From: Pseudomonadota bacterium | Lineage (GTDB): Bacteria > Desulfobacterota > Desulfobulbia > Desulfobulbales > Desulfurivibrionaceae | Direction of reading: 5' to 3' | NCBI GenBank assembly: GCA_018830485.1 | Contig: JAHJRQ010000005.1 | Location: forward strand, 1 to 53,750 | Length of the DNA: 53,750 nucleotides | Shown: in pieces, positions 1 through 53,750 of the stretch | Numbering within the stretch: position 1 is the stretch's first letter | Layout of the letters: each line of letters starts with the position of its first letter | Notes under the pieces: generated by a model | Database searches by the model: none | Told to the model about the DNA's origin: nothing | What the model saw: only the letters and a program-made list of their open reading frames with translations | Program-made: the position numbers and the translations under genes

Positions 1-309
1 GATGGCGCCGTCCATCTGCGCCGCGCCGGTGATCATGTTCTTGATGTAGTCCGCATGCCCGGGACAGTCAACGTGGGCATAATGCCGCTTGTTGGATTCG
101 TATTCCACATGGGCGGTCGCAATGGTGATACCACGCTCCTTCTCTTCCGGTGCCTTGTCGATCTGGTCAAACGCGGTGGCTTTGGCAAAACCCTTGGTCG
201 CCAATACCCGGGTAATGGCCGAGGTCAGGGTGGTCTTGCCATGGTCGATGTGGCCGATCGTCCCAATATTTACATGCGGTTTCTTGCGTTCAAATTTCTC
301 TTTTGCCAT
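1..309 (-). CDS. tuf: Elongation factor Tu, N-terminal part (runs off the window start)
   Basis: This is the first 103 codons of EF-Tu, the GTPase that delivers aminoacyl-tRNA to the ribosome. The reading begins [20 protein letters not shown] and contains the P-loop GHVDHGKTT near residues 18-26, the switch I region with [12 protein letters not shown], and the G3 motif DCPGHADY near residue 81. The start ATG at 309 follows an AGGAGG Shine-Dalgarno about six bases upstream. The rest lies beyond the left edge. It is the last visible member of a tRNA-tRNA-tRNA-tRNA-tuf transcript, the arrangement of E. coli tufB. No defect is seen in the visible part. Confidence 0.97.
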
Positions 310-390
310 GTCCTTTCCTCCTCAGCCCGGATTTCTCAACGGTTGCGCTTAACTTCCCAACCTAATAATGTTTGAAATTACTCAACAAAA

Positions 391-466
<76 letters not shown>

Positions 467-542
467 AGCCAAACAGTCCAAACAAAAAAAAGAAGCCAGT
501 TTGCTCACCCTATCGCTGAGCCAGGTATCTTGTGCCATCTTT

Positions 543-618
543 TGGAGCGGGAAACGGGTCTCGAACCCGCAACCCTCAGCTTGGAAGGCTGATGCTCTAC
601 CAATTGAGCTATTCCCGC
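543..618 (-). tRNA. tRNA-Gly (anticodon TCC)
   Basis: A 76-nt minus-strand cloverleaf with acceptor GCGGGAA/TTCCCGC and encoded CCA. The anticodon stem TCAGC/GCTGA encloses CTTCCAA, giving anticodon TCC (Gly). It is third of four tRNAs before tuf. Confidence 0.96.
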
Positions 619-703
619 TTTCCCGTATCAGCAACCAGATGAAAAAGCAGGAATATGACGGCAACCGCTTTACTTTTTTGCCGCTTTCCCACCATGATTT
701 CAA

Positions 704-788
704 TGGTGGAGGGGGGAGGATTCGAACCTCCGAAGGCATTGCCGACAGATTTACAGTCTGTTCCCTTTAGCCACTCGGGAACCCCTCC
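704..788 (-). tRNA. tRNA-Tyr (anticodon GTA)
   Basis: An 85-nt class II tRNA on the minus strand with a long variable arm, acceptor GGAGGGG/CCCCTCC and encoded CCA. The anticodon stem ACAGA/TCTGT encloses CTGTAAA, giving anticodon GTA (Tyr). It is second of four tRNAs in the operon. Confidence 0.96.
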
Positions 789-859
789 AGAAAAACCACA
801 AGGCCGCGCAAGCGCGACCGTTTACTCGCTCTATCAAACCATCGCCCGCTTCACATAAG

Positions 860-935
860 TGGAGCTGGCGATGGGACTCGAACCCGCAACCTGCTGATTA
901 CAAATCAGCTGCTCTACCAATTGAGCTACGCCAGC
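860..935 (-). tRNA. tRNA-Thr (anticodon TGT)
   Basis: A 76-nt minus-strand cloverleaf with acceptor GCTGGCG/CGCCAGC and encoded CCA. The anticodon stem GCTGA/TCAGC encloses TTTGTAA, giving anticodon TGT (Thr). It is the first tRNA of the operon, 15 bases downstream of the -10 element at 951-956. Confidence 0.97.
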
Positions 936-950
936 TTGATAAGACGGGCA

Positions 951-979
951 ATACTAATCGCTTCATTCCGAAATATCAA
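951..979 (-). promoter_or_regulatory. Promoter of the tRNA-tuf operon, with GC-rich discriminator
   Basis: On the minus strand TTGATA (974-979) and TAGTAT (951-956) are separated by 17 bases. The bases just after the -10 read TGCCCGTC. A GC-rich discriminator of this kind is typical of stable-RNA promoters under stringent control; that regulation is inferred. The first tRNA follows directly. Confidence 0.7.
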
Positions 980-1020
980 CTTATTTTTTAACCGGCACAG
1001 ACATTCACAGAGGCGAAAAC

Positions 1021-1057
1021 AATCAGGCGCTCCCTCATGGAGAAAGAGCGCCTGATT
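1021..1057 (-). terminator. Terminator after qmoC
   Basis: A 12-bp perfect stem, AATCAGGCGCTC / GAGCGCCTGATT, with a 13-nt loop lies 16 bases beyond the qmoC stop. On the minus strand it is followed by GTTTTCGCC. It separates the sulfur operon from the tRNA-tuf promoter. Confidence 0.75.
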
Positions 1058-1073
1058 GGGTGCTACGATTTGC

Positions 1074-2288
1074 TTAGTCTTCGCTGTTCCTGGCAAACGC
1101 ACTCTCGCGGTATTTCTCAAAAGCCATGGCAAACGTCCTGTATACCATGTGGGCAAATTTAGTATACGGCAGGTACAAGAACAGCATCAAGACAGAGACA
1201 AGATGCATATAGTAGAAAAGATACGCCAACACGGGAATCCCGATCAACCGGGTCAATTCCGCGGAAAGACCGGTTATGCCGACGGTCATGATCTTGACGA
1301 TCAAAAACCAATCATAGAATGTCGGAGTGGTATTATTTTCCTCTTCCATGCGAGCGCGGTTCATCCAAAGAATCCCCACCCCGACAATCAAGGCGATGGC
1401 GCTGATATTGGCCAGCAGCTTAAAAGGATCGGCAAGGGGAATCGGACCATGCATCCCTTCGATGAACAGACCAAGGATATCCTTACGGATCATGCCATAG
1501 GTTGTAACAATGAACAATCCGATAAAGGACAAGAGCAGGGGCAGATGGCCATTGACCCTGTTATGATTCGTTCCACATTCATTGAACCGTTTGTGGGCAA
1601 GGATTTCCTTGAGCGAGGGCACCAGGAACTGGGAGACAAACTGCAGGGCGGAAGGGCGGAACTCGCTCTTCACCGGCAGATTGGCAGCCATGTTGTTCCA
1701 CATGCTCGAAACCCCCTTGTAGGCAGCAAAAATCGCAAAACCGAGGGCCGGAACAAAAATGGCGTCAATAAGCAAAACATTCAGGGTCAGGCCGCCGATA
1801 AGGGTCGGATGATCCTTGCGGGAATCAAAAAACATGCCGAAATCAATGGCGTCGGCCGCGGGCAGGGACATGCCGCCGGACAACCACCACACCGCCAGAA
1901 TTACCAAGGCAGGCAGAGCGATAATGAGCGGCAGGTTGCTGCCCTTGCTCACCAGCTTGGCAAGGCCGGACGGAAACCCATAGTGGGTATAGGCATAGGC
2001 CCGGATTGCGCCGAGAACATCACCGGGCTTGGCGCCGCGCGGACAATAGGCGGTGCAATCGCCACACTGATGGCAGAGCATAATATCGGGATCGGCAACC
2101 AGCTTGTCCTTCAAGCCCCACTGGGCCCAGATCATTTCCTTTCTGGGGAAAGGCTTTGTATCGCTGGACAGCGGACAGACAACCGAACAGGTGGCACATT
2201 GATAGCACTTTTTCAAAGTGTCTCCGCCGGCATTCTTCACATACTTTATAAACTCTAAATCAGGTTCAACCCTCATTCCTTCAGCCAT
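1074..2288 (-). CDS. qmoC: QmoC, membrane subunit of the quinone-interacting oxidoreductase
   Basis: A 404-aa fusion of a cytoplasmic ferredoxin domain and a membrane domain. Two [4Fe-4S] motifs are visible: C28-x2-C31-x2-C34-x3-C38 followed by Pro, and C72-x2-C75-x2-C78-x3-C82 followed by Pro, in the HdrC style. From about residue 125 on there are about six hydrophobic segments typical of the NarI/DsrM-like cytochrome b part. In sulfate reducers QmoC takes electrons from menaquinol and passes them through QmoBA to APS reductase. I chose the ATG at 2288 because GGAGG lies just upstream; an in-frame start at 2345 would add 19 residues without family support. It is separated from qmoB by 145 bases holding a stem-loop. 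Confidence 0.95.
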   Translation of the reverse strand: MAEGMRVEPDLEFIKYVKNAGGDTLKKCYQCATCSVVCPLSSDTKPFPRKEMIWAQWGLKDKLVADPDIMLCHQCGDCTAYCPRGAKPGDVLGAIRAYAYTHYGFPSGLAKLVSKGSNLPLIIALPALVILAVWWLSGGMSLPAADAIDFGMFFDSRKDHPTLIGGLTLNVLLIDAIFVPALGFAIFAAYKGVSSMWNNMAANLPVKSEFRPSALQFVSQFLVPSLKEILAHKRFNECGTNHNRVNGHLPLLLSFIGLFIVTTYGMIRKDILGLFIEGMHGPIPLADPFKLLANISAIALIVGVGILWMNRARMEEENNTTPTFYDWFLIVKIMTVGITGLSAELTRLIGIPVLAYLFYYMHLVSVLMLFLYLPYTKFAHMVYRTFAMAFEKYRESAFARNSED

Positions 2289-2378
2289 GATACGCCTCCA
2301 GTATTTCTCCCTCAAAATATCAGCTCGCACTGACCCATGACTCATGCGCCGCAGCGCATCCCTTCCTGAAAATCAATC

Positions 2379-2407
2379 GTTCAGCAGGCCAATTTGGCCT
2401 GCTGAAC
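2379..2407. other. Stem-loop between qmoB and qmoC
   Basis: A 29-base near-perfect palindrome with 14-bp arms, GTTCAGCAGGCCAA / TTGGCCTGCTGAAC, around one central base. It lies in the 145-base qmoB-qmoC gap. The minus-strand sequence after it (GATTGATTTTC) is only a weak U-tract. It may attenuate qmoC or act as an mRNA stabiliser; which one cannot be told from sequence. Confidence 0.55.
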
Positions 2408-2433
2408 GAGGTTTTTCCCTGACAAACCGGCCT

Positions 2434-4692
2434 TTAAAAACCCTTGAAGGGGTTCGGGCCGAGATCGACGATCGCTTCAACAAACTCGTTGATGACTGCA
2501 TCGACCGTATTGTACTCGTTAATGGCAATCTGACGCACCGCGCAACGCTCCGGCTCAAGCCCGAGGCTGCCCAGGGTTTCGCCGATATTGGCCATACGTT
2601 TGTCCGCCAACTCACTGCCCTTGACAAAATGGCACTGGTAGTCATCACCAAACTTGCAGCCCAGGAGAAGCGCCCCATCCATACCGGCGGAAAGCGCATC
2701 CTTGATCCAGGCCATGTTCACCGAGCCAAGGCAACGGACAGAAACGACCCGAATCAGGGCGTTCTGCGGAAGCTTGCGCATGGCAGCCATGTCCAGGGCC
2801 GGATAGGCGTCGTTTTCGCAGGCAAAAACGATGATGCGCAACTTGTCCTCATCGTCGTCCGGCACCTCAATACATTTGACCATGGAACCGACCTGGTCGA
2901 TGTTGTAGTTCTTGAAGCCGATGATCCGCTCGGGGCATGCACCCATACAGGTACCACAACGGCGACACCGGGTGGGGTTGGGCTTGGGTGTTCCCTTCTC
3001 ATCATCGTCAAGGGCGCCAAAGGGACATTCTTCCGTACACCGCTTGCACTGGGTGCAGCGCTGGAAGAAGAATTCCGGATAGGTGCCGTCGTTGGAACGG
3101 GGATGCACAGCCACGCCGCGATCCGCGGATTCGATGGACTGAATCGCCTTGAGCGCTGCGCCGCATGCGTCGTCAATGGTCTCTTCCATGTTCATGGCCT
3201 TGCGCACGCCGCCGCAGGCATAAACGCCGGTCCGGCGGGTTTCGTACGGAAAGCAGATGAAGTGCGAATCGGCATACCCGTCGAACAGCTCCAGATCAAG
3301 GAAACCCGGGCCCTGGCGATAGGCAAGGTTGATGGTCGGCTTGTCGGAGGTGGTGGGAACCATGCCCGCGGCCAGAACAACCATGTCCACATTCAGGGTG
3401 ATATCCTCGTTGAGCAGGGTGTCTTTCAGGTGCACAGCCAGTCCGTTGCCGGCTTCTTCAACCTGGGTCACGGTGGCTTTGGTCATGAAGATACCGTCGT
3501 CATTCTGGGCGCCCTTGTAAAACATCTCCATGTTGCCGGGGGTACGCATGTGCTGATACAGAACATACGCCTTACCCGCAGCGTTGTCCTCGCGGACATA
3601 GCGGGCCTGCTTCAGGGCAACCATGCTGGTAACCGAGTTGCAGTAGGGGAAATCCTGATCATGCTCAGCGCCGCCCGGGCTCTGAACAAAGGCGACATTG
3701 GCCGGAACCTTGCCGGTCTTGGCCAGTTTTTCAAATTCGGCATTAGTGACCACGTTTTTCAGCGTACCATAGCCGAGATGGGCATACTCGGAAACATCCG
3801 CCGGATTCCATCCCGTAGCCAGAACAACCGCGCCGAAATCCTCGGCTGCCTCATCTGCTGTCATGTAGGGCTGGAGACCAGCATTGGGATCTTCCATCTC
3901 GCCCTTGGAGATTTTGTCCTGCTCGTCAACGCCCACCTTTTTCGGGGCATCCCATTCGCTTTTGGTGCCGGCAGCCTTGAGGGTTACCTTGTATGCGCCG
4001 GGAGCACCGGCGATACGGGCAACCTCAGTGGAGGTCTTGATGGTGATTCCAGGCTCGGCCTGAACCGCGCCAACCATGGCCTGAACCGTGGGTTCTTCCA
4101 GATCGGTCCAAGGAGCCGCGGTGGGGAACTGCTTCCGCCAGCCGTTCGCCTTGCCACCCAACTTATCCTGGGCTTCAATAACCGTAACCGCATAGCCGGC
4201 CTTGGCTGCTTCCATGGCCGCGGTCATACCGGCAATACCGCCACCCATGACCAGGATCTTCTTGTTGATGGCCTCCAACTTGAACGGATCAGGCACGTCA
4301 CCTTTCTTCGCCTGAACACAGGCCATGCGCACATAGTCCTGCCCCTTTTCCGTGGCGAATTCCTTCACTTTCTCGGCGCTGCGTTTTTCGGAGACTTCCT
4401 CTGCACACCAGGCAGCACCTTCGCGCAAATTGGCGCGGGTAACATACTTGTCGTCGCCGAAATTGAACTCGTCCTTCATGACCCTGGGGGAACAGGCACA
4501 GACAACGATGGTGTTCACCCCGTCGTTGCTGATGTCCTTTTCAATCAACTCACGTCCGGTCGCGCTGCAAAGCGCTTCATGGATCTTGGCCTCCATGCCC
4601 TGACTCTTGGCAGCCTTTGAAAGGGCCTCAACGTCGAGGGCATCTCCTATACCACAACCTGTGCAGATATATGCACCGTATTTCTTATCCAT
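2434..4692 (-). CDS. qmoB: QmoB, HdrA-like flavoprotein with MvhD-type domain
   Basis: A 752-aa soluble subunit related to heterodisulfide reductase HdrA. After an N-terminal part with CTGCG (residues 10-14), an FAD-binding Rossmann motif GGGIAGMTAA lies near 150-159. Two ferredoxin-type clusters, CTQCKRCTEECP and CRRCGTCMGACP, lie in the second half. The C-terminal ~140 residues resemble the MvhD/FrhD iron-sulfur electron-transfer domain (FACEND, RCLGS, GCKFGDDYQCH). QmoB is thought to relay electrons between QmoC and QmoA/AprBA. Its AGGAGG ribosome site overlaps the stop codon of qmoA, with only five bases between the genes, so the two are probably translationally coupled. Length and domain order are as usual. 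Confidence 0.96.
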   Translation of the reverse strand: MDKKYGAYICTGCGIGDALDVEALSKAAKSQGMEAKIHEALCSATGRELIEKDISNDGVNTIVVCACSPRVMKDEFNFGDDKYVTRANLREGAAWCAEEVSEKRSAEKVKEFATEKGQDYVRMACVQAKKGDVPDPFKLEAINKKILVMGGGIAGMTAAMEAAKAGYAVTVIEAQDKLGGKANGWRKQFPTAAPWTDLEEPTVQAMVGAVQAEPGITIKTSTEVARIAGAPGAYKVTLKAAGTKSEWDAPKKVGVDEQDKISKGEMEDPNAGLQPYMTADEAAEDFGAVVLATGWNPADVSEYAHLGYGTLKNVVTNAEFEKLAKTGKVPANVAFVQSPGGAEHDQDFPYCNSVTSMVALKQARYVREDNAAGKAYVLYQHMRTPGNMEMFYKGAQNDDGIFMTKATVTQVEEAGNGLAVHLKDTLLNEDITLNVDMVVLAAGMVPTTSDKPTINLAYRQGPGFLDLELFDGYADSHFICFPYETRRTGVYACGGVRKAMNMEETIDDACGAALKAIQSIESADRGVAVHPRSNDGTYPEFFFQRCTQCKRCTEECPFGALDDDEKGTPKPNPTRCRRCGTCMGACPERIIGFKNYNIDQVGSMVKCIEVPDDDEDKLRIIVFACENDAYPALDMAAMRKLPQNALIRVVSVRCLGSVNMAWIKDALSAGMDGALLLGCKFGDDYQCHFVKGSELADKRMANIGETLGSLGLEPERCAVRQIAINEYNTVDAVINEFVEAIVDLGPNPFKGF

Positions 4693-4697
4693 TTACC

Positions 4698-5960
4698 TTA
4701 CCTCCTGGACGCTTGAATAGCTTTCATGGCTGCTGCCGTTGCACTCTGGGCACAGGTTACGACGTCGGCTGCCTTTTTGGCGCAACCGGCGGAAACCATC
4801 CCGCCATTCGCATCGGCCAGAATAAATCCATTGCTGTCAACTGAAAGTCCAAGCGCCGCAGCCTGGGCCTTGGCCGCAGGCTCCATGCCGGTGGCAAGGA
4901 TGGCCAGATCGACCGTTTCCTTGACCTTATCACCGGTCACGGCATTTTCAGCAACCAGGGTCACGGAGCCGTCGGCTTCGGCAACAATATCGGCAACCTT
5001 GCCCTTCACCCAGGAGATGTTCGCATCGGCCATCAATTTTTCGCGGAACTTCTCATACTTGCCGGGAGTCCGGAGATCGATGTAAAAAACAGTGATCTTG
5101 GCGGTGGGATACTGCTCGCGGATGTAGTTGATCTGCTTCATGGAGGCCATGCAGCAGATATAGGAACAGTACTCCAGATGGTTTTCATCGCGGGAACCGG
5201 CGCACTGTACAAAGGCAAAGCTTGCGGGCTCCTTGTTGTCGCCGGGACGGAGAATCTTTCCACCGGTGGGGCCGTTGGGCGCAGCCAGACGCTCCATCAT
5301 CATATTGGTGATGATGGCGTTGCTGGAATCGTACTTAAGATTGGTCATCTTGGCGGCATCATAGGGATTCCAGCCCGTGGCCCAGACAATGGCGCTTACG
5401 TCGACGGTGAATTCCTTGGCTGCCATATCAAGATCAACCGCGTCATACTTGCAGGCATCCTTCACGGCCTGCAACCCGGCCGCACTACAGGCGCTCTTGT
5501 CTAGAACATACTTCATGGGAAAAGCCATGTCGTGGGGCTTGTACACTGCCTTGCTCTTGTCCATGCCGAAGTTAAAATCATTATCACGCTCATCGGGACA
5601 GGCATCGGCGCAGGCGCCACAGGCGGTGCAGTTGTTGTTGATGAAACGGGGCTTGCTCTCCAAGGTTACCTGGTAGTTGCCTGGCCCACCGGACACGCTC
5701 TTGACCTCGGTCATGGTGTAGACCCTGACCCGACGGTTGCTTTTGACGCGCTGAAAATTGATCTCCAGCCCGCAACTCGGCGGACAGAGCTTCGGGAAGT
5801 ATTGATTCAACTGCGCAACCCGACCGCCCAGATACGGATTTCTCTCGATCAGAAAAACATCTTTTCCGACTTCCGCGGCTTCCAAGGCGGCCGTAAGCCC
5901 GCTTATGCCACCGCCAACGACAAGTACAGCACCTGCGGGTGCGCTGCGTTCGTCTGTCAT
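4698..5960 (-). CDS. qmoA: QmoA, HdrA-like flavoprotein
   Basis: A 420-aa HdrA-like subunit. The FAD-binding motif VVGGGISGLTAA lies at about 14-25, and one [4Fe-4S] motif C111-x2-C114-x2-C117-x3-C121-P at about 111-122. A second FAD-linked region (WATGWNPYDAA) follows. QmoA is the subunit expected to contact QmoB and AprBA in the cytoplasm. I chose the ATG at 5960 because the ribosome site GGAGGAAG lies directly before it; an in-frame ATG twelve bases upstream (5972) contains that site and is unlikely to be used. It is first of the qmo genes and lies behind the terminator that follows aprA. Confidence 0.95.
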   Translation of the reverse strand: MTDERSAPAGAVLVVGGGISGLTAALEAAEVGKDVFLIERNPYLGGRVAQLNQYFPKLCPPSCGLEINFQRVKSNRRVRVYTMTEVKSVSGGPGNYQVTLESKPRFINNNCTACGACADACPDERDNDFNFGMDKSKAVYKPHDMAFPMKYVLDKSACSAAGLQAVKDACKYDAVDLDMAAKEFTVDVSAIVWATGWNPYDAAKMTNLKYDSSNAIITNMMMERLAAPNGPTGGKILRPGDNKEPASFAFVQCAGSRDENHLEYCSYICCMASMKQINYIREQYPTAKITVFYIDLRTPGKYEKFREKLMADANISWVKGKVADIVAEADGSVTLVAENAVTGDKVKETVDLAILATGMEPAAKAQAAALGLSVDSNGFILADANGGMVSAGCAKKAADVVTCAQSATAAAMKAIQASRR

Positions 5961-6086
5961 GCCTTCCTCCATTTAAGTAAAATTATTTAGGTGTGAAAAC
6001 GTGCTTTTTTGGCTCAACCGGCCAGAAGTACCCTGATCCCGTCTGGCCACCTCAGCCAAAAAAACTTAAGAGCCCACCTCATAGAA

Positions 6087-6121
6087 AAATCTCCAGGCAC
6101 CTTTCGGGTGCCTGGAGATTT
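6087..6121 (-). terminator. Terminator between aprA and qmoA
   Basis: A strong hairpin with 15-bp arms AAATCTCCAGGCACC / GGTGCCTGGAGATTT and a 5-nt loop, beginning about 33 bases past the aprA stop. On the minus strand the right arm ends in T-rich sequence (TTTTTC). It probably ends or reduces most aprBA transcripts before qmo, which would set aprBA well above qmoABC. Confidence 0.75.
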
Positions 6122-6154
6122 CTAATTACCGTTATACCAGTTGCGTGATGGAAC

Positions 6155-8170
6155 TTAGATCCACGGCTCGGTTTCAACGATGTTGATGCAGTTAACCTTT
6201 TCACACTTCCACTCCTGGGTTGCAGGGTCGAAGGTGGAGTTAACAAATGCCTTCCAGTTGGCATCGTCACAGGTCGGGTAGTCAGACCGGTAGTAGAAGC
6301 CGGGGTAACGGCTCTCTTTCCGGAACTCGATGTGACGGATGTGGGTCTCTACACACCAAATACGATGGTAGTTCTCCCAAGCGCGCATCAACTCGTGCAG
6401 GTCGCCGGCAGCCATCAGCTCGGCGTCTTCGCGCAGCATGCGGAGAAGATCCAGGCAGATGTTGAGGAGCTTGCCAGAGGTCATGTAGTAGGTAGCAACA
6501 CCGCCGCCGTACTCATCGGTGGCCTTCATCAGGCGCATCATGATACCGGCAGGCTTGCAGTAATTGGGGTTAACGTCGGCAGCGGTGGAAGCGCCAACGT
6601 GCTGGAGGTAACGCTTAACCGGAGCGTAAACTTCGTCAGCGTACTCCTGAGCGGACTTCGGCAGCTCGGGCTTGAAGGAAGCGTTGTCACGGCAGAACTT
6701 AACCATCTGCTTGGCAACAATACGACCCTCGGCATGAGAACCGGAGGAGAACTTATGACCGGATGCGCCAACGCCGTCACCTGCGGTGAACAGACCGTCA
6801 ACGGTGGTCATGCGGTTGTAGCCCCACTTGTACTGATGGCTACGGGGACCGTCAACAGTCGGGACCCAAGCCTCATCCGGACCGGAAGTCCAGATGCCGC
6901 AACAACCGGAGTGAGAACCGAGCATGTACGGTTCGGTCGGCATGATCTCGGAACCAACCTTCTCGGGCTCGATGTTCGCACCGGCCCAGAGACCAGCCTG
7001 ACCAACGGACATGTCGAGGAAGTCTTCCCAGGCCTCGGACTCGAGGTGCTTCCAGTATTTCTTAACGTCCTTCTCGTCCAGACCGGCAGCCTTCTTCGCA
7101 TCCAAGAATGCGTTCAGAGCAACGTCGGTAGCCATGTAGATCGGGCCGCGACCAGCCTTCAGCTCGTTGAGCATCAGGTGGTTACGCAGACAGGTCGGGG
7201 TTACGGCAGAAGCGCCGTACGGCATGAACTTCTCGAGTTCGCCCTTTACTGCGTCGCTGTTGGCGTAGAACTCACCAAGGCCGTTCTGTACTTTGGCCTT
7301 GAAGAGAAGAAACCATGCGCCAACCGGTCCGTAGCCGTCTTTGAAACGAGCAGGCGTGAAACGGTTTTCCATCATGGTCAGAGTGGCGCCAACCTGTGCA
7401 CACATGGTGTAGGTGGAACCAGCATTCCATACGGGGTACCAGGCGCGGCCCTTACCCTCGCCGGTGGACCGGGGACGGAAGATGTTTACTGCGCCGCCGC
7501 ATGCACACAGAGCGGTCTTGCAACGGAAAACGTGAACCTTATTCTCACGGGTGGAGAAACCAACTGCGCCGGCGATCTGGTTTGCTTTATTCTTGTCAAG
7601 GATCAGCTTAACAATGAATACGCGCTCCATGATGTTCTCGTCGCCGAGAGCGGTCTTGGCGGGCTCAGCAACGATGCACTTGTAGGACTCACCGTTGATC
7701 ATGATCTGCCACTTACCGGTACGAACCGGCTTGCCGCCTTCGGTCAGCTTCGGAGCCGGCTGTGCGCCGTCGAGGTTGTTGCCGTCGGCATCGAGCTTCC
7801 AGACCGGCAGGCCCCACTCTTCGAAAAGATGTACGGAATCATCAACGTGACGACCCAGATCATAGATCAGATCTTCACGAACAACGCCCATGAGATCGTT
7901 ACGAACCATTTTTACATAGTTCTCGATCTTATTGTCGCCGATGTAGGTGTTGATTGCGGAAAGACCCTGGGCAACAGCGCCGGAACGCTCCATGGAGGCC
8001 TTGTCCACCAGCTTGATCTTCAGGTCGGCAGGTGCCCATTTTTTGATCTCGAAAGCAGTACCGCATGCGGCCATACCACCACCGATGATCAGAACGTCTA
8101 CATCGTGCTCGACAACCTCAGGGTTGGCAACGGCGGGCAACTCACCCAGCGGCTTATTAGGTAACGCCAT
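6155..8170 (-). CDS. aprA: Adenylylsulfate reductase, alpha subunit
   Basis: A 671-aa FAD subunit of dissimilatory APS reductase, which reduces adenosine 5'-phosphosulfate to sulfite and AMP in the cytoplasm, or works in reverse in sulfur oxidisers. The FAD motif IIGGGMAACGTA lies near residues 28-39. Fumarate-reductase-family signatures include GEGKGRAWYP, the SHSGCCGIW region and GDGVGASGHKFSSGSH. Length matches the family. The start has AAGGAG about seven bases upstream. It follows aprB by 50 bases. The sequence alone does not settle whether the enzyme runs in the sulfate-reducing or the sulfur-oxidising direction, but the linked qmoABC favours the reducing type. Confidence 0.97.
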   Translation of the reverse strand: MALPNKPLGELPAVANPEVVEHDVDVLIIGGGMAACGTAFEIKKWAPADLKIKLVDKASMERSGAVAQGLSAINTYIGDNKIENYVKMVRNDLMGVVREDLIYDLGRHVDDSVHLFEEWGLPVWKLDADGNNLDGAQPAPKLTEGGKPVRTGKWQIMINGESYKCIVAEPAKTALGDENIMERVFIVKLILDKNKANQIAGAVGFSTRENKVHVFRCKTALCACGGAVNIFRPRSTGEGKGRAWYPVWNAGSTYTMCAQVGATLTMMENRFTPARFKDGYGPVGAWFLLFKAKVQNGLGEFYANSDAVKGELEKFMPYGASAVTPTCLRNHLMLNELKAGRGPIYMATDVALNAFLDAKKAAGLDEKDVKKYWKHLESEAWEDFLDMSVGQAGLWAGANIEPEKVGSEIMPTEPYMLGSHSGCCGIWTSGPDEAWVPTVDGPRSHQYKWGYNRMTTVDGLFTAGDGVGASGHKFSSGSHAEGRIVAKQMVKFCRDNASFKPELPKSAQEYADEVYAPVKRYLQHVGASTAADVNPNYCKPAGIMMRLMKATDEYGGGVATYYMTSGKLLNICLDLLRMLREDAELMAAGDLHELMRAWENYHRIWCVETHIRHIEFRKESRYPGFYYRSDYPTCDDANWKAFVNSTFDPATQEWKCEKVNCINIVETEPWI

Positions 8171-8220
8171 AGTAAATCTCCTTAAGAAATTGTATTAATT
8201 CAGTTGATTATCCAAAAAAC

Positions 8221-8649
8221 TTACTTGGCAAGCATGGTCGGCGCTGGCAGCTGCTTCTCGGTGGAGAGCAACTCGTCGTCCAGGTTCGTGCATTTCAGCG
8301 CCGGATATGCATTGGCAGCACCCTCAGCGGTGGTCCGCACGGGGAACTTGAAACGCTTCATGTTGCCGTTACGGAACTTAACGGTCCACATGATGGAATC
8401 GGAACTCCGCATCGGATGTACCTGGCCACCCATGGGTACGAAGTCGTTGTAGCCACGAACGGCAATGGCGCCCTGCGGACAAATCTTTACACAGGAGTAA
8501 CACTCCCAGCATGCATCGGGCTCCTGGTTGTAAGCCCGCATCTCCTCTTTGTTCAAGACCATCAGGTCATTGGGGCAGATGTACATGCAGGCAGTTTTGT
8601 CACCACCCTTGCAGCCGTCACATTTAGAAGGATCTACGTAACTTGGCAT
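8221..8649 (-). CDS. aprB: Adenylylsulfate reductase, beta subunit
   Basis: A 142-aa iron-sulfur subunit that feeds electrons to the AprA flavin. It has two [4Fe-4S] sets: C10, C13, C21 and C25, and C47, C50, C53 and C57 followed by Pro. The spacing between C13 and C21 is the AprB-specific insertion. The C-terminal tail that wraps around AprA is present, ending APTMLAK. AGGAGG precedes the ATG. It is the first gene of the aprBA(-qmoABC) locus, about 270 bases downstream of the promoter. sat, often found upstream, is not in this window. Confidence 0.97.
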   Translation of the reverse strand: MPSYVDPSKCDGCKGGDKTACMYICPNDLMVLNKEEMRAYNQEPDACWECYSCVKICPQGAIAVRGYNDFVPMGGQVHPMRSSDSIMWTVKFRNGNMKRFKFPVRTTAEGAANAYPALKCTNLDDELLSTEKQLPAPTMLAK

Positions 8650-8928
8650 TCACTAACCTCCTCACTTGGATTGAATTTTCCGAACTCCGATTTGTACGAA
8701 ATTCGCGTTTACCATATCTTAGGACAGCCGCCCTGGCTCATGCCGACTCGAATCATGTGCCTTCGAAGACAGACCTTCACCCTCTTGACTATCTGGACTA
8801 CCGAACCGCACTGTTCCGGAAAGCCTCCGGATCTTTACCCTGCCGCACACACAACCGGCTAATTTCACGTATTTTTTCCACCGATTTACACAAAACTGAA
8901 GAGCGACTCATTTTTTAGAACATTGGTC
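8650..8928 (-). other. Long untranslated leader of aprB
   Basis: These ~280 bases between the apr promoter and aprB hold no convincing gene on either strand. On the minus strand they would form the 5' leader of the apr mRNA. No known riboswitch pattern was recognised; a CCGGAAAGCCTCCGG hairpin near 8818-8832 is the only evident local structure. Confidence 0.45.
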
Positions 8929-8957
8929 TGTATAATTTCTCACCTGATAAAAGTCAA
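8929..8957 (-). promoter_or_regulatory. Promoter of aprBA (and perhaps qmoABC)
   Basis: On the minus strand TTGACT (8952-8957) and TATACA (8929-8934) are separated by exactly 17 bases. This is the best sigma-70-type match in the 717-base gap between aprB and the divergent YkgJ-type gene. Confidence 0.7.
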
Positions 8958-9161
8958 GAAAAAAACATTGCCCGCACCCTCCTCCGCGGAGCCCGCAAGA
9001 ACGATCTCTTCCGCGCCTGTTTTTCTATTTCCCGACCGGAAGTTTTCACCAGCACCTAGCCTTTTGCTGACCGATTGAGGGCCAGGCATTCTTTGCAAGG
9101 AACATTGAAAAATGCATCCCCCATTCTTTCCTCCCCTCTTTTTCCCCCGCAAGAAATGAAT

Positions 9162-9190
9162 TTGACAGAGAGCGTTCCCGTGGTTAGTGT
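9162..9190 (+). promoter_or_regulatory. Candidate promoter for the YkgJ-type gene
   Basis: TTGACA (9162-9167) and TAGTGT (9185-9190) are 17 bases apart, about 177 bases before the ATG at 9367. The -35 is perfect and the -10 weak, so this is only a candidate. Confidence 0.35.
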
Positions 9191-9366
9191 GTTGCCAAAA
9201 TCGACCCGGACATCGTCACGCTGTGTCGATATGCCCGGCGGAAACCGCAGAAAGAACCGGAGGGATTTCCCTTCCGTAAGCCAAGGCTCCATGCTTGCAG
9301 CATCCCGACTTCTTCGATGTGCTCGCCTTTTCTGCCTTAACAATACATTCCTTGAAGGTCCTTACC

Positions 9367-10335
9367 ATGAGCAAGTCACAACAGACGCCGCAATCCGCCC
9401 CCTTGAGCAAGTCCTTGTTCGGTTCCGACAACAATCCCAGCAATATCATGCCGGCCAAGCTCACAGCCGACAGCACCCTGAAATTTCGCTGCCATCCCGG
9501 AGTTTCCTGCTTTACCAATTGCTGCGGCAATATCAATATCATTTTGACCCCGTATGATATTCTGCGCATCAGACGGCCATTAAACCTGACCGCCGATGAA
9601 TTTCTCCTGCGCTTCACTACCCCCGTATACCTCGAGAAGACGGATCTCCCCGGCGTAAAGATCCATCTCGACGAGAATGGCCGCTGCCCATTTGTTACGG
9701 AGGAAGGCTGCACCATCTATCCGTACAGGCCGACGACCTGCCGCTATTATCCGGTGGGAATGTCTTACTTTCACGCGGCCGGCAACGAGGGAACAGCGGC
9801 GGAGGAATTCTACTTCCTCGTCAAGGAGCCCTATTGCAAGGGACACGAAGAGCCGAAGGAGCAAACCATCCGCGAGTGGCGGATTGACCAGGGGATTGAC
9901 GAATCAGACGAGATGAACCGCGAATGGATGGAAATCGTCATGCGCCGCAAGTCGTTCGGCCTGCAGGCAACCTTGAGCGAGCCGGCCCAGAAGATGTTTT
10001 TCATGGCCAGCACCGATCTTGATAAATTCAGGGATTTTGTTTTCAACAGCTCCTTTCTGGAGACCTACGATGTCGATGAGGAAACCCTTGCACAAATCAA
10101 AACAGACGATATCGCCCTCATGAAATTTTCCTGCAAATATCTGGCCTCTTCCATCTTCGGCACCAAGGATCTGGTCATCAAAGCCGACAAGGTCAAGGAA
10201 CGGGCTGAGCAGCTCAAGGCAAATCAGGGCGAGGCGGAAAAACAGGCCATGGAAACCTACGAAGCGCTTCGCCGCGACCACGAACTTCTCAAGAAAAAAA
10301 TCGACACGCAAAAACAAGCGGGAAAGAAAGAGTGA
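9367..10335 (+). CDS. YkgJ-family cysteine-cluster protein
   Basis: A 322-aa protein with the conserved cysteine pattern of the YkgJ/UPF0153 family, thought to bind zinc or an iron-sulfur cluster: CHPGVSCFTNCCGN near residue 43, then CPFVTEEGCTIYPYRPTTCRYYP, then a later Cys in EPYCKGH. No signal peptide or membrane segment is seen. The last ~40 residues are highly charged and probably helical. The biochemical role of the family is unknown. I chose the ATG at 9367 (MSKSQQTP), preceded by GAAGGT; an in-frame upstream start at 9295 adds residues that look non-coding. Its stop at 10335 abuts the stop of the convergent histidine kinase with no bases between. Confidence 0.8.
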   Translation: MSKSQQTPQSAPLSKSLFGSDNNPSNIMPAKLTADSTLKFRCHPGVSCFTNCCGNINIILTPYDILRIRRPLNLTADEFLLRFTTPVYLEKTDLPGVKIHLDENGRCPFVTEEGCTIYPYRPTTCRYYPVGMSYFHAAGNEGTAAEEFYFLVKEPYCKGHEEPKEQTIREWRIDQGIDESDEMNREWMEIVMRRKSFGLQATLSEPAQKMFFMASTDLDKFRDFVFNSSFLETYDVDEETLAQIKTDDIALMKFSCKYLASSIFGTKDLVIKADKVKERAEQLKANQGEAEKQAMETYEALRRDHELLKKKIDTQKQAGKKE

Positions 10336-11784
10336 TCACCCGGCGGGGAGGGCAATCGTAAAGGTGGTTCCCTCCCCCTCCTTGCTATCCACCGAGATTG
10401 TTCCCCGGTGGCTGTCGACAATGTTTTTGACGATGGCCAGACCAAGCCCCGTACCACGGTTTTTATCCGTATAAAACGGGGTAAAGATGTGTTCCTGTTT
10501 TTCCAGGGACATCCCCTCCCCGGTATCGGCGACAATCAGCAGCGCCATGCCCGTTGCCTTGTCATATTTCGTTTCCACCGAAAGTTGTCCTCCTTCCGGC
10601 ATTGCCTGCACACTGTTGACCAGAATGTTGAGACAGGCTCTGTACACCAGCCCATGATCCAAGGGAATCCGCGGTATATTTTCCCTCAACGCGGTTTTCA
10701 GAACAATGTTCCGCTGCTCCAGCTCCGGCTCCATAAATCTGAGCAGCTTATCGAAAAGCTCATTCACCGAAGCCGGCGCCATTTTCGGTTCCTGAGGCCG
10801 GGCAAAATCCAGAAATTCGCGCACGATTCCGTCAAGCCTGCCTGTTTCCTCCACGATAATTTCAGCAAGGTGTTCATTGCCCGGTGCCACGCTCTTGAGG
10901 CGTTTCCCGAGGATATCCGCGGTACTGCGGACAATGCCCAGCGGATTCTTAATCTCATGGGAAACCGAGGCCACCATCTTGCCGAGGGTGGCAAGCCTCT
11001 GGCTTTGGTGCAGTTGCTGCTCAAGACGGCGACGTTCTTCGGCCCGCGCCTCAATGATCCGGTCCGCCCGTGCGACAATAAACCCGAGCACCACAAACAG
11101 CGCCGACATGATCAGCATGGAGGTGAGAATGATGGATCCCTGCAGTTTGGTTATCGCCACCACATCCTCCGAGAGATCCTGGACAACCTCGATAACCCCC
11201 ATGATCACGTCCCGTTTCTGATTGTTGGCCTGGTACTGCCGAAAGGGAATGAAGGTGCTCAATTGCGAGGAAATGGGCTGCGCGCCGGGAAGCAGGTTCA
11301 GCAGGGTGCCGGTGGAACGGACAACGGAATTGTTGTTGCCCGCCAGGGCCTTGCGGTACTCTATCCCCCCTTCTCCGGTGCGGCCGATGCGGGAGGCCAC
11401 CGTGCTGTAGGAGATGATGTTTTCCTTGGAATCGAAAATGGTAACCGCCTGAATCCGCATGCCGTGCGTGGCATTGCGCACAACGGCATCAAGCCGGGCA
11501 AACTGTTCGGGCTTGCGCAGGGCAATCTTTCCATAACGCACCACCGTGGGCAGGACAAATTGCTGGAACACCTGATGGCTGAGGTTTTCGGCAACAACAA
11601 AGGCGTACGCCTCGCTCCGCTCAAGGAGAACCTTTTTGGCGTGATTTGAAATGATCCAGGAAAGGACCAGGGTGAAAAGGAGAAAAACCGCAAAGCCGGT
11701 ATAGGAAAAAAACTTGACCAACCGGAACGGTTTCAGACTGGCGATACTGGCCGCGTCGTCCTGCGTTTTTTTTCCTTCAACCAT
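10336..11784 (-). CDS. Membrane sensor histidine kinase
   Basis: A 482-aa two-component sensor. Transmembrane segments lie at about 26-46 and 216-236 and enclose a ~165-residue periplasmic sensing region of Cache-like size. A short linker and coiled coil lead to the HisKA box SVSHEIKNPLG with phospho-acceptor His276. The HATPase_c domain shows an N-box (NILVNSVQAM), G1 (DTGEGM) and G2 (GTGLGLAI). No receiver domain is attached and no response regulator gene is adjacent, so its partner is unknown. The ATG at 11784 overlaps the last eight bases of the upstream radical SAM gene, suggesting translational coupling. Confidence 0.88.
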   Translation of the reverse strand: MVEGKKTQDDAASIASLKPFRLVKFFSYTGFAVFLLFTLVLSWIISNHAKKVLLERSEAYAFVVAENLSHQVFQQFVLPTVVRYGKIALRKPEQFARLDAVVRNATHGMRIQAVTIFDSKENIISYSTVASRIGRTGEGGIEYRKALAGNNNSVVRSTGTLLNLLPGAQPISSQLSTFIPFRQYQANNQKRDVIMGVIEVVQDLSEDVVAITKLQGSIILTSMLIMSALFVVLGFIVARADRIIEARAEERRRLEQQLHQSQRLATLGKMVASVSHEIKNPLGIVRSTADILGKRLKSVAPGNEHLAEIIVEETGRLDGIVREFLDFARPQEPKMAPASVNELFDKLLRFMEPELEQRNIVLKTALRENIPRIPLDHGLVYRACLNILVNSVQAMPEGGQLSVETKYDKATGMALLIVADTGEGMSLEKQEHIFTPFYTDKNRGTGLGLAIVKNIVDSHRGTISVDSKEGEGTTFTIALPAG

Positions 11785-13513
11785 GACACACCCCGCATCG
11801 CCTGCACTGTGATGTGTCACAGGCAATCGTTGATTTTTCTTCCAAGGCTTTTTGATACTCTGCCCAAAGATAGCGCCGGTCGATCCCGTGGTCGAGGATC
11901 TCCCAGGGGAAAATTTCCTCGCGGCCGCGCTGGCGCATGGCATACGCTTCCGGCTCTATGCCGCATCCCTGCATGGTTTGCCGCCAGTTTTGCCGCCCCT
12001 GCAGCATGGCATACAGCGCCATGCCGACCCTGCGGTCTCCCCGGGCCAGCACTGCCTGATAAAAAGCATTGCCGGGCTGATCGACAACCAGGCGGGTATT
12101 GGCCATCCCCGTCACACCCTTGCGCAGGAATTGTATGCTGTTTTTAAGGGTTGTCAATGGAGCAAAGCCATGAAACTGAAAGGGGGTCCAGGCTTTGGGC
12201 ACAAAACTGTTGACGCTGAGGGTTATGTTGCCCATGCGCCCAGTCTCCCGCCCTACCCCGAGCAAGGTTTTTCTCACCTTGTCCGTCAGGTGCAACAATT
12301 CCACCAGATCGTCCTCGGTTTCCGTTGGCAGGCCGATCATGAAATAGAGCTTGAGATGATTGATCCCGGCCCGAGCCAGGGCCTCGGCCGCACACAACAC
12401 ATCCTGCTCGCTGATCCCTTTATTGATGACCCTCCGGAGCCTTTCCGAACCGCCGTCCGGGGCGATGGCCGCGCTTTTCAGCCTGCTTTGCGCAAGCAAA
12501 CCGCAGAGTTCGTTGCTGATCGCATCAGCCCGCAAGGAGGAAAACGACAGGGTGCACCCTTCACGCAACAGATACTCGGCAATCCGGGCGAGATCTTCAC
12601 CCCGCGCCATCTCCATCCCCAGCAGACCCACCCGTTGTATCTCCTTGGGCCGCTCGGCCAGGGCGGCAAGGATGCTTTCCGCCTGCCAGAGGCGGGGCGG
12701 GCGATACACGAATCCGGCCGCGCAGAACCGGCACCCGCGACTGCAGCCGCGGCCAAGTTCGGTGAGGAACAGGTTTGCGAATTCGGCCTCCGGGCTCAAG
12801 AGCTTCGAGTGCCCGGCCACCCGGGGTTGCTCAAGCACCACCCGGCGCACCCGGGGCGGCGTTTCCTGGTCAGCCGCAATCCCGGTCAGGATGCCGTCCT
12901 CTCCGTATTGCATGGCATAGAAACGCGGAACATAACAGCCGCTGAACTCCCGGACGACGCCCCTGAGCAGCGCTTCCGGCTCTTCCGCGCTCAGGTGCTC
13001 GGCAAGATGGGCCATGAGTTGCGGAAGAATCGGCTCCGCTTCCCCGACCACAAACAGATCCACAAAGGGGGCCAGGGGTTCCGGGTTGATAAAGGAGGCA
13101 ACGCCACCGCCGATGACAAGGGGCTGGCCAGGCCGGTACCTGCAGGTGTTTGCACTGCGCCTTTCGGCCAGTGGCTCAATGCCGCCGGCCGAAAACAAGG
13201 CCAGCAGATTGAAGAAGTCTTGTTCAAAGCTGAGGGAGCAGAGGATGACAGGGAAATCGCGGAGGGGGCGACCCGATTCCAGGGAAACCGGGGGCTGGTT
13301 GTCCTGATAAAAAAACCGCTCGCAGACAAAGCCGGGCAGGCTGTTTACCAGGGCATAAACGAGCTGAAAACCCAGGTTGGAATTTCCCAGGCCGTACCGG
13401 TTTGGAAAGATCAGGGCAACCGGCAGCAACCCCTTCCATTTTTTGCGCTGCGTCCCTTTTTCGCTGGCAAGAAAATCATCGGATGCAGGCAGGCGCTGGC
13501 GCATAGGGTCCAT
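11777..13513 (-). CDS. Radical SAM protein with B12-binding-like N-terminal region
   Basis: A 578-aa protein. The N-terminal ~200 residues resemble the B12-binding-type domain of the TIGR03960-like family (FPNRYGLGNSNLG, GGGVASFINPEPLAPFVDLFVVGEAE). The radical SAM cluster motif CSRGCRFC lies near residue 259, within GRGCSRGCRFCAAGF. A GLPTETEDDL segment typical of the TIM barrel follows. The C-terminus ends in a small Cys motif (DTSQCRRCGVCHG). The substrate is unknown. MDPMRQR offers two starts (13513 and 13504); neither has a strong ribosome site. It overlaps the histidine kinase downstream, which suggests the two are co-expressed. Confidence 0.82.
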   Translation of the reverse strand: MDPMRQRLPASDDFLASEKGTQRKKWKGLLPVALIFPNRYGLGNSNLGFQLVYALVNSLPGFVCERFFYQDNQPPVSLESGRPLRDFPVILCSLSFEQDFFNLLALFSAGGIEPLAERRSANTCRYRPGQPLVIGGGVASFINPEPLAPFVDLFVVGEAEPILPQLMAHLAEHLSAEEPEALLRGVVREFSGCYVPRFYAMQYGEDGILTGIAADQETPPRVRRVVLEQPRVAGHSKLLSPEAEFANLFLTELGRGCSRGCRFCAAGFVYRPPRLWQAESILAALAERPKEIQRVGLLGMEMARGEDLARIAEYLLREGCTLSFSSLRADAISNELCGLLAQSRLKSAAIAPDGGSERLRRVINKGISEQDVLCAAEALARAGINHLKLYFMIGLPTETEDDLVELLHLTDKVRKTLLGVGRETGRMGNITLSVNSFVPKAWTPFQFHGFAPLTTLKNSIQFLRKGVTGMANTRLVVDQPGNAFYQAVLARGDRRVGMALYAMLQGRQNWRQTMQGCGIEPEAYAMRQRGREEIFPWEILDHGIDRRYLWAEYQKALEEKSTIACDTSQCRRCGVCHG

Positions 13514-13736
13514 ATCGAATCTGCCGGAAAGCAGCGAAAACTCCGGCAGCGGTTAAAAGCGGGCAGCCACTGCGCTCCGCTTTATCTTGGTTTTCCTGCA
13601 TGACACAGTCGATTATGCAAAAACAGCACGGCACCACTTTGCAACAACGCTCAGCCACACGAGCAACTCTTTATTTTTACAAACATTTCGTCGCGGCCTT
13701 GCGTCTCCGCGTTGTTTCTTTCGCGGTTCCAATCTC

Positions 13737-14906
13737 CTAACTTTCATTCCTGCGCAAAAAGGTCGGACGATCGTAATCCTGCTCGTTCAAGATATTGTTG
13801 GCGTAGGATCTCTGTATGCCGTTGGCCACGGCGCGGCCGACAGCCATGCCTTGCTCCCCTTTCCTGAACGGCAGCGGCTGCGCTGCTGGCTCACGCTTTT
13901 TCGGCATGAGCTGCACCTTGTCCGGCAGCTCCTCGATCTCCTCTACGGTATCGCGGATACCGGTGGCAATAACGGTTACCTGCAGCTCATCGCCCAGATT
14001 CTCGTCAAAGATGACGCCCAGGATGATATTGGCGTCCTCGTGCACCTCCTGGTAGATCTTGGTAGTGGCCTCGGTCACCTCGGGCATGGTCAGGGTCTCG
14101 CGGCTGGCGGAGATATTGACCAAAACCCCTCTGGCGCCGTCGATGCTGATATCCTGCAAAAGCGGGCTGTTGATCGCCATGTTCACCGCTTCCACGGCCC
14201 GGTTTTCCCCCACCCCGTAGCCGGAGCCCATGAGGGCCTGGCCCATCTCGTTCATGATCGCCCGCACGTCGGCAAAGTCGGGGTTGATGTAGCCGGGCAG
14301 GTTGATCAGGTCGGTGATGCCTTTGACCGCCTGAACCAGGACATCGTCTGCCATCTTCATCCCGTCGATGAAACGGGTTCCCTTCTGGCTCAGGGAGATG
14401 AGCCGGTCATTGGGAATGGTGATGATGGTGTCCACATGCTCTTTCAGGTTCTTCCAGCCGAGCTCGGCGTTTTTCATCCGGGCCCTGCCCTCGAAGGCAA
14501 AGGGCTTGGTCACGACACCCACGGTCAGGGCGCCCAGCTCCTTGGCAATCCTGGCCACCACCGGCGCGGCTCCGGTGCCGGTGCCGCCGCCCAGCCCGCA
14601 GGTGACAAAAACCATGTCGCAGTCCTTCAACTGCTTTCTGATTTCGTCGATGGACTCCTCCGCCGCTTCCCGGCCCCTTTCAGGGTTGGCGCCGGCCCCA
14701 AGCCCCTTGGCGACATTCTTGCCAAGCTGCAGCCGGACATCGGCCTTGGATTTTTCCAGATCCTGGATATCGGTGTTGCCGGCGATGAATTCCACCCCGA
14801 GGATATTGCTGTCCACCATGGTGTTGACCGCATTGCCCCCGCCGCCGCCAACGCCAAAAACCCTGATCTTTGCCCGTGATTCTGTTTCCGCGAATTTAAA
14901 AGTCAT
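13737..14906 (-). CDS. ftsZ: Cell division protein FtsZ
   Basis: A 389-aa tubulin-like GTPase that forms the Z-ring. The tubulin signature GGGTGTG lies near residues 106-112 and GGGGGNAVN near 20-28; the T7 loop region NPDFADVR is present. After a short linker the protein ends in the conserved C-terminal peptide YDRPTFLRR, which binds FtsA and other partners. Length is normal. It is the last gene of the dcw cluster; about 220 bases without a clear gene follow before the radical SAM gene. The ATG at 14906 has a GGGAG-type ribosome site. Confidence 0.98.
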   Translation of the reverse strand: MTFKFAETESRAKIRVFGVGGGGGNAVNTMVDSNILGVEFIAGNTDIQDLEKSKADVRLQLGKNVAKGLGAGANPERGREAAEESIDEIRKQLKDCDMVFVTCGLGGGTGTGAAPVVARIAKELGALTVGVVTKPFAFEGRARMKNAELGWKNLKEHVDTIITIPNDRLISLSQKGTRFIDGMKMADDVLVQAVKGITDLINLPGYINPDFADVRAIMNEMGQALMGSGYGVGENRAVEAVNMAINSPLLQDISIDGARGVLVNISASRETLTMPEVTEATTKIYQEVHEDANIILGVIFDENLGDELQVTVIATGIRDTVEEIEELPDKVQLMPKKREPAAQPLPFRKGEQGMAVGRAVANGIQRSYANNILNEQDYDRPTFLRRNES

Positions 14907-14972
14907 ATCCTGCTCTCCCTGTTCAAGGTCATTGACCTGCTCCCAACATCGCCTGGCGCCTGATGAGCGTGT

Positions 14973-16205
14973 TTACACTATCCCCTTAAACCAGTCCTTC
15001 ATCCGACCGGTAAATCTCCCTACCACTCCCCCCTTGGGCCGTTTGAATCTTTCCCCCGGCCCATTCTTCATGCCATAGACAACCAAGCCAACGCCGGTTG
15101 CCCACTGCGGCGTGCCCACCACATCCACTACCCCGCCGATATTTTCCGGACGGCCGATGCGGACCGGCAGGTCAAAAATCTGTTCCGCCAGCTCTTCCAT
15201 GTTGTCCAGCAGGCACGAACCGCCGGTCAACACCATGCCGGCGTTGATCATTTCCTTGTGCTTGGAATCGAGCAGCTCCTGATTGATGAGGGTGAGCATC
15301 TCCTCAACCCGGGGTTCGAGGATCTCTCCCATGACCCTGCGGGAAAGCTTCCGGTTTTTTCTGCCCCCCACGCTGGGAACCTCGATGACCTGATCCTTGT
15401 CGATGAGCGAGGCCAGGGCGCAGCCGTACTCCTCCTTCAGCCTTTCCGCCTCCTTCTGCGGGGTGCGCAGCCCGATGGACAGATCGTTGGTCAGGTTCTG
15501 GCCGCCCAATCCCAAAACAAAAGTATGCTTGATGGTCCCGTCGGCAAAGATCGCCAGATCGGCGGTGCCGCCGCCGATGTCCAGCAGCCCGACCCCCAGC
15601 TCCATTTCTTCCCGGGTCAGGACGGCGCCTGCCGAGGCCAGGGGTTCGAGCACCACATCCGTCACCTGCAACCCGGCGCGGTTGCAGCATTTGACGATGT
15701 TATGCACCGCGGTTGCCGAACCGGTCACAATATGCACATCCGCTTCGAGGCGGACGCCGGTCATGCCGATGGGGTCCTGGATATCGGCCTGGCCGTCCAC
15801 CATGAACTCCTGCGGCAGCACATGGATTACCTCCTGATCCGGCGGGATGGGCACTGCCCGGGCCGCATCCACCACCCGGTCGATGTCGTCCTGCCTTATC
15901 TCGTTATGCTTGATGGCGATCAGGCCGTGGCTGTTGAAGCTCTTGATGTGGCTGCCTGCAATGCCCACATACACCGAACCGATCTCGCAGCCGGCCATGC
16001 GTTCCGCCTCTTCCACCGCCTGCCGGATCGAATGCACGGTGCTCTCGATATTGACCACCACCCCGCGGCGCAGTCCCACCGAGGGATGCCTGCCAATGCC
16101 GATGATATCAATCCGAGTGTCACGGACCTCGCCGACCACCACGCAGATCTTGGTGGTGCCGATATCCAGCCCGACAATCAGATCGCCACGTTCTTCATGT
16201 GCCAT
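14973..16205 (-). CDS. ftsA: Cell division protein FtsA
   Basis: A 410-aa actin-like ATPase that tethers FtsZ to the membrane and signals to septal wall synthesis. The phosphate-binding loop LDIGTTKICVVVGEV lies near the N-terminus and a second actin-family motif LLDIGGGTADLAIF near residue 207. The C-terminal GRFTGRMKDWFKGIV is the usual amphipathic membrane-targeting helix. It is 66 bases upstream of ftsZ. In well-studied species FtsA acts on FtsW-FtsI through FtsQLB or FtsN, which makes the condition of those partners here notable. Confidence 0.97.
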   Translation of the reverse strand: MAHEERGDLIVGLDIGTTKICVVVGEVRDTRIDIIGIGRHPSVGLRRGVVVNIESTVHSIRQAVEEAERMAGCEIGSVYVGIAGSHIKSFNSHGLIAIKHNEIRQDDIDRVVDAARAVPIPPDQEVIHVLPQEFMVDGQADIQDPIGMTGVRLEADVHIVTGSATAVHNIVKCCNRAGLQVTDVVLEPLASAGAVLTREEMELGVGLLDIGGGTADLAIFADGTIKHTFVLGLGGQNLTNDLSIGLRTPQKEAERLKEEYGCALASLIDKDQVIEVPSVGGRKNRKLSRRVMGEILEPRVEEMLTLINQELLDSKHKEMINAGMVLTGGSCLLDNMEELAEQIFDLPVRIGRPENIGGVVDVVGTPQWATGVGLVVYGMKNGPGERFKRPKGGVVGRFTGRMKDWFKGIV

Positions 16206-16353
16206 TTGTTCACCTTTAATCGATCCCGCAACACGTCACGCCGCCGACGGTTATCACACTCCACCCTTTGCTTCTTTGCTGCCGACCGGTGCCCGTTCCC
16301 GCCGAACATGCATTCATGCCCCTGCGCGAAGGTCGGAAGAGATGGCTACCACC

Positions 16354-17238
16354 TCATCCCGCCTCGTCAAATCCCACCAGCACCTGGTTGCGCCCGTAGT
16401 CCATCCTGACATAGGCGGCTTTTTCAAACTCCTTGCTCTTGTACAACTTGTACAGCACCTTGGTCAGCCAGTAATATTTGGTCCCCACATTGCCCGAGCC
16501 CAGATGGATGGGAAAAGGCCGGTCCACCAGATAGAGGATGATATTTTCGTCCCCGTCCACATGGAGTTCCGAGATATTCTGCTTCGGAAGAATGGAACTC
16601 CCCTGTCCCGCGTATTTGATGAACTGCAGGGCCGCGCCCAGTTGCGAATCCTTGAGGCTCCTCGGCCATTCCTCCCTGTTCATCCCGGTGATGAGGGGAT
16701 AGTCCATATCCTCGGGCGGCAGCACCTGGGCAAAGGCTACGCCATTCTGGTCAAGATAGAACAACCCGTTGTCGAGGCTGACAATGGCCACCGGCAACCG
16801 CTCCTTGACAACAATGGTCAAACGGTTGGGCCAGTTCCTTGCGATCTCCGCCGATTCGACCCATGCATGGGCCTCGATCCCAGCCTTCACCCGCTTGATA
16901 TCCAAGGCCAGCAGATTGCTGTGCACATCCACCCCGCTCATCTCGAGGATGAGGTTCTTGGTGGTTCTCCGGCACCCCTCAATGTTGGTGGCGGTTATCT
17001 GGAAAAAATCCGCCCGCCCCAATGCTTTATAAACGATAAAGCCCACTGCGCCAAAGCCTGCCGCCAGCAGCAGAAAACCAACCCCGAGAATGGCCAGTTT
17101 TTTCCTGAGATCGAGGCTCCGGCTTTTCCTGCCGCTCCCGTAGCGCTGCTGTATGGACTTTTCCTTTCGCAAAACCGTAGCTGCCCTTTTTGGTCTGTAT
17201 AGCTTACAGAATATGCACTTCCGGCTCCAGCCACACAC
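16354..17238 (-). CDS. ftsQ: Cell division protein FtsQ (POTRA domain)
   Basis: A bitopic membrane protein of up to 294 aa. A positively charged cytoplasmic stretch is followed by one membrane helix (LAILGVGFLLLAAGFGAVGFIVY, near residues 47-69), a POTRA domain starting FFQITATNIEGC, and the FtsQ beta domain (WPNRLTIVVKERLPVA). It normally bridges FtsL/FtsB and the early divisome. The start is uncertain: the ATG at 17238 lies inside the end of murB (35-base overlap) and its first ~20 residues look unlike FtsQ. A TTG at 17172 preceded by AAAAGGG is a reasonable alternative. A ~150-base gap without a clear gene separates it from ftsA. Confidence 0.88.
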   Translation of the reverse strand: MCGWSRKCIFCKLYRPKRAATVLRKEKSIQQRYGSGRKSRSLDLRKKLAILGVGFLLLAAGFGAVGFIVYKALGRADFFQITATNIEGCRRTTKNLILEMSGVDVHSNLLALDIKRVKAGIEAHAWVESAEIARNWPNRLTIVVKERLPVAIVSLDNGLFYLDQNGVAFAQVLPPEDMDYPLITGMNREEWPRSLKDSQLGAALQFIKYAGQGSSILPKQNISELHVDGDENIILYLVDRPFPIHLGSGNVGTKYYWLTKVLYKLYKSKEFEKAAYVRMDYGRNQVLVGFDEAG

Positions 17239-18130
17239 CGAATCGCGCTGCCACCTTTTCCTGCACCAACTGCATCAGGCCGAGAAAATCCCGGGCCGTG
17301 GCGGAACCGGTATTCACCAGAAAATTAGCATGCACCTCGGAAACCTCGGCGCCACCCACCCGAACGCCCTTGAGTCCCGCGTCCTGGATGAGTTTTCCGG
17401 CGGCGGGCAAGCCTGCCGGATTTTTAAAAAAAGACCCGGCATTGGCCAACCCCTGGGGTTGCTTGCCTTTCCGGTCGCCCATCAACCCAGCGCATCGCGC
17501 CCCTATCTCATGCGGATCACCGGCCAGCAGCAAAAATTCCGCCGCCGCCACGAGCATCCCTTCTGTTTCCAGGCGCCGATATGAAAAGGCCAGACCGGAT
17601 TTTTCCCGTTCCACACAATCCCCGGACTGGGTCAAAAACGTTACCGAAGTCACCACCTCTCCCATCTCCTTGCCCCAGGCGCCGGCATTCATAACCACCG
17701 CCCCGCCCACCGAACCCGGAATACCCGCGGCAAACTCCAGCCCCTGCAATCCCTGCCCGGTGCACCAGTTGACCAGCTTCATCAGGCTGCAACCAGCCTC
17801 AACCCGGAGCAGAAACTCTCCGTGCTTTTCCCCGGCCCGTTGCGCAAAGGTTGCGAACTTCCGGCCCAGCATGACAATGACCCCGTCATAGCCTGCATCG
17901 GAAACAAGGAGATTGCTGCCCCGGCCAATCACCCTCCAGCAAACCCCGAGTCGCGCCAGCATAGCGATGAGGCTTTGCAACTCTTCCAGGCTGGCCGGCA
18001 TGGCGATGGCCCTGGCCGGGCCGCCCACCTGCAGGGTGCACCAGCGGGCCATGGGGCTGTCCCATTCGATCTCCCCGGGCCAGAGCGCACGCAGTTGCTC
18101 CGGCCACCCCTTGTCCACCCCTTTTTTCAT
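17204..18130 (-). CDS. murB: UDP-N-acetylenolpyruvoylglucosamine reductase
   Basis: A 308-aa FAD enzyme that reduces UDP-GlcNAc-enolpyruvate to UDP-MurNAc with NADPH. The FAD-binding N-terminus carries GGPARAI and GRGSNLLVSD, and the substrate region GIPGSVGGAVVMNAGAWG. The short version without the type I insertion fits this length. I chose the ATG at 18130 because GACAGAGGCC precedes it, as it does before murC; an in-frame start at 18205 would overlap the end of murC and add 25 unlikely residues. Confidence 0.95.
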   Translation of the reverse strand: MKKGVDKGWPEQLRALWPGEIEWDSPMARWCTLQVGGPARAIAMPASLEELQSLIAMLARLGVCWRVIGRGSNLLVSDAGYDGVIVMLGRKFATFAQRAGEKHGEFLLRVEAGCSLMKLVNWCTGQGLQGLEFAAGIPGSVGGAVVMNAGAWGKEMGEVVTSVTFLTQSGDCVEREKSGLAFSYRRLETEGMLVAAAEFLLLAGDPHEIGARCAGLMGDRKGKQPQGLANAGSFFKNPAGLPAAGKLIQDAGLKGVRVGGAEVSEVHANFLVNTGSATARDFLGLMQLVQEKVAARFGVWLEPEVHIL

Positions 18131-18191
18131 CGGCCTCTGTCCCAGTAATTGCAACCCCGTCCTTGCCGGACGCTGTTGCAAGCCGCAGACC

Positions 18192-19583
18192 TTAGCAGGC
18201 AGCATGCGCCTGCTCCATTTTCCGGAGAAGTTCCTCGCCGGCCTGGTGGATATTTCCTGCCCCCAAGGTCAAGACTATATCTTCCGGCTGCACCATGGCC
18301 AGCACCGTGCGCGGCAGGGATCCGACATCCGCGACAAAATGGGCATTTTTCTGGCCGTGCAGCTTGATCTCCTGCAACAGCGCCGAGCCGCTTACTCCCT
18401 CGATGGGGGTCTCGCTGGCCGCATATATTTCCGTCAGCAGCAGGACATCCGCCTCGTGGAAGGCAGTGCTGAATTCCTTGAACAATCCGGCTGTGCGCGT
18501 ATAGCGATGGGGCTGGAACATGACGATCACCCGCTTTCTCGGCCAGGCCGAGCGCATGGCTGCCAGTGTCGCCCTGATTTCCGTGGGATGGTGGCCATAA
18601 TCATCAATAACCATGACCCCGGCGACCTCCCCCTTGATCTGCAAGCGCCGCTGGACACCGCTGAATGTCTTCAGGGCGTTCTGAATGACCGCAAAGGGAA
18701 TCTCCAGCTCCAGGGCCACGGTTATGGCGGCCAGGGCGTTATAGACATTATGCACCCCCGGAACATTGAGGGTTATCTCCCCCAGCACCTCCGTATTCCG
18801 ACAGACCTCGAACACCGAGGTCAATCCCTGGGCCGTCACGGCCCTGGCGTGGACATCGGCCTGACTGGTCAGGCCGTAGGTGATCACCCTTTTTCGTATC
18901 TGGGCCAGGATCGAGGCAACATTCGCATCGTCCAGACAGACAACCGCGGCACCGTAAAAGGGGAGCTTTTCGATGAATTCCAGAAAAGCGCCCTTGATCT
19001 CCTCTATATCCCGGTAATGGTCCAGATGCTCAAGGTCGATATTGGTCACGATTTCAAGCACCGGGGACAATTTCAGGAACGAGCCGTCGGACTCGTCCGC
19101 CTCGGCAACCAAAAATTCCCCCTCGCCCAGCTTGGCGTTGGTGCCCAGGCTGTTCACCTTGCCGCCGATCACCACCGTGGGATCAAGGCCTGCCTCGGCC
19201 ATCAGCCAGCCGACCATGGAGGTGGTGGTGGTCTTGCCGTGGCTGCCGGCCACGCCGATGCCGTACTTCTTGAGGCGCATGAGCTCGGCCAGCATCTCCG
19301 CCCTGGGGATGACCGGTATGTGCGCGGCCCGGGCCGCCTGCACTTCCGGGTTATTCTCCCGCACCGCCGAGGAAATCACCACCACGTCCGCCCCTGCGAT
19401 CCATTGCCCCTGATGCCCGGTGTGGACCGTGCCGCCCAGAGCGGCCAGACGCCTGGTTATCTCGGTTTCCCGCAGGTCCGAACCGCTCACGGTGTAGCCG
19501 AGGTTCAAGAGCAGCTCGGCGATGCCGCTCATGCCGATACCGCCGATGCCCACGAAATGGATATGTTGCGTTTTCTTATACAT
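18192..19583 (-). CDS. murC: UDP-N-acetylmuramate-L-alanine ligase
   Basis: A 463-aa ATP-dependent ligase adding L-Ala to UDP-MurNAc, the first amino-acid step of the stem peptide. The N-terminal UDP-binding motif [14 protein letters not shown] is followed by the Mur ligase P-loop GSHGKTTTT near residues 113-121, and the C-terminal domain holds [10 protein letters not shown]. Length is normal. It lies 26 bases after murG and precedes murB; ddl, sometimes found between murB and ftsQ, is not present in this cluster. Confidence 0.97.
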
Positions 19584-19609
19584 GGGCCTCTGTCCTTAAT
19601 CCGCGCCGC

Positions 19610-20692
19610 TCAAGCGGCCAACAACGCTATGCTTTTTTCCACGATGGCGGCTGTCGCCTCCGGCCGGGCAAACTCTTTCATTCGTCCCGCCATGGACTGC
19701 AGCCGGGGCACATCGTTCAACAGCCCCCATATAGCCTCCCCCAGCTTCGGTCCATCGAGTTCCCGCTCCTGAAACATCAGGGCTGCCCCGCCGGCCACCA
19801 GAAATGCCGCATTGGTCGTCTGGTGATCATCGGCCGCGTAAGGAAAGGGGATCAAAATCGCCGGCCTGCCCAGCACCGCCAGCTCGGCCAGGGTGGTCGC
19901 CCCGGCCCGGGAGACAACCAGATCCGCATCCCGGTAAGCCGCCGCCATATCGCTGATAAAGGAAGAGACCTGAGCCGTTACCCCTGCCGCAGCGTAAGCC
20001 TTGCGCACCCAATCCTCATCGCTGTTCCCCGTCTGGTGCCGGATCTGAACCGGGTCCCCGGACTGGTTCTGGGCAAAGGCCTCCACCATCAGGGAATTGA
20101 CCCGGTGCGCGCCCTGACTGCCTCCCAAAACCAGCACCGTCTTGCTTGCGACCTGATCCTTCCGCCGGCCTGCCTCCTGGAGCAATTCCGCCCGCACCGG
20201 ATTGCCGGTCAGCACCGCCTTGCCCCGGGGGAAAAAATTCTCGGAGCCGGGGATGGAAATATATACCTGGTCGACGATTTTTCCAAGCATCCTGTTGGCC
20301 ATTCCCGGAATTGAATTCTGCTCATGGATGCAGGTTTTCACCCCCAAGAGCCGTGCCGCCAACACCACCGGCCCGGTCACATAGCCGCCCACCCCCAAAA
20401 CCAACTGCGGCTTGAAGGCGCGGACCAGCCGCAACGCCTGCCAAAGGCTGATGGGAAGCTGGGCCAGGCTCTTGACCGACCCCACAAGCGATTTCCCCTT
20501 CAAGGGCAGACAGGCAATGGCTTTCTTCTCAAAGGCGCGGTCAGCCAGGGTCTTGTTGTCAATGGCCCGGTCCGTGCTGACAAAGAGGACCTTCCCTTGG
20601 GGAAACCGGCGCAGCATCTCTTCGGCCACGGCAATACCGGGAAAAAGATGCCCTCCTGTTCCGCCTCCGGTCACGATCATCCGCATGCGCAT
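19610..20692 (-). CDS. murG: Lipid II synthase (UDP-GlcNAc transferase) MurG
   Basis: A 360-aa GT28 glycosyltransferase that adds GlcNAc to lipid I at the inner face of the membrane. The N-terminal glycine loop GGGTGGHLFPG lies near residues 9-19, and the C-terminal UDP-GlcNAc site shows VVSRAGATTLAEL. Starts at 20692 and 20686 (MRMRM) are both possible behind GGGAAAGGA; longer in-frame extensions are not family-like. It follows a 63-aa CxxC protein by 13 bases, at the place where ftsW is expected. Confidence 0.95.
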   Translation of the reverse strand: MRMRMIVTGGGTGGHLFPGIAVAEEMLRRFPQGKVLFVSTDRAIDNKTLADRAFEKKAIACLPLKGKSLVGSVKSLAQLPISLWQALRLVRAFKPQLVLGVGGYVTGPVVLAARLLGVKTCIHEQNSIPGMANRMLGKIVDQVYISIPGSENFFPRGKAVLTGNPVRAELLQEAGRRKDQVASKTVLVLGGSQGAHRVNSLMVEAFAQNQSGDPVQIRHQTGNSDEDWVRKAYAAAGVTAQVSSFISDMAAAYRDADLVVSRAGATTLAELAVLGRPAILIPFPYAADDHQTTNAAFLVAGGAALMFQERELDGPKLGEAIWGLLNDVPRLQSMAGRMKEFARPEATAAIVEKSIALLAA

Positions 20693-20705
20693 TCCTTTCC
20701 CGACC

Positions 20706-20897
20706 CTAACGCCCGAGGGCCATGATGCCGGTTTGCCCGGCATTTTGGGCGAGCAACCAGCCTTGCGCCCGCTCCATGGTGCTGTGAAAACAGTCCGGGC
20801 AGTATCCGTGGGAAACCCTGGTTTCCTTGCGGGGCTGTTTCTGTATCCAGCCTGACTGACTCTTGGTTTTCTGACACACACAGCACACTGTTTGCAT
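20706..20897 (-). CDS. Small double-CxxC protein in the ftsW position
   Basis: A 63-aa protein with two CxxC pairs, CCVCQKTK near residues 5-12 and HGYCPDC near 30-36, separated by a Trp-containing basic stretch. The arrangement resembles the small zinc-ribbon-like 'CxWC(K)K...SHGxCPxC' module seen alone or at the ends of signalling proteins in deltaproteobacteria; that likeness is recalled, not searched. The ATG at 20897 has GAGGACGGG seven bases upstream, and the gene sits 83 bases after murD and 13 bases before murG on the same strand, so it is very probably co-expressed with the mur genes. No function can be assigned. No membrane segment is seen, so it is not an FtsW remnant. Confidence 0.7.
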   Translation of the reverse strand: MQTVCCVCQKTKSQSGWIQKQPRKETRVSHGYCPDCFHSTMERAQGWLLAQNAGQTGIMALGR

Positions 20898-20980
20898 AAA
20901 CCCGTCCTCGCCCTGTTGTCGCCCCCAAGCCGTGCCCCCTCAGACACGAAGCTTCCGGGCGTTTTTTCCGACCGTTGCCG

Positions 20981-22408
20981 CTAGCGCGCTTCCTGCCCCG
21001 CCAATCTGCTGACCGCCCGGGCAAACACCTCGCCCCGGTGGCTGTAGCTTCTGAACATGTCAAAACTCGCGCAGGCGGGAGAGAGCAACACCGCGTCTCC
21101 CTTCTCCGCCATTGAACTGGCCAGCCGCACCGCCTCGTCCATTTCCGCGGCAAAGGCTATCCGGGTGGTCTCGGCGAAAGCCCTGGCCATTTCTTCCCTT
21201 GCCTCGCCGATCAGAACCATGGCCCGAACCTTTTCCCGCACCAGGGGGCGTAGCATCTCGTACCCCCCGCCCTTGCCACGGCCTCCGGCAATGAGCACCA
21301 CCTGCTGCTTCATGCCGCCCAAGGCGGAATACAACGCCCCGATATTGGTGGCCTTGGAATCGTCGTAGTAGGAGATTCCATTGATCTCATCCACCAGGGA
21401 CAGCCGGTGCGGCAACGGCGCGAATCCGGCCAGGCTCTGCTGAATATCCGCCGGGCTGCACCCCAAGGCCCGGACCGCGAGAATTGCCGCCATGGCGTTT
21501 TCGGTGTTTGGCGCCTGGCCAAGAGGGGTTCCCGCCAATTCGTATTCCTCGGTTTTCTTGCTCGCCTCGCCCTCCGTGACAATGCGAACCTTGGTTCCGC
21601 TGAGGGTTGCCGCCATCCCGGTTTTCGCGCAGGCGCTGTATTGCCGGATTTCGCCCAGCAGCGGCCAGGGGCTCTTTTTTTCGAACTCTTTGCCCAGCCA
21701 TCCGGCAATCACAGGATCGTCGCCGTTGACCACGGCCACGTCGCCAGGCTGCTGGTTTTTAAAGAGCGACATCTTGGAATCGACATAGGCCTCATAGTTG
21801 GCATACCTATCCAGGTGGTCCGGGGTGATATTGAGCAGCACTCCCACCCGGGGGTGGAACTCTCCACCGCTGTCCAGTTGGAAGCTGCTCACCTCAAGAA
21901 CCACCACCTCACATTCCTGGGGCCCGGCAAGATATTCAGCCAGGGGAGTCCCGAGATTGCCCCCCACAAAGACCTTCTTGCCGCTACCGGCCAGCAGATC
22001 GCCGATCAGGGTGGTCACCGTGCTCTTGCCGTTGGTGCCGGTCACCGCCACCAGGGTCCCTTTCAGGAAATCCTTGGCCAGGGCGAGCTCGCCCACCACC
22101 GGGATGCCTTTTTGCCGGGCTGCGGCAAGGGGCGCTATGTCGAGCGGGACGCCCGGGCTTACCAGAATACAATCCGCCGATGTTAATAGCTCAGAGGTAT
22201 GGCCGCCAGTTTCAACAAAAACTCTTTTCTCCTTCAGCCACCGAACCAAGTCTCCTTCAAGGTTCTCCTGGCGGCCACCCTCTGAAACCGATATTTTCAC
22301 ACCCAGATTAAGCAGGAACCGCACCGCGCAAACACCGGACTTGCCAAGACCCACCACGACAACATGGGCTCCGGGCTGCAGTATTTCCTTGAGGTTCCTG
22401 TTCAACAT
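20981..22408 (-). CDS. murD: UDP-N-acetylmuramoylalanine-D-glutamate ligase
   Basis: A 475-aa Mur ligase adding D-Glu to UDP-MurNAc-L-Ala. The N-terminal nucleotide-binding motif VVVVGLGKSGVCAVRF, the P-loop GTNGKSTVTT (near residue 125), and the C-terminal YYDDSKATN signature are present. The start is either ATG 22408 or GTG 22420, four codons upstream; both have only modest ribosome sites. It is followed by the small CxxC gene and not by ftsW. The upstream gap to mraY is about 136 bases and shows no clear gene. Confidence 0.96.
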   Translation of the reverse strand: MLNRNLKEILQPGAHVVVVGLGKSGVCAVRFLLNLGVKISVSEGGRQENLEGDLVRWLKEKRVFVETGGHTSELLTSADCILVSPGVPLDIAPLAAARQKGIPVVGELALAKDFLKGTLVAVTGTNGKSTVTTLIGDLLAGSGKKVFVGGNLGTPLAEYLAGPQECEVVVLEVSSFQLDSGGEFHPRVGVLLNITPDHLDRYANYEAYVDSKMSLFKNQQPGDVAVVNGDDPVIAGWLGKEFEKKSPWPLLGEIRQYSACAKTGMAATLSGTKVRIVTEGEASKKTEEYELAGTPLGQAPNTENAMAAILAVRALGCSPADIQQSLAGFAPLPHRLSLVDEINGISYYDDSKATNIGALYSALGGMKQQVVLIAGGRGKGGGYEMLRPLVREKVRAMVLIGEAREEMARAFAETTRIAFAAEMDEAVRLASSMAEKGDAVLLSPACASFDMFRSYSHRGEVFARAVSRLAGQEAR

Positions 22409-22544
22409 TTCATTTCCCACCCTGTTTTCCTAATACAGCTTGTAACTGTTCAGCAGTGCCGCAGATGCGCGACAGAGGCCTGAAAGCTATACACATCAGT
22501 ATGCGTCAGGCCGATAACAAAGCAGCTGCGGTGCTGCTGGACAG

Positions 22545-23624
22545 TTACCGCAACTTCAAGGTTGCCAGGGCGCTCAGTCCCAGGACAATGGAAACGATCC
22601 AGAACCGGACCACCACCTTGGGCTCCGTCCACCCCTTCTTCTCAAAATGGTGATGAAACGGGGCCATGAGAAAGATCCTTTTGCCGCCGGTCATCTTGAA
22701 AAAACCTACCTGGAGGATGACCGAAAGCGCCTCCATGACAAAGACCCCGCCGACAATGACCAGCAGCATCTCCTGCTTGATGATGATCGCCACCATGCCC
22801 AGGGCTGCGCCCAAGGCCAGGGAGCCAACATCCCCCATGAAAATCTGGGCAGGATAGGCGTTGAACCAGAGAAAACCGAGGCTGGCCCCCACCAGGGCGC
22901 CGCACAGAATGGCAACCTCACCGGCCCCCGGCACATAGGGAATCTGCAGATATGCCGCCAGCCCGGCATGCCCGGCCAGATAGGAAAAAAGCAGATAGAC
23001 GCTGCTCGTCACTACCGTGGGGCCGGTGGCCAAGCCGTCAAGTCCATCGGTGAGATTCACCGCGTTGGAGGCGCCGACCACCACCAGGATGGCGAACACC
23101 ACATAATAAGTGCCCAGATCCGGCTGGATATTCTTTAAAAACGGAAAGCTCAGGTGCCCGTCAAAATTCGGGTTGAAGTAGATGAGCACCCCGGCTATGG
23201 ACGCGCCGAGGATCTGCCAGCACATCTTGCCCCTGGCGCTCAAGCCTTTGCTGTTCTGCTTTTTTATCTTCCGGTAGTCGTCATACGCGCCGATACCGCC
23301 GAACCACAGAGTTACTCCGAGGATGATCCAGACAAAGGAGTTCGACAAATCGACCCAGAGCAGGGTGGTCACGGTTACGGCAAAGAGGATGAGCACCCCC
23401 CCCATGGTGGGAACCCCCCGCTTGCTGAAATGGCTGGCCGGGCCGTCGTCCCGCACCACCTGGCCGATCTGGTTTTCCTGCATCTTCTTGATGAACCAGT
23501 TGCCGCACAGCAGCAGGATCAGAAAGGCGGTCAGCGTGGCGCCGATGGCGCGGAAGGTGATATAGCGAAAAACATTCAGCGCGCTGAAGTAGCTGTGGAG
23601 CGGATAGAGAAGATGATAGAGCAT
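22545..23624 (-). CDS. mraY: Phospho-N-acetylmuramoyl-pentapeptide transferase
   Basis: A 359-aa polytopic membrane enzyme that joins phospho-MurNAc-pentapeptide to undecaprenyl phosphate, forming lipid I. Visible signatures are [18 protein letters not shown] near residue 59, [10 protein letters not shown] (catalytic Asp region) and the cytoplasmic [13 protein letters not shown]. About ten hydrophobic segments are evident. I chose the ATG at 23624 (MLYHLLYP), behind AAGGAACG and ten bases after the murF stop; a longer start at 23651 overlaps murF and lacks support. Confidence 0.97.
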
Positions 23625-23634
23625 GGTGCGTTCC

Positions 23635-25125
23635 TTAGTCCTGCTTCTCAAGCAGATCGAAAGTGATTGTTTCCATCCGCATGCCGCGTGACCCCTTTAC
23701 CAGCACCCAGTCTCCCTGGCGCAAAAGGCCCGCGCCGATGCTCTTGCGCAGCCAATCGCCAATCTGCTCCTTTGTACTGAAAAACATCGCCTTTTCCTTG
23801 CTCATTCCAGCCTTCCGGGCCGCTCCGACCAGGGTTTCGGCAAATTCCCCCACTGCCAGCACCCCATCAAATCCGAGCCGCGCCACAGCCCTGCCGATGT
23901 CCTGATGGGCGGCTATACTCTGTGTCCCAAGCTCCAGCATGTCGCCGAGGACAGCCACCTTTTTGCGGGTGCGATCCATCTGGTGCAGGGTCTCAAGCGC
24001 GGCCAGCATCGAGGATGGATTGGCGTTGTAGGCGTCGTTCACCAGCCTGATTCCGCCGATGAGCTTCTGCACCTGGAGCCGTTTTTCAAAGGGCGCGAAA
24101 CTCTCAAGCCCGGCCACGATATCGATAAACTTCACCCCGGCCGCATGGGCCATGGCAGCCGCGGCCAGCCCGTTCTGCACATTATGGGCCCCAAGGCCGC
24201 GGATTTTCACCCGGGCCTCGTTGGCTCCGATCTGCAGGGTAAACGCCATCCCGCCTTCGCCCATGCTGCGCAGTCTCAGGCCCCGCACATCCGCCTTGGG
24301 ATTGCGGCCGAAGGTGATTTTTTTCTGGCTGCACCGCCGGGCTATGCCCCGCACCCTTTTGTCATCGATATTGACCACCAGCGTGCCCCAGGCCTTGATC
24401 CCGTTAAAGAGCTCACCCTTGGCCCGAGCCACCCCGGCGATATCGCATACGCCCGCAAGATGGGCGTCCTGCACATTGGTGATGCAGGCGATGTCCGGAT
24501 CCGCGATTTCGGTGAGCCGGGCTATCTCGCCGGGCTGATTCATGCCCATCTCCATCACCGCGAAGTCGTGGTGAAATTCGACGGGCAACAGGGAAAGCGG
24601 CAGACCGATCAGGTTGTTAAAGTTGCCTTGCGTCTTCAACACGTTGTATTCCCTGCTTATAATCGCCGCGATCATCTCTTTGACCGTGGTCTTGCCGCAG
24701 CTTCCGGTTATCGCCACCACCTGCAGATCCGGCATCTGCGATCTCCGGTAGGCGGCCAGATCCCCGAGGGCGCGGAGGGTGTCCGTCACCAGCACCACGG
24801 GAACAGGCACCATCTTCTCGGGCACCGCATCAACCACCAGCCCGGCCGCCCCTTTCTGCACTGCTTGCTCCAGATAGGCATGGCCGTCAAAGTTCTCTCC
24901 CCGCAGGGCCACGAACAGATCCCCCGGTTCGATGGCCCTGCTGTCCGTGCAGACCCGGCGAAACCCCGCCTCGGTCCTTCCGGAAAGAAACCTGCCCCCA
25001 GTAGCCAAAAGAACCTGGGACAACGTCCAGACCGGATTTTGCATGGCGCCAGCGTCAGAATTTTTTGCCGCCCTTCCATTTTGCATGCCGCAAGCACCTG
25101 TTTTTCGCACCATTGCCAGATCCAT
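23635..25125 (-). CDS. murF: UDP-MurNAc-tripeptide-D-alanyl-D-alanine ligase
   Basis: A 496-aa Mur ligase adding D-Ala-D-Ala to the tripeptide precursor. The N-terminal domain shows the [14 protein letters not shown] region, then the P-loop [11 protein letters not shown] near residue 141, and the C-terminal [11 protein letters not shown] signature. The ATG at 25125 has GAGGGGGAAG seven bases upstream. The first ~27 residues precede the usual family start, so internal starts (for example the Met at residue 28) cannot be excluded. It sits between murE and mraY in the usual order. Confidence 0.96.
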
Positions 25126-25168
25126 TACGCTTCCCCCTCTCTGAGATCCTGCCTGCTTCTTCCGACCA

Positions 25169-26764
25169 TTACCAGTTGATCACCGCAGCCTGGGCCGCGG
25201 CTTCAAGCCTGTCATCGAAAAAAAATCTCCCCTCCGGGGTTATCTGATACGTTTCGTGTCCCTTGCCGCACAGCAACACCACATCGCCGGGCAGGGCATG
25301 GCGGATGGTTTCCCTGATCGCCTCCCGGCGGGAGGGGACAATATCATAGCCCCGCGGTGCTTCTCCCCGAAGGATGGTCTCAATCCGCATCCGCGGCAGG
25401 GTGGTTTTTACTATCCCCGCCTCGATGTCGCGCAGGATATCGGCGGCCCGTTCGCTCCTGGGATTATCCGAGGTGAGCACGACAACATCGGCCAACGCGC
25501 CGGCCACCTTACCCATCAGCGGGCGCTTCCCGCGGTCGCGATCCCCGCCGCAGCCGAAAATCACAATCAAGCGGCCGGTGGTCAGGCGACGCATGGTCTG
25601 CAAGACATTGGCCAGCGCGTCCGGAGAATGGGCAAAATCAACAAACACGCTGACCCCTGCCGGGGCAGGGACCCGCTCCAGCCGCCCGGGCGCGGCCTGG
25701 GCCAGGGCCAGGCCATCCACAATCTTTTCCCCGGAAATGCGCAGTGCCACTGCCACCCCCACCGTACCGAGAATATTTTTCAGGTTGAAATTTCCAACCA
25801 GGTCGGAGCGGATCTCCAACTCTCCCGCCGGGGTCGTCAGGCTGGCCACCGTTCCGGCAAGGCTCTCCCGAGCCTCCCGTACGGCCACCTCGGCTTCGCT
25901 CAGGCCGCATTCAATCAGGGTTCTCCCCTTCTTTTTCCCGTAGCCCAAGGATTTGTCTTCCCGCAGTTCAGCCAGCAGCCGCCTCCCCCAGTCGATGCCG
26001 GAGTCGTCATGGCTGTCACAGAGAACCACCGCCGTGCCGTCCTGTTTCAGATACTCGGTAAAGAGCCTTTTTTTGCTCGCGAAATATCCGAGCATATCCC
26101 CATGAAAATCAAGGTGATCGCGGCTCAGGTTGGTGAACAGGGCCACGTCGAAGCTGATCCCCCCCACCCTTTTTTGTTCCAGGGCATGGGAGGAGGTCTC
26201 CATGATCACATGGGTAACGCCGTTTGCCGCCATCTCGGCTAAAATCCGGTGCAGGCTTACCGGATCAGGGGTGGTGAACTGGGCGGCAATTTCCACGGTC
26301 CCATAACGGTAATTCACGGTGCCGATCACCCCGGGCCGGCCGCCGTTTTTTCGGATTATCGATTCAAGGAGATAGGTTGTCGTAGTCTTCCCGTTGGTCC
26401 CGGTTATCCCGATCATGCACATCCGGCGGGCAGGATGTGCATAAAAGTTTGCCGCCGCCTGCCCCAGCGCCTTTGGCGTATCAGCCGTTTCCAGACAGAC
26501 AACCTTGCCATGCTTCCAGCCCCGGCAGCGGTCCTTGCCCACCAGCACCGCGGCGCACCCTTTTTTTACGGCAGCCTCAAGATACTCGTGGCCATCCACG
26601 GTCAAGCCGGGGATGGCGACAAACAACGAGCCCGGGCCGGCCTGGCGGGAATCGGCGGTGATGCTGCGTATCGCAGTATCCTGCAGCATGTCCAGGTTCA
26701 CGACCTCTACCTCCTCGACCAATTTCCGTAACGATACCGCACTAGCGTTGTTGTTTTTCCCCAT
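25169..26764 (-). CDS. murE: UDP-MurNAc-dipeptide ligase, meso-diaminopimelate type
   Basis: A 531-aa Mur ligase. The N-terminal domain shows ITADSRQAGPGSLFVAIPG, then the P-loop GTNGKTTTTYLLE, then the motif SDNPRSE. DNPR is the known signature for adding meso-diaminopimelate and not lysine, so the wall is predicted to be the A1-gamma type. The ATG at 26764 is 17 bases after the ftsI stop; another in-frame start at 26812 would overlap ftsI by 31 bases. Neither has a strong ribosome site. Confidence 0.95.
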   Translation of the reverse strand: MGKNNNASAVSLRKLVEEVEVVNLDMLQDTAIRSITADSRQAGPGSLFVAIPGLTVDGHEYLEAAVKKGCAAVLVGKDRCRGWKHGKVVCLETADTPKALGQAAANFYAHPARRMCMIGITGTNGKTTTTYLLESIIRKNGGRPGVIGTVNYRYGTVEIAAQFTTPDPVSLHRILAEMAANGVTHVIMETSSHALEQKRVGGISFDVALFTNLSRDHLDFHGDMLGYFASKKRLFTEYLKQDGTAVVLCDSHDDSGIDWGRRLLAELREDKSLGYGKKKGRTLIECGLSEAEVAVREARESLAGTVASLTTPAGELEIRSDLVGNFNLKNILGTVGVAVALRISGEKIVDGLALAQAAPGRLERVPAPAGVSVFVDFAHSPDALANVLQTMRRLTTGRLIVIFGCGGDRDRGKRPLMGKVAGALADVVVLTSDNPRSERAADILRDIEAGIVKTTLPRMRIETILRGEAPRGYDIVPSRREAIRETIRHALPGDVVLLCGKGHETYQITPEGRFFFDDRLEAAAQAAVINW

Positions 26765-26781
26765 TCCAGGACCCGGTCCCG

Positions 26782-28812
26782 TTATTGCATCGTTTTCAGG
26801 CGCAGCACACATTGCTCAACGCCCCGCAGGGCAGATCCTGCCAACGGATACTGGCTTGCCACCTGCCCTGAGCCGACAATCTGCAGCCGCACCCCGTAGG
26901 GCTGTAAAACCTGCATCGCCTTGCGCCCGCTCAATCCCCGCACATCGGGCATGATCAGGCCCTGGGGCCCTTGCGCCAAGGCAGCGGGCAGAGCGGATTG
27001 CGCTTGAATCGTTTCCATTTTTTTGTAATAGCCGAGTTCGCGCACAGCCAACTCCTTGGCGGTGGGTGGCTTTGCCTGATTCTGCAGCGCGATTCTCGCC
27101 TGCGGCATCATCTCTTCGGCAAGATGCCGAACCGGCGACTTGGCCTGCGGATCGATATGCGCGCCCTCAAGCACTACTATCATGGCGATTTCAGGGTTGT
27201 CCAGCGGGGCCATACCCAGAAGAATACTCTCCATTACCGCCGGGCCGGCTTTCCCTTGTTCTCCGCCCTCGTGTGCCGGCGGCGGCGCCGCACTGTCGCC
27301 TGGCGGCTTTGCCTGCCCCTCCGGGAAAGGCTCTTTCTGCAACAGCGATTCGATGACGAAAAGATCCGGGCCCGACCCGACAGCCTTCTTCATTTCACTC
27401 CGCATGCCTGCACTCACATCGGGGCGAACGGCAAACTCCCCTATCCCGCGCCGGACCGGCACATCCCACACCTGCTCATCCTGCCAGACCGCCCGGAGAA
27501 CATGGGGAGTCATCACTTGCCCTGCGTTGATCAGCCGGGAAAACGCCGACAGCAGGGCCAAAGGGGTCGCCGTCGAAATAGAATCCTTGTCACCATGCGC
27601 CGGCATGGATGGTATCGTCGGGGGAGGATGCGCCACTAGCCCCCCTTCTTCTTTTTTGATTGCCGGACCGGCATCCGCATCCTCCTTTAAGGAGAACATC
27701 GCCTCGGGCAAATCCACCTCTCCCTTGACTGTCAACCCGATCCTTTCGGCAAAGGCGCTGAACTCGCCACGCCCCACCACGGTCTTGCCAAGGCCAACCC
27801 CCTCCGGGGAAATATACCTGCCGTCCGCCACCATATTCCAGGGGCCATGCTGCATCGCCTCCGGCTCAGGAACGGCCTCGCCGCCCGCAGCCCCGTTCCC
27901 GCCCCCAACAATCCGGCCATCCAATGCAGCCGCCTCCAGAAACAGACGCTCCATCGCGCCAAGATCAAGAATATCCTCAATGGCCCGATTCCTCCGCGCG
28001 TCGGCGCTGAACTCCCAAAATCGATTGGGATCATAATCCGGCAGGCTGGCCATGCCGACAATCTCTCCGGTGGCCGGGACCATGATCACCGCCACTCCGG
28101 CTTTTGCCTCCGTGCTGTGCACCAGACCCGCGAGTTTCTGCTCCAGAGTGTTCTGGAGATGGCTGTCAAGGGTCAGAATGAGGCTTGCGCTGTCACTTCC
28201 TTCGGCTATTTTCCTGCTGACTCCGGCGGCTGCCAGCCTCGGGTCATACACCCCGCCGCCCCGGAGAACACTGTCATAATAAAACTCAACCCCGGCCAGC
28301 CCCTGTTCATCCTTTAAAAATCCTATGACATGGGCGCCAAGCTGGTTGCCCGGATAAAATCGCTGCACCTGATTGATGCGGTACACCCCTTTCAGGTTAA
28401 GGTCCGCGATTTTCACCGCTTTCTCGCGACTCAAATCCCTGCCGAGCCAGGCAAAACTTCTTTCCCCCTTCAGGGCGGAGAGAACATTTTTTTCATCAAG
28501 TCCGAGAATCTTTGCAACCTCACGGGCGACCTTCTCGGGCGCCTCAAGCTCCAATGGCCTGGCGTAGAGGGAACTGCGCTGAAAACTCACTGCCAGCTCC
28601 ATGAAATTCCGGTCATAGATGTTTCTCCGGCCGCCACCTTGCACGGCGCTGACCTGTTCATCCTTTTGCCTGTCTCCCTGCGCCTGTTGACCGCTTTCCC
28701 CAAAAAAATGACTTTTTATGGCAATCACGGCAAACACCGCCGCCACCGACAAGAGAATAACTCCCACCATGAGAGGGCGCCGGTCTTTCCCCTCAATTCC
28801 CCGCCTCATCAT
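26782..28812 (-). CDS. FtsI-like class B penicillin-binding protein lacking its active site
   Basis: A 676-aa protein at the ftsI locus. A membrane helix (about 14-33), a PBP dimerisation domain (IYDRNFMELAVS; NQLGAHVIGFL; LAGVEFYYDS) and the start of the transpeptidase domain (MVPATGEIVGMASLPDYDPNRFW) are clear. Where functional FtsI has EPGSTFKP, this protein has DLGAMERL: the nucleophile Ser is Ala286 and the catalytic Lys is Arg289. Where KSSNVG (SxN) is expected it has KTVVGR (from 343), and no KTG(T) motif follows. A C-terminal PASTA-like domain (PDVRGLSGRKAM onward, near 615) is kept. The frame is open throughout. It should bind partners but not cross-link peptidoglycan. The double ATG at 28812/28809 has AGGA upstream and lies seven bases after ftsL. 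Confidence 0.9.
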   Translation of the reverse strand: MMRRGIEGKDRRPLMVGVILLSVAAVFAVIAIKSHFFGESGQQAQGDRQKDEQVSAVQGGGRRNIYDRNFMELAVSFQRSSLYARPLELEAPEKVAREVAKILGLDEKNVLSALKGERSFAWLGRDLSREKAVKIADLNLKGVYRINQVQRFYPGNQLGAHVIGFLKDEQGLAGVEFYYDSVLRGGGVYDPRLAAAGVSRKIAEGSDSASLILTLDSHLQNTLEQKLAGLVHSTEAKAGVAVIMVPATGEIVGMASLPDYDPNRFWEFSADARRNRAIEDILDLGAMERLFLEAAALDGRIVGGGNGAAGGEAVPEPEAMQHGPWNMVADGRYISPEGVGLGKTVVGRGEFSAFAERIGLTVKGEVDLPEAMFSLKEDADAGPAIKKEEGGLVAHPPPTIPSMPAHGDKDSISTATPLALLSAFSRLINAGQVMTPHVLRAVWQDEQVWDVPVRRGIGEFAVRPDVSAGMRSEMKKAVGSGPDLFVIESLLQKEPFPEGQAKPPGDSAAPPPAHEGGEQGKAGPAVMESILLGMAPLDNPEIAMIVVLEGAHIDPQAKSPVRHLAEEMMPQARIALQNQAKPPTAKELAVRELGYYKKMETIQAQSALPAALAQGPQGLIMPDVRGLSGRKAMQVLQPYGVRLQIVGSGQVASQYPLAGSALRGVEQCVLRLKTMQ

Positions 28813-28819
28813 GCCGGTC

Positions 28820-29164
28820 CTATGGCCTTCGCAACTGCTTCGCGGAAGGCTGGTACAATCCCAGCCCTCCTGCCGCAGCTTCGATTTTTTCCTGTTGCAG
28901 GAGCGCATCCTTTTCCGCGGCGAGCGCCATATTAGCCGCAACGAGTTCGGCTTTTTCCTGCTGGCCCTTGCCAAGCCTGCCAAGCCCGTCCCGCAAGGCA
29001 ACGCCAAACCAGAGACTGCTGACTACCCCCAACAGCATGGCGACAACCGCAATTGCCCCGATGATCTTGAACGGCTGTTCCCGATCCGATCCGCCCGTCC
29101 GCCTGCCGGCAACCTTCTGCCTGTTGCCGGAGGTGCTGGAATATTTTTTTGCGTAATCGCGCAT
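28820..29164 (-). CDS. ftsL: FtsL-like cell division protein
   Basis: A 114-aa bitopic protein: a basic cytoplasmic N-terminus, one membrane helix (FKIIGAIAVVAMLLGVVSSLWF, near residues 32-53), and a heptad-rich coiled coil rich in Glu, Gln and Lys. Sequence identity in this family is low, so the call rests on topology, size and position between rsmH and ftsI. The ATG at 29164 is one base after the rsmH stop, behind GAGGAAG. FtsL normally links FtsQ/FtsB to FtsW-FtsI. Confidence 0.82.
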   Translation of the reverse strand: MRDYAKKYSSTSGNRQKVAGRRTGGSDREQPFKIIGAIAVVAMLLGVVSSLWFGVALRDGLGRLGKGQQEKAELVAANMALAAEKDALLQQEKIEAAAGGLGLYQPSAKQLRRP

Positions 29165-29165
29165 C

Positions 29166-30053
29166 TTACGTTCTTCCTCTTGCCGCAACCCGCAGCTTGG
29201 CGCTTCTTGCCCTGGGATTGCGCAGACACTCAGCGCGGCCAGGGGTTAGGGGCTTCGGGGTGACGACCTCGAGCAGGGGATTTTCCCGGAAGGCCTGCTT
29301 CACCAGACGATCCTCCAAGGAATGGAAGGAGATGACGCAAAATCTTGCCCCTGGCGCGAGCAGGGTGGCGCCATCGGCCAGAATTCGTTCAAGGCTGTCC
29401 AGCTCGCGGTTTACCGCGATGCGCAACGCCTGAAACACCTTGGTGGCCACATGGATTTTCTTGGGATGAAACCGCTTGGGAATGGCTTGGTCCACCAGGG
29501 CGACAAGCTGATCGGTGGAAACGATCTTCTCTTTCCGCCGTGCCTCGACAATCTCTTCGGCAATCCTTCTCGCCTGACGCTCTTCGCCATAATAGAAAAA
29601 AATATCCGCCAGCTCTTCCTCGGAGGCCTCGTTGACAAGCTCGGCCGCCGTGGTCTTCTGGCGCTGGTCCATTCGCATATCAAGGGGCTCGCTGCCTTTA
29701 AAGCTGAAGCCGCGGCCGCTTGCATCGAGCTGCAAAGAAGAAAGACCCAGATCGAGCAGCAGGCCGTCAATTGTGCCAATGCCAAGCTCCATCAGGGTCT
29801 CCTTTATCGAGGCAAAATTTTCATGCACAAAACGTACACGGCCCGAAAACCGGGCCAGCCGTTCCTGCGCCAGGGTCAGAGCCGCAGCATCCCAGTCAAA
29901 GCCAACAACCCGGCCCGTGGGACCACACGCCTCAAGAATCCCTTCCGTATGCCCTCCCAGCCCAAGATTGCCGTCAACATAAACACCTCCATCCACCGGG
30001 GCCAGACAGGCTACCACTTCCTCGAGCATGACCGGGAGATGCGAGGGCTGCAT
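29166..30053 (-). CDS. rsmH: 16S rRNA (cytosine(1402)-N4)-methyltransferase
   Basis: A 295-aa SAM methyltransferase (MraW) that modifies C1402 of 16S rRNA. It begins SHLPVMLEEVV and has the SAM motif VDGNLGLGGHTEGIL, the family signatures LLLDLGLSSLQLD and GFSFKGSEPLDMRMD, and C-terminal ISFHSLEDRLVK. Length is normal. It starts six bases after the mraZ stop and is followed one base later by ftsL, so the first genes of the cluster are tightly coupled. Confidence 0.97.
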   Translation of the reverse strand: MQPSHLPVMLEEVVACLAPVDGGVYVDGNLGLGGHTEGILEACGPTGRVVGFDWDAAALTLAQERLARFSGRVRFVHENFASIKETLMELGIGTIDGLLLDLGLSSLQLDASGRGFSFKGSEPLDMRMDQRQKTTAAELVNEASEEELADIFFYYGEERQARRIAEEIVEARRKEKIVSTDQLVALVDQAIPKRFHPKKIHVATKVFQALRIAVNRELDSLERILADGATLLAPGARFCVISFHSLEDRLVKQAFRENPLLEVVTPKPLTPGRAECLRNPRARSAKLRVAARGRT

Positions 30054-30059
30054 AGAGTA

Positions 30060-30536
30060 TCAGAACAGCCCCATTTCCAAAAGAACCTGCTCGAAATTCT
30101 GAAAATTCTCGCCGGTCGGTTTGTTCTCGGCCTCCCAGATATCCTTATCCCAGATTTCAAAATAGGTGATCATGCCGTTGGCGACGATTTCCTTCCTGAT
30201 CCGACAATCTTCCCGCAAGGTGGCTGGGAGCAGGATTCTTCCCTGCTTGTCCAGGGTGCACTCCTCGGCGCCGCCGATCATGTACCGGATCAGCTTGACG
30301 GTTTCCGGCCTTTTCTGGCCTTGCGCCAAAAGGGTCATCTCCAGCTCTTCCCAATGGGGCAGCGGGTAGGCGCGGATACAGTTGTGCCAGGGCGTGACCA
30401 TGAGCCGCTCGTCGCCCTGACTGCGCAGGGACTCCCGGAACCGGGTCGCGATATTCAGTCTGCCCTTGGCGTCGAGGGCATGCTCGGAGCGCCCGCGAAA
30501 ATGACAGACCGGATTTGTGACACTCCCTTCAACCAC
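30060..30536 (-). CDS. mraZ: Transcriptional regulator MraZ
   Basis: A 158-aa AbrB-fold regulator that binds repeats upstream of the dcw operon. Two SpoVT-AbrB-like repeats are visible: FRGRSEHALDAKGRLNIATRFRE near the N-terminus and GAEECTLDKQGRILLPATLRE near residue 95. It starts with GTG at 30536, six bases after AAGGAG. The C-terminal ~30 residues beyond the second repeat are of ordinary length. Repression of its own operon through the repeats at 30556-30581 is inferred from known MraZ behaviour. Confidence 0.95.
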   Translation of the reverse strand: MVEGSVTNPVCHFRGRSEHALDAKGRLNIATRFRESLRSQGDERLMVTPWHNCIRAYPLPHWEELEMTLLAQGQKRPETVKLIRYMIGGAEECTLDKQGRILLPATLREDCRIRKEIVANGMITYFEIWDKDIWEAENKPTGENFQNFEQVLLEMGLF

Positions 30537-30555
30537 ACGCAGCTCCTTATTTCTC

Positions 30556-30581
30556 CCCCATTACCCACTTTACACCACTTT
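30556..30581 (-). promoter_or_regulatory. MraZ-box-like repeats
   Basis: On the minus strand two copies of AAAGTGG start exactly ten bases apart (AAAGTGGTGT then AAAGTGGGTA), followed by ATGGGGGAG. They resemble the TGGGN repeats with 10-bp periodicity bound by MraZ. They lie just downstream of the -10, where a bound protein would block transcription of mraZ and the dcw cluster. Confidence 0.6.
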
Positions 30582-30588
30582 ATGTACC

Positions 30589-30618
30589 CTTATAGTGAAA
30601 ATGGCTGATCAGTGTCAA
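30589..30618 (-). promoter_or_regulatory. Promoter of the dcw cluster
   Basis: On the minus strand TTGACA (30613-30618) and TATAAG (30589-30594) are 18 bases apart, placing the transcription start some 45 bases before the mraZ GTG. No equally good promoter was noticed further down the cluster, but internal ones cannot be excluded. Confidence 0.7.
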
Positions 30619-30764
30619 GGAAAAAACATGTGAGGCCACTTATTCCCCCTGCCCTTCCAGAACAGCAGAAAACACCTCATATAGCGGCAAAAAAGATCAA
30701 CACCACAATATAAAGTGGTATCAAGAGGAGCACACTTCTTCCTTTCATCCAAATATTTTTTTTG

Positions 30765-30779
30765 TGGGGCAAGGTGGGG
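30765..30779 (+). promoter_or_regulatory. Second pair of TGGGG repeats between mraZ and typA
   Basis: Two TGGGGCAA units start ten bases apart (30765 and 30775), the spacing of MraZ boxes, but in the opposite orientation and about 200 bases from the dcw promoter. They may be a second MraZ site affecting typA or a chance repeat. Apart from promoters, the rest of 30619-30972 shows no gene. Confidence 0.35.
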
Positions 30780-30886
30780 CAAAAATTAAACACATGCTGG
30801 ATTTTTTCCCAAAAAAAGCAAATCTCCAGCAATGCCATGGCCCGGCGCGCTCCATCTCTTTATCTGGCTGTTTTTTTGGTTTTTCC

Positions 30887-30915
30887 TTGCCTTTCCACCG
30901 ACTTTCATTTAAGAT
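30887..30915 (+). promoter_or_regulatory. Candidate promoter of typA
   Basis: TTGCCT (30887-30892) and TAAGAT (30910-30915) are 17 bases apart and end 57 bases before the typA ATG. Both elements differ from consensus at two positions. Confidence 0.4.
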
Positions 30916-30972
30916 ATCTCTTTTTTTCCCAAGCCGGGACCAAACCCTTCTTCTATGGAAAGTTGAAAAGTT

Positions 30973-32757
30973 ATGGAACAAAGCACAATCAGAAACGTCG
31001 CCATCATTGCCCACGTTGACCACGGAAAAACCACCCTGGTCGACCAACTCTTCCAGCAAAGCGGGATGTTTCGGGAAAATCAGGAAGTAGCGGAACGCCT
31101 CATGGACTCCGGAGATCTCGAAAGGGAACGCGGCATCACCATCACCGCCAAGAACGGCTCATACTGCTACAAGGATTACTGGATCAACATCATCGATACT
31201 CCCGGACACGCCGATTTCGGCGGCCAGGTGGAACGGGTTCTGCGCATGGCGGACGGCTGCCTCCTTTTGGTGGACGCCCAGGAAGGCCCCATGCCCCAAA
31301 CCTATTTTGTTTTGAAAAAGGCGCTGGCCGCAGGGCTGCGCATCATCGTGGTGATCAACAAGATCGACAAGCCCGCGGCCCGTTGCCCCTGGGTGGTTGA
31401 TCAGGTTTTCGACCTCTTTGTCAAGCTTGAGGCCCCGGACCACCTCCTTGATTTCCCGGTGGTCTACGCCTCGGCCAAGCAGGGCTACGCCAAGCATCAC
31501 CTTACCGACGATTCCACCACCATGGAGCCGATCTCCCAACTGATCGCCACCCATGTGCCGCCGCCATCCGGCGACCCCAATGCGCCCCTGCAGATGCAGG
31601 TCAGCTCCCTGGACCACTCCCCCTACCTGGGGCGGCTCGGCATCGGCAAGGTGACAAACGGCACCCTGAGCATCAACAAGCCCATTGCCGTGGTCAAGCG
31701 CGACGGCAGCGTCTCGCCGGCGCGGCTCACCAAGATCTTCCGCTTCGAGTCCGATAAAAAGGTGGCCACCGATACGGCCGGGGTCGGCGAGCTGGTGGCG
31801 GTGGCAGGCATGGACGACGTGACCGTGGGCGTGACCTTCACCGACGCGGACAACCCCATGCCCATGCCCCTCATCGAGATCGATCCGCCCACCATCTCGA
31901 TGAATTTCATCCCCAACGATTCTCCCTTTGCCGGGCTGGAAGGCAAGTTCGTCACCTCCCGCCACCTCGAAGAACGGTTGCGACGCGAGACCTTGGCCGA
32001 CGTGGCCCTCAAGGTCGAGCCCATGAAGGAAGGCGTGGGCTATGTGGTTTCCGGCCGCGGCGAGCTGCACCTTTCCATCCTCATTGAAAAGATGCGCCGC
32101 GAGGGCTTCGAGCTCCAGGTCACCCGCCCCCAGGTCATCATGAAGGAGGAAGGCGGCGTCACCCTGGAACCCTACGAAGAGCTGACCGTTGATGTGGACG
32201 AGCAGTACGCCGGGGCGGTTATCGAACGGCTGGGCATGCTGCGCGGGCAGATGCAGGAGATGCACCAGGCAAACGGCATGAACCGGCTGGTCTACAAGAT
32301 CCCCACCCGGGGCTTGCTGGGCTACCGCTCGGAATTCATGACCGCCACCAAGGGGTTGGGCATGATGAACTACGTGTTCGCCGAATACGGCCCCTATGCC
32401 GGGGACATCGTCAACCGGGTCAACGGCGTGCTCACCAGCATGGAAACCTGCACCACCGTGGCTTACGCCCTGTTCAACCTCCAGGACCGCGGCCGCTTGT
32501 TCCTCGGCCCCGGGGTCAAGGTGTACACCGGCCAGATCATCGGCGAAAACGCCCGCAACCAGGACATGGTGGTCAATCCGGCCAAGGGCAAGAAGCTCAC
32601 CAACATGCGCGCCTCAGGCTCCGATGAAAACGTGGTCCTTACCCCGCCGGTGCAGATGAGCCTTGAAGACTGCATCGCCTACATCAATGACGACGAACTG
32701 GTGGAAGTGACCCCGCAGTCCATCCGGCTGCGCAAGCGAAAGCTCACCGGGAAATAG
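30973..32757 (+). CDS. typA: Translational GTPase TypA/BipA
   Basis: A 594-aa ribosome-associated GTPase involved in stress adaptation and 50S assembly. The G-domain motifs are AHVDHGKTT (residues 13-21), [17 protein letters not shown] and NKIDKP. EF-G-like domains follow, and the BipA-specific C-terminal domain includes [36 protein letters not shown] and [17 protein letters not shown]. Length is normal. The ATG is preceded by GGAAAG. It is monocistronic, ending in a bidirectional terminator. Confidence 0.97.
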
Positions 32758-32786
32758 AAAAGCCGCAGGCTCTTTCCCCTGATTTA

Positions 32787-32836
32787 CACAAAAAAACGGG
32801 GCATGCCGGATATCCGGCATGCCCCGTTTTTTTGTG
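32787..32836. terminator. Perfect 50-base bidirectional terminator
   Basis: A perfect palindrome: CAC, seven A, a GC-rich hairpin with arms CGGGGCATGCCGGAT / ATCCGGCATGCCCCG and no loop bases outside the symmetry, seven T, GTG. It has a T-run on both strands and lies between the convergent typA and LOG-family genes, so it can end transcripts from both sides. Confidence 0.9.
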
Positions 32837-32853
32837 CCTCAACCCTGTTGCTA

Positions 32854-33540
32854 CTACAGCACCACCGTCCGCTTGATGTACTTCACGACCTCCTCCGGAT
32901 CATCCATAACCTGGAAGTAGAGCAGATCGTCTTCGTTGATGTATTTTTCCTTCAGCATCCTCTCCTTGATCCAATCCACCAGACCGCCCCAAAACTCAGA
33001 GCCCACCAGAATAACCGGAAAGCGCTTCACCCGCCGGGTCTGGATCAGGGTCAGGGACTCGAACAGCTCGTCCATGGTGCCGAAGCCTCCGGGCATCCCG
33101 ATAAAGGCCATGGAGTACTTGATGAACATCACCTTGCGCACAAAGAAATATTTGAAGCTCAGCGGCACGTTGGTGAAGGGGTTGGGCTCCTGCTCAAAGG
33201 GCAGGTTGATGTTGAGCCCGATGGACAGCCCTTCGGCAATGGCCGCACCTTTGTTGGCCGCGGCCATGATGCCCGGCCCGCCGCCGGTGATGATGCCGTA
33301 CCCGGCCGTGGCCAGATCAAGGGCGATCTGCTCGGCCAGCTTGTAATAGCGGTCATCCGGGCTGGTCCTTGCGGAACCGAAGATCGACACCGCAGGCCTG
33401 CCGATGCTGGCCAGGGTGTCAAAGCCCTCGACAAACTCGCTTAAAATCCGAAACAGCCGCCAGGAATCCCCCACCTGGAAATTATCCAGCGAATACTGCT
33501 GCCGCTCGTCAACAACCATCCCGGCCTTGGTCACTCGCAT
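32854..33540 (-). CDS. LOG-family protein (TIGR00730, Rossmann-fold nucleotide hydrolase)
   Basis: A 228-aa protein with the LOG-family motifs GGGPGIMAAANKGA near residue 86 and PGGFGTMDELFE near residue 150. Family members hydrolyse nucleoside 5'-monophosphates to free base and ribose-5-phosphate; plant LOG makes cytokinins. Many bacterial copies were once misnamed lysine decarboxylases. An ~50-residue N-terminal extension precedes the VSIFGSART strand, as in the longer bacterial subgroup. The ATG at 33540 follows GGAGATCGG. No neighbour hints at a specific substrate. Confidence 0.9.
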   Translation of the reverse strand: MRVTKAGMVVDERQQYSLDNFQVGDSWRLFRILSEFVEGFDTLASIGRPAVSIFGSARTSPDDRYYKLAEQIALDLATAGYGIITGGGPGIMAAANKGAAIAEGLSIGLNINLPFEQEPNPFTNVPLSFKYFFVRKVMFIKYSMAFIGMPGGFGTMDELFESLTLIQTRRVKRFPVILVGSEFWGGLVDWIKERMLKEKYINEDDLLYFQVMDDPEEVVKYIKRTVVL

Positions 33541-33600
33541 ATCCGATCTCCTTTAAGAGCTGATGAACCTTTTAACAATTCGGAATGCTTCACATAAGTG

Positions 33601-33669
33601 CTTCAACATGCTCAGCACGAACGGAATAATACATTACAACAAGATCCGTTCGGCCTGAGCCTGTCGAAG
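33601..33669. repeat. Dispersed inverted repeat, family B, copy 1
   Basis: Two outward arms, CTTCAACATGCTCAGCACGA...ACGG and CCGTTCGGCCTGAGCCTGTC...GAAG, enclose ~20 bases. A related copy with arms CTTCGACAGGCTCAGGGCGA and its complement lies at 48423-48492. This is the type of short interspersed palindrome found in many proteobacteria. It sits between the LOG and TPR genes. Confidence 0.6.
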
Positions 33670-33714
33670 GCCTGCTTTTACAACCCCATGAAAAAGCGTG
33701 TCCGCACCCCAAAT

Positions 33715-35844
33715 TCAGGAAAGAGCTGCCAGTGCCGCCTGAGCCGGGGCATACTCCGGGGAATACCGCAATACCTTTGCATAGAGCTTTCTGGCCTTGC
33801 CTGCCCGCCCCTGCTTCTCAAGGAGCCTGCCCAGCAACACGGCGGCCTCGGCCTGACGCGGATCAAGACGGAGGCTCTCGGTCAGAGACTGCATGGCCCC
33901 TTCCAGATCCTGGGTCAGGGCCTGCACCAGGCCAAACCGGTACCAGTGAGCTCCCTTGCCCCCGTCCAGCTCGACCGCCTGTCCGCACAGGGCCAGGGCG
34001 ATATCATACCCCTGCTTTTCCAGGGCATAGAGCCTGCCAAGCCTGCTCAGCGAACCGGCATCCCTGGGGTTGCCGCTCACCGCCCGCTGATAGGCGGCAA
34101 TGGCCAGAGCGTTCTCCCCCAAGGCCTCGCAGGCCCGGCCAAGCCAGCGCGCCACCACCATGGGCTCTCCGCCCTGCTGAGGGTTCTTTTTGATCAGCCC
34201 CTCGCAACGCTCCAAAACCCCGCGGGCCTCACCGTATCGTGCCTGTCGGCAATAGAGCATGCCAAGATGCTGCAGAAGATCGCAATGCTCGCCGTCCACG
34301 GCCAACGCCCTTTCCCAGAGCGCCAGGGCCTCCTGAGCCTGATTGTCGTCAAGGCAGATGAACCCCAGATTGAACAGGGCCATGAAATTCTTTGGCTCAA
34401 CCCCAAGCGCCTTTTGAAAACAGGCACGGGCTGCCTTGGGCCGATTGAGCTGGACGCCGGCAACCCCCATGCTGTTGAGGATGTTCACGTTGTCCGGATC
34501 AAGGAGCAACCCCTGCCGGTATTCACCCAGGGCCTTGACCAGATCGCCCTCGTTATAATAGACATCCCCGCTGATATTGAGGCTGACCGCGTCAAAAACA
34601 GCCAGCGAATCCGGGCCGAAAAATGTCGCGTGCTGCAAGGCCTTGCGGCAGTTCAGGGGCAGATCCGATTTTTTGAAATCATGATAGGGAAAGGTAGCCA
34701 CCCCCATGGAAAAGGAGCTGCCGCCGATGCCCTCCATCTTGCCGCGAAAATCCGTAAGCCAGGCGCGGGCCGCCTTGCCGTCAAGCCCATCGAGAAACAA
34801 AAACGCCTCCCGCTGATTGACCAACACCAGTCCCTTCTCCTGGCCAAGCAGGGTTCGAAGCCGCTTTGAGAAATGATTGCTGGCAGGCTCCTGATCCATG
34901 CGGAGCAAGACCAGGGAGAACTTGGATTTGCCGCGGTACAGAGCGCGCAATTTCCTGAGCGTTGATTCCGGGGTCTTGCGAAAGGGATGCGACTCGATAT
35001 CCTTGGCAGTGACATGTCCGCAGAGGCTGAAAGGCCCGCGCAGGCGGGCGGTGCGCAGGGCCTGCCAGGCCTGTTCCAGAAGTTGTTCCGGAGCGCCGCT
35101 TTCCTGGGGATCATGGGGCGTCACCGTGGTGATGCCGAGATGGGCGGTGACGAAATTTTCCCGCTTGAGCCGCAGGAGGAGCGACTCGCCCAACTGCCGG
35201 GCCTGCTCCATGTCCGCCCCATACCAGAGCAGGCCGAAGATCCCGGCGCCCAGGTGGTGCAGGTGCATGTCCTCGCCGATCATGGAGGCAAGGCAGCTCC
35301 CGGCCCGCACGATGTAGCGCAGGCTCCGGTCCGCGTCGCGGGTGCGCGGATAAACCTCCAGCAGGGCAAGGGTGGCCGGGGCCAATGCCTGCGACTCAGC
35401 CGCTTCCCGACCAAGGGCCTCAAGCTCCCCCCGCAGGTGAAAGCCGTTCACCAGGCCGGTGGCCGGGTCCTGGCAGCTCTGCTTGAGCAGATACAATTCC
35501 CTGGAAATGATATGGCTCTGCTCGTCGAGCCAGACCGGCGGCATCCCGTAGAGCTGTTCCTCGCCGCCCCGGACCACCAGCAGCCCGCAGAGCGTTTCCC
35601 CGCCCCAGATGGGGAGCAGCAGCTCCAGCCGCTCTGCATCAACCACGGGCAGATGGTTGTCGCGGATCCGGGCAAGAGTCTCCCGCAGCTCCGGGGGCGG
35701 CTCGCCATCCTCTTCGCCCAAGGGCATCAGTTGGGCCGTATCGCAGGGGAAGAAATCAAAGGCAGTCTTGGTGAACAGCGTGGAAAAACGGCGAAGATCG
35801 GCAGGGGTCAAAGGCCCGGCCTCAAACAGCAAAGGGATGGTCAT
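33715..35844 (-). CDS. TPR protein with two degenerate GGDEF-like regions
   Basis: A 709-aa cytoplasmic protein. An N-terminal GAF-like region (about 1-125) is followed by a PATGLVNGFHLRGEL stretch typical of the start of a GGDEF domain, but the signature position reads LGAGIFGLLW, so it should not make cyclic di-GMP. A second similar region (residues ~290-405) again lacks GGDEF. From about residue 415 to the end there are around eight tetratricopeptide repeats. A scaffold or sensor role is plausible but unproven. Its ATG overlaps the selA stop as ATGA, so it is translationally coupled to selA. Confidence 0.7.
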   Translation of the reverse strand: MTIPLLFEAGPLTPADLRRFSTLFTKTAFDFFPCDTAQLMPLGEEDGEPPPELRETLARIRDNHLPVVDAERLELLLPIWGGETLCGLLVVRGGEEQLYGMPPVWLDEQSHIISRELYLLKQSCQDPATGLVNGFHLRGELEALGREAAESQALAPATLALLEVYPRTRDADRSLRYIVRAGSCLASMIGEDMHLHHLGAGIFGLLWYGADMEQARQLGESLLLRLKRENFVTAHLGITTVTPHDPQESGAPEQLLEQAWQALRTARLRGPFSLCGHVTAKDIESHPFRKTPESTLRKLRALYRGKSKFSLVLLRMDQEPASNHFSKRLRTLLGQEKGLVLVNQREAFLFLDGLDGKAARAWLTDFRGKMEGIGGSSFSMGVATFPYHDFKKSDLPLNCRKALQHATFFGPDSLAVFDAVSLNISGDVYYNEGDLVKALGEYRQGLLLDPDNVNILNSMGVAGVQLNRPKAARACFQKALGVEPKNFMALFNLGFICLDDNQAQEALALWERALAVDGEHCDLLQHLGMLYCRQARYGEARGVLERCEGLIKKNPQQGGEPMVVARWLGRACEALGENALAIAAYQRAVSGNPRDAGSLSRLGRLYALEKQGYDIALALCGQAVELDGGKGAHWYRFGLVQALTQDLEGAMQSLTESLRLDPRQAEAAVLLGRLLEKQGRAGKARKLYAKVLRYSPEYAPAQAALAALS

Positions 35845-37280
35845 TTGTTCTTAGCCTCAAAAACTTCTTTCAGACAGTTGGCCAGCAGCGGAATTTCCTT
35901 GTCAGCCACGGTGCGCATATCAAGAAGCAGCCGGTCGTCCTCGATGCGGCCGAGCACTGGCAGCGGGAGCTCCCGCAAGCCTTTTTCCAGCTCATTGACA
36001 CTCCGGTCCAGGGGGGCAAGGACCACACCCCGGCTGGGCAGGGGCTGTTCCGGCAGGGAACCGCCGCCCACCATGGAGGCGATATCCTTCAGCTCCACCC
36101 GGCAGACCGGCCCAAGCTCCTTGCCTATCAAGCGGCGCAGCCGCTTGGCCCGCCGGTCGATGTCAGCCAGGGGCACGGCCAGCATGGCCAGGGTGGGGAT
36201 GGCAGCAAGGGCCTGTTCCTCGTCAAAGTACAACCGCAACACCGTCTCCAACCCGGCCAGGGTGAATTTGTCGATGCGCAGCGCCCGGTTCATGGGGTTG
36301 GCCTTGATCTGCGCGATGATCTCTTTCTTGCCCACAATGAGCCCGGCCTGGGGCCCACCCAGCAGCTTGTCGCCGCTGAAGGTCACCACATCGACCCCGG
36401 CCCGCACCACCTCGCCCACCGTGGGCTCCTTGGCCAACCCGAAGCGGGAAAGATCCACCAGACAGCCGCTGCCCAGATCCTCCATAACCGGAATATTGCG
36501 CTTGGCCGCCAGCGCGACCAAATCCGCCAGGGGAACCTCGGAGGCAAAGCCGATGATCCTATAGTTGCTGGTATGCACCTTGAGGAGCAGGGCGGTTTCT
36601 CCGCTGATGGCATTTTCATAATCGCGGAGATGGGTGCGGTTGGTGGCGCCCACCTCCACCAGCTTGGCCCCGGTTCGACTCATCACCTCGGGAATCCGGA
36701 AGGAACCGCCTATCTCCACCAACTGCCCGCGGGAAACAATAACCTCGCGCCCCTTGGCCAGGGTGTCCAGCACCAGCATCACCGCGGCGGCATTGTTATT
36801 GACCACCAGTCCGGCCTCGGCGCCGGTCAGCTCGCAGAGGATATCCTCCACAAGACTGTAGCGGCTGCCCCGCTTGCCCGTGGTCAGATCAAGCTCCAGA
36901 TTGGAATAGCGGCTGCCCACGGCCAACAGGCTTTCCATGGCCGCCTCGGGCAGCAGGGAGCGGCCGAGGTTGGTATGCACCACCACGCCGGTGGCGTTGA
37001 TCACGGTGCGGAAATTGGGCCGGAGCCGAGAGGCAAGGAGTTTGTGCAGACGGGGAAGCAAAGAGCCTTGAGTCAGATCGGCGGGCTTGATGGGCGCGCC
37101 CGTGAGGATCTCCTGCCGGAGCGATTCCAGCAGTTGGCGCACCGAGTTTTTCACCAGCGACGCGGGCGCATCGGGAGCCGGGACCAGCCAGCCTAGAAAT
37201 TCATCAACCTTGGGAATGGCCCGAAGCAGGCGTTGGGTGGAAGCGGCCGGTTGCCCGGCGGATTCAGGTTTTGTGGTCAT
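35841..37280 (-). CDS. selA: L-seryl-tRNA(Sec) selenium transferase
   Basis: A 479-aa PLP enzyme that converts seryl-tRNA(Sec) to selenocysteinyl-tRNA(Sec) with selenophosphate. Visible signatures are INATGVVVHTNLGRSLL near residue 94, NNNAAAVMLVL, and the PLP-lysine motif TFSGDKLLGGPQAG near residue 292. Length fits the family. Its presence predicts selenoproteins in this genome; selB, selC and selD are not in the window. The 3' end overlaps the TPR gene by four bases. Confidence 0.96.
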   Translation of the reverse strand: MTTKPESAGQPAASTQRLLRAIPKVDEFLGWLVPAPDAPASLVKNSVRQLLESLRQEILTGAPIKPADLTQGSLLPRLHKLLASRLRPNFRTVINATGVVVHTNLGRSLLPEAAMESLLAVGSRYSNLELDLTTGKRGSRYSLVEDILCELTGAEAGLVVNNNAAAVMLVLDTLAKGREVIVSRGQLVEIGGSFRIPEVMSRTGAKLVEVGATNRTHLRDYENAISGETALLLKVHTSNYRIIGFASEVPLADLVALAAKRNIPVMEDLGSGCLVDLSRFGLAKEPTVGEVVRAGVDVVTFSGDKLLGGPQAGLIVGKKEIIAQIKANPMNRALRIDKFTLAGLETVLRLYFDEEQALAAIPTLAMLAVPLADIDRRAKRLRRLIGKELGPVCRVELKDIASMVGGGSLPEQPLPSRGVVLAPLDRSVNELEKGLRELPLPVLGRIEDDRLLLDMRTVADKEIPLLANCLKEVFEAKNK

Positions 37281-37463
37281 TCACTCCCCAGTTCAGGCAG
37301 AAAACGGAAGGAAAACGGCGGCCTCTCTGCAGGAAACCCATAACATACTGAAAGGACTTACCGTTTTTGAGGAAAAGTGTCAAGGACCGAGATGGGGGAT
37401 ATAGCACGTTGCCCCGGCCGATAGCCGGTCGCGATCCGTAGAAGAATCAGAATGTGTCATCTA

Positions 37464-37519
37464 CCACCGGCAAAGCCGGTGGCTTGACGGTTGCTGGCCC
37501 CTCAAAGGGGCCAGCAACC
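37464..37519. repeat. Two adjacent GC-rich hairpins upstream of selA
   Basis: CCACCGG-CAAAG-CCGGTGG (37464-37482) is followed by arms GGTTGCTGGCCCC / GGGGCCAGCAACC around a 5-nt loop (37489-37519). They lie in a 526-base gap (37281-37806) that otherwise has repeats and no clear gene. Confidence 0.6.
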
Positions 37520-37549
37520 GGCTAAAAACAAAGCCTTGTGTTTTCTGCC

Positions 37550-37611
37550 GTCATTCCGGCGAAGGCCGGAATCCAGACCTTTTCCTGGATCCCGGCCTTC
37601 GCCGGAATGAC
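37550..37611. repeat. Dispersed palindromic repeat, family A, copy 1
   Basis: Arms GTCATTCCGGCGAAGGCCGG...AATCCAG and its near-complement enclose a short centre; a long imperfect cruciform. Close copies occur at 44898-44975 and 46984-47055. This type of element is widespread in proteobacterial intergenic DNA. Confidence 0.75.
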
Positions 37612-37654
37612 ATGTGTTACGGAAACCATGTCGGAACTGTCAAACTTTGCGAGT

Positions 37655-37673
37655 CCCCCGGCAGAGCCGGGGG
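37655..37673. repeat. GC-rich hairpin
   Basis: CCCCCGGC-AGA-GCCGGGGG, followed by TTTAG on the plus strand. It has the same style as the hairpins at 37464-37519 (a GGC-A-GCC core) and may belong to the same repeat group. Confidence 0.5.
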
Positions 37674-37806
37674 TTTAGCTGTTTGTTTTTACCCATCATT
37701 AAAATTCCTGAACCAGCGGAGACTACCTTCTTCTCCACCAAACTTGCGGCAGAAGCGACCCGCACTCTTCTTGACAGGGGCGCCCAGTCACGGTAAATTT
37801 CAGAGC

Positions 37807-38139
37807 ATGATCCATATCAATCTCCGATCCGCGGCCTTCATTCTTTTATTCCTGGCCTTTGTCTCCCTGCATGGAGCACCCTTTGCCGATGCGGCCGCCT
37901 CCTCTCCCTGTAGGGGAGACTCCTGCTGTTTTCCTGCCGACAACCATGGAGAAACGTTGCCCCAGTCCCCCTGCGCAACCCAGGATTGCCTGTGCCCTTT
38001 TTGCATGAACCTGCACCTGCCCCGTTCCGCCGATGTTTTCTTCCTGCCGCTTTCTTCCCGCGGCCCCGTTTGCCATCCCCTCGCCTCTCCCCTTGCCGCT
38101 TTTCTGCGCCCCATCGACTACCCTCCAGAGCGCTCCTGA
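37807..38139 (+). CDS. Small exported cysteine-rich protein
   Basis: A 110-aa protein. The N-terminus (RSAAFILLFLAFVSLHG, cleavage likely after FADAAA) is a signal peptide. The mature part has nine cysteines, including SPCRGDSCC and DCLCPFCMN, a spacing that suggests disulfides or metal binding. I do not recognise the family. It is followed by dsbB, dsbA and tlpA on the same strand, so it may be a substrate or accessory of that envelope disulfide system; that is inference. The ATG at 37807 has only a weak AGAG ribosome site. An upstream in-frame start at 37612 falls in repeat DNA and is rejected. Confidence 0.6.
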   Translation: MIHINLRSAAFILLFLAFVSLHGAPFADAAASSPCRGDSCCFPADNHGETLPQSPCATQDCLCPFCMNLHLPRSADVFFLPLSSRGPVCHPLASPLAAFLRPIDYPPERS

Positions 38140-38316
38140 CCTCCCCGTTTTTCCACTAAAACCGACATCCGGATTCTCCCCATCGGATCCGGGAGAGGGA
38201 CCCCGCGTGTGCATGGGGGAAGAATATCCTTCCCGCACGGAATCGCGCACATCCGCAGAAACCCACCGGCTGGGATTACGCAGCGCCCCACGATAATTTT
38301 CTGGAGAACAGTAGCA

Positions 38317-38754
38317 ATGACCCGTTCAGACACTCCGTCCAACGCACAATGGACCATTCTGTTCCTCTGCTGGCTGCTCGCCGGCGCCTCAACACTGGGA
38401 AGCTTGTTTTTCAGCGAAATAATGCAATTTGCTCCGTGTATTTTGTGCTGGTACCAAAGGATCTTTCTCTTCCCCCTGGTTTTCATTTTTACAACCGGGC
38501 TCTTTTCCTGCGATAAAAGCGTGGTGCGGTATGCCTTTCCTCTTGCCGCGGCAGGATGGCTGGTCGCCCTGTACCACAATCTGCTCTATTCCGGAGTCAT
38601 CCCGGAAAAACTGCGGCCGTGCAGTAAAGGGGTATCCTGCACCGAGGAGTATATAAACCTGTTCGGCTTTCTAACCATCCCGATGCTCTCGCTGCTTTCC
38701 TTTTCCACCATTTTGGCGCTGTTACTCATCCTCAACAGGAGATTTACCCGATGA
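38317..38754 (+). CDS. DsbB/BdbC-type disulfide oxidoreductase
   Basis: A 145-aa membrane protein with four predicted helices. The first periplasmic redox pair is PCILCWYQR (CxxC, near residue 38) and the second is formed by RPCSKGVSC near residue 105, the DsbB pattern. It would re-oxidise a DsbA partner using quinone. The ATG at 38317 follows GGAGAACAG; an in-frame upstream start at 38209 is not supported. It overlaps the dsbA-like gene by four bases (ATGA), so the pair is clearly a unit. Confidence 0.9.
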   Translation: MTRSDTPSNAQWTILFLCWLLAGASTLGSLFFSEIMQFAPCILCWYQRIFLFPLVFIFTTGLFSCDKSVVRYAFPLAAAGWLVALYHNLLYSGVIPEKLRPCSKGVSCTEEYINLFGFLTIPMLSLLSFSTILALLLILNRRFTR

Positions 38755-39404
38755 AAAAACAACTCGTTATCTTTTCAGGAATCTTCCTGATCCTTGTATT
38801 TGTGCTGGGCGGCTACATTTACAAACATCAACAGAAACAAAAACTCGATTTCCTGGCCCGGGACCATGCTGAAGTCTTCATCAGGAAACATTCGCCGACC
38901 CTTGGCAGCGAGGAGGCCAAGGTCTACCTCATTGAATTCATGGACCCTGCCTGCGAAACCTGCAGCGCTTTTTCCCCTTTCGTGAAAAAACTGATGGCCG
39001 ACAACCCGGGCAAGATCAAACTTGTTATCAGGTATGCCCCGTTTCACGACGGCGCGGATTATTTTGTCAAAATTCTTGAAGCCGCAAAAAAACAAGGGAA
39101 ATATTGGGAAACCCTGGATATCTTGTACCAAACCCAGCCCTACTGGGCGAGCCACCACAACCCGCAACCCGAGTTGGCCTGGCACTTTCTCCCAAGCGTC
39201 GGCCTTGACCTTGAAAAGCTCAAAAAAGACATGAACGACCCGGCAATCGCGGAGATCATCGCCCAGGATCTTGCCGATGCGAAAACCCTCAACGTCACCA
39301 AGACGCCCGGCTTTTTTGTCAATGGCAAGCCGCTGGTAACCTTTGGCGATGTCGAACTGCAACAGTTGCTGGAGGCTGAACTTGCAGCGCAGTACCCGAA
39401 ATAG
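38751..39404 (+). CDS. DsbA-family thiol-disulfide protein, membrane anchored
   Basis: A 217-aa protein with an N-terminal anchor or signal (VIFSGIFLILVFVLGGYIY), then a thioredoxin-fold DsbA domain: the active site CETC near residue 66 in FMDPACETCSAF and the cis-Pro loop KTPGFFVNG near residue 181. It is likely to introduce disulfides in exported proteins and be re-oxidised by the adjacent DsbB-type protein. Length is ordinary for the BdbD/DsbA_4-like group. Confidence 0.9.
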   Translation: MKKQLVIFSGIFLILVFVLGGYIYKHQQKQKLDFLARDHAEVFIRKHSPTLGSEEAKVYLIEFMDPACETCSAFSPFVKKLMADNPGKIKLVIRYAPFHDGADYFVKILEAAKKQGKYWETLDILYQTQPYWASHHNPQPELAWHFLPSVGLDLEKLKKDMNDPAIAEIIAQDLADAKTLNVTKTPGFFVNGKPLVTFGDVELQQLLEAELAAQYPK

Positions 39405-39427
39405 GACGGGAAAAAAGAAACCATGTT

Positions 39428-39460
39428 CGCCGGCGTATCCATTGTGGCCTGACGCCGGCG
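39428..39460. other. Hairpin between dsbA- and tlpA-like genes
   Basis: CGCCGGCG at 39428 and 39453 form an 8-bp perfect stem with a 17-nt loop. There is no T-run on the plus strand, so it is a weak terminator candidate or an mRNA stem. Confidence 0.4.
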
Positions 39461-39523
39461 CCCCCCCCTGCCTTTCGATAAACCCACGTCATGGGCGCAA
39501 CTGCTCTCTGGAGACCACGAATT

Positions 39524-40030
39524 ATGAAAAGATTCCTCCCCCCCCTCACCATGCTTTGCCTCGCCTTCCTGCTTGTCGCCTGCCCACAGCGGCCCGAGGT
39601 GGCCCAGATCGGCAAGCCGGCCCCGGAATTCACCCTGGTGGACACCAAGGGCAAAACCTGGGCGCTTGCCGAACTCAAAGGGAAGGTGGTGTTTCTCAAC
39701 TTCTGGGCCACCTGGTGCCCGCCCTGTCGGCAAGAGATGCCTTCCATGCAGGCAATTTACGCCTCCATGCCCGCGGACTCGTTCATCATGCTGGCCGTCC
39801 TCAGCAATGACGACCCTGCCCTGGCCGACGCCATGGCCGCAAAAATCGGCACCACCTTTCCCATTCTCGTTGATCCGGAAAACAAGACGGCCCAGGCTTA
39901 CGGGCTGACCGGGGTGCCGGAGACCTACATCATCGACAAGCAGGGGGTGCTCCGGGAAAAATTCCTCGGGGCGGTTCAGTGGGACTCCGCCGAATCGCTG
40001 GGGATGCTGCGAAAATACCTCGCCCAGTGA
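39524..40030 (+). CDS. TlpA/ResA-like thioredoxin lipoprotein
   Basis: A 168-aa protein. The N-terminus MKRFLPPLTMLCLAFLLVAC has a lipobox-like end with Cys20, so it is probably a lipoprotein. The AhpC/TSA-thioredoxin domain shows FWATWCPPCRQEM with the CPPC active site and GVPETYIID with the cis-Pro. It is a TlpA-type reductant of periplasmic disulfides. The ATG at 39524 follows TGGAGACC. Together with the DsbB-DsbA pair it gives oxidising and reducing branches in one cassette. Confidence 0.88.
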   Translation: MKRFLPPLTMLCLAFLLVACPQRPEVAQIGKPAPEFTLVDTKGKTWALAELKGKVVFLNFWATWCPPCRQEMPSMQAIYASMPADSFIMLAVLSNDDPALADAMAAKIGTTFPILVDPENKTAQAYGLTGVPETYIIDKQGVLREKFLGAVQWDSAESLGMLRKYLAQ

Positions 40031-40048
40031 ACAGGGCAGCGGCGGGGC

Positions 40049-41344
40049 TTAAAACTCCTCGATCCGTTTCCTGAACCAGCGGAGCACCGCCTCCTTCTTC
40101 TCGGCGATGTCGATCTCGTAGATGTCCTGCGGGAAAAGCAACTGGGCCACCCCGGAGTCGAAGATCCGCTTCACCTCATACTCGTCGTGGGAGACCTCCC
40201 GCTCGTAGATGTAGTTGAGGTACGAGCGGTTGGTGTGGACGATGAACTCCACGCGCATGCCGCCCATGCGGGCGAAGAACTTGAACATCTGGGTTTTGGC
40301 GGAGCTGCCGACGCTGCCGCTGTGATGCCCGCCGGACAGGGTGTCGCTCACCTCCTCCAGGGTCATCAACGACCCGGCCCTGGTGGCGCTCTGGGTCAGG
40401 TGCTTCTGGAAGGCCTTGACCTCGGCCACCGAATCCACCACCCCCATGAGGCCCAGCTCGTCATCCACCGCCACGGCGGGATTTTCCTCGCCCTTGCGCA
40501 GGAGCTTGAGCACCTTGGCCTCGGACTGCTTCTTGCGGATGGAGACATAGATCGGCACCTCGGTCCCGTTGGCCTGGAAACGGCGGCGCTTGATCAGGGT
40601 AAGCTTCTGGTTGGCTTTTCTTTCCACGCCCCGGGCCTGCTCCCGACTGACGACCTCGACCTTGGCGCAGGCAAAGGTCTCCGGGTCGTGGTCACTCAGG
40701 AGGTAGACGATCTCCAGTTCGCCGATCCTGGTTTTCTTGCTCCAGACATGCTCGTTCAAAAAATCAAGGAACTGGCCGAACTTGCCTTCCACCTCGGTTT
40801 CCCGTTCCCGCTGATCGATGGATGCGGCAAGATTCATGAGGATAAGCTTGCGCTTGGCCTCGAACCGCGCCTTTTTGTGATAGCGGTCGTCAAAAAGGAT
40901 GAGCATGAGATCCACCGGGGACTTGCAGGAGTCGATCTCGTTGGTCATCTCGATGTAGGAGGCGTAGTTGGCCAGCACCTTACCCTTGAGATAGTTGATC
41001 ACCCCGTCCGCGGTCCGGGAATAGGTGTTGACCCGCAGAATCACCTCCCGGGCGCTGCCCTCGATGCCGAACATGTTGCCCAGCAGCCGATAGGCCCGCT
41101 CGTTGGCCAGCTTCCGCCGGGCCGGATCATTGATGATCGCCTGGATTCCGGCGAAGGTTCGGACATCGAGAAACTCGAAGATCTGATTGCGCAGGATCCG
41201 GTAACGGGTACGCATGCCGGCCTCGGCCAATCCTTTGGCAAAAATCCGCGCCTCCGGGGAAAACGGGACCAGGGACGGCGGCCTGTCGCCGGTGGCAAAG
41301 GGGCCGGACCTGCCCAGCAGGGAAAAGATATTCTCTTGCGTCAT
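40049..41344 (-). CDS. Uncharacterised 431-aa protein
   Basis: I do not recognise this family. It is soluble (no signal or membrane segment), rich in charged residues, and has a good ribosome site (AAGGAG ten bases before ATG 41344). The N-terminal ~200 residues look all-helical. The region around residues 255-315 (PIYVSIRKKQSEAKVLKLLR then VDDELGLMGVVDSVAEVKAF) has a faint likeness to the RelA/SpoT synthetase pattern of a basic strand followed by an acidic 'D-x-x-G' strand, but this is weak and unverified. A Gly/Ser/His-rich loop near 335-350 and an aromatic C-terminal part follow. It stands alone between tlpA and nifV. Confidence 0.75.
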   Translation of the reverse strand: MTQENIFSLLGRSGPFATGDRPPSLVPFSPEARIFAKGLAEAGMRTRYRILRNQIFEFLDVRTFAGIQAIINDPARRKLANERAYRLLGNMFGIEGSAREVILRVNTYSRTADGVINYLKGKVLANYASYIEMTNEIDSCKSPVDLMLILFDDRYHKKARFEAKRKLILMNLAASIDQRERETEVEGKFGQFLDFLNEHVWSKKTRIGELEIVYLLSDHDPETFACAKVEVVSREQARGVERKANQKLTLIKRRRFQANGTEVPIYVSIRKKQSEAKVLKLLRKGEENPAVAVDDELGLMGVVDSVAEVKAFQKHLTQSATRAGSLMTLEEVSDTLSGGHHSGSVGSSAKTQMFKFFARMGGMRVEFIVHTNRSYLNYIYEREVSHDEYEVKRIFDSGVAQLLFPQDIYEIDIAEKKEAVLRWFRKRIEEF

Positions 41345-41430
41345 GAGGCTTTCGCTCCTTTCTCAAGACCGGAATCATCGGCCTTTGCAACTCACTTTTT
41401 TTCCACTGTACGGGCAGAGAGGCACTGGGA

Positions 41431-42546
41431 TCAAGAACTATATTCGGCCACCAACTGACGCACTTCCAGATCATGAAGCGGCCTGCCCAGGGTCAGGCAC
41501 TGGCTCCGGAAGGAATCGGCCAGCCGGGCCAGATGCTCCTCCCGACAGTGCAACCCCAACTGCCGCAACCGCTCGGCCACGCCCTGCCTGCCCACCTTGG
41601 CCCCATATGACCATTGCCGCCGCGCCCCCACCAGGGCCGGCTCGTAGGGCTCGTAGGTCCGAGGATCCTTGGCGAGCCCGGCCAGGTGCAGCCCGGTTTC
41701 GCAGGCAAAGATCCCTGCGCCGATCACCGGCTGATGGGGTTCGATCGTCCGGCCCGAACATTCAGCGACCAACCGGGCCAGGCCGGGAAGCCGGGGAGTC
41801 GCATAGGGCCTGGCGCCTTGCAGGGCCAGATAGCCGGCCACCTCTTCCAAACGGCTGTTCCCGGCCCGCTCGCCCAGCCCCAGCACGGTGACGTCGGCCC
41901 AATGGGCTCCGGCCTCCAAGGCACCAATGGCATTGGCCGTGGCCATGCCGAAGTCGTTGTGCATGTGCACCCCGATCTCCACCGCAAATTCCCGCAGCTC
42001 GCGGACCAGGGCAGCGATGGAGCCGGGAGTGGCCACGCCCACCGTGTCGGCGATGCGGATGCGGTTCACCCCGCTTTCACAGGCAACAGCGACGATCTCG
42101 CGCAGGAAACCGGGCTCGGCCCGGGTCGCATCCTCAAGGCCGAGGGAAACATAGGGTGCCGCCGCCCGCGCCTTGGAGACCGCCCTGGCCACCATCTTGA
42201 CCACCGCCGCCCGTTCCATATTCAATTTGACCCCGATATGGAGGTCGGAAACCGGAATAGAGAGGGAAAGCACATCCGGGGCCAGTTGCAGAGCGCAGGC
42301 GATATCCTCCTTGCGGCAGCGGCACCACAAACCCAGGCGGCGCACGCCGGCCTCCCCGCGGCAGCGGGCAACCACGTCGGGCAGCTCTTTGTCCATGGGC
42401 GAGGCGATCCCCACCTCCACCTCTTCGACCCCCACCCGCACGAGATCCCGGGCAATGGCCACCTTCTGCTCCAGGGTGAAGGCGACCCCCGCCGTCTGGC
42501 ACCCCTCGCGCAGGGTGCTGTCCACCAAGCCTCGCACATGTTCCAT
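41431..42546 (-). CDS. nifV: Homocitrate synthase NifV
   Basis: A 371-aa HMGL-family enzyme condensing acetyl-CoA and 2-oxoglutarate to homocitrate, the organic ligand of FeMo-cofactor. It begins VDSTLREGCQTAGVAFT (the DSTLREG metal and substrate motif), has VHMHNDFGMATANA with metal-binding histidines, and GLGERAGNSRLEEV. The ATG at 42546 follows GAGGTGACAG, ten bases after the modC stop. Isopropylmalate or R-citramalate synthases are alternatives, but the position in a mod operon beside nif genes favours NifV. Confidence 0.88.
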   Translation of the reverse strand: MEHVRGLVDSTLREGCQTAGVAFTLEQKVAIARDLVRVGVEEVEVGIASPMDKELPDVVARCRGEAGVRRLGLWCRCRKEDIACALQLAPDVLSLSIPVSDLHIGVKLNMERAAVVKMVARAVSKARAAAPYVSLGLEDATRAEPGFLREIVAVACESGVNRIRIADTVGVATPGSIAALVRELREFAVEIGVHMHNDFGMATANAIGALEAGAHWADVTVLGLGERAGNSRLEEVAGYLALQGARPYATPRLPGLARLVAECSGRTIEPHQPVIGAGIFACETGLHLAGLAKDPRTYEPYEPALVGARRQWSYGAKVGRQGVAERLRQLGLHCREEHLARLADSFRSQCLTLGRPLHDLEVRQLVAEYSS

Positions 42547-42556
42547 GGCTGTCACC

Positions 42557-43345
42557 TCAGATCCCTGTTGCCGGCACAAAACGGTGTGCGGCAAGATGTT
42601 CTTTCTTCCACTGGGCCCGCCAACACACTTTTTCCCGCCATCCTTGATCCTCCGGCGTGGCGGACTTCTTGCGGCTGCTGACCTCTTCCACCCGGCCATT
42701 GGCGAAGATGACCAGGGTGTCGGCAAAGACCTCCACGTCGGCAGGATCATGGGTAATGACCACCAGGGGCACATCGAACCGCTGCCGAATCTCCAGCAGC
42801 TCCATGCGCATCCGGTGGCGCAGCATGGAATCCAGGGCGGAAAACGGCTCGTCCAGCAGGAGGATGGAGGGCTTCTTGATCATGGCGCGGGCCAGGGCCA
42901 CCCGCTGCTTCTGCCCTCCGGAAAGCTCCGCCGGATAGCTTTCGGCCAGATGACTGATCTCAAAGGAGGCCATGATCTCCGCCACCTCCTGCCGACTGTC
43001 AGATGACAGCGTGAGAGGCCAGGCTTTTTTCAAGGGATAGGCGATGTTTTCCCGAACGGTGCAATGGGGAAACAGGGCATAGTCCTGAAACAGGTAGCCC
43101 ACCCCCCGCTTGCGTGCCGGGAGGTTGATCCCCCGCTGCTCATCAAAAAGCGTTTCGCCGCCCACCACAATCCTGCCCTGCTCAGGGGCAACCAGCCCGG
43201 CAATGGCCTGGATGGTAAGGCTCTTGCCCGATCCCGAGGCGCCGAATACCACGGTGAGATCGTCCTGGGAGGAAAAGGCCGCTTCCAGCTCAAAACGCCG
43301 ATCGCCGGAGTGCAGGGTTTTTTTGATATCCACCTCAAGCCTCAT
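42557..43345 (-). CDS. modC: Molybdate ABC transporter ATP-binding protein
   Basis: A 262-aa ABC ATPase. Walker A GASGSGKSLT lies near residues 35-44, the Q-loop in LFQDYALFPH, the signature LSGGQKQRVALARA, Walker B SILLLDEPFSALD and the switch His in VITHD. Typical ModC has a C-terminal Mop domain; this protein ends soon after the ATPase core, so regulation by bound molybdate through that domain appears to be missing. It overlaps modB by four bases (ATGA). Confidence 0.93.
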   Translation of the reverse strand: MRLEVDIKKTLHSGDRRFELEAAFSSQDDLTVVFGASGSGKSLTIQAIAGLVAPEQGRIVVGGETLFDEQRGINLPARKRGVGYLFQDYALFPHCTVRENIAYPLKKAWPLTLSSDSRQEVAEIMASFEISHLAESYPAELSGGQKQRVALARAMIKKPSILLLDEPFSALDSMLRHRMRMELLEIRQRFDVPLVVITHDPADVEVFADTLVIFANGRVEEVSSRKKSATPEDQGWREKVCWRAQWKKEHLAAHRFVPATGI

Positions 43346-44010
43346 CGCCCTGCCCTCCCTCTGTTTGCCAGTTTGTTGGTCATGACGAGAATGGTGACGC
43401 AGACCACCGACATGATGACCACCAGGGTGTTGGCCAGGCTGTAATCCCCGGCCTGCACGGCATCAAACACCGCCAGGGCCGCAGTCTGGGTCTTGCCCTC
43501 GATATTGCCCGCCACCATCAGGGTAGCGCCGAAATCCCCCATGGCCCTGGCAAAGGCGAGCATGGTCCCGGCCAGCAGCCCCCGCGCAGCCAGGGGCAGG
43601 GTGATCCGGAAAAACACCCGCAGCTCCGTGTCGCCCAGGATGCGGGCCGCCTGTTCGTATTCGGAGGAGACCCCCTCAAAGGCGGCGCGGGCGGACTTGA
43701 ACAACAGGGGAAAGGCCACCGTCGTCGCGGCAAGCACCGCCCCCTGCCAGGTGAACATCAGGCTTATTCCGAAATGCGCATTGAGCCAACCACCCAGCCA
43801 GCCGTTTCTGCCCCAGACCACGATGAGATAATAGCCCAAAACCGTGGGCGGCATCACCAGTGGCAGGGTCAGGACGGCGTCGAGAACATCTCGGCCCCAA
43901 AAAGAAAAACGGGCGGTGAGCCAGGCAAAACCCACACCAAAGACAAAGGCCAGCAGAGTCGCGCAGGCGGCGATCCGCAGGGTGAGCCACAGGGGAGTCA
44001 GGTCGGGCAT
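43342..44010 (-). CDS. modB: Molybdate ABC transporter permease
   Basis: A 222-aa inner-membrane permease with about five hydrophobic segments. The EAA loop that docks the ATPase is visible in EYEQAARILGDTELRVFFRITLPLAARGLLAG. The N-terminus LTPLWLTLRIAACATLLAFVFG is typical of ModB. It starts 26 bases after the modA stop behind AAGGAAACG and overlaps modC. Confidence 0.95.
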   Translation of the reverse strand: MPDLTPLWLTLRIAACATLLAFVFGVGFAWLTARFSFWGRDVLDAVLTLPLVMPPTVLGYYLIVVWGRNGWLGGWLNAHFGISLMFTWQGAVLAATTVAFPLLFKSARAAFEGVSSEYEQAARILGDTELRVFFRITLPLAARGLLAGTMLAFARAMGDFGATLMVAGNIEGKTQTAALAVFDAVQAGDYSLANTLVVIMSVVCVTILVMTNKLANRGRAGR

Positions 44011-44036
44011 GATCGTTTCCTTCAGTGAGCAGCCGG

Positions 44037-44852
44037 CTATGGCCTGGTATACCCAAAGGGCATAAGTTTCGTTTGAGCAGGCAAGCTGCTCGACTCAGCT
44101 TTAAAGCCGTATTTCACCAAAATTCCCTGCGCCTCGGGGCTTCGCAGATAGCGGATAAAGGCCTGCCCCTTCTCCTTGTTGGCGCTGGCCGCCACAACAG
44201 CCACAGGATAGACAATGGGCTTATCGGTGGGGATTTGGGCCGCAACCCGCACCCGCTCTTTTGCCGCCGCAGCATCCGTGGCATAGACAAAACCCGCCTC
44301 CACCTCGCCCCGCATCACATATTCCATCGCCTGTTTTACCGAGATGCCCATGACGCATTTGGGCGCCAGCGACTCCCACAGCCCCTGCCTTTCCAGGGTA
44401 GCCTTGGTGTATCTGCCCACCGGCACCGAGTCGGGATTGCCCATGGCGATTTTTTGCACCTTTCCTGATTTCAGATCAGCAAGACCCATTACCACGGGCC
44501 GATTCGCCGGGACGATGAGCACCAGGGAATTTCCCACGAAATCAACCCTGCTCCCCGGCAAGATCAACCCGCCCTTTTCCGCCTTGTCCATGCTCTCCTG
44601 ATCGGCCGAGGCAAAGACATCCGCCGGGGCGCCTTGGGCAATCTGCTGCAGCAAGGGGCCGGTGGCGGCGAAATTAAAGTTGACCTTCACCCCCGGATTT
44701 TTCACCATGAACGATTTGCCGATCTCCTTGAACGACTCGGTCAGACTGGCGGCAGCGGAAACGAGCAGCTCGGTTTCCGCGCGGGCAGGGCTTGGCGACC
44801 AAAACATTGAGGGGAGTGCGATGAACAGACAGAGTAAGGTTCTTACAAACAT
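44037..44852 (-). CDS. modA: Molybdate-binding periplasmic protein
   Basis: A 271-aa substrate-binding protein. The N-terminus MFVRTLLCLFIALPSMF is a signal peptide with likely cleavage after SPARA. The mature part has the ModA pattern VSAAASLTESFKEIGK, NFAATGPLLQQIAQGAPADVFASAD and GEVEAGFVYATDAAA. Position and family both indicate molybdate or tungstate. I chose the ATG at 44852 behind AAGGAG; a start at 44894 has no ribosome site. It is the first gene of modA-modB-modC-nifV. Confidence 0.94.
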   Translation of the reverse strand: MFVRTLLCLFIALPSMFWSPSPARAETELLVSAAASLTESFKEIGKSFMVKNPGVKVNFNFAATGPLLQQIAQGAPADVFASADQESMDKAEKGGLILPGSRVDFVGNSLVLIVPANRPVVMGLADLKSGKVQKIAMGNPDSVPVGRYTKATLERQGLWESLAPKCVMGISVKQAMEYVMRGEVEAGFVYATDAAAAKERVRVAAQIPTDKPIVYPVAVVAASANKEKGQAFIRYLRSPEAQGILVKYGFKAESSSLPAQTKLMPFGYTRP

Positions 44853-44897
44853 GGCAAGGCTCCTTTTAATGATCTTGATATGGCCTCGCAACAACTC

Positions 44898-44975
44898 GTC
44901 ATCCCGGCGAAGGCCGGGGTCCAGCCTTTCTGCAACTATCCGAAATGACAGGATTCCGGCCTTCGCCGGAATGAC
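44898..44975. repeat. Dispersed palindromic repeat, family A, copy 2
   Basis: Arms GTCATCCCGGCGAAGGCCGG and CCGGCCTTCGCCGGAATGAC enclose ~38 bases. It lies between modE and modA and may separate their transcripts. Related to 37550-37611 and 46984-47055. Confidence 0.75.
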
Positions 44976-44993
44976 GGGATGTCGCGTTTTTCT

Positions 44994-45404
44994 TTACGGT
45001 TCCGCGCCAGGGTCGCCACACCAGGCATCACCCAACGTTTCGCCCAGCTTCGCGGTCATTTCCTGCAACACAGCTTGAAACCTGGCGTGATACTCCCAAA
45101 AAACCGCGATCGCCCGCTCGCCCGCCGGGGTCAGCCTGGCACCGCCGCCGCTCTTGCCGCCCCGGGAGGTCTCCACCAGCTTGCAGCCTGCCTGGCGGTT
45201 CATGGAATCGAGAAGATCCCAGGCATGCTTGTACGACATCTCCATGGAACGGGCCGCCTGGGCCAAGGAGCCATGCTCCCCGATCCGCTCCAGCAGCACC
45301 ACCCTTCCGTAGCCGAGAAAAGTGCCCTCCTCGCCTTCGAGCCAGAGCCTTCCGCGCCACTGAAAGCCGGATTTCATCGTGCCGTGCGGTGTCTTATTTT
45401 TCAT
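44994..45404 (-). CDS. ModE-type winged-helix regulator (DNA-binding domain only)
   Basis: A 136-aa protein consisting of the ModE/LysR-like winged helix: LLERIGEHGSLAQAARSMEMSYKHAWDLLDSMN is the helix-turn-helix (near residues 37-69), then TSRGGKSGGGARLTPAGE is the wing. Full ModE has a C-terminal pair of Mop domains that bind molybdate; these are absent, as in many single-domain ModE proteins. Starts at 45404 or 45377 are possible, neither with a good ribosome site. It lies directly upstream of modABC-nifV and carries a ModE-like operator at its own start. Confidence 0.85.
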   Translation of the reverse strand: MKNKTPHGTMKSGFQWRGRLWLEGEEGTFLGYGRVVLLERIGEHGSLAQAARSMEMSYKHAWDLLDSMNRQAGCKLVETSRGGKSGGGARLTPAGERAIAVFWEYHARFQAVLQEMTAKLGETLGDAWCGDPGAEP

Positions 45405-45406
45405 TG

Positions 45407-45430
45407 CGTTATATTTATCAAAATATAACG
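45407..45430. promoter_or_regulatory. ModE-box-like operator
   Basis: A 24-base palindrome with perfect 10-base arms CGTTATATTT / AAATATAACG and four central bases (ATCA). The 9-base outer arms with 6 central bases match the layout of the E. coli modA operator (CGTTATATT-N6-TACATAACG). It ends two bases before the modE-type start codon, suggesting autoregulation, and perhaps molybdate-dependent control of mod/nifV. Confidence 0.75.
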
Positions 45431-45452
45431 GTTGCGCAACTCATTTTCGCAC

Positions 45453-45499
45453 AAAAAAACCCGCCTGTCTCAACCTGGGAAGGGAGCGAGACAGGCGGG
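45453..45499 (-). terminator. Terminator after the porin gene
   Basis: A 12-bp perfect stem CCCGCCTGTCTC / GAGACAGGCGGG with a 16-nt loop; on the minus strand it is followed by a run of seven T. It starts 32 bases beyond the porin stop and separates the porin from the modE-type gene. Confidence 0.85.
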
Positions 45500-45531
45500 C
45501 TGATCAGGGGCAAGAAACAGGCAAAACCCCG

Positions 45532-46332
45532 CTAGAACGCCAGGCTCACGGAAACACCGCCATAGATAAAATCGTCGTCGCTCTCGCCAATAGTGGTTGT
45601 GTTATCGATCTTCAGGCGATCTTCCGCGTCGGAACTGAGCGGGAAGGAATAATACACCTGCGGAGTGACCGAAACATACTGATTCACCGGAATCTTCATG
45701 GACACGGACAGAAGTCCATCGTGGAAATTGTTATAGGCATCATTGGCGTCGTCCGGGTCTGCATAGGAACTCGCCTCATCCGCAGCGAGATAGCCTACCT
45801 GGGCGCCGAAGTCCAAGGCGAGGTCCCCGGTGACAGGCAGTGAATGTGAAACCCCGAGGGTCGCGTACCATCCGGCAAAATGATCGATGTCACGGTAGAT
45901 CTTGAGCGTCGGTTTCAACAAGGTATCGAGGGTGGCGCTCAGAAATACCTCCTGGCTGTCGGTGGCAGCATCCAGCGCATAATAGATGTAACCGGTGGAG
46001 AAATTCACCGGCCCCATGGCCCAATCATAGGACAAAGTCATGTCGGTTTCGGTCCAGTTGTTGGAATCCTCGCCGCTTCTGTTCCAGCGGTCGGTGTCAA
46101 GGTTCCCCCAGAGGTTGACGGCAAAACCTTTGTAGCCGACGGTCGCGGAGGGCTGCACCACAATGCTGTCCTTTGTGTAGGCGAATCCGCGCCATACATA
46201 TTGACTCAACGCGCCAACGGTCAGGTTCGCCGTGGGCTTCTCCTCCTCGGCAAAGGCCAGGCCGGAAAACATGGAAAGACATGCCCCTGTGGCGGCAACA
46301 CCAACCAACAACTTTCTTGCGATTCTACTCAT
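45532..46332 (-). CDS. TorF-like putative outer-membrane porin
   Basis: A 266-aa exported beta-barrel protein. A signal peptide (SRIARKLLVGVAATGACLSMF, cleaved near GLAFA) precedes alternating polar/non-polar strands. The pattern TVGALSQYVWRGFAYTKDSI followed by VGYKGFAVNLWGN matches the TorF/gcw_chp-type family, and the protein ends with the barrel signature SLAF (C-terminal Phe). The cargo is unknown; genes of this family often accompany nutrient transport systems. The ATG at 46332 follows AGAAAGGAG. A sigma-54-like site lies about 105 bases upstream, hinting at nitrogen control. Confidence 0.78.
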   Translation of the reverse strand: MSRIARKLLVGVAATGACLSMFSGLAFAEEEKPTANLTVGALSQYVWRGFAYTKDSIVVQPSATVGYKGFAVNLWGNLDTDRWNRSGEDSNNWTETDMTLSYDWAMGPVNFSTGYIYYALDAATDSQEVFLSATLDTLLKPTLKIYRDIDHFAGWYATLGVSHSLPVTGDLALDFGAQVGYLAADEASSYADPDDANDAYNNFHDGLLSVSMKIPVNQYVSVTPQVYYSFPLSSDAEDRLKIDNTTTIGESDDDFIYGGVSVSLAF

Positions 46333-46436
46333 CTCCTTTCTCCTTTCTAAAATAGTGAACGCCATAACAATATTTCTGAACATCCGTACCCTCTGGGGTC
46401 GCAGGCGAGCGCACAAGCACTCGTACACCTTAACTT

Positions 46437-46452
46437 ATCAAGTTATGTGCCA
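46437..46452 (-). promoter_or_regulatory. Sigma-54-like promoter before the porin
   Basis: On the minus strand TGGCAC-ATAAC-TTGAT: a perfect -24 element and a -12 with one deviation (TTGAT for TTGCT) at the correct spacing. No clear NifA-type TGT-N10-ACA site was found upstream of it. Confidence 0.5.
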
Positions 46453-46509
46453 ACTCGAAAAGAGATTCTCAAAAAAAACAAAACTACTTGGATTACATAG
46501 AGAAAATAG

Positions 46510-46553
46510 CCAGCAAGCTCCTCAACGCGACAATGCGCCGGGGAGCTTGCTGG
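46510..46553 (-). terminator. Terminator-like hairpin after the 85-aa gene
   Basis: A 12-bp stem CCAGCAAGCTCC / GGAGCTTGCTGG with a 20-nt loop, followed on the minus strand by CTATTTTCT. It lies ~70 bases past the stop of the 85-aa gene and upstream of the porin promoter. Confidence 0.6.
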
Positions 46554-46622
46554 ACAAAAATGTAACAAAAAACATAACAAGCTAACACAAATGTAATCAA
46601 CCCATTCCGCCCCGGCCCCGGC

Positions 46623-46880
46623 CTACTCCTTCTCCTTGTCCTTAACGCTGCAGGTCCGCACCGAGTCGATCTTTGCCCAATCGTAGTAGGTATTGAAACT
46701 CTTGCCGTCCTTTCCCTCTTCCGTAATCCGGACAAACTCCTCGCCGAGAAAGATCACTGCCTTCTCGTAGACCTTGCCCTCGTTTATCTGCACCGAAACG
46801 CCCTTGCGCAGCTTGCGGGACATGGTCCCTTGCACCGGCATGGAAGAATACTCAAACACCTTTTCCCAGGTAGCTTTCAT
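46623..46880 (-). CDS. Small hypothetical protein
   Basis: An 85-aa soluble, charged protein of predicted beta-strand character (KGVSVQINEGKVYEKAVIFLGEEFVRITEE) with a Cys near the end (RTCSVKDKEKE). No family is recognised. The ATG has GAGGTGATG upstream, and codon use is like its neighbours. It lies between the nif genes and the porin on the same strand, separated from nifB by a family-A repeat. Confidence 0.6.
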   Translation of the reverse strand: MKATWEKVFEYSSMPVQGTMSRKLRKGVSVQINEGKVYEKAVIFLGEEFVRITEEGKDGKSFNTYYDWAKIDSVRTCSVKDKEKE

Positions 46881-46983
46881 TGCATCACCTCATTGAATTT
46901 TTTATTATCTGATTGCCATTAAACTTCAGGCAGCACAGGGATTGATCATATGCGCTTTGTGTCAAAGTCTTACTTGTGAGCAT

Positions 46984-47055
46984 GTCATTCCGGCGGAGGC
47001 CGGAATCCAGAGAAATTAGCTACCATACCTGGATTCCGGCCTCCGCCGGGATGAC
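46984..47055. repeat. Dispersed palindromic repeat, family A, copy 3
   Basis: Arms GTCATTCCGGCGGAGGCCGG...AATCCAG and CTGGATTCCGGCCTCCGCCG...GGATGAC enclose ~20 bases. The paired changes (GAAGG to GGAGG with CCTTC to CCTCC) keep the stem intact relative to copies 1 and 2. Confidence 0.75.
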
Positions 47056-47093
47056 GGAAAAACTTGCGGAAGGGTAGTAACAATCAGAATTCT

Positions 47094-48368
47094 TCAGGAG
47101 CACCCGCCGCCGGAGCCGACACAGCCGCCGGAGGCGCAGGACTTCTTCCGTTTCTGCAGGGGCGCGATATTGGCGCCTTCGTATATCGCCTTCACGCCGT
47201 CCACGATAAAGCCGCCCATCTCCACCGGCTTTACCCCGGCTTTTTCAAGAATACCGCGGGGTGTTTCACCCACGTTGCTCACCAGGACCGCCCGGCAATC
47301 ATTCAAGACCCGGGCCAGCGAGGTCCAGCGCTGCAAGCCGCCGTTCACCTTGGGCGCGGGCCGCTCTTCCACAAGCAGATACTCATCTCCCTTGCGTTCA
47401 TAGATCTGAAAGCGATTGGCCTCGCCAAGGTGCTGATTGATCAAAACTCCCTCCATGGTGGCCACCGCCACATAGGGCCGGATCTCCGGCGGCAGGGCAG
47501 GCAGTTGCGCACAGGCGGACAGACAGCCCCGCATCTCCTCGGTCCGGTCCTGGTCGAGCAGACCCACAGCATCGGCCCGGCACCGTGTGCAGTGGCGCAT
47601 CTGGGGCAGAAACTTCTCCGCCTCGGTGCGCATCGCCCCAACTTCCTCCTTGGAGGGCTCGCGGATCTCGCCGAAGGGGGTGCCCACATTGGGGAACATG
47701 GCCATACAGTTGAAAAGATCGGCGCCCAACTCCTTCATGGTTTCCGCAACCTTGAGGATATGCTGATCGTTGATCCCCGGAATCAGAATGGAGTTGATCT
47801 TCACTGTGATCCCGTGCGCCTTCAGGGCCTTGACCGCCCCCAACTGCCGGGAGAGCAGCAGCTCCGCCGCCTGGCGGCCCTGATAGGCAACCTTGCCGTC
47901 GCGGACCCAACTGTAAATCTTGGCCCCCACCTCCGGATCAACGGCATTGATGGTGATGGTCACATGGGAGACATTCAGCTCGGCCAACTCAGGGATATAC
48001 GGGCCGATGCCCAAGCCGTTACTGGCCAGACAGAGGATCATCTGCGGGTAATTTTTGTTGATCAACCGCATGGTTTCCATGGTCGCCTCGGCATTGGCAA
48101 AGGGGTCACCGGGTCCGGCGATGCCGGCCACGGTGATGCGCGGCTCCTTTTCCAGAACCTTGCCCATGTAGACCAGAGCCTGCTCAGGGGTCAAGATGGT
48201 ACTGGTCACCCCGGGCCGCGACTCGTTGACGCAGTCGTATTTGCGGTCGCAGTAATTGCATTTGATATTGCAGTTCGGCGCCACCGGCAGATGGACGCGC
48301 CCGGCCTGTCCTTTCATGGCCGGGTTGAAGCAGGGATGTTTGTTCAGGTCTTTGTGTATCTCGCTCAT
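47094..48368 (-). CDS. nifB: Nitrogenase cofactor biosynthesis protein NifB
   Basis: A 424-aa radical SAM enzyme that fuses two [4Fe-4S] clusters and inserts carbide to make NifB-co, the precursor of FeMo-co. The N-terminus has HPCFNPAM, then the SAM motif CNIKCNYC (Cx3Cx2C) followed by DRKYDC. The C-terminal part from ~300 (VAVATMEGVLINQHLGEANRF onward) is the NifX-like cofactor-binding domain. The tail is rich in Cys and Gly (KSCASGGCVGSGGGCS). The ATG follows AAGGGAG. It is the third gene after nifE and nifN; no sigma-54 site was seen in front of it. Confidence 0.97.
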   Translation of the reverse strand: MSEIHKDLNKHPCFNPAMKGQAGRVHLPVAPNCNIKCNYCDRKYDCVNESRPGVTSTILTPEQALVYMGKVLEKEPRITVAGIAGPGDPFANAEATMETMRLINKNYPQMILCLASNGLGIGPYIPELAELNVSHVTITINAVDPEVGAKIYSWVRDGKVAYQGRQAAELLLSRQLGAVKALKAHGITVKINSILIPGINDQHILKVAETMKELGADLFNCMAMFPNVGTPFGEIREPSKEEVGAMRTEAEKFLPQMRHCTRCRADAVGLLDQDRTEEMRGCLSACAQLPALPPEIRPYVAVATMEGVLINQHLGEANRFQIYERKGDEYLLVEERPAPKVNGGLQRWTSLARVLNDCRAVLVSNVGETPRGILEKAGVKPVEMGGFIVDGVKAIYEGANIAPLQKRKKSCASGGCVGSGGGCS

Positions 48369-48422
48369 GATTTTCTCCCTTATGTCTCTCGATTAATTCT
48401 CTAGCAAAACTTCAAAAACACC

Positions 48423-48492
48423 CTTCGACAGGCTCAGGGCGAACGGAGAGACTTAGTCAATTGATCTTCCGCTCGTGCTGAGCCTGTCGAAG
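48423..48492. repeat. Dispersed inverted repeat, family B, copy 2
   Basis: Arms CTTCGACAGGCTCAGGGCGA and CTCGTGCTGAGCCTGTCGAAG enclose ~28 bases, in the gap between nifN and nifB. Related to 33601-33669. Confidence 0.65.
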
Positions 48493-48513
48493 CACTTGTC
48501 TATTACCAACCCA

Positions 48514-49872
48514 TCACATGTAGCTGTATCCAACCTCGGAAGTGTCCTGTTTGACCGCGATCATGGTATTGGCGATCAGGTCGAAAAGCTGCTGCGCCCC
48601 GTGGTAGCCGATGTGCAGGAGCCGCTGGCCGCCCATCCGGTCATGGATGGGGAACCCGACCCGGATCAGCGGGATGCCCAAACCTCGCGCCAGGGTATAC
48701 CCCTTGCTGTGGCCGAGGAAGAAATCCGGCTTGAGCTCCGCGGCCAATTCGCCGATCTCGAAAAAATCCATGCCCTCATGTATCCGGGGTATTTCCAGCC
48801 CAAAGCCTTCCACCGCCTTTTCGATGGCCTTAACAAACCCGCCGCTGGTGCCGCCCGAGGCGCACAGCACCGGCTGCACCCCGATCTCGGCCAGGAAAGA
48901 AGTCAACCCGATGACCAGATCCTCTTCGCCGTAGACAATGGCCCGTTTGCCGAATATGTACTTGTGGCCGTCCACCAGACTGTCCACCAAGCGGCCTCTT
49001 GCCATGGCGTACTTCTCCGGCATGGGGTTCCCGGACAGCCCGCTCAACATCTCGAAAAACCGATCCGTCTCCCGGATGCCCACCGGCATGCCCAAACGGT
49101 GCAGGTCCACGTTGTAGGTCTTTTCAAGATGGCTGCCCGCGGAGAGCTGGTCCGGCAGGGTATGGCCGAACTCCACGGTGGCTTTGGCTCCGCTCATTGC
49201 CCGGATATCGCTGATCTTGGTCCCGCCCTTGGGAATCAGGGGATAATCCCGCAGGGCCGGGCCGTCGAGGGTTTCGGAAAAATCAGGGAGCACGGTGGCA
49301 GTCAAGCCGCAATCCACAACAATCTCCTTGAGGCTCCTGAGATCGGCAGCCGAGAGAAAGCCGGGCAGGATGTTGACCGTGGAGTTCGCTTCCGACTCCA
49401 CGGTCAACTGCTCCACCAGAGCCCGCACCGCCGCATGGAACCCCTCCATGTGGGTGCCCGAATAGCTTGGGGTCGAAACCTGCACCAGCAGCGGGCCGCC
49501 GTCCTGCATGAATTCCCGGCGGTACTCAAAGAGCAGCCGTTTCACGTCGTCGCCGATGGTTTCGGTGAGACAGGTGGTGGCGATGCCGATGAGGGCCGGG
49601 TGGTATTTTTCCGTCACGTTTTTCAAGCCCAGCTTGAGGTTCGCCCCGCCGCCGTAGACCGCGTTCTTCTCCCCCAGCGAGGAGGAGGCGATGTCGATGG
49701 GCTCGTTGAAATGACTGATGATGTAGCGCCGCATGTAGGTGGCGCAGCCCTGGGAGCCGTGGAGAAAGGGCACCGCCCCTTCCACGCCCCGAAAGGCGAG
49801 GCTAGCGCCCAGCGGCTTGCACAGCTTGCAGGCATTGGTGGTGGAGACATAATTCGGCAGTATCTTGCCCAT
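48514..49872 (-). CDS. nifN: FeMo-cofactor scaffold protein NifN
   Basis: A 452-aa homologue of NifK that pairs with NifE as the scaffold on which NifB-co matures. It has CKLCKPLGASLAFRGVEGAVPFLHGSQGCATYMRR (cluster cysteines and the HGSQGC motif) near the N-terminus, GIATTCLTETIGDD near 97, and DFFLGHSKGYTLA near 375. NifN is separated from NifK by its shorter N-terminus and by lying next to nifE. The ATG follows GAGGACTG. It lies 121 bases after nifE; the gap holds an inverted repeat. Confidence 0.93.
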   Translation of the reverse strand: MGKILPNYVSTTNACKLCKPLGASLAFRGVEGAVPFLHGSQGCATYMRRYIISHFNEPIDIASSSLGEKNAVYGGGANLKLGLKNVTEKYHPALIGIATTCLTETIGDDVKRLLFEYRREFMQDGGPLLVQVSTPSYSGTHMEGFHAAVRALVEQLTVESEANSTVNILPGFLSAADLRSLKEIVVDCGLTATVLPDFSETLDGPALRDYPLIPKGGTKISDIRAMSGAKATVEFGHTLPDQLSAGSHLEKTYNVDLHRLGMPVGIRETDRFFEMLSGLSGNPMPEKYAMARGRLVDSLVDGHKYIFGKRAIVYGEEDLVIGLTSFLAEIGVQPVLCASGGTSGGFVKAIEKAVEGFGLEIPRIHEGMDFFEIGELAAELKPDFFLGHSKGYTLARGLGIPLIRVGFPIHDRMGGQRLLHIGYHGAQQLFDLIANTMIAVKQDTSEVGYSYM

Positions 49873-49893
49873 AGACAGTCCTCATTTTTTTTG

Positions 49894-50028
49894 GCCACGA
49901 AATCCACGAAAAACACTAAAGTTTTGGGAATTACCCGGCTACACCTCCCCTGCTTCGCCGCTAAGCGGGAGTGAAGAACGAAATGTTGATCCGTTACAAA
50001 TTTCGTGTCCTTTCGTGGTTTTCGTGGC
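49894..50028. repeat. Inverted repeat between nifN and nifE
   Basis: GCCACGAAATCCACGAAAAA...CACTAAA (from 49894) is an imperfect complement of TTTCGTGTCCTTTCGTGGTT...TTCGTGGC (50001-50028). The right arm encodes the final residues of NifE (SHENHERTRNL). This kind of CACGAA repeat is found dispersed in many bacterial genomes. Confidence 0.6.
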
Positions 50029-51376
50029 TCATCTCTTCCCCGCTTTTCCGGGGCACGAACTTCCACACCGGGCTCATCACCGAGCCGTACACCTCACGGG
50101 CAAAGTTGAGCATGCCGCTGAATCCGGCCAGCATCTCCTTGCGCTCGTGGTTATGGTCGCAGAAGGCCACGCCCAGCTTATAGGCGATGGGCCGCTCCTT
50201 GACCCCGCCCACGAAGATGTCCACATCCTTTTCCTGAAGAAAGGCGGAGAGCTCCAGGGGGTTGGAATCGTCCACGATGATGGTGCCTGGGTCGGTGATC
50301 GCGGCGAGCTCCTCGTAATCCTCCGGGGTCCCGGTCTGGGAGCCGACCATGACCACCTGCATGCCGATGGTGCGGAAGGCCTTGACCAGGGAGAACGCCT
50401 TGAACGCCCCGCCCACGTAGATGGCCGCCCGCTTGCCCGCCAACGCCTGCCGGTATTTCATGATCTCCGGCATGATCAGGGAAAGCTCCTCCTTAACCAG
50501 CTCCTGGGTGCGGCGCATCATCTCCTCGTCCTTGAAAAACGCGGCCACCGCATAGAGCGATTCGGCCATGTCCTCAATGCCGAAATAGGAAACCCGCAGC
50601 GAGGGGATGCCATAGTCCTCTTTCATCATCTTGGCCAGATCCATGGTGGAGCCGGAGCACTGCACCACGTTGAGCGCGGCGCCATGGGCCCGCTGGATGT
50701 CCCCCACCCGGCCGTCCCCGGTGATGTTGGCCACCACCTCGACGCCCATGCGGGTAAAGTATTCGCGGATCAGCCAGATCTCCCCGGCCAGGTTGAAATC
50801 GCCCAGGATGTTGATGCTGTACTTGGAGATCCCGCTGATGTCGCCCATGCCCACTAACTGCCGCATGGCATTGCAGGCTGCAGCGTAGCCGGCCCGCTTG
50901 TTGCCCTTGAACCCCTCGGACTGCACGGGCAGAACCGGAATCCCTTTTTCCTCGCTCACCCTGCGGCACACCGCCGCCATGTCGTCGCCGATGATCCCCA
51001 CGATGCAGGTGGAATAGACAAAGGCCGCCTTAGGCGCGTGCCGGTCGATGAGCTCAACCAGGGCGTTGTAGAGTTTTTTCTCGCCGCCGAAGATGACGTC
51101 GGTCTCCTGCATGTCCGTGGAAAAGCTCAAGCGGTGCAGCTCAGGCCCGGAGGACAGGGCGCCGCGGATATCCCAGGTGTAGACCGCGCAGCCGATGGGG
51201 CCGTGTACCAGATGCAGGGCGTCGGCAATGGGATAGAGCACCACCCGGGAGCCGCAGAACACACAGGCCCTCTGGCTCACCGCCCCGGCCAGGCTGTCCT
51301 TGTTGCACTCCATGGCAAAGGGGGCTTCCCCGGTGCGGTGTATCGAATCCTGTCGTTCCTGCAACGCTGCTTCCAT
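49994..51376 (-). CDS. nifE: FeMo-cofactor scaffold protein NifE
   Basis: A 460-aa homologue of NifD. The region QRACVFCGSRVVLYPIADALHLVHGPIGCAVYTWD carries the conserved cluster-binding cysteines; YSTCIVGIIGDD and DNPLELSAFLQEKDVDIFVGGVKERPIAYKLG follow. It forms the NifEN scaffold with NifN. I chose the ATG at 51376 (MEAALQERQ) behind CAGGAG; an in-frame start at 51520 would lie upstream of the promoter. The last ~11 residues come from a dispersed repeat and look unlike NifE. It is the first gene after the sigma-54 promoter. Confidence 0.94.
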   Translation of the reverse strand: MEAALQERQDSIHRTGEAPFAMECNKDSLAGAVSQRACVFCGSRVVLYPIADALHLVHGPIGCAVYTWDIRGALSSGPELHRLSFSTDMQETDVIFGGEKKLYNALVELIDRHAPKAAFVYSTCIVGIIGDDMAAVCRRVSEEKGIPVLPVQSEGFKGNKRAGYAAACNAMRQLVGMGDISGISKYSINILGDFNLAGEIWLIREYFTRMGVEVVANITGDGRVGDIQRAHGAALNVVQCSGSTMDLAKMMKEDYGIPSLRVSYFGIEDMAESLYAVAAFFKDEEMMRRTQELVKEELSLIMPEIMKYRQALAGKRAAIYVGGAFKAFSLVKAFRTIGMQVVMVGSQTGTPEDYEELAAITDPGTIIVDDSNPLELSAFLQEKDVDIFVGGVKERPIAYKLGVAFCDHNHERKEMLAGFSGMLNFAREVYGSVMSPVWKFVPRKSGEEMSHENHERTRNL

Positions 51377-51416
51377 GGCACCCGTGCTCCTGTGTGATGA
51401 GTTACAAAGGCATAAG

Positions 51417-51432
51417 AGCAAGGGGTGTGCCA
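51417..51432 (-). promoter_or_regulatory. Sigma-54 promoter of nifENB
   Basis: On the minus strand TGGCACACCCCTTGCT: a perfect -24 (TGGCAC), five bases, and a perfect -12 (TTGCT). It ends 41 bases before the nifE ATG. Sigma-54 promoters of this form drive nif operons and need an activator such as NifA. Confidence 0.88.
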
Positions 51433-51529
51433 CACAGGGGAAATAATATTTTTGTGTTTGATTACAAGCAGTTAAGTGTGGAAAATTTCTGGAGCTGAAA
51501 CAAAATGGAGCGGGGTACAAGGAAGGTTA

Positions 51530-51545
51530 TGTAAACTTTACGACA
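51530..51545. promoter_or_regulatory. NifA-type upstream activator site
   Basis: TGT-AAACTTTACG-ACA matches the NifA site TGT-N10-ACA exactly and lies about 100 bases upstream of the -24 element, the usual distance. A second TGT-N10-ACA at 51391-51406 lies downstream of the promoter and may be chance. The remainder of 51433-51692 holds no gene. Confidence 0.7.
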
Positions 51546-51692
51546 AAAAAGAAGGGACCGGACATTTCTGTCGTCCTGCGGGTTTGAAGGACAACACATA
51601 TGCAGAGAAATGATCCGGATTTTCCGCTGCACAGTGCTCCCGAGAGACGCTACAGCACAGGCGGTTAATCCCGCTTTGAGGAGGATCATGTC

Positions 51693-51962
51693 GTGAATAT
51701 CAGATTTCCAGAGGATATCATCCCGTTAAGCGACCTGAAAGCAAACCCCGGTAAAGTCATACGGCACGTTGCCGAGGTGCATCGGCCTGTCTTGTTGACC
51801 AGCAGGGGACGAGGGGTAGCGGTGGTGCAGGACCTGCGGGATTATGAAAAGACCGAAGAGGAATGTTCTTTCATGCGGGCCGTGGTCAAAGGCATGGTGG
51901 AACTGGACCAGGGAGACGAGACATCCCTTGCCGAGGTAAAAACCCGGCTGGGACTAACCTAG
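51693..51962 (+). CDS. Phd/YefM-type antitoxin
   Basis: An 89-aa protein with the Phd/YefM pattern: IIPLSDLKANPGKVIRHVAEVHRPVLLTSRGRGVAVVQDLRDYEK is the DNA-binding dimerisation half, followed by a helical tail that would bind a RelE/ParE toxin. It starts with GTG at 51693, behind GAGGAGGA. An intact toxin gene should follow within a few bases, but only a fragment is seen (51959-52093). Divergent from nifE. Confidence 0.82.
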   Translation: MNIRFPEDIIPLSDLKANPGKVIRHVAEVHRPVLLTSRGRGVAVVQDLRDYEKTEEECSFMRAVVKGMVELDQGDETSLAEVKTRLGLT

Positions 51963-52093
51963 AAATAGCCGGGACGATAGCCATAACCTTCGCGGAGTCC
52001 GCAGTTCAGGACACAGTGCACTTGCAACTTGACAAGAGGAATGTTTTGCCCTGTTCCCGCTACATACAAAGATCGGTTGACGGTAGGTGGTAA
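51959..52093 (+). pseudogene. Possible remnant of a RelE/ParE-type toxin
   Basis: Overlapping the antitoxin stop by three bases, one frame reads LEIAGTIAITFAESAVQD, which resembles the first strand and helix of RelE/ParE toxins (compare the common pattern I-x-F-x-E-S-A-x-x-D). It has no start codon in place, loses likeness after about 25 residues and ends in a stop at 52093. The length is far below the ~90-100 aa of a whole toxin. A chance likeness cannot be excluded. Confidence 0.4.
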
Positions 52094-52192
52094 AACTTGA
52101 CTGGAGGCAAAGATGCCCATCTGTGCCTCCCTCTTTTCTGTCAATGGACCATTTTTTTTGTGATTATTGGCCCAATAGCCACAAAATTCCAC

Positions 52193-52220
52193 TTGACATA
52201 TTTGGTAACCTTGTTACAAT
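52193..52220 (+). promoter_or_regulatory. Promoter with palindromic operator, AT-rich cassette
   Basis: TTGACA (52193-52198) and TACAAT (52215-52220) are 16 bases apart, 32 bases before the next ATG. The palindrome GTAAC-CTT-GTTAC (52205-52217) covers the spacer and part of the -10, a position suited to repression. Confidence 0.65.
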
Positions 52221-52251
52221 TTTATCAAATCCAACCAACGGAGGAAATAAA

Positions 52252-52677
52252 ATGAGCCAGGTAATTAGAATTCCAGAAAACTTGTTCAAGCGTCTCGAAA
52301 AACATGCTCAAGGGTTTGACACACCAGCAAACGTAATTGAAAAAATCTTAACTTATTATGAAGGACACAGTGATAATTCGCAAAATACTCACCTGGCTCG
52401 ACCAACCCAAGATTTTGAGCCTCCATCTTCACTTGAAATAATTTTTTACCCGGAGGGGGAGAACAATTTCAAGCAAGCTCTTCTTGAGAAAAAACAAGCT
52501 TATATCCTTCTCCATAAAATCGACGGCACATCGGAATTTAAGGTTTGGAATGCGTCAAAATTCGGGCCTCATTCGGATGTGACCGGCAATCTGCGCACAG
52601 GCTACTTACGTGGATGGAAAAACAAAGGAATATATAAAGCCGAAGTAGCTATTGAAAAAGCTGATATCTCCTCTTAA
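52252..52677 (+). CDS. Hypothetical protein, first gene of AT-rich cassette
   Basis: A 141-aa soluble protein with GGAGG at the right distance before ATG 52252. The N-terminal ~40 residues (IRIPENLFKRLEKHAQGFDTPANVIEKILTYYEGH) look like a small helical module resembling ribbon-helix-helix or SeqA-like N-termini. The C-terminal half (YILLHKIDGTSEFKVWNASK; GNLRTGYLRGWKNKGIYKAEVAI) is a compact alpha/beta part that I recall as a recurrent uncharacterised family. No function is known to me. Base composition is clearly more AT-rich than the upstream genes, consistent with transfer. Confidence 0.75.
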   Translation: MSQVIRIPENLFKRLEKHAQGFDTPANVIEKILTYYEGHSDNSQNTHLARPTQDFEPPSSLEIIFYPEGENNFKQALLEKKQAYILLHKIDGTSEFKVWNASKFGPHSDVTGNLRTGYLRGWKNKGIYKAEVAIEKADISS

Positions 52678-52727
52678 CCAATAAAGAAACACTCACTTTT
52701 GTCGTTTTTTTTGCTCAAGGAACGCAC

Positions 52728-52895
52728 ATGAATGACATAACGGAAATTATTTGGGAGAGTTTAAAATTTATAAAAACCATCTTGTTTGGGGTTTTTGGCA
52801 TCATGTGGGAGATAGCAAAAATTTTCTGGTCATTCGGTGTGACTTTAATTTTCATCCTATTCTTTGTGGTAGAGAGGAACAGAAGGAGAAGATGA
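52728..52895 (+). CDS. Small membrane protein, 55 aa
   Basis: A short gene starting MNDITEIIWESLKFIKTILF and ending in VVERNRRRR. It has one long or two short hydrophobic stretches (residues ~13-25 and ~31-47) and a basic C-terminus, so an inner-membrane location with a cytoplasmic tail is likely. AAGGAA lies upstream of the ATG. Its stop TGA overlaps the ATG of the next gene (ATGA), so translation of the two is coupled. No family is recognised. Confidence 0.6.
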   Translation: MNDITEIIWESLKFIKTILFGVFGIMWEIAKIFWSFGVTLIFILFFVVERNRRRR

Positions 52896-53410
52896 GCATC
52901 AATCTGAGAGATAAATTGGTATCTATTGCCATTGAGTGGCAGGAGAGCTACGGAATAGCGCCACAAATCACAACTTCTATATCGGAGTATGATGCGGCAA
53001 TGCTGGCTGGTTTCCCTGAACATGAATATTCAGAATACATGCAAGAAAAAACTGCAGTTTGCAAAGGATCAGACTTCACCTACAAAGACATTCGGTATCA
53101 AGTAAAAGGAAATCGACCTAGTGGTAAACCTGGTAGCCGTATTACGATGGTTCCAAAAGCAAAGAATTACGACTGGGACATTTTAATATGGGTGATGTAC
53201 GACAAAGATTACAATGTCCAGGAAGCATGGCAATGGGATGTTCATTCTTACAAGAAGTTCTTTCATGATAAAAAAAGACTTTCACCTAAGGATTATCGCC
53301 TAGGGCATCAACTTTTCCCCCAAGCAACTACTCCTAGAATCCCAACACCACTTGAAACTTTCCGTGCAAAGAATGTTGGGCGCATCAAGAAGGCTAGAAA
53401 TACTGACTGA
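52892..53410 (+). CDS. Hypothetical nuclease-like protein, third gene of AT-rich cassette
   Basis: A 172-aa soluble protein with AGAAGGAGAAG before ATG 52892. The stretch KGSDFTYKDIRYQVKGNRPSGKPGSRITMVPKAKNYDWDILIWVMYD has an acidic residue, then a beta-strand with QVK, followed by a strand with DWDILIW. This recalls the PD-(D/E)xK nuclease core (D...x-V-K) seen in restriction-like enzymes; it is a fold guess from pattern only. The C-terminal part is basic and Pro-rich. Coupled to the 55-aa membrane protein by a four-base overlap. AT-rich like the rest of the cassette. Confidence 0.7.
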   Translation: MSINLRDKLVSIAIEWQESYGIAPQITTSISEYDAAMLAGFPEHEYSEYMQEKTAVCKGSDFTYKDIRYQVKGNRPSGKPGSRITMVPKAKNYDWDILIWVMYDKDYNVQEAWQWDVHSYKKFFHDKKRLSPKDYRLGHQLFPQATTPRIPTPLETFRAKNVGRIKKARNTD

Positions 53411-53750
53411 CAATGTTTTCTCAACGATAGTCAAATGATGGAGTGACATTTACCGCGTCAATTCCCCACCAATGAAGTTGGTAGATATGTATTTCTGGGA
53501 AATAGGATCACTGCTGTCTCATATTTATCAGATCAAAGAAAGCTGCCTACAAACAACGGGTTGTGTCGTTGATGGCTTAAGTAACGCTATTAAATCCCGG
53601 TGGAATTCTGGGGACATCCATGATAAGTAAAGTCAAGGGGAAAACGGAGATTTCCCGCAACCCTCGCGGAGTACTCCGGCGGCTTTATCTACCTCACGAA
53701 CCCTTCAACCTTTCCGACCTTTTTTCTCTGTTCTTGTGGTCCGCCGATCA
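53411..53750. other. Terminal 340 bases without a clear gene
   Basis: No complete gene is visible. A plus-strand frame opens at ATG 53620 (MISKVKGKTEISRNPRGVLR onward) and stays open to the window end, 43 codons, with no good ribosome site. The preceding TGGAATTCTGGGGACA (53611-53626) resembles sequence often found beside REP-associated or IS200-type transposase genes; this is a recollection and unverified. Confidence 0.3.

Follow-up and report, generated by a model that had tools for sequence, protein, structure and literature searches.

An FtsI without catalytic motifs and the loss of FtsW suggest a dismantled septal synthase across a Gram-negative order

We report that the gene at the ftsI position of a bacterium from a sulfur-cycling order that we take to be the Desulfobulbales encodes a full-length class B penicillin-binding protein (PBP) lacking the motifs for transpeptidation, that these motifs are likewise missing from all aligned genomes of the order, and that the source genome has no FtsW. 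We consider it probable that the septal FtsW-FtsI synthase was dismantled in the ancestor of the order, FtsI being kept as a non-catalytic scaffold while another synthase was recruited. A more specific version seems likely as well, if a little less so: the synthase was lost as a whole at the root of this Gram-negative order, possibly again elsewhere in the phylum, and FtsI persists as a selected pseudoenzyme (hereafter pseudo-FtsI) driving a septum that class A PBPs or RodA-PBP2 would make.

Results

The ftsI position encodes a full-length protein without transpeptidase motifs

The window, that is, the whole stretch of DNA that was analyzed, spans 53,750 nucleotides of contig JAHJRQ010000005.1. 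On its minus strand, an uninterrupted frame of 676 codons plus stop runs from 28812 down to 26782 and was assigned to pseudo-ftsI, a dead class B PBP gene, by frame, Pfam, phmmer and an AlphaFold2 (AF2) model. The gene lies between rsmH-ftsL and murE in the dcw cluster, as expected for septal FtsI. Its neighbors, all on the minus strand, are rsmH (mraW; 29166..30053; PF01795, 348 bits), an ftsL-like gene for a small protein with a hydrophobic stretch (28820..29165; assigned by position and inspection, without a Pfam match) and murE (25169..26812; assigned by position and Mur ligase domains), whose true start may lie slightly downstream of 26812. Further along the same strand, ftsQ, ftsA and ftsZ are retained (13737..17238; Pfam). 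A single long frame of 982-1074 aa covers murE and murF in several order genomes as well as in two families from outside the order (L370, L371, L383, L384, L451 and L453), which suggests a fused MurE-MurF.

Pfam recognizes PBP_dimer (PF03717, 38.5 bits against a cut-off of 24.4), Transpeptidase (PF00905, in three pieces, 42.7 bits) and PASTA (PF03793, 29.3 bits) in the protein, the last two also above their cut-offs. An N-terminal hydrophobic helix (residues 12-36; 28705..28779, minus strand), present in the AF2 secondary structure and inferred to act as a membrane anchor, precedes the pedestal or PBP_dimer region (residues 60-205; 28198..28635, minus strand), a transpeptidase-fold domain without active site (residues 206-600; 27013..28197, minus strand) and the PASTA domain (residues 618-676; 26785..26961, minus strand). 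An earlier sequence-only reading of this DNA had described the intact frame and the retention of helix, dimerization domain and PASTA tail, and was right on each count; it had left the strand unstated.

At the SxxK site, DLGAMERL (residues 283-290; 27943..27966, minus strand) replaces EPGSTFKP, with Ala286 (codon 27957-27955) for the serine and Arg289 (codon 27948-27946) for the lysine. The phmmer alignment to P. aeruginosa FtsI places residue 286 opposite 294 and residue 289 opposite 297, Ser294 being the catalytic serine of that enzyme as named in a PDB title; the multiple alignment agrees, so that the substitution noticed in the sequence-only reading stands. Its assignment of KTVVGR as the replacement of SSN has to be corrected: the triplet aligned to SSN is Ser335-Pro336-Glu337 (27802..27810, minus strand), and KTVVGR begins at residue 343, eight residues too far. 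There is no KTG in the protein, again as first read; in the alignment and the AF2 model, a Gly/Pro-rich stretch (residues ~493-525; 27238..27336, minus strand) occupies the place where the KTG strand and loop are expected. An intact SxxK/SxN/KTG set elsewhere in the protein would have refuted the pseudoenzyme reading; it was looked for in the window protein and not found.

The motifs are absent throughout the order

Orthologues of pseudo-FtsI were identified in 55 of 58 genomes, source genome included, and in 143 of the 144 genomes of a class sample (at least 90% completeness), all of which belong to the same order; the protein is retained over 15 family codes. We aligned one ftsI-position protein per genome for 157 of 163 order genomes with 30 outgroup class B proteins from elsewhere in the phylum, 29 of them FtsI-like and one an MrdA (L221, from G248) that was counted in the motif tallies and left out of the conservation comparison described below. 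The order genomes left out were G017, G025, G053 and G159 (no match), G030 (C-terminal part only) and G133, as were the fragments L062, L063, L065 and L066, the PBP2 locus L064 and the extra stretches L334 and L335. Short proteins of 385-512 aa make up six of the 157 rows (L024, L059, L060, L061, L318 and L331), and in two rows (L060 and L321) the SxxK columns fall in a gap.

An aligned SxxK is found in 0/157 order genomes as compared with 30/30 outgroup class B PBPs, the S and N of SxN occur together in 4/157 as compared with 29/30, and no order genome (0/157) has T/S-G at the KTG columns. Even a K/R/H-T/S-G string anywhere near the KTG place is limited to two of the 157, as an unaligned KSG or RSG, while all 30 outgroup proteins have one. 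Every order genome in the alignment lacks the catalytic motifs where they would be expected.

Motif-like strings do occur at other places. From the transpeptidase part onward, 11 of the 157 order proteins contain K/R-T/S-G-T/S and five contain G-S-x-x-K-(P/I/L/V), one protein (L033) having both types. An S-x-x-K string falls in the columns around the active-site helix in two proteins (L038 and L320), by eye about one helical turn past the catalytic place. Of the 80 named loci of the genome collection, a GSxxK string is present in 75; those without it (L097-L101) are titled Deltaproteobacteria (three), proteobacterium and Desulfobulbaceae.

Close relatives with an intact SxxK would have spoken against a pseudoenzyme in the source genome; we looked for them, and none has an intact SxxK at that place. 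Assembly error, chance and recent decay can be excluded because orthologues across the order also lack the aligned SxxK.

FtsW is missing and a single SEDS-class B pair remains

In the window, murD (20981..22420, minus strand; Mur ligase domains and MurD N-terminal models) and murG (19610..20947, minus strand; PF03033 and PF04101) are 33 bases apart. Intact relatives carry a SEDS gene at this junction (20948..20980); in the window, judging from the sequence and the comparison of dcw clusters, it holds no ftsW. The source genome encodes one SEDS protein at E<=1, which scores 424.1 against a RodA cut-off of 336.7 (above) and 298.8 against an FtsW cut-off of 337.5 (below). Its one intact class B PBP at E<=10 is MrdA (TIGR03423 mrdA, 707 bits). 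A search of the genome for a second intact class B PBP, as the sequence-only reading had suggested, returned only this MrdA/PBP2 besides pseudo-FtsI, with no hidden second enzyme at E<=10. The source genome is without FtsW, and RodA and MrdA are its only SEDS-class B PBP pair.

The class sample gives matching counts: exactly one strong class B transpeptidase (PF00905 at E<=1e-44) in 141 of 144 genomes and none in three, and exactly one SEDS protein (PF01098 at E<=1e-20) in the same 141 and none in the same three. No genome of the sample has two SEDS proteins or two strong class B transpeptidases (0/144). The SEDS and class B genes are often close together on one contig, an impression for which we give no count. 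Typing of the pair with NCBIfam was limited to the source genome. The three genomes with neither RodA nor MrdA at these thresholds (G058, G105 and G159) may reflect real loss or assembly gaps; G159 has a PBP2-like frame cut by a contig end (L388).

Apart from RodA and MrdA, the enzymes found to remain in the source genome comprise two class A PBPs that carry SxxK- and KTG-type motifs, together with a D-Ala-D-Ala carboxypeptidase and three YkuD hits. One class A PBP (L002) is of the PBP1A family, with PF00912 and PF00905. The other (L003:190-2814) is large and atypical, with 874 aa, a weak PF00905 match (43 bits) and SSTMKP and SGKTGT strings; matches with frames of ~950 aa resembling it recur in the family. 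A second PF00905 match above 100 bits with a PBP1A-size frame is present in 31 of 32 relatives (not in G016), and a strong class B match in 30 of 32 (not in G003 and G012, which are 75% and 88% complete).

The active site of FtsI is gone and its partner FtsW deleted; the septal wall must therefore be built some other way. By inference, and without an experiment to support it, the septal synthase would most likely be a class A PBP of the bifunctional type; RodA-MrdA would come second. We favor the class A PBP because of the analogy with C. difficile, where, as described in the accessible portion of PMC10693644, vegetative division depends on the class A PBP1 and RodA-PBP2 is the elongation pair. 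The same division of labor argues against RodA-MrdA building both side wall and septum, with pseudo-FtsI as an adaptor bringing the pair to the Z-ring. That reading nonetheless remains possible, if tentative, given that no other SEDS-class B PBP pair exists in the source genome, that the pair adjoins mreD there, and that nearly all genomes of the class sample have a single SEDS protein and a single strong class B enzyme; the three genomes showing neither gene count against it, unless they are assembly gaps. A third reading, in which YkuD L,D-transpeptidases make the septal cross-links on glycan strands supplied by RodA or a class A PBP, could draw on the three YkuD hits, but we regard it as improbable with motif-bearing class A PBPs present in the same genome.

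A similar state is seen elsewhere in the phylum

Among 141 genomes of the phylum outside the order, strong class B transpeptidases number at least two in 108 and one in 33, and SEDS proteins at least two in 110, one in 29 and none in 2. Of the 29 single-SEDS genomes, 27 are likewise limited to a single strong class B enzyme. All counts outside the source genome rest on thresholds; G224, for instance, is counted with one strong class B enzyme, yet has an intact FtsI. The single counts outside the order are not all losses, because the dcw cluster of G176 and of G177 still contains FtsI and a SEDS gene, and G224 and G170 have an intact FtsI; some may be assembly gaps. In G176 and G177, no strong class B or SEDS match was seen other than those at L437 and L429, respectively, perhaps the opposite loss.

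We examined the ftsI place (rsmH to murE) in genomes from outside the order that have a single SEDS protein; in G267, G244 and G187 it was recognized from a profile search and from position rather than by BLAST. The proteins found there form a graded series. Family f28 has a dead FtsI of 643 aa between rsmH and murE, G248, G293 and G271 have proteins of 538-569 aa in which SxxK and KTG are absent by eye, and shortened proteins occur in G292 (457 aa) and G187 (a 440 aa frame). Families f35 and f65 have only stubs of 248-329 aa; these (L374, L375, L376, L378 and L379) show a hydrophobic start and a PASTA-like tail mostly below the Pfam cut-off. Pfam places PASTA above its cut-off in f28, G293, G271 and G218 and below it in G292, G182, G289 and G267, and gives no match in G248, G244 and G187. 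No protein was seen at the ftsI place in f39 or in G222 of f59. With stubs in f35 and f65 and none seen in f39 or f59, the pedestal or the whole protein is therefore not needed everywhere.

Across 55 dcw loci, a SEDS gene is present in 29 of 32 intact stretches, the other three stopping at contig ends, and in none of the 23 FtsI-dead loci, 12 of which span murD-murG. A tree of seven dcw proteins requires three state changes (shuffled mean 17.9; 0/500 as low): one for the order together with f75, f76, f40, f66 and f72 (support 85, not starred), one for f28 beside the intact f21 (support 99) and one for f35 with f65. A single clade for all 23 dead loci is not rejected by the AU test (p 0.206). 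The dcw proteins were used in place of TypA, which was dropped as a species tree: 44 of 68 genomes passed the cut-off, and the identities suggest mixed types.

Selection maintains the protein outside its former active site

Compared with seven genus members, the window gene has an overall dN/dS of 0.16-0.23, with 0.00-0.04 in the pedestal and 0.00-0.08 in PASTA, rising to 0.28-0.46 in the former SxxK-SxN region and 0.38-0.59 in the KTG region. Conservation over the order, compared between 113 thinned rows and 24 intact FtsI, follows a related pattern. Intact FtsI is the more strongly conserved everywhere except in PASTA (order 2.06, intact 2.08 bits): the values are 1.83 and 2.31 bits for the pedestal, 1.16 and 2.00 for the N-terminal helix, 1.21 and 3.03 for the SxxK helix and 0.77 and 2.80 for the KTG segment. 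We infer that the drop in the N-terminal helix fits a lost contact with FtsW. Pseudo-FtsI is under strong purifying selection, relaxed at the former active site.

A functionless, decaying relic would account for the stubs in f35 and f65, for the lack of a visible protein in f39 and f59 and for the faster evolution of the active-site region, but it can hardly be maintained for a protein kept over 15 family codes, with a pedestal this constrained, a PASTA domain as conserved as in intact FtsI and no internal stop in the orthologue frames among the matches listed. The proposal that this is a full-length pseudoenzyme, selected and not decaying, made from the window sequence alone, is supported by the order-wide conservation, the dN/dS values and the structure model.

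The transpeptidase fold is predicted to be intact

The AF2 model of the window protein (70-row alignment) has a pLDDT of 82.5 and a pTM of 0.76. It contains a helix at residues 285-302, the start of which would carry the serine; pLDDT falls below 50 in two stretches, residues 389-409 and residues 497-508, the second of them close to where the KTG loop would be. Relatives with solved structures are FtsI/PBP3 and SpoVD: in VIA-align, SpoVD (7rcz_B) scores Z 37.7, with an rmsd of 4.3 over 425 residues, and FtsI within the FtsWIQBL complexes 8bh1 and 8p1u scores Z 34.1 and 33.8. Whole-length TM-scores are modest, at 0.45-0.51 by query among the matches listed. The transpeptidase fold and cleft region of pseudo-FtsI are thus predicted to be intact, which might allow for a newly gained active site in a protein that is still an enzyme, but we give this very little credence, as the cleft has no conserved residue likely to serve as a nucleophile: among S, C, T, K, H, D, E, Y and N at residues 264-600, only N275, D367, N429 and H437 exceed 60% conservation, and three of the four are common to intact FtsI.

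Discussion

We propose that in the ancestor of the order FtsI became a pseudoenzyme and its glycosyltransferase partner FtsW was lost. Judging from conservation and synteny, and in the absence of localization or partner data, pseudo-FtsI may act as a membrane-anchored scaffold and regulator of the divisome. It would dock on FtsL/FtsQ via the conserved pedestal, its PASTA domain may sense septal peptidoglycan, and it could thereby recruit or activate the real septal synthase, each of these steps being an inference. The sequence-only reading had arrived at a structural or regulatory divisome part with cross-linking by another enzyme; genome content fits this proposal, with MrdA as the only other class B PBP alongside the two class A PBPs and the three YkuD hits, while the function itself is not shown. 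That reading missed the absence of FtsW, the order-wide state and the recurrence elsewhere in the phylum.

Absence of ftsW, together with zipA and ftsN, has been described in two Ca. Electrothrix and two Desulfobulbus genomes in a study of Desulfobulbaceae (PMC7873302) which, in the sections available to us, treats FtsI as a normal recruited protein and notes neither its missing active site nor the order-wide extent. Our searches of the open-licence literature, considering the best matches, found no title or abstract that notes a dead FtsI. What was known, so far as these partial sources tell, is the absence of FtsW in those four Desulfobulbaceae; the coupling of an order-wide dead FtsI to the loss of FtsW was not found in our searches of the open-licence literature. 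By inference, the loss of FtsW-FtsI would cover cable bacteria too.

The worked-out exception to septal synthesis by this pair that we came across is clostridial, and the order described here is a large Gram-negative group that seemingly divides without either activity. It would separate, in nature, the scaffold function of FtsI from its chemistry, and the series from full-length dead protein to shortened protein to stub offers a way of asking what the divisome needs from FtsI. An untested prediction is that members of the order are indifferent to FtsI-specific beta-lactams.

The dcw position is occupied by FtsI/PBP3 in P. aeruginosa and E. coli, by SpoVD in C. difficile and by PBP2x in S. pneumoniae, and PBP2x and SpoVD have a PASTA tail. 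Pseudo-FtsI shares with all of these the dcw position, N-terminal helix, pedestal and transpeptidase fold, and with PBP2x and SpoVD also the PASTA tail; in contrast to them, it is without SxxK, SxN and KTG and has no FtsW partner. The nearest parallel is the divisome of C. difficile, in which, from what the available text of two papers conveys, the class B PBP3 acts non-catalytically and the dcw-encoded SpoVD/SpoVE serve sporulation (PMC10693644; PMC12539705). Both C. difficile and the order manage vegetative division without an FtsW/FtsI pair, as inferred from the motifs for the order, and a class A PBP is present in the source genome too (L002). The order differs in that FtsW is absent and FtsI itself is dead, in a Gram-negative setting and at the level of an order. 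In B. subtilis, a catalytic mutant of PBP 2B indicates, in the excerpt accessible to us, that the structural divisome role is separable from catalysis (PMC5656894); there the separation was made in a laboratory mutant that needs PBP 3, whereas in the order it is fixed in nature, with FtsW missing as well.
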